Below are positions 1 through 33,332 of a stretch of 33,332 nucleotides of DNA, one piece after another. Below the pieces are notes generated by a model. The model did not search any database. It worked only from the letters and a program-made list of their open reading frames with translations, and had not been told where the DNA came from. The DNA comes from Alkalibacterium sp. (lineage in GTDB: Bacteria > Bacillota > Bacilli > Lactobacillales > Carnobacteriaceae_A), in the NCBI GenBank assembly GCA_007692455.1, contig RECC01000025.1:1-33332 (forward strand). Direction: 5' to 3'. The translations under genes were made by a program, and so were the position numbers. Numbering within the stretch: the stretch's first letter is position 1; each line of letters starts with the position of its first letter.

Positions 1-1672
1 CATTGGATAAAGCTGAAACTTTGTTAATCCACTGAACTTCATTTAATGCCCGTGCTTTTAAGACGGCATTAGTGGGGTTAGCCGTATGCATACTCTGGTT
101 GACCAGCCACCAGGAATGAGCAATGCTTGCACGTTTCAAATCCTCATCGAGTCTCATGGACTCATAAACCGGTGTCGTTTCAGGCAAGGTAACCATGACA
201 ACTTCCGTTTCATCGGGATCTTGAAGTCGTGGAAGCAGTTTTTGAATGGATACCGGTACCTCTCCGGCGCTTCGCTCCAATTCTTTGGCGTAACTTTGAC
301 TGGATTCAAGAAGCAGCAGTGTATGACCAGTCGGCGCAGTATCGATGACAACTATTTCATTGTCAGCATGATTGACGATTTCGGCAAAAGCTCTGAACAA
401 GGCAATTTCCTGGGTACATGGGGAGCGTAAGTCTTCCTCCACATAAGCTACATCATCCTGATTCATCGTTTTTCTAGCTTTGGTCAAGACTTCCTCAGTA
501 TAATCAGCTAATTCTTTCTCTTCATCGATATGGCTGACAGTTAAATTCCCGCTGTCTTTCATATAGACATTTAAATGATTTGCCGGGTCGGTTGTTGCCA
601 AGTGAACCTGTTTACCGGCTTTTACAAGAGACTGGGCAATTTGAATGGCCATCGTCGTTTTTCCTACGCCGCCTTTACCCATAGTGAATATGATTTTTTT
701 ATTTGTTTCAACCAAGTCATCGACCATATCCTGCAGGGAGGAAGAGGGCTCAACGTTCTGGATTAGCTTGTCTTCTTCAACAGTTTCTTCAGTTAAAAAG
801 GCGCGCAGATTAGCTACTCCAGTTATCGTGTAGGGTCTGAGCGGGATATAAAACTGCTCAAAGGCACGCAGCTGTTCAGGCATCTGATTGAGGTCTTTAA
901 TCTGCTGATTGGAAATGGCAGAAGAAAGATCATCATCTGCCTTCTCAAGCAATCCGTTAACGATTAATGTCTGGTTTAAGATACCAAGCTGGCTCAGTTC
1001 CGAGCTGGCTCTATCCGCTTCATGCAGAGAAGATTCCTGAGGACGGGAAACGAGCATCAGTGTAGTCAGCTCACCATTGCTGAGCGTGTCCACTGCATGG
1101 GCGTACATTTCTTTTTTGTCACCCAAGCCGGCTAATTGTCCCAGGCAGGATACGCCTGTTGTATTTTCATCGAGATAGTTGCTCCAGGCAGAAGGCAGTT
1201 CAAGCATTCTTAAGGTATGCCCGGTTGGAGCCGTATCAAATAGAATGTAGTCATAAGATTTTTCGATTGTCTTGTCCGTCAGCACATGAGCAAACTCATT
1301 AAAGGCAGCTATCTCAACGGTACATGAACCGGACAACTGCTCTTCCATATTTTCCAATGCAGAATCGGGAAGAATGCCTCTGTAAGGTTCGATGACACTG
1401 TCACGGTATTCGGAAGCAGCTGTGACCGGATCGAAGTTTGCCACTTTCAAATTCGGTATTGCCTCTATGGCAACCGGTTTGTTTGACAGAGGTGTCTCAA
1501 ACACATCCTGTAAATTTGAGGCAGGGTCTGTGCTGACCAATAATACAGAATGACCTTGATCAGCTAAATGAGTAGCCGTCGCACAAGCTGTCGTCGTTTT
1601 TCCTACGCCGCCTTTCCCTGTGAAAAAAAGGTAAGGGGTCAATTCAAGTTGACTCGGGTTATACACTTGCAT
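1..1672 (-). CDS. arsA: Arsenical pump-driving ATPase ArsA (3' end cut by window edge)
   Basis: Soluble ATPase that energises an arsenite efflux permease. I translated this minus-strand frame from ATG 1672 to the left edge: 557 codons with no stop, against roughly 580 residues for the family, so only a short C-terminal piece is missing. It is a duplicated ATPase. The first P-loop is GKGGVGKTT near residue 19 and the second is GKGGVGKTT at residues 332-340. Each half is followed by the ArsA signature DTAPTGHTL. Cysteines near residues 117 and 176 and at 419 sit where the metalloid-binding cysteines of E. coli ArsA (113, 172, 422) are expected. It starts 10 bp after the arsD stop with AGGAGG in the gap, so it is the third gene of arsRDA. 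The permease (arsB or acr3) is not in the window and may lie further left. Confidence 0.95.
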   Translation of the reverse strand, partial: MQVYNPSQLELTPYLFFTGKGGVGKTTTACATATHLADQGHSVLLVSTDPASNLQDVFETPLSNKPVAIEAIPNLKVANFDPVTAASEYRDSVIEPYRGILPDSALENMEEQLSGSCTVEIAAFNEFAHVLTDKTIEKSYDYILFDTAPTGHTLRMLELPSAWSNYLDENTTGVSCLGQLAGLGDKKEMYAHAVDTLSNGELTTLMLVSRPQESSLHEADRASSELSQLGILNQTLIVNGLLEKADDDLSSAISNQQIKDLNQMPEQLRAFEQFYIPLRPYTITGVANLRAFLTEETVEEDKLIQNVEPSSSLQDMVDDLVETNKKIIFTMGKGGVGKTTMAIQIAQSLVKAGKQVHLATTDPANHLNVYMKDSGNLTVSHIDEEKELADYTEEVLTKARKTMNQDDVAYVEEDLRSPCTQEIALFRAFAEIVNHADNEIVVIDTAPTGHTLLLLESSQSYAKELERSAGEVPVSIQKLLPRLQDPDETEVVMVTLPETTPVYESMRLDEDLKRASIAHSWWLVNQSMHTANPTNAVLKARALNEVQWINKVSALSN

Positions 1673-1682
1673 GATTAGCCTC

Positions 1683-2042
1683 CTAACAGCAACCTGATCC
1701 GCCGCAACAGCTTGATTCCTGTTGCTGGTCTACAAAAACAACACCGGTATAGTCAGTGATTTCTTCGAGGGTCGGATACTCACCGGACTTGACCACTTCT
1801 CCATTTAGTAAGGTAACAGGAAGCGTATCCTTTCCTTTTTCTTTCATCAAAGTTAAGATTTTTTCATTATTGACGAATGAATCGGGATCACTGGTTAAAT
1901 TGTGACGGGAGGCATCCACGCTTGAAACGTTAGCCAGGCCTTCAAATACAGACGTAATCATCAGCAGGTTTTCATCAACGGAGGGTCCGCATACCCCTGT
2001 TGAGCAGCACATTGCCGGTTCGAATAATTCTAGTTTAGTCAT
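1683..2042 (-). CDS. arsD: Arsenite metallochaperone ArsD
   Basis: ArsD carries As(III) to ArsA and represses weakly in some systems. The 119-residue protein has the diagnostic Cys12-Cys13-Cys18 set (MCCSTGVCGP at the N-terminus) that binds arsenite. It also has two vicinal cysteine pairs at the extreme C-terminus (112-113 and 118-119), as in the plasmid R773 protein. The thioredoxin-like middle is typical. The start codon overlaps the arsR stop by 4 bp (ATGA), so translation is probably coupled. Length and cysteine pattern fit the family fully. Confidence 0.95.
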   Translation of the reverse strand: MTKLELFEPAMCCSTGVCGPSVDENLLMITSVFEGLANVSSVDASRHNLTSDPDSFVNNEKILTLMKEKGKDTLPVTLLNGEVVKSGEYPTLEEITDYTGVVFVDQQQESSCCGGSGCC

Positions 2043-2371
2043 TTTGTCAGTTCTCCTTTACACGTACAAGATTTAGTTGTGCAGATGCATTCTTCTTCAT
2101 TAGTCGAAAAGAGAGACATCATCGTATCCATGAATGAGGTGATAAATTCTTCTTTCAGTTCATAATGATGCCATTGGCCTTTTTTGCTGACAGAGATGAT
2201 TCCGGCTTTTTCCAGCACCTTCATATGGTGAGATAAGGATGGCTGGGTAAAGTCGAAGTGCTCCAGAATATCACAGGCACATTGGCTTCCACAGGATAGT
2301 ATATCGATGATTTTCATTCGGTTAGGATCGCTGATGGCTTTCAAAATTTTAGATGTGGCTTGATAATCCAT
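2039..2371 (-). CDS. arsR: ArsR/SmtB-family metalloregulatory repressor
   Basis: Winged-helix repressor of the ars operon that releases DNA on binding As(III). I place the start at ATG 2371 because AGGAGG lies 6 bp upstream. An in-frame ATG at 2392 would sit close to the promoter and has no ribosome binding site. The 110-residue product has the ArsR fold: DPNRMKIIDIL, then the metal-site helix with SCGSQCACDILEHF, then the recognition helix TQPSLSHHMKVLEKAGI and the wing GQWHHYEL. The cysteine cluster before the recognition helix fits an arsenite site. The C-terminus adds another cysteine-rich stretch (EECICTTKSCTC), which may form a second metal site. It is the first gene of arsRDA and overlaps arsD by 4 bp. 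Confidence 0.93.
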   Translation of the reverse strand: MDYQATSKILKAISDPNRMKIIDILSCGSQCACDILEHFDFTQPSLSHHMKVLEKAGIISVSKKGQWHHYELKEEFITSFMDTMMSLFSTNEEECICTTKSCTCKGELTK

Positions 2372-2419
2372 TTTATACCTCCTAAAGTGCAATTAGTTCT
2401 CGGTTAATCGTTCTCTTTC

Positions 2420-2448
2420 AATATAGACGATTATCTATGTTAAGTCAA
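2420..2448 (-). promoter_or_regulatory. arsR promoter with embedded operator
   Basis: On the minus strand, TTGACT (2448-2443) and TATATT (2425-2420) are separated by exactly 17 bp, a strong sigma-A promoter. The spacer and -10 contain an imperfect palindrome at 2423-2438 (ATAGA-n6-TCTAT, 12 of 16 positions symmetric), the size and position expected for an ArsR operator. This suggests autorepression by blocking RNA polymerase. The promoter is seen in the sequence; the operator role is inferred. Confidence 0.75.
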
Positions 2449-2499
2449 CCGATGATAGTGTAAATACATGACATCTCTGTGAAAAATGGCAGGTCAAAA

Positions 2500-2546
2500 C
2501 AAAAAACTCCTCCAGTGAAGAGTATAGAACCCTTCAGTAGAGGAGT
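2500..2546 (-). terminator. Intrinsic terminator of the ABC-F gene
   Basis: On the minus strand, directly after the ABC-F stop, a 15-bp stem (13 of 15 paired; arms 2532-2546 and 2506-2520) with an 11-nt loop is followed by a T run. Confidence 0.85.
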
Positions 2547-2556
2547 GAAACAGTCA

Positions 2557-4185
2557 TTAAGCTTCGTACAGTCCAGCAATCTGTTTCTGTACGTCTTTAT
2601 TTTCCAGAAATTCGTCATAAGTGGTTTCAGCACGGTCAACAACCCCGTTTGGAGTCAGTTCGATAATGCGGTTAGCCACAGTTTGAATGAACTGGTGGTC
2701 ATGTGAACCGAACAAAACAGAGCCTTTGAAATCAATCAGACCATTATTTAGAGACGTGATAGATTCCAGATCCAAGTGGTTGGTCGGGTCATCTAGAACA
2801 AGGACGTTAGCCTTGCTGAGCATCAGTTTGGACAGCATGCAGCGGACTTTTTCGCCACCGGACAGGACGTTGACTTCTTTCAGAACTTCTTCACCGGAGA
2901 AGAGCATACGGCCTAAGAAACTTCTCAGGAAGGTATTATCGTTCTCTTCTTTGGACGCGTACTGACGCAGCCAGTCAAGAATTGTCATGGAGCTGCCTTC
3001 AAACTCGCTTGACGTGTCTTTCGGCAGGTAAGCCTGAGAGGTGGTAATGCCCCACTGGAAGCTGCCGGAATCGGGTTCCATTTCGCCCATGATGATTTTA
3101 AATAAGGTACTGATGGCAACGTCGTTACGGCTGACAAAGGCAACTTTATCATCGCGGCCCAAGTTGAAGGACACATTACTCAGAATTTTTTTGCCGTCGA
3201 TTGTCTTGGATATGTTTTCCACTCTCAAGAGGTCATTTCCGATTTCACGTTCCGGGCTGAAGCCGACGAACGGATAGCGGCGAGATGACGGCTGGATATC
3301 GTCCAGAGTTATCTTGTCGAGCATTTTTTTACGGGAAGTCGCCTGCTTGGATTTAGACGCGTTGGCGCTGAATCGTGCGATAAAGGCTTCCAGTTCCTTG
3401 ATTTTCTCTTCTTTTTTACTGTTCTGGTCAGCCGCAAGCTTTGAAGCCAGCTGACTGGATTCCAGCCAGAAGTCGTAGTTTCCGACAAAGAGTTTGATTT
3501 TACCAAAGTCGACGTCGACCATGTGCGTACACACCTTGTTCAGGAAGTGACGGTCATGGGAAACCACGATAAGGGTGTTTTCAAAGTTGATCAGGAATTC
3601 TTCCAGCCAAGTGATGGACTGTGTGTCGAGTCCGTTTGTCGGCTCATCCAGTAGAAGAACATCGGGCTTGCCGAATAAGGCTTGAGCCAGAAGGACTTTC
3701 ACTTTCTGTCCGGCAGTCAGTTCGCTCATTTTCTGGTTGTGAAGTCTTTCAGGAATACCCAGTCCCTGCAGTAAAGTAGTGGCTTCGGGTTCAGCTTCCC
3801 AGCCGTCCAATTCTGCAAATTCGCCTTCAAGTTCCGCGATACGCATGCCGTCTTCATCTGAAAAGTCGGCTTTCATGTAGACTTCATTTTTTTCCTGAAT
3901 GATGGCGTGGAGACGTTCGTGTCCCATGATGACTGTATCGATAACCGTCTGGTCTTCGTAGTCAAAGTGGTTCTGTTTCAACACAGCCATACGCTGGTCG
4001 CTCGGCATGGAGACATCTCCTGAAGTAGGAGACACTTCACCCGATAGAATTTTTAAGAAGGTAGATTTACCAGCGCCGTTTGCACCGATAACACCATAGC
4101 AATTGTCATTTGTAAATTTCATATTAACGTCTTCGAATAATTTTTTATCTGAAAAACGTAAGCTTACGTCAGTTACTGTAATCAT
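2557..4185 (-). CDS. ykpA: ABC-F family ATPase, YkpA/YbiT type
   Basis: Cytoplasmic tandem-ATPase protein without membrane domains. ABC-F proteins act on the ribosome. The 542-residue length and long stretches (for example FTNDNCYGVIGANGAGKST, then VLLAQALFGKPDVLLLDEPT) resemble B. subtilis YkpA as I recall it. The start is ATG 4185, with GAGG upstream. A further 13 codons upstream are open but have no ribosome site. The order is Walker A (GANGAGKST), signature LTAGQKVKV, Walker B (LLLDEPTNGLD), then a linker rich in Lys/Glu and Ser/Arg, then NBD2 with LSGGEKVRC and VLVLDDPTNHLD. NBD2 has Asp in place of the usual catalytic Glu (GAT GAC in the DNA). NBD1 has Gly in place of the switch His (TNGLD), and its signature is LTAGQ rather than LSGGQ. 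Confidence 0.92.
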   Translation of the reverse strand: MITVTDVSLRFSDKKLFEDVNMKFTNDNCYGVIGANGAGKSTFLKILSGEVSPTSGDVSMPSDQRMAVLKQNHFDYEDQTVIDTVIMGHERLHAIIQEKNEVYMKADFSDEDGMRIAELEGEFAELDGWEAEPEATTLLQGLGIPERLHNQKMSELTAGQKVKVLLAQALFGKPDVLLLDEPTNGLDTQSITWLEEFLINFENTLIVVSHDRHFLNKVCTHMVDVDFGKIKLFVGNYDFWLESSQLASKLAADQNSKKEEKIKELEAFIARFSANASKSKQATSRKKMLDKITLDDIQPSSRRYPFVGFSPEREIGNDLLRVENISKTIDGKKILSNVSFNLGRDDKVAFVSRNDVAISTLFKIIMGEMEPDSGSFQWGITTSQAYLPKDTSSEFEGSSMTILDWLRQYASKEENDNTFLRSFLGRMLFSGEEVLKEVNVLSGGEKVRCMLSKLMLSKANVLVLDDPTNHLDLESITSLNNGLIDFKGSVLFGSHDHQFIQTVANRIIELTPNGVVDRAETTYDEFLENKDVQKQIAGLYEA

Positions 4186-4281
4186 AAAAAAGTACCTCAA
4201 TTCTCTAAATATTTCGTCGGACATTTAGTCCAATATGCCTATTATACGCATTAACTAGTGGAAAAGCTTCAATTTTAGTGA

Positions 4282-4310
4282 TTTATATTTATTTTCTTAT
4301 AAAAAGTCAA
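4282..4310 (-). promoter_or_regulatory. Promoter of the ABC-F gene
   Basis: On the minus strand, TTGACT (4310-4305), a 17-bp spacer and TATAAA (4287-4282) form a good sigma-A promoter. It leaves a leader of about 90 nt before ATG 4185. A second TATAAT (4246-4241) lies inside that leader, but its best -35 is 20 bp away. Confidence 0.6.
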
Positions 4311-4409
4311 AATTCAGTCAAAATTGACTTGGCTTTCTTCAAAAAAAGCTGGAGCTGATTCGTTAAATGTACTGAATACACAACGGTAACCATAACCTCT
4401 TTTTACATT

Positions 4410-4425
4410 TACAGTTAATACTGTA
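4410..4425. promoter_or_regulatory. Palindrome upstream of cadD, possible operator
   Basis: A perfect 6-bp inverted repeat, TACAGT and ACTGTA separated by TAAT, lies 61 bp before the cadD start. Its size suits a dimeric repressor. No regulator gene is adjacent, so the role is inferred. Confidence 0.35.
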
Positions 4426-4486
4426 GCTAAGAAAGCGGCTAACTGATAAACTTTACTGTATATAAAACAGATTTGAGGGGAAGCAA

Positions 4487-5083
4487 ATGGGCGGAGTCCT
4501 ACTGAGTGCGGTATTATCATATATAGGAACCAGTATTGATCATATTATCGTGTTGATTTTACTGTTTAATCAGACAAAACACAGGAAGCGGGATGATTTC
4601 AGTATTGTTTCCGGGGTCTTTGTGGGCTTTACGCTGATTGTCCTGGTTAGTCTTGCAGCGCGATTCGGTTTGAGTCTTTTTCAGCCGGACTGGGTGAGTC
4701 TGCTGGGACTGATTCCAATCGGACTGGGTATCCGGGTGCTATTCAAACCGGCAGACGATGAGAAGGAAGCTGAGGCCAAAATATCCCATTCCTTCAGTAG
4801 ACACCACAATCAGTTTGTCAGTGTCTTCTTTCTGATGCTGGCATTCGGTGGAGACAACTTGGGAGTGTATATTCCACTGTTTGCTTCGCTCGACTGGGTA
4901 GGAATAACAGTGACTCTCCTAATTTACTACGGCCTGACCGGTATCATGCTGGCTGCGGCCTACAAAATTTCAGAAGTGAGGCAAATCAATCATTTCATTG
5001 AAAAGTATGAACGCTGGCTGGTTTCTTCCGTCTTTATTCTACTGGGTCTAGTTATCTTGCTTGAAAATGGAATGGGCTGGTAA
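4487..5083 (+). CDS. cadD: CadD-family cadmium resistance transporter
   Basis: Membrane protein of 198 residues resembling CadD (Pfam Cad), which confers cadmium resistance in staphylococci and relatives. It has about five or six hydrophobic segments: roughly residues 3-25, 40-62, 70-85, 108-130, 138-158 and 175-195. The N-terminal TSIDHIIVLILLF, the LLGLIPIGLGI segment, the conserved FGGDNLGVYIPLF (GADNIGLFVPYF in CadD as I recall) and the terminal FILLGLVILLENG support the family. The linker at 86-103 is charged and histidine-containing. GAGGGG lies 6 bp before the ATG. The arsenic operon nearby makes a metal-resistance role plausible; the actual ion is not shown by sequence. Confidence 0.85.
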   Translation: MGGVLLSAVLSYIGTSIDHIIVLILLFNQTKHRKRDDFSIVSGVFVGFTLIVLVSLAARFGLSLFQPDWVSLLGLIPIGLGIRVLFKPADDEKEAEAKISHSFSRHHNQFVSVFFLMLAFGGDNLGVYIPLFASLDWVGITVTLLIYYGLTGIMLAAAYKISEVRQINHFIEKYERWLVSSVFILLGLVILLENGMGW

Positions 5084-5095
5084 GTCATCGATTCC

Positions 5096-5123
5096 TTTAC
5101 AAAAAAATTACACAAAATAGAAT
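5096..5123 (+). promoter_or_regulatory. Candidate promoter for the CoA-disulfide reductase gene
   Basis: TTTACA (5096-5101), a 16-bp spacer and TAGAAT (5118-5123) lie 92 bp before the start codon. Confidence 0.5.
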
Positions 5124-5215
5124 AAACCTCAATAGTAATAAGAGCCACCACTTGATACACTTAAAAAGGAAACTCACAGGAAGTTGTGGGTAAGGAGAAT
5201 TTAGGAGGCTGACGA

Positions 5216-6878
5216 ATGAAAATAGTCGTAATCGGTTCAGTTGCAGCAGGCACGTCTGTTGCGGCAAAGGCAAGACGTAATGATGAAACAGCAGAAATAG
5301 TGGTGTACGAAGCAGCACAGGATATCTCGTATTCGGTGTGTGGTATGCCGTATTTCCTCGGTGGAGAAGTGGAGTCCATCGACAAACTGACCCCAAGAGA
5401 CCCGAAATGGTTCAAAAAGCGCTTCGAGTTTGATATTCACACCAATCATCATGTGAAAGCCATTCACCCTGACCTAAAAGAAATTGAAGTATACGACAAA
5501 ACTGAAGGAAGAGATTTCAGAGAAAGTTTTGACAAATTGGTACTGGCCACGGGTTCATATTCTATGAGTCCGCCGCCCTTTAATTTAAAATCCTATGATA
5601 ATATTTTCCATGTGAAATCCATGGATAACACCCGAGCAATTGATCAGTACCTTACGGAAAATGATGTCAAACGGGTAACTGTTATCGGGTCAGGCTTTAT
5701 TGGTCTGGAAATGACAGAACAGCTGGCACACAGAGGCTTTGATGTGTCCATTGTGGAGCTGGCCAATCAGGTCTTTCCGAAAATCGATGCGGACATGTCG
5801 GTCCACTTAAGAAAAGAGCTGGCGAAGCAGGACATCCCTGTTTACTTGAATGACAAAGTGATAGCCATCGATGGGGAAGCTAAAGCGACACTGCTGCACA
5901 CTGAACAGGGAGCCGAGCTGGAAACAGATTTGGTTATCTTAGCGGTTGGTGTCCGTCCGAATACAGTTCTAGTCGGTCAGACAGAGATTGAACTGGGAGA
6001 AACCGGAGCAATTAAAGTGGACGAGTATATGAAAACCTCAGTGGAAGATGTGTTCGCTGTAGGCGATGTGGCGGAAAGTTTTCATCGGATAACCGGCAAA
6101 CCCATCTACCATCCTCTTGGGTCAACTGCCAACAAGATGGGGAGAATTGCAGGTGATCACATGACAGGCGGGGGGATTATCGTTCAAGGGCACGATTGGA
6201 ACAGGTATCTTCAGACTGTTTGATATCACTGTAGGCTATACCGGCTTGTCTATGAAAGAAGCAGCGGAGGCAGAATTTGATCCCGTCGTCATTCACAATA
6301 TCAAACCGGATCACGCCGAATATGTCGGCGGAAAAAATATGGTAATCAAAGCTGTAGCTGACCGGGAGTCAGGGCGTTTTCTCGGTGCGCAGATTGTTGG
6401 TCCTCAAGGAGTGGATAAGCGGATAGATGTCTTTGCCACGGCAATTACATTTGGTGCGACTGCAGAAGAACTGTTTGAACTTGACCTGGCCTATGCACCT
6501 CCGTTCAGTACGACAAAGGATCCGGTGCTGTATACTGGAATGGTACTGGATAATGCCAGAAAACGTCTGCCTGTGATGACCCCGGAAACGGTACTGGCCA
6601 AGCAGAAAGCCGGGGAAGCATTGCAGGTTATTGATGTACGTTCGCCTAAGCAGTATGAAAAAGGACATGTGGATCAGGCTGTCAATATTTCCATGCCTGA
6701 CTTACGCAAAGGCGTTGCCAATCTGGACCGCTCGCTGCCGACCGTTGTCTACTGCAATAAAGGAGTCACTAGTAATACAGCTCAGAATGTTCTTTTGAAC
6801 ATCGGCTTCAAGGAAGTATACGTCCTTTCTGGCGGTAACACGAATTATCATTATTATCTGGAATCACTAGAAAAATAG
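5216..6878 (+). pseudogene. cdr: CoA-disulfide reductase with C-terminal rhodanese domain, frameshifted
   Basis: FAD/NAD(P)H pyridine nucleotide-disulfide oxidoreductase that reduces CoA disulfide or persulfide, fused to a rhodanese sulfurtransferase domain. The first reading frame (5216-6223) has the FAD motif GSVAAGTSVAAKARR, active-site Cys42 (SYSVCGMPYF) and the NAD motif VIGSGFIGLE at 156-165. It ends prematurely after a G6 run at 6170-6175. Removing one G restores FKGTIGTGIFRLFDITVGY and joins the second frame, which reads from there to 6878. That half carries the dimerisation domain (LAYAPPFS) and the rhodanese domain (VIDVRSPKQYEKGH, active Cys in VVYCNKGVTS). The repaired product would be 553 residues, the usual size. 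The second half has no ribosome site of its own. AGGAGG precedes the first ATG, and glpF follows 18 bp later. This could be a real inactivation, slippage-based phase variation or a sequencing error. Confidence 0.88.
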
Positions 6879-6896
6879 GCACACAAAGGAGAAACG

Positions 6897-7625
6897 ATGG
6901 AAACGACTGTACTGCAACAACTAACAGGAGAATTTTTCGGCACACTTATACTGATTTATATCGGGAACGGAGTGGTCGCTGGAAATGTACTGAAAAAAAC
7001 CAAATCATTTAATAGTGGCTGGTTGCATATAACGATTGGCTGGGGGCTGGCTGTGACCATGGCTATTTATTCTATTGGTTGGCTGTCACCGGCACATATC
7101 AACCCCGCTGTCACGTTAGGTATGGCAGTCGCAGGACAATTTGACTGGGTGCTCGTTCTGCCCTATATCCTTGTTCAAATTGCCGGTGGGTTTTTGGGAG
7201 CAGCGCTTGTATGGATTCATTATTACCCGCATTTTGAAGAAACGAAAGATGCCGATGCCATCTTGAGTGTTTTTTCAACGGCACCTGCTATTAAAAAAAA
7301 TAAATGGAACCTGATAAGTGAAGCATTTGCCACAGCATTTTTAGTGTATGCTTTACTGGCTTTCACGCAAGGTGATTTTACCGAAGGGCTGAATCCAGTC
7401 ATTGTAGGGCTTCTTATTTTAACTATAGGCTTGTCGCTGGGCGGAACCACCGGCTATGCCATTAATCCGGCTAGAGATTTAGGTCCGCGGATGGCACATG
7501 CCATTCTTCCGGTAGCCAACAAAGCAAGTTCGAACTGGCCATATGCATGGATCCCCGTTGTTGGACCATTTATTGGGTCTGTTCTAGGCGGGTTTGTATT
7601 TGTCATCATCACCAGTATTCGCTGA
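6897..7625 (+). CDS. glpF: Aquaglyceroporin, GlpF-like glycerol facilitator
   Basis: MIP-family channel of 242 residues. It has both pore motifs: HINPAVTLG (Asn69-Pro70-Ala71) and YAINPARDLGPR (Asn190-Pro191-Ala192). The Asp after the second NPA (NPARDLGPR) is typical of glycerol-conducting members rather than strict water channels. Six transmembrane segments and two half-helices fit the length. It begins 18 bp after the CoA-disulfide reductase gene with AAGGAG, so the two probably form one transcript ending at the terminator at 7664. Glycerol is the expected solute. Channels of this type also pass neutral As(OH)3, which may matter next to the ars operon, but that link is an inference. Confidence 0.92.
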   Translation: METTVLQQLTGEFFGTLILIYIGNGVVAGNVLKKTKSFNSGWLHITIGWGLAVTMAIYSIGWLSPAHINPAVTLGMAVAGQFDWVLVLPYILVQIAGGFLGAALVWIHYYPHFEETKDADAILSVFSTAPAIKKNKWNLISEAFATAFLVYALLAFTQGDFTEGLNPVIVGLLILTIGLSLGGTTGYAINPARDLGPRMAHAILPVANKASSNWPYAWIPVVGPFIGSVLGGFVFVIITSIR

Positions 7626-7663
7626 AGAATCCGTGTTAGATATAAAAGAAAACTGAATAAGAA

Positions 7664-7707
7664 AAAAGACCAGCTTCGGATTATTAATGACCGTGAGCTG
7701 GTCTTTT
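7664..7707 (+). terminator. Intrinsic terminator after glpF
   Basis: A perfect 12-bp inverted repeat (AAAAGACCAGCT at 7664-7675 and its complement at 7696-7707) with a 20-nt loop, the distal arm ending in four T residues. Confidence 0.85.
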
Positions 7708-7740
7708 GATGAAGAAAAGGCGGCTTAATATTCTGGAGTT

Positions 7741-7749
7741 TGCTATAAT
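7741..7749 (+). promoter_or_regulatory. Extended -10 promoter for the CaCA antiporter gene
   Basis: TGCTATAAT is a perfect extended -10 element 41 bp before the start codon. No good -35 is present, which extended -10 promoters tolerate. Confidence 0.6.
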
Positions 7750-7790
7750 GACAGTGAGAAGTTTTTATATTAGAGAGTAGGTTTGAGTGA

Positions 7791-8801
7791 ATGACATCTA
7801 TGGTAAGTCAGTTTCCGACAGTGGTTGTCGGTCTGTTATTTGTGCTCGCCTTAGTTATACTGTCAAAATCGGCAGATAAATTGATTGAGAAGGCAGTCGA
7901 ATTGTCTCTTCATTTGGGTTTGTCAAAGGTGGTTATCGGAGCGACCGTCCTGTCAGTCGGCACGACTTTACCGGAAGTGGCTTCTTCAGTTGCCGCGGCG
8001 CTGGGTGGAAATGGCCAGTTTGGTCTGGGTAATGCAGTCGGTTCAATGATTACGAATGCTTCGCTGGTTTTAGGTATTGGGGCATTAGGCGGTATCATAC
8101 CAGTAAAAAAAGGGATGCAGCAGACCTTTCTGTTTATGAGCGGCCTGACACTTGTTTTTATCGGAACCAGTCTGGTTGCGGGGATGGGAACGGGAGGCGG
8201 GTTCTTTCCAAGATGGAGCGGCATCGCTCTGCTCCTCCTGCTGCCCTTGTATATCTGGTACACAGTCAAACAGAAGCCGGATCACCTGATGGATGAAATT
8301 CCTGAAGAAAAAACAGAGGAGGAGAGTGAAAAGTCCAAAGACAGCAGTCTGGCAGCGTCACTGATGATATTGCTCTTCAGCTCACTGGGTGTCACAGTGG
8401 GTGCAACGCTTCTTGTGGCAACTGCCGAAACCGGTGCAGCCAGGCTGGGGATACCAGACACGGTTATTTCATCAACCATTGTTGCATTCGGAACAAGCGT
8501 ACCGGAAGTCACGACTACACTGGTCGCAGTCCGATACGGACACGGTGAACTGGCTATCGGAAATGTACTCGGCGCCAACATGATGAACCTGCTGCTAGTT
8601 ATGGGAACAACCATTACCCTGCTGCCGATGGGCGTAGCCGTACCATCGAGCTATTACGTCATTCAGTTCCCAGTACTTATTGCTATCTTCATCTTACTGA
8701 GTATCCCGGTTCTCACCAAGCGGGTGGAAGCCATCAATCGCCTGCAGGGCTTCCTGCTTCTGGGGCTTTATGTTTTATATATTGTCACCAACTTTATTTA
8801 A
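7791..8801 (+). CDS. Sodium/calcium antiporter, CaCA family (YrbG-like)
   Basis: Integral membrane cation exchanger of 336 residues with the two inverted alpha-repeats of the family. The first is VGTTLPEVASSVAAALGG followed by LGNAVGSMITNASLVLG near residues 55-95. The second is FGTSVPEVTTTLVAV followed by IGNVLGANMMNLLLVMG near 227-270. A hydrophilic loop (about residues 165-188, acidic and Lys-rich) separates the halves. About ten membrane segments are predicted. Family members exchange Na+ or H+ for Ca2+ (YrbG/MaX1 type). The gene stands alone between an extended -10 promoter and a strong terminator. The ATG at 7791 has only a weak ribosome site, and ATG 7800 is an alternative. Confidence 0.88.
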   Translation: MTSMVSQFPTVVVGLLFVLALVILSKSADKLIEKAVELSLHLGLSKVVIGATVLSVGTTLPEVASSVAAALGGNGQFGLGNAVGSMITNASLVLGIGALGGIIPVKKGMQQTFLFMSGLTLVFIGTSLVAGMGTGGGFFPRWSGIALLLLLPLYIWYTVKQKPDHLMDEIPEEKTEEESEKSKDSSLAASLMILLFSSLGVTVGATLLVATAETGAARLGIPDTVISSTIVAFGTSVPEVTTTLVAVRYGHGELAIGNVLGANMMNLLLVMGTTITLLPMGVAVPSSYYVIQFPVLIAIFILLSIPVLTKRVEAINRLQGFLLLGLYVLYIVTNFI

Positions 8802-8838
8802 TAGAGAGTCTGTACAAAAGAAATCAAAGACAATAAGG

Positions 8839-8872
8839 AAGACGGTTCTCCTCAATAGGAGAATCGTCTTTT
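8839..8872 (+). terminator. Intrinsic terminator after the CaCA antiporter gene
   Basis: A 14-bp stem with one G-T pair (8839-8852 with 8857-8870), a CAAT loop, and a 3' arm ending in TCTTTT. Confidence 0.88.
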
Positions 8873-8891
8873 CATATACACTTTCTCTTAG

Positions 8892-9057
8892 ATAATCGAT
8901 ATTGGGACTGACAAAATAGGAACGAATAGTGATTATGACCAGATAATCACTATTCAGACAACTTTGACCATCGTGAATAGCAATTAAACAGTGATAATCG
9001 TTATTCACATCTTAAAATAACAGACGAATAGCGATTATAGCGCTATAATCATCATTC
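8892..9057. repeat. Phased palindrome array, half-site GAATAGTGATTAT, 51-bp period (copy 1)
   Basis: Three 32-bp inverted repeats start at 8924, 8975 and 9026, exactly 51 bp apart. Each is a 13-bp half-site close to GAATAGTGATTAT, a 6-bp loop, and the inverted half-site ATAATCACTATTC. The unit at 8924-8955 is perfect over 13 bp; the other two have a few mismatches. The gaps between units are 19 bp and differ in sequence. A degraded right half-site (ATAATCGATATTG, 8892-8904) sits exactly 51 bp before the matching half of the first unit, so the array once had at least four units. It lies between two terminators. The same half-site and period recur at 13432-13646. Confidence 0.85.
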
Positions 9058-9061
9058 GCAC

Positions 9062-9112
9062 AAAAAAAGCACCCGGGAATCAGGGACTTACTTCCTGACT
9101 GCCAGATGCTGG
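9062..9112 (-). terminator. Intrinsic terminator of the elaA-like gene
   Basis: On the minus strand, a G+C-rich stem with some wobble pairs (outer arms GCATCTGG and CCGGGTGC, inner TCAGG and CCTGA) is followed by seven T residues (9068-9062). Confidence 0.75.
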
Positions 9113-9150
9113 TTATTTGTGCTTTATTCAATTATCTCGACACTGAGGGG

Positions 9151-9603
9151 CTAAGCGTAGACAATGGAGTCTTCTTTAACCAGTTCCATATCGTAGTGAC
9201 CGATTTCTTCATCGTAGTACAAGTCCGAAATGATTTTGAATCCAAATGACTCATAAAAGTCTTTCAGGTAAGCTTCCGCCTGAATTTCCACTTCAGCTTT
9301 CGGGTGCTTGCATTTAATGTAGTCGAGCGCGACTTTGAGCAGGTCTCTGCCGTGTCCTTCACTTCGGTATTCAGAAGGAACAAGGACGCGTCCGATGCGC
9401 ATTTTCTTGTCCTGTCTGTATATACGGGCGTATGCTTTAATGATTCCTTTTTGACGTTTGATTAAATGAACGGCATGCAGATCAATTTCGTCTACTTCCT
9501 GATAGGCACAACCCTGTTCGACAACAAATATCTTAACGCGCTCATTCAAAATCTGATGATAATCTTTTGCACTTAGTTCTTCAAAGTGTTTATACTGCCA
9601 CAT
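9151..9603 (-). CDS. elaA: GNAT-family N-acetyltransferase, ElaA-like
   Basis: Acyl-CoA-dependent N-acetyltransferase of 150 residues; the substrate of this family is unknown. The N-terminal pattern NERVKIFVVEQGCAYQEVDEID matches the ElaA signature (FVVEQxCxYxxxDxxD). The acetyl-CoA-binding region is IGRVLVPSEYRSEGHGRDLL, an RxxGxG-type motif. It is followed by the C-terminal QAEAYLKDFYESFGF, also typical of ElaA. In-frame TGA lies four codons upstream of ATG 9603, fixing the start. GGAG is a little far from the ATG (about 14 bp). It is a single-gene unit with its own promoter (9714-9687), leader hairpin and terminator. Confidence 0.88.
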   Translation of the reverse strand: MWQYKHFEELSAKDYHQILNERVKIFVVEQGCAYQEVDEIDLHAVHLIKRQKGIIKAYARIYRQDKKMRIGRVLVPSEYRSEGHGRDLLKVALDYIKCKHPKAEVEIQAEAYLKDFYESFGFKIISDLYYDEEIGHYDMELVKEDSIVYA

Positions 9604-9636
9604 AAAGTTGTGTCAATCTCCTTTTCAATCAATTTA

Positions 9637-9676
9637 ATCCCACAGTCACTTTGAAAAACAAAGTGTCAAATGGGAT
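9637..9676 (-). other. Leader hairpin of the elaA-like mRNA
   Basis: In the 5' leader, CACTTTG and CAAAGTG form a perfect 7-bp stem, extended by ATCCCA/TGGGAT beyond an internal loop. No T run follows, so it is not a simple terminator. It could be an RNA-stability or protein-binding element. Confidence 0.45.
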
Positions 9677-9686
9677 CCACACACAT

Positions 9687-9714
9687 AGTATACACCTTTA
9701 AAATGGAAGGTCAA
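9687..9714 (-). promoter_or_regulatory. Promoter of the elaA-like gene
   Basis: On the minus strand, TTGACC (9714-9709), a 16-bp spacer and TATACT (9692-9687). Confidence 0.7.
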
Positions 9715-9751
9715 ATGAATTCGGAAAAAATATAAAACTTTCTGAAAATCC

Positions 9752-9780
9752 TTGTTTTTAAAAGGGTTTAGGAGCATAAT
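9752..9780 (+). promoter_or_regulatory. Candidate promoter for the PII-like gene and antiporter
   Basis: TTGTTT (9752-9757), a 17-bp spacer and CATAAT (9775-9780), about 50 bp before the gene. It is divergent from the elaA promoter. Confidence 0.45.
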
Positions 9781-9831
9781 TTTAATTGTGGTAGCATTGA
9801 TAAATATATTAAAGAAAGCGGGAAGATGAAA

Positions 9832-10164
9832 ATGGAGCTAGTCATTATTGTACTGAATAAAACAGATTTACTGGATGAAATCCTCTCACTGTTTATGAAA
9901 TACAAAATTAAAGGAGCCACAGTGTTTGACAGTAGTGGAATGGGGCATTTAATTTCCAATCAGTTTCCGATGTTCTCCATGTTTGCGGAACTCGGTGAAG
10001 AACGCGAATCCAACAGCAAAACAATTTTTACAGTTGTGAAAGATGAAGATGAGCGTAAGGAAGTCCTGTCGATTGTTGAAAGTATCTGTGGCGATTTAAG
10101 TAAGCCGGACACGGCTGTTTTCTTCAGTCTGCCAGTGAGTTTTACGAAAGGATTTGAACACTAA
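9832..10164 (+). CDS. Small PII-like protein next to a cation/proton antiporter
   Basis: I do not recognise a named gene. The 110-residue product reads as a PII-like ferredoxin fold: strand MELVIIVLNK, helix TDLLDEILSLFMKYKIKG, strand ATVFDSSGMG, a variable loop (about residues 36-60, T-loop-like), strand SKTIFTVVK, helix DERKEVLSIVESICGDL and the terminal FFSLPVSFTKGF, which resembles the end of PII-type proteins. I prefer ATG 9832 because GGGAAG sits 6 bp upstream; an ATG at 9826 abuts that site. The antiporter gene follows after 35 bp. PII-like proteins commonly sit beside and gate transporters (GlnK-AmtB, SbtB-SbtA), so this may be a nucleotide-responsive regulator of the antiporter. That role is an inference. 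Confidence 0.7.
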   Translation: MELVIIVLNKTDLLDEILSLFMKYKIKGATVFDSSGMGHLISNQFPMFSMFAELGEERESNSKTIFTVVKDEDERKEVLSIVESICGDLSKPDTAVFFSLPVSFTKGFEH

Positions 10165-10199
10165 TTGAGAAAAATTGATTATAGAAGAAGGGTTAACGC

Positions 10200-11387
10200 A
10201 TGACATATTCACTGTACATTGCTGTTCTCCTGTTGTCCGGAATGGGTGCAGGAAGTCTGGCGAAAAGATTTAAAATTCCATCGGTCACAGGTTATATTTT
10301 ATGTGGACTGATTTTGGGCCCAAGTGTATTTAACCTGATTTCAAGCGATGTCTACGATAGTCTGAATTTTGTTAATGAGATAGCACTGGGAATGCTGGCA
10401 CTATCGGTCGGTACCGAACTGCATTACCGTGTGTTTAAGGCCTTTGGAAAGAATTTGATGATTATGTCTCTTGGGAATACACTGTTCACGGGGATACTGG
10501 TTACGCTGCTGACCTGGCTGGTGGGCATGCCCATCGAATATGCCCTGGTCCTCGGTCCTCTAGCCATGTCCGTTGCTCCATCGGGAGTAGTCTCCGTAGT
10601 CAAAGAAAAGAGATCTCAAGGGGAGATGACACAGAATCTTCTCGGTCTGGTGGCGTTTGATAATCTGCTGACTATTTTAAGCTTTGGTATCATGGTTGCT
10701 TTTGTTCAATCATTCGGTAATGAGGCGACTTCAGGTCTGTTACTGGTCGGCATGGTTATTTTTGACATCCTGCTTGCCATGGTAATTGGTATAGCTACTG
10801 GCTTTTTCGTTTCTTATTTTGTCAGAAAGAATATAGTCAACGATCAGCTACTTGTTTTATTGTTGGCAGCGCTGCTCTTTAATTCAGGAATCGCTGCTGT
10901 TCTCGGGCTGTCGCCTATTTTAACCAATCTGACAGCGGGTGTAGCGATATCCAACCTGACTTCCAGAAAAATTCTGATTGCTACTCTCCTTGACCGTATT
11001 GAGATGCCTATTTTCATTTTGTTCCTGACACTTGCCGGGGCTCATTTGGATGTGGCGATTCTCGGACAGGTCGGACTAATTGGACTGGCCTACATTGTGG
11101 CACGTTTTCTCGGAAAATATTTCGGAATCCTTATTTTTTCTTCCTTTACCGGGATGGAGAAGAAAATCCGCTACAATCTCGGACTGGGGCTGCTGCCTCA
11201 TGCGGGTGTGGCCATTGGTCTGGCGACCATTGCTGAACGGTCGCTTCCGCAAGTGTCCGGTGCAATAACTGGGGTTGTGCTGACAGGTGTGGTGGTCTTT
11301 GAAATTATCGGTCCGCTTCTGTTAGGCAAATCACTGGACGCGGTTGGTGAAAGCGGTCAGATGGGGAAAACAGAAAGCATCAGATAA
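10200..11387 (+). CDS. CPA2-family cation/proton antiporter
   Basis: Monovalent cation:proton antiporter of 395 residues, Na+/H+ exchanger superfamily. It opens with the family-typical LLLSGMGAGSLAKRFKIPSVTGYILCGLILGPSVFNLI and continues with about 12 hydrophobic segments. LTNLTAGVAISNLTSRK and LARFLGK-type regions near residues 240-310 match CPA2 transporters. There is no C-terminal TrkA-N/RCK domain, which KefB/KefC proteins carry for regulation. The separate PII-like protein encoded 35 bp upstream could take that role. A strong terminator follows. The ion (Na+, K+) cannot be told from the sequence. Confidence 0.87.
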   Translation: MTYSLYIAVLLLSGMGAGSLAKRFKIPSVTGYILCGLILGPSVFNLISSDVYDSLNFVNEIALGMLALSVGTELHYRVFKAFGKNLMIMSLGNTLFTGILVTLLTWLVGMPIEYALVLGPLAMSVAPSGVVSVVKEKRSQGEMTQNLLGLVAFDNLLTILSFGIMVAFVQSFGNEATSGLLLVGMVIFDILLAMVIGIATGFFVSYFVRKNIVNDQLLVLLLAALLFNSGIAAVLGLSPILTNLTAGVAISNLTSRKILIATLLDRIEMPIFILFLTLAGAHLDVAILGQVGLIGLAYIVARFLGKYFGILIFSSFTGMEKKIRYNLGLGLLPHAGVAIGLATIAERSLPQVSGAITGVVLTGVVVFEIIGPLLLGKSLDAVGESGQMGKTESIR

Positions 11388-11408
11388 TAAAAGAATAGAA
11401 AATAAGTG

Positions 11409-11454
11409 AACTATGACTGAGATTCTCTATCAGGAGACTCAGTCATAGTTTTTT
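11409..11454 (+). terminator. Intrinsic terminator after the antiporter gene
   Basis: A perfect 13-bp stem (AACTATGACTGAG, 11409-11421, with 11438-11450), a 16-nt loop and a run of six T residues. Confidence 0.92.
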
Positions 11455-11509
11455 GTATATTTTTTCTGTGTTTAAAGTCAATGATTAGGCTTCATGGGAC
11501 TGAAAACTG

Positions 11510-11518
11510 GTATAATTT
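11510..11518 (+). promoter_or_regulatory. Extended -10 promoter for the ABC-2 exporter genes
   Basis: TGGTATAAT is a perfect extended -10 element 66 bp before the ATPase start. The -35 region is weak. Confidence 0.6.
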
Positions 11519-11584
11519 ATAAAGAAATAGTCTTCGCTGTTTATTTAAGATTAGAGCTGTGTGTGAAAGCAGAGAGGCTGTTAA

Positions 11585-12355
11585 ATGAAGATTTTACTGG
11601 TAAGGGGTGTGAAGAAGTTGGATAAAAACGGAAAAGTCATTTCAGTCAAGGGAGTTTACAAGAACTACGGTAAGCAGACCGTTTTGGAAGGCATAGATTT
11701 GGACGTTACTAAAGGCGAAATATTTGGACTGCTGGGACCTTCGGGGGCTGGAAAGACAACCTTGGTCAAGCAACTGGTCGGTTTGGAGGAAGCTTCCTCA
11801 GGTGAAGTATTTTTGTTCGACGAGAAACAGCCGTCTCTTAGCTTAATTGAACAGATTGGATATATGGCCCAGTCGGATGCCTTGTACACGGAATTGTCGG
11901 CCAGAGAAAATCTGGAATTCTTTGTATCCCTTTATAACCTGACAAAACAGGAACGCAAAGAACGCATCAAGGCAGTCATGAAGGTTGTGGATCTGGAAGA
12001 CGCCATGGACAAGATTGTGGCAAAGTATTCAGGTGGGATGAAGCGCCGGTTAAGTCTAGCCATAGCCATGCTGCATGAACCGCAGATTCTTATACTGGAC
12101 GAACCAACTGTCGGAATGGACCCCATTTTAAGAAAAAGTATCTGGGAAAGTTTCAACGCCTTAAAAGAGTCGGGGGTTACAATAATCGTGACAACACACG
12201 TCATGGATGAAGCCGAAAAGTGTGACCGACTGGGTATGATTAGAAATGGGAAACTGATAGCCATCGGGTCAGTTGACGAGTTGAAAGAAACTGCTGGGGT
12301 CGACAATCTGGAATTAGCTTTCCTTAAGTTTGGAGGCGAGCAGCATGCGAGTTAA
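11585..12355 (+). CDS. ABC transporter ATP-binding protein (ABC-2 type exporter)
   Basis: Cytoplasmic ATPase subunit of 256 residues. Walker A is GPSGAGKTT (51-59), the Q-loop is YMAQSDALYTEL, the signature is YSGGMKRRLS and Walker B is ILILDEPTVGMDP, followed by the switch TTHVMDEAEKCDR. This is the drug/polysaccharide exporter subclass (DrrA/CcmA-like) that pairs with ABC-2 permeases. AGAGG lies upstream of ATG 11585. The first 20 residues are not conserved-looking, so a TTG about 12 codons downstream is a possible alternative start. The permease gene overlaps its 3' end by 11 bp. The substrate is unknown. Confidence 0.9.
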   Translation: MKILLVRGVKKLDKNGKVISVKGVYKNYGKQTVLEGIDLDVTKGEIFGLLGPSGAGKTTLVKQLVGLEEASSGEVFLFDEKQPSLSLIEQIGYMAQSDALYTELSARENLEFFVSLYNLTKQERKERIKAVMKVVDLEDAMDKIVAKYSGGMKRRLSLAIAMLHEPQILILDEPTVGMDPILRKSIWESFNALKESGVTIIVTTHVMDEAEKCDRLGMIRNGKLIAIGSVDELKETAGVDNLELAFLKFGGEQHAS

Positions 12356-13370
12356 AGCGTTGGTGATACGGATTCTTAAACAGTTCAAGCGTGATAAACG
12401 GACAATGGCCTTGCTGATACTGGCACCGATACTAGTTTTGTCAATGCTGTATCTCGTATTTGGTGATGATGACTATTCACCGAGAATCGGACTGGTTGAT
12501 ATTCCGGAAGAAATTGCTGATCAGATAGATTTATCGGAGGCAGAAATAACCTATTACGATGAAGAAAGTTCCGCTTATCAGGATGTCGAAGAGCAGAATC
12601 TTGATGCCTATCTTACTATAGAAGCGAATCAGCCGAGTATAACCCTGGAAGGGAGCGATCCGGTCATTAATTCAGCAGTTTTAAACTGGATGCAGGAAGC
12701 GTTTGAACCTTTGACCGGGCAAAGCAGCAGTCAGCTGGATGCTACTTTTATTCACGGAAATGAAGACATGCGGCACTTTGATTACTTTGGTCCAGTTCTG
12801 CTGGGATTCTTTATTTTCTTTTTTGTCTTTCTGATTTCCGGCGTTTCATTTTTGAGAGAGCGAACAAGGGGCACGCTGGAGCGGCTACTCTCGAGTCCTT
12901 TGAGAAAATGGGAAATCGTCATGGGCTACGTGATTGGTTTCGGTCTGTTTACCATTATTCAGGCAACGATTATTTCAACGTATTCGATATTTGTCCTGGG
13001 CATGATGATGGAAGGCACATATATCTATGTTCTGCTGATTACCCTCTTTCTGTCATTCTCAGCGCTGACTCTGGGTATTCTGCTGTCCTCCTTTGCGCAT
13101 AACGAGCTGCAGATGATTCAGTTCATTCCCATCGTTATCGTGCCACAGCTCTTCTTTTCCGGTCTGTTCAACCTGGAGACTATATCTGGCTGGGTCAGCT
13201 GGATTGGCCCGCTGACACCACTCTACTATGCTGCAGATGCCTTGCGGAATGTCATGGTGAGAGGGCTGGGCTTTGAGCACATTTATATACAGCTGCTCGT
13301 TCTTCTCAGTTTTTCTGTAGTTTTCGTCGTCATGAATATTATTGTTCTCAGGCAGCACCGAAGAGTGTAA
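12345..13370 (+). CDS. ABC-2 type permease
   Basis: Membrane subunit of 341 residues for the preceding ATPase. The start at ATG 12345 is chosen because GGAGG lies 8-9 bp upstream; it overlaps the ATPase stop by 11 bp, so translation is probably coupled. One N-terminal membrane helix (ALLILAPILVLSMLYLVFG, about residues 24-42) is followed by an acidic extracytoplasmic domain of about 120 residues (43-160). Five further helices occupy 165-340. SFLRERTRGTLERLLSSPL between the helices is the conserved ABC-2 cytoplasmic loop. The architecture matches the YhhJ/YadH/NodJ type of exporter. A terminator follows 15 bp after the stop. Confidence 0.88.
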   Translation: MRVKALVIRILKQFKRDKRTMALLILAPILVLSMLYLVFGDDDYSPRIGLVDIPEEIADQIDLSEAEITYYDEESSAYQDVEEQNLDAYLTIEANQPSITLEGSDPVINSAVLNWMQEAFEPLTGQSSSQLDATFIHGNEDMRHFDYFGPVLLGFFIFFFVFLISGVSFLRERTRGTLERLLSSPLRKWEIVMGYVIGFGLFTIIQATIISTYSIFVLGMMMEGTYIYVLLITLFLSFSALTLGILLSSFAHNELQMIQFIPIVIVPQLFFSGLFNLETISGWVSWIGPLTPLYYAADALRNVMVRGLGFEHIYIQLLVLLSFSVVFVVMNIIVLRQHRRV

Positions 13371-13384
13371 TTATTATATAAGGA

Positions 13385-13417
13385 AAGCACCTGTCGTATT
13401 TGGACAGGTGCTTTTTT
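13385..13417 (+). terminator. Intrinsic terminator after the ABC-2 genes
   Basis: Stem AAGCACCTGTC / GACAGGTGCTT, a short loop and six T residues. Confidence 0.9.
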
Positions 13418-13431
13418 GAATAGAAAAGTAC

Positions 13432-13646
13432 GAACAGGCATGAGGTGGTAATAATCATGATTCATCTCTAAAAATTATTGCGAAGTATGATTATATGGGG
13501 AATAATCGTTGTTCAGCACACATTTATTTCGTGAACCTTGATTAAGCAGAAATAATCTTAGTTCGTTATTAATTATTACTGCGAAGTACGATTAACCAGC
13601 TGATAATCATTGTTCATCAAATACATTTAAAACGAACAACGATTAA
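13432..13646. repeat. Phased palindrome array, half-site GAANNNYGATTAT, 50-51-bp period (copy 2)
   Basis: Left half-sites (like GAAGTATGATTAT or GAACAACGATTAA) begin at 13482, 13533, 13583 and 13634. The inverted right half-sites (like ATAATCGTTGTTC) begin at 13451, 13502, 13552 and 13603. Spacing is 50-51 bp throughout. Within a unit the loop is 6-7 bp; between units the gap is 18 bp. A degenerate left half (GAAC retained) sits in phase at 13432. Sequence between half-sites is not conserved. This is the same family as the array at 8892-9057, with central positions of the half-site diverged (GTA, CAA or CCT in place of TAG). It starts 15 bp after a terminator and ends about 230 bp before rsmG. 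Confidence 0.83.
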
Positions 13647-13803
13647 CCTGTTTATACGTGTCATCTTTTAGGTTTAATTGAGTATGATTGGCTAATAGAC
13701 AATCAAACCGCAAGGCATGTCAGAAAGTCAGCAGAAAAAAGAGTGACGGAAGGATTTTTTTGACCAAAAAAATCCCTCGCTACCATTGTATTTACAAGCC
13801 ATT

Positions 13804-13812
13804 TGGTATAAA
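13804..13812 (+). promoter_or_regulatory. Extended -10 promoter for the rsmG-parAB cluster
   Basis: TGGTATAAA is a good extended -10 element. A possible -35, TTGTAT at 13786-13791, is 15 bp away. The leader would be about 60 nt and would contain the inverted repeat at 13830-13850. Confidence 0.5.
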
Positions 13813-13829
13813 GTGAAGAGAGGTATTTT

Positions 13830-13850
13830 GTGAAACAAAAACTGTTTCAC
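13830..13850. promoter_or_regulatory. Everted pair of parS-like half-sites upstream of rsmG
   Basis: GTGAAACA (13830-13837) and TGTTTCAC (13843-13850) are perfect 8-bp complements separated by AAAAC. Each equals one half of the ParB site parS (TGTTTCAC-GTGAAACA), but the halves face the opposite way round. A canonical parS is therefore not formed. In RNA it would make an 8-bp hairpin 28 nt before the rsmG start. Confidence 0.45.
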
Positions 13851-13878
13851 GAGTGAATAAAGAAAGGGTTTTTAACGT

Positions 13879-14598
13879 ATGACGCCAGAAGAATTTCAGT
13901 CTGAACTTGAAAAAAGGGACATTCCCGTTACTGAAGAAAAAATGCGTCAATTTGAACGCTATCTAAAGCTTCTTCAAGAATGGAATGAAAAAATTAATTT
14001 AACCGCAATAACTAAAAGAGAAGAAGTGTATTTGAAACACTTCTATGATTCACTGACAGCAGGACTTTACGTAGATTTTAGCAAAGGGGTCCACAGTCTA
14101 TGCGACGTAGGCTCAGGTGCTGGGTTTCCTAGTATCCCCCTGAAAATTATCTACCCGGAACTGCAGATTACGATTGTCGATTCACTGAAAAAACGCATCG
14201 GCTTTCTTGAAACGGTTGTAAACGACTTAGGTCTGAGTGGGGTTCACCTCTACCATGACCGGGCAGAAACATTCGGCCAGAACAAGCAGTTTAGAGGCTC
14301 ATTTGATTTTGTCACAGCCCGAGCGGTAGCGCGAATGAGTGTGCTGGCGGAGTTGTGTCTGCCGCTGCTCAAGCTGAACGGAACCTTTATTGCGATGAAG
14401 GCCGCGCATGCGCCGGAAGAGCTGAATGAAGCTAAGAAGGCAATCGGAACACTGGGAGGAAAAGTGAGAGACGATATTTCCTTTGAACTGCCTGAAGATG
14501 CCGGTGAGCGACACATTATTTTGATTGATAAAAAGAAAGAAACACCGAACAAATACCCGAGAAAACCAGGGACACCAAATAAGAGTCCGCTGGCCTAG
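13879..14598 (+). CDS. rsmG: 16S rRNA (guanine527-N7)-methyltransferase RsmG
   Basis: Methylates G527 of 16S rRNA; loss gives low-level streptomycin resistance in other bacteria. The 239-residue protein has the RsmG N-terminal helix region with [20 protein letters not shown] (residues 35-54), the SAM motif [17 protein letters not shown] (about 73-90) and [13 protein letters not shown]. The later [15 protein letters not shown] and the family tail [16 protein letters not shown] are also present. It is the first gene of the cluster leading to parA and parB. In many Firmicutes a noc gene sits between rsmG and parA; here only 27 bp separate them. Confidence 0.96.
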
Positions 14599-14625
14599 AG
14601 AAAGAAGAAAGTTTGGAGGAGTAGT

Positions 14626-15387
14626 ATGGCACAGATTATTGCCGTTGCAAACCAGAAAGGTGGCGTTGGAAAAACAACGACCACTGTCAATCTGGGTGCG
14701 TCTTTGGCATTCGTCGGCAAGAAAGTTCTGCTGATAGATATGGATGCACAGGGAAATGCCACTAGTGGCCTGGGTGTGCGTAAAGGAGAAGTTGACAAGG
14801 ACATCTATGATGTTCTGATAAATGAAGAGCCGCTGGAAGATGTCATCATGCAGTCCAGCCGCGATAACTTAAGCATTGTTCCGGCTACTATTCAGCTGGC
14901 CGGTGCAGAAGTCGAACTGACCAGCCTGATGGCACGTGAAACACGCTTGAAGAGTGCAGTGGAAACCGTTGAAGACCGCTATGATTATATTTTAATCGAC
15001 TGCCCGCCGTCACTGGGGCATCTGACGATCAACGCATTTACTGCAAGTGATTCTGTTCTGATTCCGGTTCAGTGCGAGTACTACGCACTAGAGGGCTTGA
15101 GTCAGCTCTTGAACACAGTCCGTCTGGTACAGAAGCATTTCAACAAAGAGCTGAAAGTCGAAGGCGTTCTGCTGACGATGCTGGATGCACGAACCAACTT
15201 AGGTTTTGAAGTCGTCAACGAAGTGAAAAAATATTTCAGAGAAAAAGTCTACCAGACTATTATTCCCAGAAATATCCGATTGTCTGAAGCGCCTAGTTAC
15301 GGTCTGTCAATCATTGACTACGATCTGAAATCCAAAGGTGCGGAAGTCTACCAGGAACTAGCGAAGGAAGTGTTGAACAATGGCTAA
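14626..15387 (+). CDS. parA: Chromosome partitioning ATPase ParA (Soj)
   Basis: Walker-type ATPase of 253 residues that acts with ParB and parS in origin segregation. The deviant Walker A is KGGVGKTTTT (residues 11-20), then LLIDMDAQGNATSGLG and LIDCPPSLGHLT. It has no extended N-terminal DNA-binding domain, so it is the short chromosomal (Soj) form. GGAGGAG lies just before the ATG. It overlaps parB by 8 bp. The setting between rsmG and ychF is the usual origin-proximal arrangement, so this window probably lies near oriC. Confidence 0.96.
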   Translation: MAQIIAVANQKGGVGKTTTTVNLGASLAFVGKKVLLIDMDAQGNATSGLGVRKGEVDKDIYDVLINEEPLEDVIMQSSRDNLSIVPATIQLAGAEVELTSLMARETRLKSAVETVEDRYDYILIDCPPSLGHLTINAFTASDSVLIPVQCEYYALEGLSQLLNTVRLVQKHFNKELKVEGVLLTMLDARTNLGFEVVNEVKKYFREKVYQTIIPRNIRLSEAPSYGLSIIDYDLKSKGAEVYQELAKEVLNNG

Positions 15388-16261
15388 CAAGAAAAAGGGA
15401 TTAGGCCGTGGAATCGATGCCCTGTTTGATGTTCCTGATTTTGAAGAAGAGGTAAAGAATAATAATGAACAGGTCGAACTGATTGACCTTAGTGATATTC
15501 GTCCTAACCCGTATCAGCCGCGCCGTCATTTTGACGAGGAAGCGTTGAACGAACTGGCCGCATCCATTCAGATGTCCGGTGTCTTGCAGCCGATTATTTT
15601 GCGCAAGTCGACCGTTAAAGGCTATGAGATCATTGCCGGCGAACGCCGTTTCAGAGCATCCAAACTGGCTGGCAAGGAAGCTATTCCAGCTATTGTGAGA
15701 GAACTGAATGAAGAAGTCATGATGCAGGTCGCTATTTTGGAAAACCTGCAGCGTGAAGATCTGACCTCTCTTGAAGAAGCGGAAGCTTATAATATGATGA
15801 TGGACAAATTGTCAATGACACAGGAAATGGTAGCCGAGCGTTTAGGCAAGAGCCGTTCCTATATTGCCAATCACCTGCGTCTGTTGTCTTTGCCTGAAGA
15901 AGTGAAAGTGCTCGTTCAGGAAGGCAAACTATCTAATGGACAGGCGCGTACGCTCTTAGGTCTTAAGGATAAAGGGAAAATCAAGAAGCTGGCCCGTCGT
16001 GCAGTCAAGGAAAAACTGACGGTCAGACAGCTGGAACATCTCGTTGCGGAAGCCAATCAGCAGCCTAAAAAAGACGGTGACAAGAAAAATGCGCCTGAAA
16101 AATCAATTGTTATCAGAAAATCAGAAGAACTGCTGACCGATAAATTTGGCACCAGTGTGGTCATTCGTGAAAAAGGGGAAAAAGGTAAGATTGAAATTGA
16201 GTATGTCTCCCCGGACGACTTGAACCGCATCCTGGAAGAACTGAATATTGACCTTAATTAA
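15380..16261 (+). CDS. parB: Chromosome partitioning protein ParB (Spo0J)
   Basis: CTPase clamp that loads at parS and spreads. The 293-residue protein starts with the ParA-contacting basic peptide NKKKGLGRGIDALF. It then has the ParB/Srx domain with NPYQPRRHFDEEALNELA and the CTP-binding box GERRFRASKLAG (near residue 89). A helix-turn-helix follows (MTQEMVAERLGKSRSYIANH, about 147-166) and the C-terminal dimerisation region ends with IEIEYVSPDDLNRILEEL. Its start overlaps the end of parA by 8 bp. It is the only ParB-family protein in the window; no noc paralogue is seen. Confidence 0.96.
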   Translation: MANKKKGLGRGIDALFDVPDFEEEVKNNNEQVELIDLSDIRPNPYQPRRHFDEEALNELAASIQMSGVLQPIILRKSTVKGYEIIAGERRFRASKLAGKEAIPAIVRELNEEVMMQVAILENLQREDLTSLEEAEAYNMMMDKLSMTQEMVAERLGKSRSYIANHLRLLSLPEEVKVLVQEGKLSNGQARTLLGLKDKGKIKKLARRAVKEKLTVRQLEHLVAEANQQPKKDGDKKNAPEKSIVIRKSEELLTDKFGTSVVIREKGEKGKIEIEYVSPDDLNRILEELNIDLN

Positions 16262-16294
16262 TAACAGAAATTGAGAAAGTCGGGAGGAAGTCAA

Positions 16295-16480
16295 ATGGAT
16301 AAAACCTATGATCTGCATGATGTTGTTGAAATGAAGAAACCTCATCCGTGTGGAGTCAACCGCTGGGAAATCATTCGTATGGGAGCGGACATCCGCATTC
16401 GCTGTACGGGGTGTGACCATTTGGTGATGATGCCTCGTCGCGAATTCGACCGTAAAATGAAGAAAGTCATCAAGAATTAA
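16295..16480 (+). CDS. DUF951 small zinc-ribbon-like protein
   Basis: A 61-residue protein of the DUF951 family, function unknown, conserved between parB and ychF in Firmicutes (I believe YyzM in B. subtilis). GGGAGG lies 6-7 bp before ATG 16295; an upstream in-frame extension has no ribosome site. It contains HPCG (Cys19) and RCTGCDHLVMMPRREFDRK (Cys37, Cys40), a small cysteine cluster that may bind zinc. A basic C-terminus (KMKKVIKN) suggests nucleic-acid contact, which is speculative. Confidence 0.9.
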   Translation: MDKTYDLHDVVEMKKPHPCGVNRWEIIRMGADIRIRCTGCDHLVMMPRREFDRKMKKVIKN

Positions 16481-16530
16481 TCGATAAGAACCAAGATAAG
16501 ATTACGAGAAAGAGTCAGGAGAATATATAA

Positions 16531-17631
16531 ATGCCATTAACAGCAGGAATTGTAGGACTACCAAACGTGGGAAAATCCACGCTTTTTAACGCTATTACTA
16601 AAGCAGGCGCAGAAGCAGCCAACTACCCCTTTGCGACCATCGATCCGAACGTCGGAATCGTTGAAGTGCCCGATGAGCGACTGGACCGCCTTGCGGAACT
16701 CGTCAGCCCGGAGAAAGTTGTACCCACAACTTTTGAATTTACAGATATTGCCGGAATTGTTAAGGGTGCCAGTAAGGGAGAAGGGCTGGGAAATAAATTC
16801 CTGGCTAACATTCGTGAAGTGGATGCCATCTGTCACGTGGTCCGCTGCTTTGAAGACGACAACATCACCCACGTTTCCGGTGAGGTCAATCCTGCAGAAG
16901 ATATCGAAACCATCAATCTGGAGTTGGCCTTGGCCGATCTGGAAGCTGTAGACAAACGTATTGACAAAGTCAGAAAACAGGCAAAATCTAAAGAGGCTGA
17001 AGCAGTAGCAATGCTGGCTGTTTTGGAAAAAATCAAACCCGTTTTAGAAGAAGGCAAGCCGGTTCGTGTACTCGACTTCTCTGATGAAGAATTGCCGATT
17101 CTGCGCTCGCTGTTTTTACTGACCAGTAAGCCCGTTTTATATGTAGCAAACGTAGCGGAAGAAGAAATCTCTGATCCGGAAAGCAACCAGTACCTTCAGA
17201 CGGTCCGTGAGATTGCGGCCGAAGAAGGCGCAGAAGTAGTGGCTATTTCAGCTGCCATTGAAGAAGAAATTGCTGAACTGGATGATGAAGAAAAAGCAGA
17301 ATTCCTGGACGATTTAGGTGTTACTGAACCAGGTTTGAACAAGCTGATTCGCACATCGTATGACCTGTTAGGACTGGCGACATTCTTTACTGCCGGACCG
17401 AAGGAAGTACGCGCGTGGACTTTCAAAAAAGGCATGAAGGCGCCTCAGACAGCCGGCGTCATCCACACTGATTTCGAACGCGGATTTATTCGAGCAGAAA
17501 CCATCTCATTTGAAGACTACGATGAGTTGGGCAGCGAAAAAGCAGCTCGTGAAGCGGGTAAATTAAGAGCAGAAGGAAAAGAGTATCTTGTTAAAGACGG
17601 CGACGTCATTCTTTTCCGTTTCAATGTGTAA
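16531..17631 (+). CDS. ychF: Redox-regulated ATPase YchF (Obg family)
   Basis: Universally conserved translation-factor-class P-loop protein of 366 residues that prefers ATP over GTP. The P-loop is [14 protein letters not shown] (residues 6-19). [24 protein letters not shown] is the switch II and glycine-rich region. A coiled coil (about 130-180) precedes the rest of the G-domain. The C-terminal TGS domain begins near residue 280 with [17 protein letters not shown] and ends [15 protein letters not shown], as in other YchF proteins. AGGAGA precedes the ATG. Length is normal. Confidence 0.96.
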
Positions 17632-17652
17632 GAAAGAGAGGAATAGATACGT

Positions 17653-18357
17653 ATGGCGAAAAAGAAGGATACCGTTGAACAGGAACCTCAAGTAACGGTA
17701 GCAGATAAGAAGAAAGAAAATGATGCGTTATTTGAACAGCTGACTAACAAGAATAAAGATTATATGGTGAAACTGAACCGTAAACTCGAAGATTCCAATA
17801 TGTCTGAAGACAATAAGATTCTAATTTTCAATGATATGCTGAAGAATATCGTGGCGGAACAGCCGAACCATATAACAGCACGCAAGCTTTATGGAACAGT
17901 GACAGACCAGGCCCGTTTTCTGATTGATAACAATCAGGGAGAACAGGTCAAACCGGTCAAGCGTTCCGAAACATGGAAAATCTATATGGATGGCGCGCTG
18001 CTTCTAGGAGGCATGTTCGCGGTCATTACCGGAATTTCTTATGTCTTCGGTGACCAGCAGGCGGGTCTAGGATTAATTACTATGATTCTGAACTTCCTAC
18101 TAGGTGGACTTGCCGTTATGATTATCACGAAATACGCACCGCAACCGGGGGTCAAAGGCGGCTTTATCAAGTATATTGTTGCTACTACCCTGACAATGCT
18201 CGTGTGGATTTTACTGATGGCATTTGGTACAGCTCTGATTCCGCAGGCGTTGAATCCGATTATTCCGGGATCCATTACGCTGGTTATCGGTGTACTGTCC
18301 TTTGCCGCGAAATGGTACTTGAAAAAGAAACTGAATATTCAAGGCACATTAATTTAA
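17653..18357 (+). CDS. DUF1129 membrane protein
   Basis: A 234-residue protein of the DUF1129 family found next to ychF in lactic acid bacteria; function unknown. The N-terminal 110 residues are soluble, charged and probably helical (ALFEQLTNKNKDYMVKLNRK, then LIFNDMLKNIVAEQPNHITA). Four hydrophobic segments follow, at about 116-135, 140-160, 174-195 and 200-218, then a lysine-rich tail. It begins 21 bp after ychF and is the last gene before a strong terminator, so it is the end of the rsmG-to-DUF1129 transcript. Confidence 0.88.
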   Translation: MAKKKDTVEQEPQVTVADKKKENDALFEQLTNKNKDYMVKLNRKLEDSNMSEDNKILIFNDMLKNIVAEQPNHITARKLYGTVTDQARFLIDNNQGEQVKPVKRSETWKIYMDGALLLGGMFAVITGISYVFGDQQAGLGLITMILNFLLGGLAVMIITKYAPQPGVKGGFIKYIVATTLTMLVWILLMAFGTALIPQALNPIIPGSITLVIGVLSFAAKWYLKKKLNIQGTLI

Positions 18358-18375
18358 TCATTATTTAAATTTGGG

Positions 18376-18420
18376 ACCTCTCTGGTTTATGTTTTCGGAC
18401 ATAAGCCGGGGAGGTTTTTT
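18376..18420 (+). terminator. Intrinsic terminator after DUF1129
   Basis: A 16-bp stem with a few wobble pairs (18376-18391 with 18400-18415), an 8-nt loop and six T residues. Confidence 0.88.
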
Positions 18421-18465
18421 CGTATTGTGGGGGGTATGTTGAAAAAGGGTGTGAAGGGTGTCGTG

Positions 18466-18816
18466 TTCGGTAGACTCAGAAACATATAGTGGTGAGTTTG
18501 CTTAAGTGGCTTGGTCTTGGGTAGACTCTGAGGGGAAATAGATACTGAGTTCACCGAAGAAGCATGATGTTAGGCACACTCAAGAGGGAAAAGGTTTGGG
18601 TATGCCAAACCTTACATTATTTAGGTTAACCTGAACGATTTTATGGTCGAGTTAACCGAAGTTCAGACAAGTATGGCAGACTCCATTTCCCAGAAGCTCT
18701 GGGTTTACCTAAACACTGTCGAGTTCGGAAAACTCGGTGGCGGCGTCAGTTTGAGATTGCCTAAGAACCGGCAACTTAGGCAAACTCAAATGCTTATGAC
18801 AAAAATACATGCCGAA
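18466..18816. repeat. Phased inverted half-site array, TTCGGCAAACTCA family, 52-bp period (copy A, 7 units)
   Basis: Seven units of 40-42 bp start at 18466, 18517, 18570, 18621, 18672, 18724 and 18776. Each has a left half-site near TTCGGTAGACTCA, a middle of about 15 bp and a right half-site near TGAGTTCACCGAA. Units are separated by exactly 11 bp every time, giving a period of about 52 bp. Half-sites drift (TTAGGCAAACTCA, TATGGCAGACTCC; TGGGTTTACCTAA, TGAGATTGCCTAA), while the spacing is kept. Neighbouring halves across a gap can also pair: 18750-18765 with 18775-18790 matches at 15 of 16 positions. Middle and gap sequences are not conserved. The array starts about 45 bp after a terminator. 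It is the same family as 27219-27623. Confidence 0.87.
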
Positions 18817-18962
18817 CAGGTACAAAAACTGCGCTTGGTTTAAACAAGCAAAAGCTTAAAAGGAAATTTTTCTAACGAAAAATACAATAATCAAACCAAA
18901 AATCCTCAATTACTTATTTGGAGGAATTAATAATTTAGCATTCGCAATTCGATTCTTAATTA

Positions 18963-18971
18963 TGATACAAT
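18963..18971 (+). promoter_or_regulatory. Extended -10 promoter for glutamate dehydrogenase
   Basis: TGATACAAT is an extended -10 element 50 bp before the start. A weak -35 (TTCGCA, 18941-18946) is 19 bp away. Confidence 0.45.
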
Positions 18972-19021
18972 AATAAAGGAGTAATGAGAGCATTCTCATA
19001 AACAGATATGGAGGAATTTTT

Positions 19022-20401
19022 ATGACAGAAAACACAACTACGCACCTGATACAGGAAGTTGTCGACCACGTTATTAAGGACGACAAAGACGCTTTATCTA
19101 AATGGGGGGACAAGCGTGACCAGCTTGTTCAGATGGGTGGCGATCAGCTGAAAGGCATCGACAAAGTGATAGCCAGCGATTTGCGTATCATTAAAGATGA
19201 CGGATCAATTGGCACCTACCCGGCTTTTCGTGTCCAGCATAACAATGCATGCGGCTACTACAAAGGTGGCATCCGCTTCAGTACAGGTGTTCACCAGTCT
19301 GAAGTTGAAACATTGGCGATGCTGATGACACTGAAGAATGCCCTGCACGACCTGCCCTATGGTGGCGGAAAAGGTGGCGTACATATAGACGTCCGCAAGC
19401 ATTCTAAAAGAGAGCTGAAAGAAGTCAGCAAAGCCTTTGTGCGTATGCTGCAGAACCAGATTGGGCCGTATAAAGATATTCCGGCACCGGATGTGGGAAC
19501 AGGTGAGCAAATGATGGACTGGATGACAGAAGAATTTAAATTGCTCCATCCGAATCAGCCATTCATCAATACCTTTACAGGGAAAAGCATCGCAAACGGT
19601 GGAACAAAGGGACGCTCTGAGTCTACTGGAATTGGCACGTTCTTAAGCTACTACTATCTTGTGGAAGCTGTCATGAACGGCAGTCTGTCAGTTAATGATA
19701 AACACACGGATAAAATTGATGCCATTAAAGAAATTGGCGAAAAAGAAGATGTGAAAGTTGCTGTTCAGGGATTCGGGAATCTAAGCCGTGCAGCAGCAAT
19801 CGAAGCAGCGAACTGCGAGAAAAAACATACTGTCATTGCTGTATCAGACAGCCGTTCAACTGTCTATAGTGAAAAAGGACTGGATGTTGAGAAACTTGCT
19901 CCATTTAAAGAAGACAATGACCGTCTCCCGAACGAAGAAGAGCTGAAAGAGCTGCAGCTTGATGGAGAAGTACTTCATCCAGATGCGGTACTGACGCTTG
20001 ACTGTGATGTGCTGGTCTTGGGTGCGATTGAAGATCAGATTACAGGTGAAAATCAGGAAGATATTAAAGCGACTGTTTTAGTTGAAGGTGCAAATGGACC
20101 GATTAACAGTGAAGCAGATGCGTATTTGGAATCTAAAGGAAAAGTGATTATTCCGGATGTTCTGGCAAATGCCGGCGGTGTAACAGTGTCTTATCTGGAA
20201 TGGGTACAAGGCTTTACAAATGACGCGAAATCAAAAGAAGTGATTTTAAACGACATGAGTGACCGCATGCAGGACGTCAGTTACCGAGTTTATAACGCTT
20301 ACTTCTCTTCTGAAAATGACGTAACCATGCGCTTCTTATGCTACAAACTGGCTTTCCTAAGAGTGATCGACCTGATGAAACGTTCCGGAAAAATTATGTA
20401 A
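19022..20401 (+). CDS. gdhA: Glutamate dehydrogenase (Glu/Leu/Phe/Val family)
   Basis: Interconverts glutamate and 2-oxoglutarate plus ammonia with NAD(P). The 459-residue protein has YKGGIRF with the substrate lysine (Lys81), PYGGGKGG with the catalytic lysine (Lys117), and PAPDVGTG with the catalytic aspartate (Asp157). The Rossmann motif is VAVQGFGNLSRAAA near residue 243, where the usual N-x-G position reads NLS. The tail ANAGGVTVSYLEWVQ is typical. Length fits hexameric enzymes. GGAGG precedes the ATG. A uronate-dehydrogenase-like gene follows after 15 bp, so they are probably co-transcribed. I cannot decide NAD versus NADP preference. Confidence 0.93.
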   Translation: MTENTTTHLIQEVVDHVIKDDKDALSKWGDKRDQLVQMGGDQLKGIDKVIASDLRIIKDDGSIGTYPAFRVQHNNACGYYKGGIRFSTGVHQSEVETLAMLMTLKNALHDLPYGGGKGGVHIDVRKHSKRELKEVSKAFVRMLQNQIGPYKDIPAPDVGTGEQMMDWMTEEFKLLHPNQPFINTFTGKSIANGGTKGRSESTGIGTFLSYYYLVEAVMNGSLSVNDKHTDKIDAIKEIGEKEDVKVAVQGFGNLSRAAAIEAANCEKKHTVIAVSDSRSTVYSEKGLDVEKLAPFKEDNDRLPNEEELKELQLDGEVLHPDAVLTLDCDVLVLGAIEDQITGENQEDIKATVLVEGANGPINSEADAYLESKGKVIIPDVLANAGGVTVSYLEWVQGFTNDAKSKEVILNDMSDRMQDVSYRVYNAYFSSENDVTMRFLCYKLAFLRVIDLMKRSGKIM

Positions 20402-20416
20402 ACGGGAGACGTTGAA

Positions 20417-21151
20417 ATGAAAAAACTTTTATTAACCGGTGCAGCCGGTCGAATCGGATCACGTTTAATAGAAGAATTAATCAATGACTATGAATTGACG
20501 ATAGCAGAGAAAGACTTAACTGTACTGGATGACTGGGAAGGTAAAGGGTGTCAGCTGAAAGCTTTTGATATTACTGATTACAAGGAGTGTCTGGCTGCCT
20601 GCGAAGGAATAGATACGGTGATTCACCTGGCCGGAAATCCGTCACCAACTGCAAAGTATGCCGACGTAAAAAAAGTGAATATGGATGGCACTTATCACCT
20701 GATGGCAGCTGCTTCGGAACAGGGTTGCCGGCGACTGATATTTGCCAGCAGTATTCATACAGTCAAAGGCTATCCTAAAGACGAACAGGTCAAAACGGAC
20801 AGTCCGTTACGGCCGCTGGATATTTACGGTGTCAGTAAGGCGTTCGGCGAGGCGATGGGAAATTACTTTGCCTATGAAAAGGGTCTGGAAGTTATAGCGA
20901 TTCGAATCGGGGGCCACCGTTCAATTGAAATGATGAAAGAAAAGGGTGAGCAGCCAAATAGTTATCAACGCAGTTCCTACCTCAGTGCCCGTGATATGAA
21001 TCAGCTGGTTAAAAGCTGTGTAGAGGCAAAACTGGATCGGCCATTTGAAATTGTTCATGGTGTATCGGATAATACCTTTAAGTTTCTTGACCTTTCTGAT
21101 ACCAAGGATAAAATAGGGTATAAACCTTCAGATAATGGTTTTGACTTGTAG
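20417..21151 (+). CDS. NAD-dependent sugar dehydrogenase/epimerase, uronate-dehydrogenase-like
   Basis: Extended short-chain dehydrogenase of 244 residues. The nucleotide motif is LLTGAAGRIGSRL near the N-terminus. Later it has DTVIHLAGNPSP, FASSIHTVKGYP with the catalytic Ser, and the active-site YGVSKAFGE (Tyr and Lys). Close resemblance to uronate dehydrogenase (ASSNHT, YGVSKCFGE, VRIGS in that family as I recall) suggests oxidation of a hexuronate, or a related sugar oxidation. That substrate is inferred. It is about 20 residues shorter than typical uronate dehydrogenases. It starts 15 bp after gdhA with GGGAG. Why it is paired with gdhA is unclear. Confidence 0.78.
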   Translation: MKKLLLTGAAGRIGSRLIEELINDYELTIAEKDLTVLDDWEGKGCQLKAFDITDYKECLAACEGIDTVIHLAGNPSPTAKYADVKKVNMDGTYHLMAAASEQGCRRLIFASSIHTVKGYPKDEQVKTDSPLRPLDIYGVSKAFGEAMGNYFAYEKGLEVIAIRIGGHRSIEMMKEKGEQPNSYQRSSYLSARDMNQLVKSCVEAKLDRPFEIVHGVSDNTFKFLDLSDTKDKIGYKPSDNGFDL

Positions 21152-21180
21152 AAAGTCATGCATCAGTTTAAACATACTGT

Positions 21181-21234
21181 AAAAAAAGCCTTGTTGTTAG
21201 CTGGAATAATTTCTTTCCAGCTCCAGCAAGGCTT
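21181..21234 (-). terminator. Terminator shared by the convergent genes
   Basis: AAGCCTTG (21186-21193) pairs with CAAGGCTT (21227-21234), and AGCTGGAA with TTCCAGCT inside. On the minus strand seven T residues follow (21187-21181). The hairpin includes the last codons of the methyltransferase gene. It may also stop plus-strand transcripts. Confidence 0.75.
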
Positions 21235-21712
21235 CTTTCATCTGCAGGCCGCCACGAAAAGCTCTTGGTTTGCCTGTTTTTGGAACAACACGGTGACAGG
21301 GGTAAATTATCAGTAAGGGATTTTTCCCTATTGCTGAGCCGACTGCACGGGCAGCTTTTGAATCCAGTCCGCTGCGTTCAGCCAATTCACTATAGGTAAT
21401 TGTTTGACCATATGGGACAGTTCTCAAGCTGTTCCATATTTTTTTTTGAAATGAAGTCCCAATCTGGAGAACAGGCAATTCAAAGTCAGTGGAGTCCCCG
21501 TCTATATAGGAATAAAATGCAGTCTCATAAGGTTTCAGTGCCTCTTTATCGTAAACAACCTTGGAATTATCTATATTAGAGGAAATCCAGTTCAGGCATT
21601 CGCTTTTTGAAGCCGGCATTGCACCGACAAAACATAAGCCTTCATCTGTGGCCGCAATATAAAATGACCAGCCTTGATAGCTGATGAGTGAGTAAGTGAC
21701 AGTTTTTTCCAT
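21197..21712 (-). CDS. ogt: Methylated-DNA--[protein]-cysteine S-methyltransferase
   Basis: Suicide DNA-repair protein of 171 residues that takes the alkyl group from O6-methylguanine. The active site is IIYPCHRVVPKTGKPRAFRGG with acceptor Cys139. The helix-turn-helix region TVPYGQTITYSELAERSG and the arginine-finger region KAARAVGSAIGKNP precede it, as in Ogt/Ada-C. The N-terminal domain is a short ribonuclease-H-like fold without a metal-binding or AraC part, so it is Ogt rather than Ada. AGGA lies 9 bp before the ATG. It ends inside its own terminator. Confidence 0.94.
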   Translation of the reverse strand: MEKTVTYSLISYQGWSFYIAATDEGLCFVGAMPASKSECLNWISSNIDNSKVVYDKEALKPYETAFYSYIDGDSTDFELPVLQIGTSFQKKIWNSLRTVPYGQTITYSELAERSGLDSKAARAVGSAIGKNPLLIIYPCHRVVPKTGKPRAFRGGLQMKEALLELERNYSS

Positions 21713-21771
21713 GGGAGTTATCCTTTCTTATGAAAAACGTTAACTGATATATTCCGATTAGCATGTAGAAA

Positions 21772-21849
21772 AGACCACAGGCCGTATCCTGTACGTCGGT
21801 TTCCTCTGGTATTAAAGAGAGAACACGTACCCGGACGGTCTGCGGTCAG
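21772..21849 (-). terminator. Long terminator hairpin after the deoxynucleoside kinase gene
   Basis: Arms GACCGCAGACCGT and ACGGCCTGTGGTC (11 of 13 symmetric), plus an inner GGGTACGT/ACGTACAGG pairing, form a long hairpin. On the minus strand it is followed by TTTTCT. Confidence 0.55.
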
Positions 21850-21859
21850 TTATTTTTAT

Positions 21860-22501
21860 TTAAGCTTCCTGTGTCTGCTTCAAAGCCTGTTTGACTTTGT
21901 GCATAACCAAAGCCTGATCGCCCGGTCTTTCCAGATTGATTTCATCAATATTAATGACCAGTGTCGGACTCTTATCATAGGATGCGAACCAGTCGTCATA
22001 TCGGCCATGAAGTTTTGTGTAATAAGCCAGCAGTTCAGGGTTGTCCTGTATTTGTTCATAGGGACGGCCACGTTTCTGGATACGTTCCAGATGGGTTTCA
22101 AGAGATCCTCTCAAATAAATCAGCAGATCGGGCCCTTTTTTCGGCATACCGTCAATTTCTTCCATCATATTATCCAGTAAATCAGTATACAATGCCATTT
22201 CTGCTTCGCTCATGTTTCCCTGTTCGTAATTGATACGCGTAAACAAAGCGTCCTCATAGATTGAACGGTCCAATACATTATGGCGATGCACTAATGCTTG
22301 CTTGATGCTTCTGAAACGGGTGTTTAAAAAGAAAATTTGTAATGAAAATGCCCAGCGCTTCGGGTTATCATAAAATTTCTCCAGGATTGTGTTGTCTTTA
22401 ACTTGCTCATAAAATGCTTCGCTTCTTAACTCTTCTGAGATTAAAGTGGTATAGGTGCTTTTACCGGCTCCAATCATCCCTGCTAATACTATCACAGCCA
22501 T
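21860..22501 (-). CDS. Deoxynucleoside kinase (dAK/dGK type)
   Basis: Salvage kinase of 213 residues that phosphorylates deoxyadenosine, deoxyguanosine or deoxycytidine. The start is ATG 22501 with AAGGAG close by; a longer in-frame extension upstream has no ribosome site. The P-loop is VLAGMIGAGKST. The conserved substrate motifs are EQVKDNTILEKFYDN, FLNTRFRSIKQAL and the VLDRSIYEDALF box (DRS motif). NMMEEIDGMPKKGPDLLIYL and the lid KRGRPYEQI follow. These match the Lactobacillus dAK/dGK pair as I recall them. Only one such gene is present, whereas Lactobacillus has a tandem pair. It is a single-gene unit. Confidence 0.9.
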   Translation of the reverse strand: MAVIVLAGMIGAGKSTYTTLISEELRSEAFYEQVKDNTILEKFYDNPKRWAFSLQIFFLNTRFRSIKQALVHRHNVLDRSIYEDALFTRINYEQGNMSEAEMALYTDLLDNMMEEIDGMPKKGPDLLIYLRGSLETHLERIQKRGRPYEQIQDNPELLAYYTKLHGRYDDWFASYDKSPTLVINIDEINLERPGDQALVMHKVKQALKQTQEA

Positions 22502-22648
22502 TTTTTCTCCTTCCAACTCATACAATTTTTTCGTCTTTTCTATCATAACACAGAAATTACTTAGTAAGAATAGAGTCTTTGGAAAGCAGAGAAAGAGTCT
22601 GGAAATTTATGATAAACTGTAACAGAAAGTTTTGAAAGGAAGGGTTCG

Positions 22649-23293
22649 ATGAACTGCATTATCTGTCAAAGTGACACAAAAGAACTCGTACACCCGGACA
22701 ATGGTCAGGTGTTTCACGAATGTCTCAGTTGTCACTTTATAAAGAAAAATTCCACACATCACCTGACTTCAGAAAAAGAATTGGAGCAGTATGAACACCA
22801 TGAAAATTCCATAGACGACCCACGATATGTTGCTTTTTTCGAGAAATTTTTAGATGCGGCGGTTTTTCCCTTTACGGATGAGGGTAGAGAAGGATTAGAT
22901 TTTGGCAGCGGTCCTGAACCGGTTCTTGCCCAGCTACTCAAACGTGACTATGGCTATAATATGACCATATATGATCTTTTTTATTCGTTGGAAGAAACAT
23001 ATCGGAATAAGACCTTTGACCTCATTACGACGACTGAAGTAGTGGAACACATACCAGACCCCTTACCCATATTTCTGGAATTGAAGGATTTGATGAAAGA
23101 GGACAGTATACTTGCAGTCATGACCCTCTTCCAACCAAAAGACGAAAAGGAATTCTGGAACTGGCACTATATTCGGGACTTCACGCATATTTCCTTTTTT
23201 ACCCCTGAGGCTATGCGAATAATTTCGGAAAAAGCTGGGCTGGAAATAATTTACTGCGATAATCACCGTTATACGACTTTCCGAAAAAAATAG
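22649..23293 (+). CDS. Class I SAM-dependent methyltransferase with N-terminal zinc ribbon
   Basis: A 214-residue protein. The N-terminus has two CxxC pairs (CIIC at 3-6 and CLSC at 25-28), forming a rubredoxin-like zinc knuckle. A methyltransferase domain follows with the SAM motif LDFGSGPEPVLAQLLK and acidic strand TIYDLFY. The motif TTTEVVEHIPDPLPIF resembles UbiE/BioC-type (Methyltransf_11/23) enzymes. FWNWHYIRDFTHISFFTPEA is a motif shared with many uncharacterised homologues. AAAGGAAGGG precedes the ATG. The substrate is unknown. It has no operon partners. Confidence 0.83.
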   Translation: MNCIICQSDTKELVHPDNGQVFHECLSCHFIKKNSTHHLTSEKELEQYEHHENSIDDPRYVAFFEKFLDAAVFPFTDEGREGLDFGSGPEPVLAQLLKRDYGYNMTIYDLFYSLEETYRNKTFDLITTTEVVEHIPDPLPIFLELKDLMKEDSILAVMTLFQPKDEKEFWNWHYIRDFTHISFFTPEAMRIISEKAGLEIIYCDNHRYTTFRKK

Positions 23294-23444
23294 CTGATGA
23301 AGTCAAAAATTGATTGAGGCCATTTTTTGAGTCTTTCTTAATTTAATTTCTCTATAGTCCAGCAGCAAGGCAAAATTGTTGATTAAAGCTAGCGGAGTGC
23401 TATCCTTGGATTAGAATGAGTTAAAATAATGAGGAGGAAAGGCA

Positions 23445-23867
23445 ATGGAAATAGATTACAAAGATCACGGCAAGGACCCATATGTTATCAATATCGAGAA
23501 AGCAACGTTGGGCAACGACAATTACCGCACCACCATCTGGACCGGGAAGAAACTTCAAGTGACCGTCATGTCAATCAAACCGGGGGATGACATAGGGCTG
23601 GAAGTCCACGAAGGCATTGATCAGTTTATTCGTATTGAAGAAGGCAGAGGTGTCTGCAAAATGGGTCCGTCAAAGGATAACTTGCATATTGAAGAAAAAG
23701 TAGCTGATGATGATGCTGTTTTTGTACCGGCTGATATGTGGCACAATATCGAAAATACGGGCGATAAGCCGCTCAAACTCTATACCATTTATGCCGGACC
23801 CGATCATTTAGAGGGCACCGTCCATCCAACTCACGAAGATGCAGAAAACGACCCGAATGAACACTAA
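23445..23867 (+). CDS. Cupin-domain protein
   Basis: Single-domain cupin of 140 residues. Motif 1 reads SIKPGDDIGLEVHEGIDQFIRIEEGRG, and motif 2 reads VFVPADMWHNIENTGDKPLKLYTIY. The metal-ligand positions are Glu/His in the first motif and His in the second, so a metal centre is possible. Families of this type include sugar isomerases and dioxygenase-like proteins; the activity is not predictable. The tail (HPTHEDAENDPNEH) is acidic and histidine-rich. GAGGAGG precedes the ATG. It is monocistronic, ending at a bidirectional terminator. Confidence 0.88.
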   Translation: MEIDYKDHGKDPYVINIEKATLGNDNYRTTIWTGKKLQVTVMSIKPGDDIGLEVHEGIDQFIRIEEGRGVCKMGPSKDNLHIEEKVADDDAVFVPADMWHNIENTGDKPLKLYTIYAGPDHLEGTVHPTHEDAENDPNEH

Positions 23868-23940
23868 AAAGCTAAAGCGTGACTGATGGAAATTCTATTC
23901 CGATCAGTTGGGACTAAGCAAAGCTTAAAAGTATATAAAG

Positions 23941-23974
23941 AAAAAGTTCCCGGAAAGTTTTCTGGGAACTTTTT
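23941..23974. terminator. Bidirectional terminator between the cupin and TSUP genes
   Basis: A near-perfect inverted repeat (AAAAAGTTCCCGGAAA with TTTCTGGGAACTTTTT, one G-T pair) gives a hairpin with a T run in both directions. It serves the convergent genes. Confidence 0.88.
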
Positions 23975-23980
23975 ATATGC

Positions 23981-24733
23981 TCATAGCAGCGTGTTCAGCA
24001 GTGTTGACAGGCCTAAAAAGAAAATGAGCCAGAGGACATATCTTCTGAAGCGGTTGGTGTCGATGCGGGCATAGAGTGCGTTTCCGGCTAGAATCGCCAG
24101 CACAATGGCCGGCAAGGAGAACAAGTAGTACACACCGACATCTCTCGTCCAGAAGCCGCTGAGAAAGTGACTGAAAATAATCAGTGAACTGGAAATAATA
24201 AAATGAGCCTGGAGATTATTTTTGAATGGAGTCGGCGCCCAGTTTTTCATGGTACCATACAGGACAATCGGGATACCGTTCATATTGTAGGCACTGCCGA
24301 GCATGCCGGATAAAAAGCCGAAAGGAACGGCAGCTGTATTGTTCTCAAACCGTCTGTGCATGCGGGCCATTCTTTTCTGTGAACTGAACAGTGCATAGGC
24401 AGCGTAAGATAGAAGCAGTAGACCCAGCGCAAGGTTAACCCAGTAAGGGTCAACTGACTGAACAAGAAACAGGCCGAAAGGTATACCGATAAGGGTCGTT
24501 GCGGACAGCCATTTTAAAACGGTTTTATCCAAGTGCTTCCAGCTCGAAAAGACAGACAGCAGGGCGACTGTGAAGCCGACTAGACCAACCAGCGCGACGG
24601 CATCGGAAAACGGAATGGGCAGTAAGGCTAAAAGCGGCATGCTGACCACAGAATCACCAAAGCCGAAAGTGGAACGCATCAGTGAACCGAGGAATACGGA
24701 TCCGATAACAAGTATGATAATGGAACTGTCCAT
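23981..24733 (-). CDS. TSUP-family permease (TauE/SafE-like)
   Basis: Membrane protein of 250 residues. The start ATG 24733 has GGAGG 8 bp upstream; 40 further upstream codons are open but have no ribosome site. It shows the two related halves of the TSUP family. The first has GSVFLGSLMRSTFGFGDSVVSMPLLAL and the second has FGFLSGMLGSAYNMNGIPIVLYG. About eight hydrophobic segments are present. TSUP proteins move sulfite, sulfonates, sulfoacetate or other organic anions. The substrate here is unknown. It stands alone between the bidirectional terminator and a divergent region. Confidence 0.85.
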   Translation of the reverse strand: MDSSIIILVIGSVFLGSLMRSTFGFGDSVVSMPLLALLPIPFSDAVALVGLVGFTVALLSVFSSWKHLDKTVLKWLSATTLIGIPFGLFLVQSVDPYWVNLALGLLLLSYAAYALFSSQKRMARMHRRFENNTAAVPFGFLSGMLGSAYNMNGIPIVLYGTMKNWAPTPFKNNLQAHFIISSSLIIFSHFLSGFWTRDVGVYYLFSLPAIVLAILAGNALYARIDTNRFRRYVLWLIFFLGLSTLLNTLL

Positions 24734-25020
24734 GTTTGAATCCTCCAGAAAAAATTTGATTGGTCTCAAGTCCGATGTGTTTAAAAAGATAATAGAATAA
24801 GAGTAACATAGTTCAGCAGAAGTAACCAAAGTGAAGAGCAAATGTTCGTGCATCCTCTGTAAGAACGAATAATATAAAAATTAAACGTTCGATTTATCAG
24901 AGGTCTTTTAATGACCGCTGCTTGTTCGAACTTCTATGTAGGTAAGAAAAACTGAGAAGAGAGACAAGCTGATTCATTATTTCTTCATGTTTTCTCTACT
25001 ACTTGTTCGACTTTGAACGG

Positions 25021-25049
25021 TTGACGTCAGCCATAAAAATATGTAAGAT
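25021..25049 (+). promoter_or_regulatory. Promoter of the ccdA-tlpA operon
   Basis: TTGACG (25021-25026), a 17-bp spacer and TAAGAT (25044-25049). The palindrome at 25059-25076 covers the expected transcription start. Confidence 0.6.
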
Positions 25050-25058
25050 GATATAGTG

Positions 25059-25076
25059 ATAACCCCCTGGGGTATA
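25059..25076. promoter_or_regulatory. CsoR/CstR-like operator
   Basis: ACCCC-CT-GGGGT inside an A/T frame (ATAACCCCCTGGGGTATA) matches the C-run/G-run operator type bound by CsoR/CstR/FrmR-family repressors, which sense Cu(I), persulfide or formaldehyde. It sits just downstream of the -10, a repressing position. No CsoR-family gene is in the window. Confidence 0.55.
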
Positions 25077-25109
25077 TAAAAATGTTAAGCGTATTAAGGA
25101 GTCCTTAGT

Positions 25110-25748
25110 TTGAATACTATTATAGCGAATCCGATGTTCAGTTCGATTGTGGTGCTGATTGTCGGCAGTGTCATCTGGCTTGGTCTAGCGGATGGCGATT
25201 TGAAAGAGAAAAAAGCACTCTTGTCGATATTTATGGATATCGTGTTCTATTTTGTTATCCTGCTCTTCGGATTTAACGCTGTGTTAAATCTGGGAGAAAT
25301 AATCGATGTACCTTACAGGGTATTGTTGTTTTCCTCCAATATTGTCTGGCTGGCAACTTTGGCAGTAGGGATTTATGGAGGGATTAAATACGGCAGACAG
25401 CTTTGGGAACAACCGAACCGGACAAAGAGTGTGAGTATACTTTTACTTGTCATCGGCCTGGTGAACCATTTGCAGGTCTACTTCCTGTATTCATCACCTT
25501 ACTCGCTAAGGTTTATTGGACTATTTGCAGTCACTTTGCTGCTGATCAGTTTCACTCGGATTTTTTCAAAAATCAATCCGCTACTGGTCTTTCTGGCTTT
25601 TGGTCTCCTGCATGCACTCCTGATGGGGAGCCGAGCAATCATCTACTTTAACTTTACATTCAGTGCCTTGCCGTTGGCTGCTCTATTCGTGGCGCTGACG
25701 GGACTGCTTTACTATCAGAGGAGGACAAGCTTATCGGAACCGAACTAA
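25110..25748 (+). CDS. Unknown membrane protein encoded upstream of ccdA
   Basis: I do not recognise this 212-residue protein. It starts with TTG (25110), with AAGGAG about 8 bp upstream; no ATG nearby is better placed. It is very hydrophobic, with about seven segments: 9-28, 38-60, 69-90, 108-127, 132-149, 157-175 and 180-198. Short polar loops include ADGDLKEKKA and GRQLWEQPNRTK. There are no cysteines and no obvious catalytic motif. Its end lies within about 10 bp of the ccdA ATG, and possibly overlaps the true ccdA start. It is therefore probably part of the same redox operon, perhaps a partner or accessory of CcdA. That role is an inference. Confidence 0.75.
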   Translation: MNTIIANPMFSSIVVLIVGSVIWLGLADGDLKEKKALLSIFMDIVFYFVILLFGFNAVLNLGEIIDVPYRVLLFSSNIVWLATLAVGIYGGIKYGRQLWEQPNRTKSVSILLLVIGLVNHLQVYFLYSSPYSLRFIGLFAVTLLLISFTRIFSKINPLLVFLAFGLLHALLMGSRAIIYFNFTFSALPLAALFVALTGLLYYQRRTSLSEPN

Positions 25749-25756
25749 CTGCACTG

Positions 25757-26470
25757 ATGGCGCTGGCTGCCGGAGCTCTATCTTTTCTGTCTCCCTGTAC
25801 GCTGCCGCTGTTGCCGCTATATTTGTCCTACATTACCGGTAAAAGTGTCAAAGAAGTCAAAGAGAACAATTCAAAAGCCTTTAAAAAAAGTGTCATGATT
25901 CATTCGGTCTTTTTCCTGATTGGAGTATCGACTGTATATGTCAGTCTTGGGTTGAGCATTACTTACCTTGGTGAGTTTTTCACCACACTGATGACCGGTT
26001 CCACCAGCGTCTTTCTTCAGCGGATTGCCGGCCTTCTCATCGTCGTCATGGGATTGGCAACGGCCGAATGGCTGCATATACCGGCCTTGCTTAAAGACAC
26101 ACGGAAAATGAATGGGAAAAAATCAACCAGTCTGCTCTCCAGTTTTCTTATTGGACTGGGCTTTGCGGCTGGCTGGACACCGTGTATCGGTCCAATTTTT
26201 TCATCCATCCTGCTGATTGGAATCTCAACGGGGTCACCACCGGCTTTATATCTTAGCCTTTACATCATCGGCTTTGCACTGCCGTTTCTGCTGGTTTCTT
26301 TTTTTATCGGGAAAATGGATTCGATAATGAAACACAGCCGAAAACTGATGAAAGTTGGCGGAATTCTGATGATTGTGATGGGTATCCTGCTGTTTACAGG
26401 TGCGCTTGAGTCATTGTCTGAGCTGCTGGCACAGTGGCTGCAGGGAACACCCTTTGAACTGTTAGGATAA
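25757..26470 (+). CDS. ccdA: Cytochrome c biogenesis/thiol-disulfide transporter CcdA
   Basis: Membrane protein of 237 residues that passes reducing equivalents from cytoplasmic thioredoxin to extracytoplasmic thiol proteins. It has six hydrophobic segments. The two redox cysteines are in SFLSPCTLPLLPLYLSY (Cys14) and GWTPCIGPIFSS (about Cys139), as in the CcdA/DsbD-beta family. ATG 25757 has no ribosome site. A strong GAGGAGG at about 25717-25723 points instead to an in-frame ATC codon at 25733. That start would add IGTELTAL and give a more typical N-terminus. A TlpA-like thioredoxin is encoded 20 bp downstream and is its likely client. Confidence 0.9.
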   Translation: MALAAGALSFLSPCTLPLLPLYLSYITGKSVKEVKENNSKAFKKSVMIHSVFFLIGVSTVYVSLGLSITYLGEFFTTLMTGSTSVFLQRIAGLLIVVMGLATAEWLHIPALLKDTRKMNGKKSTSLLSSFLIGLGFAAGWTPCIGPIFSSILLIGISTGSPPALYLSLYIIGFALPFLLVSFFIGKMDSIMKHSRKLMKVGGILMIVMGILLFTGALESLSELLAQWLQGTPFELLG

Positions 26471-26490
26471 AAAGAGTGAGGAGAATTTGA

Positions 26491-27141
26491 ATGGTAAAAA
26501 AAGGAATGTGGGCGCTGATAGCCTTGGTACTGGCTTTCGTCGTCTATGATTTTGTTTCAGGACTGAACCGCGAACAGCAGGTCAGAGAACAGGCTGGTAT
26601 TCAGGTTCAGGAAGAGTTTGAAGATGATTCTATTGATCTGACGGACGAGGAACTGGAAGCCTTGCTTGAAGACCTGGAGAGTGATGTCATCAACACAACA
26701 TCAGAATCCGGAGTCGAATATGGCTTGCGCGCAGGAAATACGGCCTATGATTTCCAGTTGGAAGATATGGACGGCAATACGGTCAACTTATCAGATTTTA
26801 GAGGACAGAAAGTCTTTCTGAATTTCTGGGCGAGCTGGTGTCCGCCATGTCGAGTGGAAATGCCTCATCTGCAGGAATTTCACGAAGAAAATGATGACGT
26901 TATAGTATTGGGTGTGAATGTGATGTCTTCAGAAAGTAATCCGGAAAATGCCGGGAATTTTGTCGATGAGCTGGGACTGACTTTCCCGAACGTCTATGGC
27001 GTCGATGAAATCGTTGACTTGTACCTGGTTGAATCGCTCCCAACATCATATTTCATCGGCAGTGACGGAACGGTGTATGAGCGTGTCGTCGGACCGGTCA
27101 CCAAGGATATTCTGGAAGCCCGTTTTTCACTGATAGATTAA
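26491..27141 (+). CDS. Membrane-anchored thiol-disulfide oxidoreductase, TlpA/ResA-like
   Basis: Extracytoplasmic thioredoxin-fold protein of 216 residues. An N-terminal anchor helix (about residues 6-24, MWALIALVLAFVVYDFV) is followed by an acidic linker (about 40-65). The AhpC/TSA-Redoxin domain (about 78-216) begins with AGNTAYDFQLEDMDGNTVNL. The active site is FWASWCPPCRVEMP, with Cys117 and Cys120. The cis-proline loop is ESLPTSYFIG. The anchor and the CcdA neighbour suggest it is kept reduced by CcdA and reduces disulfides outside the membrane. GAGGAG precedes the ATG. A perfect terminator follows. Confidence 0.92.
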   Translation: MVKKGMWALIALVLAFVVYDFVSGLNREQQVREQAGIQVQEEFEDDSIDLTDEELEALLEDLESDVINTTSESGVEYGLRAGNTAYDFQLEDMDGNTVNLSDFRGQKVFLNFWASWCPPCRVEMPHLQEFHEENDDVIVLGVNVMSSESNPENAGNFVDELGLTFPNVYGVDEIVDLYLVESLPTSYFIGSDGTVYERVVGPVTKDILEARFSLID

Positions 27142-27158
27142 CAAAATTCTGAGTAGTC

Positions 27159-27200
27159 GACCTTCTTTCTAAATGGAAAGAAGGTCTTTTGTCGTTTTTT
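27159..27200 (+). terminator. Intrinsic terminator of the ccdA operon
   Basis: Perfect 11-bp stem GACCTTCTTTC (27159-27169) with 27176-27186, a 6-nt loop, then TTTTGTCGTTTTTT. Confidence 0.9.
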
Positions 27201-27218
27201 AATAGCATTACAGTGCTG

Positions 27219-27623
27219 TTCGGCAAACTGAATCATAAACCCTAGGTGAGTTCGCCGAATAGGATATCAGTTCGGCAGAGTGAGAGTAAACCACTGTCTG
27301 AGCTGACCGAAGTATAGAGCACTTGAGCAAAGTGGAAACTCGGCCGGCGCCGAGTTAACCGAAATAATTTAAATTCGGCAAACTCATCAACAAAACTGAA
27401 TTGAGTAGACCGAACTAAGTGTGGGTTCGGCAAAGTGAGCGATAAGCAGAAGATGAGTTTACCGAAGGAGGGCTCGGTTCGGCGAAGTGAAAGGAGACTA
27501 CTATCTGAGCTGACCGAAGTACAGAGCACTTGAGCAAAGTGGAAACTCAGCGAGCGCCGAGTTAACCGAATAAGAACCTTATTTGAGCAAAATGGAACTC
27601 AGTTGATAGCAGAGCGTGCCCAA
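27219..27623. repeat. Phased inverted half-site array, TTCGGCAAACTCA family, 52-bp period (copy B, 8 units)
   Basis: Eight units of exactly 41 bp start at 27219, 27271, 27323, 27374, 27426, 27478, 27530 and 27583. Each is a left half-site near TTCGGCAAAGTGA (13 bp), 15 variable bases and a right half-site near TGAGTTTACCGAA (13 bp). Gaps are 11 bp, with single exceptions of 10 and 12. Sixteen half-sites thus alternate in orientation at centre distances of 28 and 24 bp. The third, seventh and eighth units have TTGAGCAAAGTGG as left half. The block 27299-27363 is repeated at 27506-27570 with about four differences, 207 bp away, which is four periods. The half-site is the same as in 18466-18816. 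Confidence 0.9.
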
Positions 27624-27655
27624 AGCTCTTGCACAAATCGTTTTGCTAGAGAAGA

Positions 27656-27684
27656 TTGTTGTAAAATGATAGATTGAATATAAA
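27656..27684 (+). promoter_or_regulatory. Promoter of the acetoin reductase gene
   Basis: TTGTTG (27656-27661), a 17-bp spacer and TATAAA (27679-27684), 80 bp before the ATG and just after the array. Confidence 0.6.
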
Positions 27685-27764
27685 GATATTATCGGAGGTG
27701 GTCTTGGAGTTATTCTTTATGTATTAAGTAGATACAGACCGACTATATAGGAGGGAACTATTTA

Positions 27765-28544
27765 ATGTCAACTAACAAAGTAGCAGTCATTACAGGTGGT
27801 GCTCAAGGATTAGGTAAAGGAATAGCACAACGACTCGCAAAAGACGGATTCTCAATTGTGATAAGTGATATGGATAAGGATGCGCTGGATAAAGCGAAAG
27901 AAGAATTTTCAGGAAACGATGTATCAATCGAAACCTTTGAGGGCAATGTTTCCAAACTAGACGATCAGAATGCCCTAGTCCAGCATGCAGTAGATAAGTT
28001 CGGTCAGGTGGATGTCTTTATCAATAATGCCGGAATTGAAGGAGAAGTGGCACCTATCACTGAAGTCAAACCTGATAGTGTGGATTCAGTTCTCGATGTT
28101 AACATAAAAGGCGTTATCTACGGTATCCAGGCAGCTGCCAATCAGATGAAAAAGCAGGGCAATGGTGGAAAAATCATCAATGCCTGCAGTATCGCCGGAC
28201 AAGAAGGCTTTGAAATGCTGTCGCCTTATACTGCTTCAAAATTTGCGGTTAAAGGTCTGACCCAGGCTGCCGCTAAAGAACTGGCACCAGATAAAATTAC
28301 TGTGAATGCCTACTGTCCAGGAATTGCCGGTACAGGAATGTGGGACAGACTGGACGAAAAAATGATGGAACATATGGGAACTGAAAAAGGCGAAGCCTTT
28401 GAACAGTACTCACAGGAAATTGCATTAGGCCGAACGCAGGAACCAGAAGATGTAGCGAACCTGGTTGCATTTCTGGCTTCCAAAGATTCTGATTACATTA
28501 CCGGACAGTCTATCATTTCAGACGGTGGAATGGTCTTCAGATAA
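27765..28544 (+). CDS. butA: Acetoin reductase / 2,3-butanediol dehydrogenase (SDR)
   Basis: Short-chain dehydrogenase of 259 residues that reduces diacetyl to acetoin and acetoin to 2,3-butanediol with NADH. The NAD motif is [11 protein letters not shown] (residues 10-20), then NNAG (87-90). The catalytic residues are Ser142 (ACSIAGQEG), Tyr155 and Lys159 (YTASK). The family-typical [20 protein letters not shown] and the ending [19 protein letters not shown] point to BudC/ButA rather than a generic SDR. GGAGGG lies 10 bp before the ATG. It is monocistronic, with terminator at 28561. Confidence 0.9.
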
Positions 28545-28560
28545 AATTTCAGAATAATTT

Positions 28561-28597
28561 GCAGTAGGGAGACACTTTCTTCCTGCTGCTTTTTTTG
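28561..28597 (+). terminator. Intrinsic terminator after the acetoin reductase gene
   Basis: GCAGTAGGGAG pairs with CTTCCTGCTGC (two G-T pairs), followed by seven T residues. Confidence 0.85.
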
Positions 28598-28625
28598 TGC
28601 AAACTAGTAAAAGAAGACGGGAATT

Positions 28626-28654
28626 TTGAAAAACGTTTATATAGTACATATGAG
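28626..28654 (+). promoter_or_regulatory. Candidate promoter for lrgAB
   Basis: TTGAAA (28626-28631), a 17-bp spacer and TATGAG (28649-28654). A second candidate nearer the gene is TTTAAA with TAAAAT 17 bp apart, near 28757-28785. I cannot choose between them. Confidence 0.35.
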
Positions 28655-28814
28655 TGAGCATACTAATGAAATGAATTCATTTAAAGTTTATTCATTTTCG
28701 GCAAAATTTAGTCAAAAGTAAAACGTATTCATGTTAGTCGATGCACAAACTCCCTTTAAAAATAACTGTTTTTCCTATAAAATAGAGCCGAATAGCAAGA
28801 AGGAGGCGCACCTC

Positions 28815-29204
28815 GTGAAACAGTTAAAGCAATTATTTTGGATACTTTTATTTTCATTCTTTGGTGAATTTTTATCACTAATCAGTCCGGTGGCCATTCC
28901 AGGAAGTGTAATTGGCATGGTACTGTTGTTTGTCGCTCTGCATTTTAAATGGGTTAAGATGGTTCAGGTTGAAGAAGTTGGAACGTGGTTAACGGATAAT
29001 ATGGCCATTTTCTTTGTTCCAGCGGGGGTAGGACTCATGACGAATTTCGATATTTTAGGAGACATTTGGTGGCAGCTGCTGGTAACAATACTTGTGACAA
29101 CAACACTGATGATTGCGTTTGTCGCAATTATTGTTCAGTGGCTCAAGCGCAGAACCGATCGGAAAGATCAACAGAAACCCCAGGCAGCAAAGGAGATGGT
29201 TTAA
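28815..29204 (+). CDS. lrgA: LrgA/CidA-family holin-like protein
   Basis: Small membrane protein of 129 residues, holin-like partner of LrgB. GTG 28815 is preferred as start because AGGAGG lies 8 bp before it and the product then begins KQLKQLFWILLFSFFGEFL. An upstream ATG 28 codons earlier lacks a ribosome site. The family motifs are PVAIPGSVIGMVLLFVALHF and LTDNMAIFFVPAGVGLM. Four membrane segments are followed by a basic, glutamine-rich tail (VQWLKRRTDRKDQQKPQAA). LrgAB/CidAB are linked to murein hydrolase control, overflow metabolism and pyruvate uptake. lrgB starts 1 bp after its stop. Confidence 0.92.
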   Translation: MKQLKQLFWILLFSFFGEFLSLISPVAIPGSVIGMVLLFVALHFKWVKMVQVEEVGTWLTDNMAIFFVPAGVGLMTNFDILGDIWWQLLVTILVTTTLMIAFVAIIVQWLKRRTDRKDQQKPQAAKEMV

Positions 29205-29205
29205 T

Positions 29206-29913
29206 ATGCTTGAATCATTTTCAGCTAACCCGTATTTTGGCTTGTTTCTGACGTTTTTCTTCTTTCTGTTAGGCACGCTTTTCCACCGGAGATGGCCGTC
29301 AAATCCACTATTCAATCCGCTGGTCTTTTCGATTACCAGTATCATCATTTTGTTGATAGTGACAGATTTATCCTATAACAATTACAACGAAGGTGGGCGC
29401 TTCATTAATTTCTGGATTACACCGGCGACGGTCGCTCTTGCCATCAAACTCGAGAAGAATTTTGTTTATCTTAAAAAGTACTATACAGCTATTTTATCAG
29501 GAATTGGTCTCGGGGTGACTTTCCATACGATTATATTGCTATCGGTTAGCATACTGTTTCAGTTTGATCAGGAACTCGTGGCGACTCTTTTCCCGAAATC
29601 CATCACGACAGCGATTGCTCTGGGAGTAGCCGAGTCGCTTGGCGGTATTGTCTCACTGACTGTTGCCATCGTTGTTTTTACAGGGGTGCTCGGTACAGTT
29701 GTCGGCCCACCAATCTTTGCGCTGTTTAAAATCGATGACCCGGTTGCACAGGGTGTGGCGTTAGGTTCAGGCTCGCATGCGATGGGAACAGCCAAAGCGA
29801 TAGAGCTGGGTGATGTTCAAGCAGCAATGGCAGGCTTGTCCATTATTCTGACAGGGATTGCAGTTGTTATACTCGCTCCTCTTGTCATGCCTTTAGTTAG
29901 TCTGCTATTTTAA
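29206..29913 (+). CDS. lrgB: LrgB/CidB-family membrane protein
   Basis: Membrane partner of LrgA, 235 residues, from ATG 29206 with GGAG 8 bp upstream. The family core is LFPKSITTAIALGVAESLGGIVSLTVAIVVFTGVLG, then DDPVAQGVALGSGSHAMGTAKAIELG, with the conserved GxxSHAxGTA. Seven or eight hydrophobic segments are present. LrgAB with the acetoin reductase upstream may reflect carbon-overflow metabolism, since in other Firmicutes the pair takes up pyruvate. That connection is an inference from proximity. Confidence 0.93.
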   Translation: MLESFSANPYFGLFLTFFFFLLGTLFHRRWPSNPLFNPLVFSITSIIILLIVTDLSYNNYNEGGRFINFWITPATVALAIKLEKNFVYLKKYYTAILSGIGLGVTFHTIILLSVSILFQFDQELVATLFPKSITTAIALGVAESLGGIVSLTVAIVVFTGVLGTVVGPPIFALFKIDDPVAQGVALGSGSHAMGTAKAIELGDVQAAMAGLSIILTGIAVVILAPLVMPLVSLLF

Positions 29914-29966
29914 TATACACATAGGCTAGTAGTGGAAAAAGAGAGCTATAAAATGGTCTTTTAGTG

Positions 29967-29995
29967 TTGAAAAAGGCAAAGAAGCATGCTATTAT
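29967..29995 (+). promoter_or_regulatory. Promoter of the riboswitch-controlled metal ATPase
   Basis: TTGAAA (29967-29972), a 17-bp spacer and TATTAT (29990-29995), with TGC before the -10 as an extended element. The transcript would start near 30002, giving a leader of about 320 nt. Confidence 0.7.
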
Positions 29996-30012
29996 GATAA
30001 TATATTCACAAG

Positions 30013-30072
30013 CGGTTTAGTCTGGAAAAACACAGACTATCAAAAACTTTATACGAAAGCTTTGATTAGCCG
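30013..30072 (+). ncRNA. Predicted three-way-junction leader RNA, family unknown
   Basis: Three helices can form in the leader before the riboswitch. P1 is CGGTT with AGCCG. P2 is TAGTCTG with CAGACTA around an A-rich loop. P3 is ATCAAA with TTTGAT, continued by CTTT with AAAG around ATACG. I do not recognise the fold. It may be part of the riboswitch leader or an independent element. Confidence 0.4.
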
Positions 30073-30096
30073 TCTTCATAATGGCAGTCATTGTGA

Positions 30097-30222
30097 TCTG
30101 AACAGGCGGTGAACGCAGTTAAAGGTTCATGCAGCCGGGCTGCAGTATTGCGGCAGCAGACTATGTCAGTTAGGGGCGTATCTGTGGGACAGTTAATTCT
30201 GTTCTACGGGTATGCCCTTTTT
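30097..30222 (+). ncRNA. Probable NiCo (czcD) riboswitch with terminator expression platform
   Basis: The leader contains words I associate with the NiCo riboswitch: GAACAGGC, GGCAGCAGAC, TAGGGGCGTA (30171-30180) and GTGGGACAGT (30184-30193). They lie in a set of helices (TGAAC/GTTCA; TGCAGC-cgg-GCTGCA). The last part folds into a hairpin that includes GGGGCG and GGGACAG and ends in TTTTT (30218-30222), so metal binding would compete with termination. The downstream gene is a P1B-4 ATPase, a Co/Ni exporter class, which fits. The 5' boundary is approximate. The identification rests on motif memory and context. Confidence 0.7.
30173..30222 (+). terminator. Riboswitch terminator hairpin
   Basis: GGGCGTA pairs with TATGCCC (7 bp, one wobble) and GTGGGACAG with CTGTTCTAC (9 bp, two wobbles) around a TTAATT loop, then five T residues. 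It lies about 100 bp before the ATPase gene. Confidence 0.75.
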
Positions 30223-30321
30223 AGTATAATAAAGGTAACAGGAGGCGGTAGCGCTAAACCTAATTTTGAATGGAAAACATACTATTTGATGAAATTGAAT
30301 GGATAGAGAGAAGGGTTGAAA

Positions 30322-32196
30322 ATGAAGAACTATTTGATTAAAAGCAGGCAGGGTCAATTCCTTGTTGCCGGTATCATTTTTGCTACAGCCGGCTTTTTTG
30401 CGGGAGTGACTGGTAACGAGTTCAGTCGATGGCTATACTACATTGCTATATTTTTCCTTGGCTTTTATGCGTCTAAGAAAGCTGTGGTAGAAACCATTAA
30501 AGGAAGATCCCCGAATGTCGACTTGCTGATGATTCTGGCAGCAATCGGCGCCGTTATTATTAATTTCGAATCAGAAGGTGCGGCACTGCTGTTGATATTT
30601 GCTTCAGCTGAGGTACTGGAAGATTATGCGACCAGCAAGTCCACCAGCGCTATTTCAGAACTGATGGCTCAAGTTCCGGAAACTGCCCAGGTATTGAAAG
30701 CTGATGGGGAAGTAGTCACAATTCCGACAGAGGAACTTAAAATTGGAGACCAGGTGGTTGTCTCCAAAGGTGAGCAGGTTCCTATCGATGGATCAGTTGA
30801 CCGGAAAGTAATTATTAATGAGGCAGCTCTAACAGGCGAAGCCATACCGGTCGAAAAAGAGAGCGGCGATGAAGTGTTCGCTGGTACGCTGAATGAAGGG
30901 AATGTGTTCAACTTAGAGGTGCTGAAAACCAGTGATCAGACGGTTTTTTCTAATATAATCCGTATGGTGGAAGAAGCACAAAGCCGACCTTCCCGTATCT
31001 CAAAGTTCATTGACCGGATTGAAAGTAAATACGTCATATCCGTGTTAGTTCTGGTTCCAGTCTTTATTTTCTTTATGTACGCTGTTCTGTCAGTACCGTT
31101 TGAAGAGGCTTTTTACCGAGGCATGGTCTTCCTGACTGTGGCTAGTCCTTGTGCATTAGTCGCTTCCGCAACACCAGCCACCTTGAGTGCCATCAGTAAC
31201 GGAGCTAAAAACGGCATATTGTTTAAAGGCGGTGCGGCAATGGAAGCTCTCAGCACCATGGAAACCTTGTTTACAGATAAAACCGGCACCCTTACTTACG
31301 GGGAATTCAAGGTAGATGATTACAGCCTACCGGAGGAGACATTGAAAGAAGTTATCTTCATGGAACAGCAGTCCAGTCACCCCATCGCCCAGGCTATTGT
31401 CTCCGCTTTTAAAGAAGTGGACTTAAGCACAGTCAACCAGAAAGAAGAGGTGAATGAAGTGGCCGGATCCGGCATACAAAAGGGTCAAATACGTGTCGGC
31501 AAGCCCAAAGCCTTCAGTGATTTTGCTCATTACGAAGACTTTAAGCAGTACTTTAATAAGGGAAATACCATCATTCTTGTCGCTGAAAAGGATACAGTCG
31601 TGGGTTACTTTTCACTGAGCGATCAGCTTCGCCTGCAGGCAGCTGAAGCCGTTGAACAGTTTCAGAAAGAAGGCATCAAGGTAACACTTCTGACGGGAGA
31701 CAACGAAGAAGTGGCTGAAAAAGTAGCTAAGGTCGTGGGAGTTGACCGCTATATTGCGGCGATGCTTCCCGAAGACAAAATCACGTATGTAAAAGACAGT
31801 CAGAACAAAGAAGAAGTGGTTGGTATGATTGGAGATGGCATTAATGATGCGCCGGCTCTGGCTAATGCGGATATCGGGATTGCGATGGGCAGTGGGTCCT
31901 CGGTCGCCATGGAATCCTCAGATGTGGTTGTCGTTCAAAACGACCTGTCCCGCCTTTTCTACAGCTATAAGTTAAGTAAACGGCTCAATAAAATCATTTT
32001 TCAGAATGTTGTCTTTTCGATTACTGTGATTGTGTCGCTGATTATTTTGAATCTTTTTGGTGTTCTTGGCCTGCCTTTGGCTGTTCTGCTTCATGAAGGC
32101 TCGACGATTCTGGTTATCCTGAACGGCTTGCGCCTGATTGGTTCAAAGCCACCAAAAAATAAAGAAGTTAAACCGGTTCAGACTGTAAAAGCCTGA
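30322..32196 (+). CDS. P1B-4-type metal-transporting ATPase (Co2+/Ni2+/Zn2+ exporter class)
   Basis: Heavy-metal efflux P-type ATPase of 624 residues. ATG 30322 is chosen because GAAGGG lies 7 bp upstream; a TTG two codons earlier is less likely. There is no N-terminal CxxC metal-binding domain. Two hydrophobic hairpins open the protein. The actuator motif is ALTGEAIPVEKE. The membrane metal site is ASPCALVA (Ser275-Pro276-Cys277). Then come DKTGT (phosphorylated Asp319), the SHPIAQAI nucleotide-domain His-Pro motif, TGDN, and GDGINDAPALA. The last membrane region has LHEGSTILVILNGLRL (His591-Glu592-Gly593). SPC plus HEGST defines subgroup P1B-4 (CoaT/CtpD/ZosA-like), which exports Co2+ and sometimes Ni, Zn or Fe. 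The NiCo-like leader supports cobalt/nickel. Confidence 0.92.
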   Translation: MKNYLIKSRQGQFLVAGIIFATAGFFAGVTGNEFSRWLYYIAIFFLGFYASKKAVVETIKGRSPNVDLLMILAAIGAVIINFESEGAALLLIFASAEVLEDYATSKSTSAISELMAQVPETAQVLKADGEVVTIPTEELKIGDQVVVSKGEQVPIDGSVDRKVIINEAALTGEAIPVEKESGDEVFAGTLNEGNVFNLEVLKTSDQTVFSNIIRMVEEAQSRPSRISKFIDRIESKYVISVLVLVPVFIFFMYAVLSVPFEEAFYRGMVFLTVASPCALVASATPATLSAISNGAKNGILFKGGAAMEALSTMETLFTDKTGTLTYGEFKVDDYSLPEETLKEVIFMEQQSSHPIAQAIVSAFKEVDLSTVNQKEEVNEVAGSGIQKGQIRVGKPKAFSDFAHYEDFKQYFNKGNTIILVAEKDTVVGYFSLSDQLRLQAAEAVEQFQKEGIKVTLLTGDNEEVAEKVAKVVGVDRYIAAMLPEDKITYVKDSQNKEEVVGMIGDGINDAPALANADIGIAMGSGSSVAMESSDVVVVQNDLSRLFYSYKLSKRLNKIIFQNVVFSITVIVSLIILNLFGVLGLPLAVLLHEGSTILVILNGLRLIGSKPPKNKEVKPVQTVKA

Positions 32197-32204
32197 ATAG
32201 ATGG

Positions 32205-32234
32205 TTTACTACTGCTCACAAAAACCGCTACAAT
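32205..32234 (+). promoter_or_regulatory. Promoter of the Gfo/Idh/MocA oxidoreductase gene
   Basis: TTTACT (32205-32210), an 18-bp spacer and TACAAT (32229-32234), 38 bp before the ATG. Confidence 0.6.
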
Positions 32235-32272
32235 GTAGATAGAAAGAAAAGTATCTTACTGGAGGTTAAAGC

Positions 32273-33298
32273 ATGCTGACTATTGCCTATATAGGAGACG
32301 GAAAAAGTACAAACCGCTACCATATCCCTTTTTCCAGTCAGGTTGAAGGAATTCATATTAAAAAAATTCAGGCCCGGTCCGGCCATAATGAATCCTGGGA
32401 TACGGTTCCCGGAGCAGAGTATGTAAAGGATAAAAGCGAGATATGGGAAGATTCGGACATTGATCTTGTCGTCATTTCAACACCACCACAAAGTCACTAC
32501 CCTTTGGCTAAGGAAGCTTTGGAAAACGGGAAAAACGTCTTAGTTGAAAAACCCTTTGCCGAAACATCCGAGGAAGCGAAGGAATTGTTTGCCCTCGCTG
32601 AAGAAAAAAATCTGTTTATTCAGTGTTACCAGAACCGTCGATTCGACTCCGATTTTCTGACGGTTCAAAAAGTGATTGAGAGTGGCAGACTAGGCGACAT
32701 ACTGGAAGTGGAAATGCATTTTGACTATTTCCGGCCGGAAATTCCTGAGAGTGCCGAGTCATTTGAAAAATTGAACAGCTTCATGTATACCCATGCCTGC
32801 CATACCGTGGACCAGGTGCTGTCATACTTTGGGAGTCCAAAAGATGTGACCTATGATGTGCGCCAGCTTCTCGGTGACAACCGGATGAATGACTATTTTG
32901 ACTTGGATTTCTTTTATGCAAACAACCTCAAAGTGTCTGTCAAATCAAGCTATTTCCGTTTGAAAGCCCGCCCGAGTTTTGTCGTCTACGGAACTAAAGG
33001 CACCTTTGTTAAAGAAACGAAGGACCGCCAGGAAGAACATTTGAAGCTGTTTTATATGCCCGAAAATGCGGACTTCGGACTGGATCAACCCGAACACTAC
33101 GGGACACTGACTTATATGGATGAAGATGGCGAGTACCACGAAGAGAAAGTTGTGTCCGAAAAAGGCAGTTACAGCTACTTCTATGAAGCGCTCCGCATGA
33201 GTCTCGTGAACGGCAGAGACAAGCTCGTTAAAGATGAAGAAACCATCCGCCAGATTGAAATTCTAGAAGAGGGTATTAATCAGATGAAGAACTACTAG
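32273..33298 (+). CDS. Gfo/Idh/MocA-family oxidoreductase
   Basis: NAD(P)-dependent sugar or polyol dehydrogenase family protein of 341 residues. The N-terminal Rossmann domain (about 1-120) opens with LTIAYIGDGKSTNRYH and contains DIDLVVISTPPQSHYPLAKEAL and the cofactor/catalytic EKP motif (VEKPFAET, residues 91-98). The C-terminal domain includes THACHTVDQVLSYFG, matching the conserved His-x-x-Asp catalytic region, and FVVYGTKGTFVKE. It resembles YvaA/YdgJ/scyllo-inositol-dehydrogenase-like enzymes. The substrate is unknown. GGAGG precedes the ATG. It is apparently monocistronic; 34 bp of the window remain after its stop. Confidence 0.9.
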   Translation: MLTIAYIGDGKSTNRYHIPFSSQVEGIHIKKIQARSGHNESWDTVPGAEYVKDKSEIWEDSDIDLVVISTPPQSHYPLAKEALENGKNVLVEKPFAETSEEAKELFALAEEKNLFIQCYQNRRFDSDFLTVQKVIESGRLGDILEVEMHFDYFRPEIPESAESFEKLNSFMYTHACHTVDQVLSYFGSPKDVTYDVRQLLGDNRMNDYFDLDFFYANNLKVSVKSSYFRLKARPSFVVYGTKGTFVKETKDRQEEHLKLFYMPENADFGLDQPEHYGTLTYMDEDGEYHEEKVVSEKGSYSYFYEALRMSLVNGRDKLVKDEETIRQIEILEEGINQMKNY

Positions 33299-33332
33299 AC
33301 AGAGGAGCGAAAATCTATCGGACCAGATAAGA

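Follow-up and report, generated by a model that had tools for sequence, protein, structure and literature searches.

The REP/BIME sequences of enterobacteria occur as arrays of inverted units scattered between genes, often on their 3' side, the plasmid centromere sopC of F consists of tandem repeats of ~43 bp, each with an inverted repeat, that are bound by a partition protein, and BirA-type operators, which occur singly and at one regulon, hold two inverted half-sites about 28 bp apart from centre to centre. Each of them bears some likeness to the arrays described here, which were found in a window of 33,332 nucleotides (the whole stretch of DNA that was analysed, positions 1 to 33,332 of contig RECC01000025.1 from Alkalibacterium sp., assembly GCA_007692455.1) and in related genomes. 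Like REP/BIME, the arrays are intergenic and alternate in orientation, but they lack a covarying hairpin, consist of 13-bp half-sites with free spacers and belong to a genus in much of which RAYT is absent. Tandem repeats with an inverted repeat inside are also seen in sopC, yet here about 20 separate arrays with several specificities are present per chromosome, and no par genes were seen among the neighbours read. With BirA-type operators, whose geometry we give from general knowledge, the arrays share the half-site spacing of ~28 bp, whereas the half-site sequence differs and no link to biotin genes was seen among the neighbours read. A PurBox-like resemblance may also exist.

Among the literature compared, the STAR elements of Staphylococcus represent the closest described kind. 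These elements are intergenic and dispersed, consist of ~50-bp tandem units that carry a 14-bp GC-rich direct repeat, T(G/A/T)TGTTG(G/T)GGCCC(C/A), separated by locus-specific spacers of about 40-44 bp, expand and contract in unit number, have different flanking genes in different species and are of unknown function (PMC3532100). The Alkalibacterium arrays are likewise intergenic and dispersed, with a short motif, ~50-nt tandem units and locus-specific spacers. However, their half-sites do not match the STAR motif and alternate in inverted orientation (TTCGGYAAACTCA type) where STAR repeats are direct, their gap is exact nearly to the base, most diverged arrays comprise 6 or 7 dyads, and some array positions are common to several species. 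Abundant, short and intergenic repeats with an unproven role are further known from Beggiatoaceae, namely direct TAACTGA heptamers that lie mostly near start codons (PMC4679880); the abstract describes no dyad ruler for them, in contrast to the Alkalibacterium arrays. In the open-access literature, as covered by titles and the beginnings of abstracts (subscription papers lying outside this coverage), no description of such arrays in these genera was found.

Array B and related arrays of the same genome

The preliminary description had reported sixteen alternating half-sites in eight 41-bp units, here called array B (Table 1). This observation is real and was confirmed, as all eight units lie at the claimed starts and each shows a 13-15-13 layout. 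The rhythm, thought to be a strict 52 bp with 11-bp gaps, is not exact everywhere, with steps of 52, 52, 51, 52, 52, 52 and 53 bp and gaps of 11, 11, 10, 11, 11, 11 and 12 bp, and the quoted consensus is exact only for the unit at 27426, the half-sites being degenerate and those of the last unit weakest. That only half-sites and spacing are kept, but not the bases between, holds for most other arrays of the window's genome (G000), in which spacers are unrelated between units (21 of 22 scored arrays count as diverged). In array B itself these bases are partly kept, since 27218-27363 and 27425-27570 are 80% identical, which corresponds to an internal shift of 207 bp or four units. Left and right half-sites of array B represent one motif in inverted orientation. 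With a held-out half-site matrix, trained on 217 half-sites from outside the window, its 16 half-sites reach a chain score of 203.2, compared to a best score of 23.0 among 40 first-order Markov copies of the window.

Table 1. Coordinates of the two arrays and of neighbouring features in the window
Feature	Position	Strand	Remarks
Array A	18466..18816	.	array B's family, seven units; positional orthologues L106 (G004) and L145 (G011)
ResA/TlpA-like thiol-disulfide oxidoreductase	26491..27141	+	upstream neighbour of array B
Intrinsic-terminator-like stem with T tail	27159..27186	+	between upstream gene and array B; consensus match only (shuffles yield 0.8 such matches per region)
Array B	27219..27623	.	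eight 41-bp dyad units (half-site TTCGGYAAASTSA, 15 bp, inverted half-site), 10-12 bp gaps, 4-unit internal duplication
Array B unit 1	27219..27259	.
Array B unit 2	27271..27311	.
Array B unit 3	27323..27363	.
Array B unit 4	27374..27414	.
Array B unit 5	27426..27466	.	identical to the preliminary consensus
Array B unit 6	27478..27518	.
Array B unit 7	27530..27570	.
Array B unit 8	27583..27623	.	weakest unit
Acetoin reductase-like short-chain dehydrogenase	27765..28544	+	downstream neighbour of array B

The window contains a second array of the same design, array A, with a chain score of 159 on the held-out matrix; the scan found 13 half-sites, and a 14th (18804-18816) is a weak match recognised by eye. 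The chromosome has about twenty similar stretches; with fragments included, the arrays read in G000 number 25. An exact one-dyad pattern matches 11 times in forward and 10 times in reverse orientation in this genome, and its reversed control not at all. Nine arrays, seven from G000 and two from other species, align in register over 353 columns, and the profile derived from them gives 49 matches in G000 (E 0.01, both strands counted). The profile scan of the genome and its relatives that the preliminary description had proposed thus recovered further loci, and no match to a described repeat family emerged.

The half-site can be approximated as T-T-[CA]-G-G-[CT]-N-N-A-[CG]-T-[CG]-A and carries about 14.8 bits. 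Two inverted 13-bp half-sites, 28 bp apart from centre to centre, make up a dyad, and dyads recur with a period of 51-52 bp, i.e. about five helical turns, giving a ruler of 13-15-13-11. In the 19 arrays or fragments of family 1 in G000, which comprise 120 dyads on a single matrix, spacers measure 15 bp in 89 dyads, 14 bp in 29 and 13 and 16 bp in one each, and 105 of the 107 gaps are 11 bp long. Several families coexist in one genome, with a common ruler and differing outer half-site sequences: six further arrays or fragments of G000 combine other outer halves with an ACTCA-like inner part and the unchanged ruler (near GACCCGTAACTCA, TTGACGGAACTCA, TGGATACAACTCA and TAGTGGTAACTCA), and other species have additional families (TTCGGCTTATTCA in G006 and G011; AATGACANACTCA-like in G001, G003 and G008).

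Left and right half-sites do not covary, their covariation lying at or below that of shuffled controls. An early hint of anti-covariation in G000 (z -2.2 within units, -2.0 across gaps), which was weaker in G004 (z -0.5 and -1.6), vanished with within-array shuffling (z -0.7 in G000, +0.4 in G004), and we therefore limit the claim to the absence of covariation. From our point of view, it is very improbable that the arrays function as transcribed RNA hairpins, be it as a protein-sequestering RNA or as a guide-RNA array (TIGR-Tas, CRISPR-like). The array B strand does fold (z -3.8), and 75% of hairpin cells pair, a share that falls to 25-43% after a displacement by 1-3 columns; inverted repeats would be expected to give both results. 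The fold is suggestive, but shuffled controls do at least as well in paired cells, in two-sided changes and in covariation; 487 of 500 shuffles had a covariation score as high as that of the structure or higher, and the within-array shuffle shows no covariation either. Rfam gave no match over array A or B with the whole window at the gathering threshold, and none for 27140-27770 at E up to 1. TIGR-Tas was rejected, as the Nop/Tas family (PF01798), which the same search found in 4 of 14 control genomes (all archaea), is present in none of the 12 genus genomes, and the repeated spacers of homogenised arrays speak against spacers as guides. That the arrays are not CRISPR, as already stated in the preliminary description, fits the spacer sizes of 14-15 and 10-11 bp, and degenerate half-sites take the place of near-identical repeats with unique spacers of ~30 bp.

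The suggestion of a BIME-like array of alternating REP sequences did not hold up. REP/BIME-like arrays moved by a RAYT transposase would also be interspersed and intergenic, with alternating inverted units; the absence of hairpin covariation argues against them, as does the distribution of the transposase, a link to which had been proposed as a check. Y1_Tnp is present in 5 of 12 genus genomes and gives no match at E 0.001 in G000 (89.5% complete), G001, G003, G005, G007, G008 and G010, of which G000, G001, G003 and G008 are rich in arrays. Such a system appears hardly conceivable to us.

Distribution, position and turnover of the arrays

The profile matches all 12 Alkalibacterium genomes at E 0.01 and 11 of them at 1e-4, with G007 showing two weak matches at the former threshold, none at the latter and no clear array. 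In a pattern scan of named genomes, matches were restricted to Alkalibacterium sp. 20 and A. olivapovliticus. A generic core pattern, which requires an ACTCA core and could hence miss other families, was found in 25 of 395 sampled Lactobacillales genomes, namely 11 from Alkalibacterium, three from elsewhere in its family, every one of the six Carnobacterium genomes sampled (another family) and five genomes with a single match (G027, G101, G227, G265 and G273) that are at control level and may be due to chance. The reversed control itself matches once or twice in each of about fifteen other Lactobacillales genomes. For G006, in which it matches almost as often as the core pattern (4/5 vs 6/5), only the profile was therefore relied upon. 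Among 161 genomes drawn from the class, a match was found only in G000; 148 of the others lie outside the order. A phage or plasmid origin has no support: viral contigs gave two pattern matches (L161, L162) without an array and none with the strict pattern, and one Carnobacterium array had no match in a comparison with plasmids and phages.

All arrays read are intergenic, in G000 apart from overlapping frames of 72-97 codons. With ORFs of at least 70 codons counted as neighbours, the 16 family-1 arrays of G000 for which both neighbours were read lie between convergent (5), codirectional (9) or divergent (2) genes. Nine of ten scanned neighbours match Pfam families and one matches none, among them tyrosyl-tRNA synthetase, prephenate dehydrogenase, a Y-family DNA polymerase, OsmC and a CstA protein, but no set of families recurs. 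This bears on the possibility that an ordinary transcription factor uses the arrays as operators to regulate the adjoining genes. Operators typically show dyad symmetry and helical phasing, which would fit; however, the lack of a recurring family set among the ten neighbours, the 5 convergent and only 2 divergent locations in G000 and the 18 of 48 Carnobacterium arrays between convergent genes make this quite unlikely.

Positional orthologues were derived from a table of 92 arrays or fragments from eight genomes, selected among the matches listed. Of the 25 G000 arrays, seven have such orthologues on both flanking genes and 11 on at least one, in each case with the same gene end facing the array (six rows with the other end, array B with L126 and five involving L146, were left out), and 14 are without a positional partner among the arrays tabled. 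G000 and G004 have five places in common on both flanks, where 0.22 would be expected at random if ~1,900 intergenic regions are assumed. For array A, the neighbours of the partner in G004 are 81 and 82% identical and those in G011 71 and 78%, the half-site being different in the latter genome. Spacers are near background across four orthologous array pairs. Since half-site identity in these pairs is about the same in and out of register (0.69/0.68, 0.62/0.62, 0.75/0.75 and 0.69/0.65), the sequence is saturated, and what remains is the motif and the ruler. A further place lies between a gene of 804 codons, identified by eye as pheT, and one read as zapA. It has an array in G000, and in 9 of 11 other genomes its 168-261 bp contain no array that could be recognised. 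In the remaining two, G006 and G011, this place holds L097 and L095, which, as judged by eye, represent arrays with a 52-bp period and another half-site, near TTCGGCAATTAG, compared to the TTCGGTAAACTCA type in G000.

Exactly 14 half-sites, i.e. seven dyads, are present in 12 of 17 complete family-1 arrays of G000. Of the remaining five, one each has 12, 15 and 16 (array B) and two have 13, among them array A, which reaches 14 if its weak half-site is included. The wider size counts cover 84 of the 92 tabled arrays, the others being at an edge or too short, and stem from array-by-array refinement, by which a chance half-site may be added at an end. Here, among 52 diverged arrays clear of any edge, 14 half-sites were counted in 22 and 12 in 13 (together 35/52), and in 40 the first half-site is a forward and the last one a reverse copy; in 32 homogenised arrays, the number spans 4 to 30. 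Unit number can change fast, as L110 (G004:C42) and L068 (G010:C3), which represent one locus with flanking proteins of 99-100% identity, have 18 and 12 half-sites, respectively.

One could also imagine a selfish minisatellite, in which a dyad repeat of ~51 bp spreads intergenically by slippage and gene conversion without any host function. The near-identical units in variable number of several relatives, an exact 52-bp unit deletion between direct repeats in G010 and the apparent exchange of 55 identical bases between arrays on C34 and C96 would agree with this. Nevertheless, we consider it unlikely: in G000, half-sites and gaps are kept amid unrelated spacers, for which selection is needed, positions are common and orientation is conserved between species, and diverged arrays mostly retain 6 or 7 dyads. 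A self-copying mobile element was also rejected, since only few pairs of G000 arrays (L053/L064, L056/L060 and L058/L060) share more than their half-sites.

Contigs of G000 end inside arrays that have identical 55-bp pieces in common (end of C34, C34:617-969 and start of C96; L053, L064), which indicates assembly breaks and, probably, array-to-array exchange at these places. In addition, a 258-bp stretch with an OsmC gene is 99% identical between L055 (G000:C25) and L065 (G010:C2), the pheT-like proteins being 75% identical, and looks like a recent transfer or a mobile insertion. Near the OsmC stretch of L065, G010 has ~3.6 kb extra beside a tRNA-like stretch that was recognised by eye.

Direction of the Carnobacterium arrays

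In Carnobacterium, the arrays repeat every 51 bp and their two half-sites differ slightly from each other, which gives the arrays a direction. With dnaA located in six genomes, this direction could be scored for 48 arrays, of which 36 point toward the origin (p 0.0007). These 48 belong to 60 loci taken from among the matches listed, from which some weak ones and arrays on contigs without dnaA had been excluded; the other 12 had no unit above 9 bits on the oriented matrix. The test was exploratory and not planned beforehand. When loci are grouped by common flanking genes to obtain independent ones, 25.5 of 34 point toward the origin (p 0.009 for 25, 0.003 for 26), and 21.5 of 27 if only strong arrays are considered (p 0.006 for 21, 0.0015 for 22). 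The orientation is kept in eight of nine orthologous groups. Polarity is seen best in convergent contexts (15/18, p 0.0075), for which reason gene direction does not explain it; divergent (6/8) and codirectional (14/21) contexts are not significant alone. Clustering near the origin was also considered and appears unlikely, as the distances of the arrays from dnaA looked spread.

A putative lattice of protein-binding sites

We suggest, with a probability of roughly one half, that each array represents a DNA-level lattice of sites for a putative family of sequence-specific proteins with a chromosome-scale role. A cooperative DNA-binding protein, one of the two possibilities raised in the preliminary description, is the reading that survived best, given the fixed helical ruler, the conserved motif and the lack of left/right covariation, although no binding protein was found, which we count against the lattice, together with the incomplete positional conservation, the fast changes in unit number, the lack of a clear array in G007 and the exploratory nature of the polarity test. 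The presence of arrays at several of the same places in relatives despite the change in sequence suggests that they serve as docking platforms for a putative chromosome-binding protein. The common places between transcription units, the unrelatedness of the neighbours and the polarity all suggest a function in chromosome layout or replication. Most likely, the arrays act on the scale of the chromosome, where they might mark domain boundaries, serve as anchors or affect passing forks, and do not primarily regulate adjacent genes.

The sites appear to be under selection as DNA, and from this we infer how such a lattice might work. A protein dimer reaching across 28 bp would bridge each dyad, and the step of 24 bp over the gap, together with the ~52-bp period, would put successive dyads on one face of the helix. 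Neighbouring dimers could then stack, with 6-7 of them forming a compact complex of fixed size that covers 300-350 bp. The several half-site families imply paralogous proteins, possibly one for each array family of a genome, that would differ in their specificity for the outer half and have a common quaternary geometry. It is conceivable, though doubtful at present, that these arrays represent a new class of chromosome element, namely fixed-size, replication-polar nucleoprotein lattices at conserved places, with paralogous proteins of one geometry and a recognition sequence that changes from species to species in step with the arrays of the respective family.

Bacterial intergenic repeats rarely yield a testable hypothesis, whereas here the ruler, the usual copy number, many positions and the polarity in Carnobacterium are kept despite sequence change. 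This pattern suggests a specific protein machine by which culturable lactic-acid bacteria organise or replicate their chromosome, and also a DNA-protein recognition system with several parallel specificities, the coevolution of which could be read directly.

Apart from this, frames of 127-221 codons stay open through the Carnobacterium arrays L178, L179, L177 and L212 because the period is 51 bp, and such frames could be misannotated as proteins with 17-residue repeats. In the window, lrgA- and lrgB-like genes (28731-29913) have longest reading frames that overlap by ~90 bp, and a NiCo riboswitch (Rfam RF02683, 62.7 bits) at 30088-30194 (+) lies just upstream of a cadmium-family heavy-metal P-type ATPase (30316-32196).
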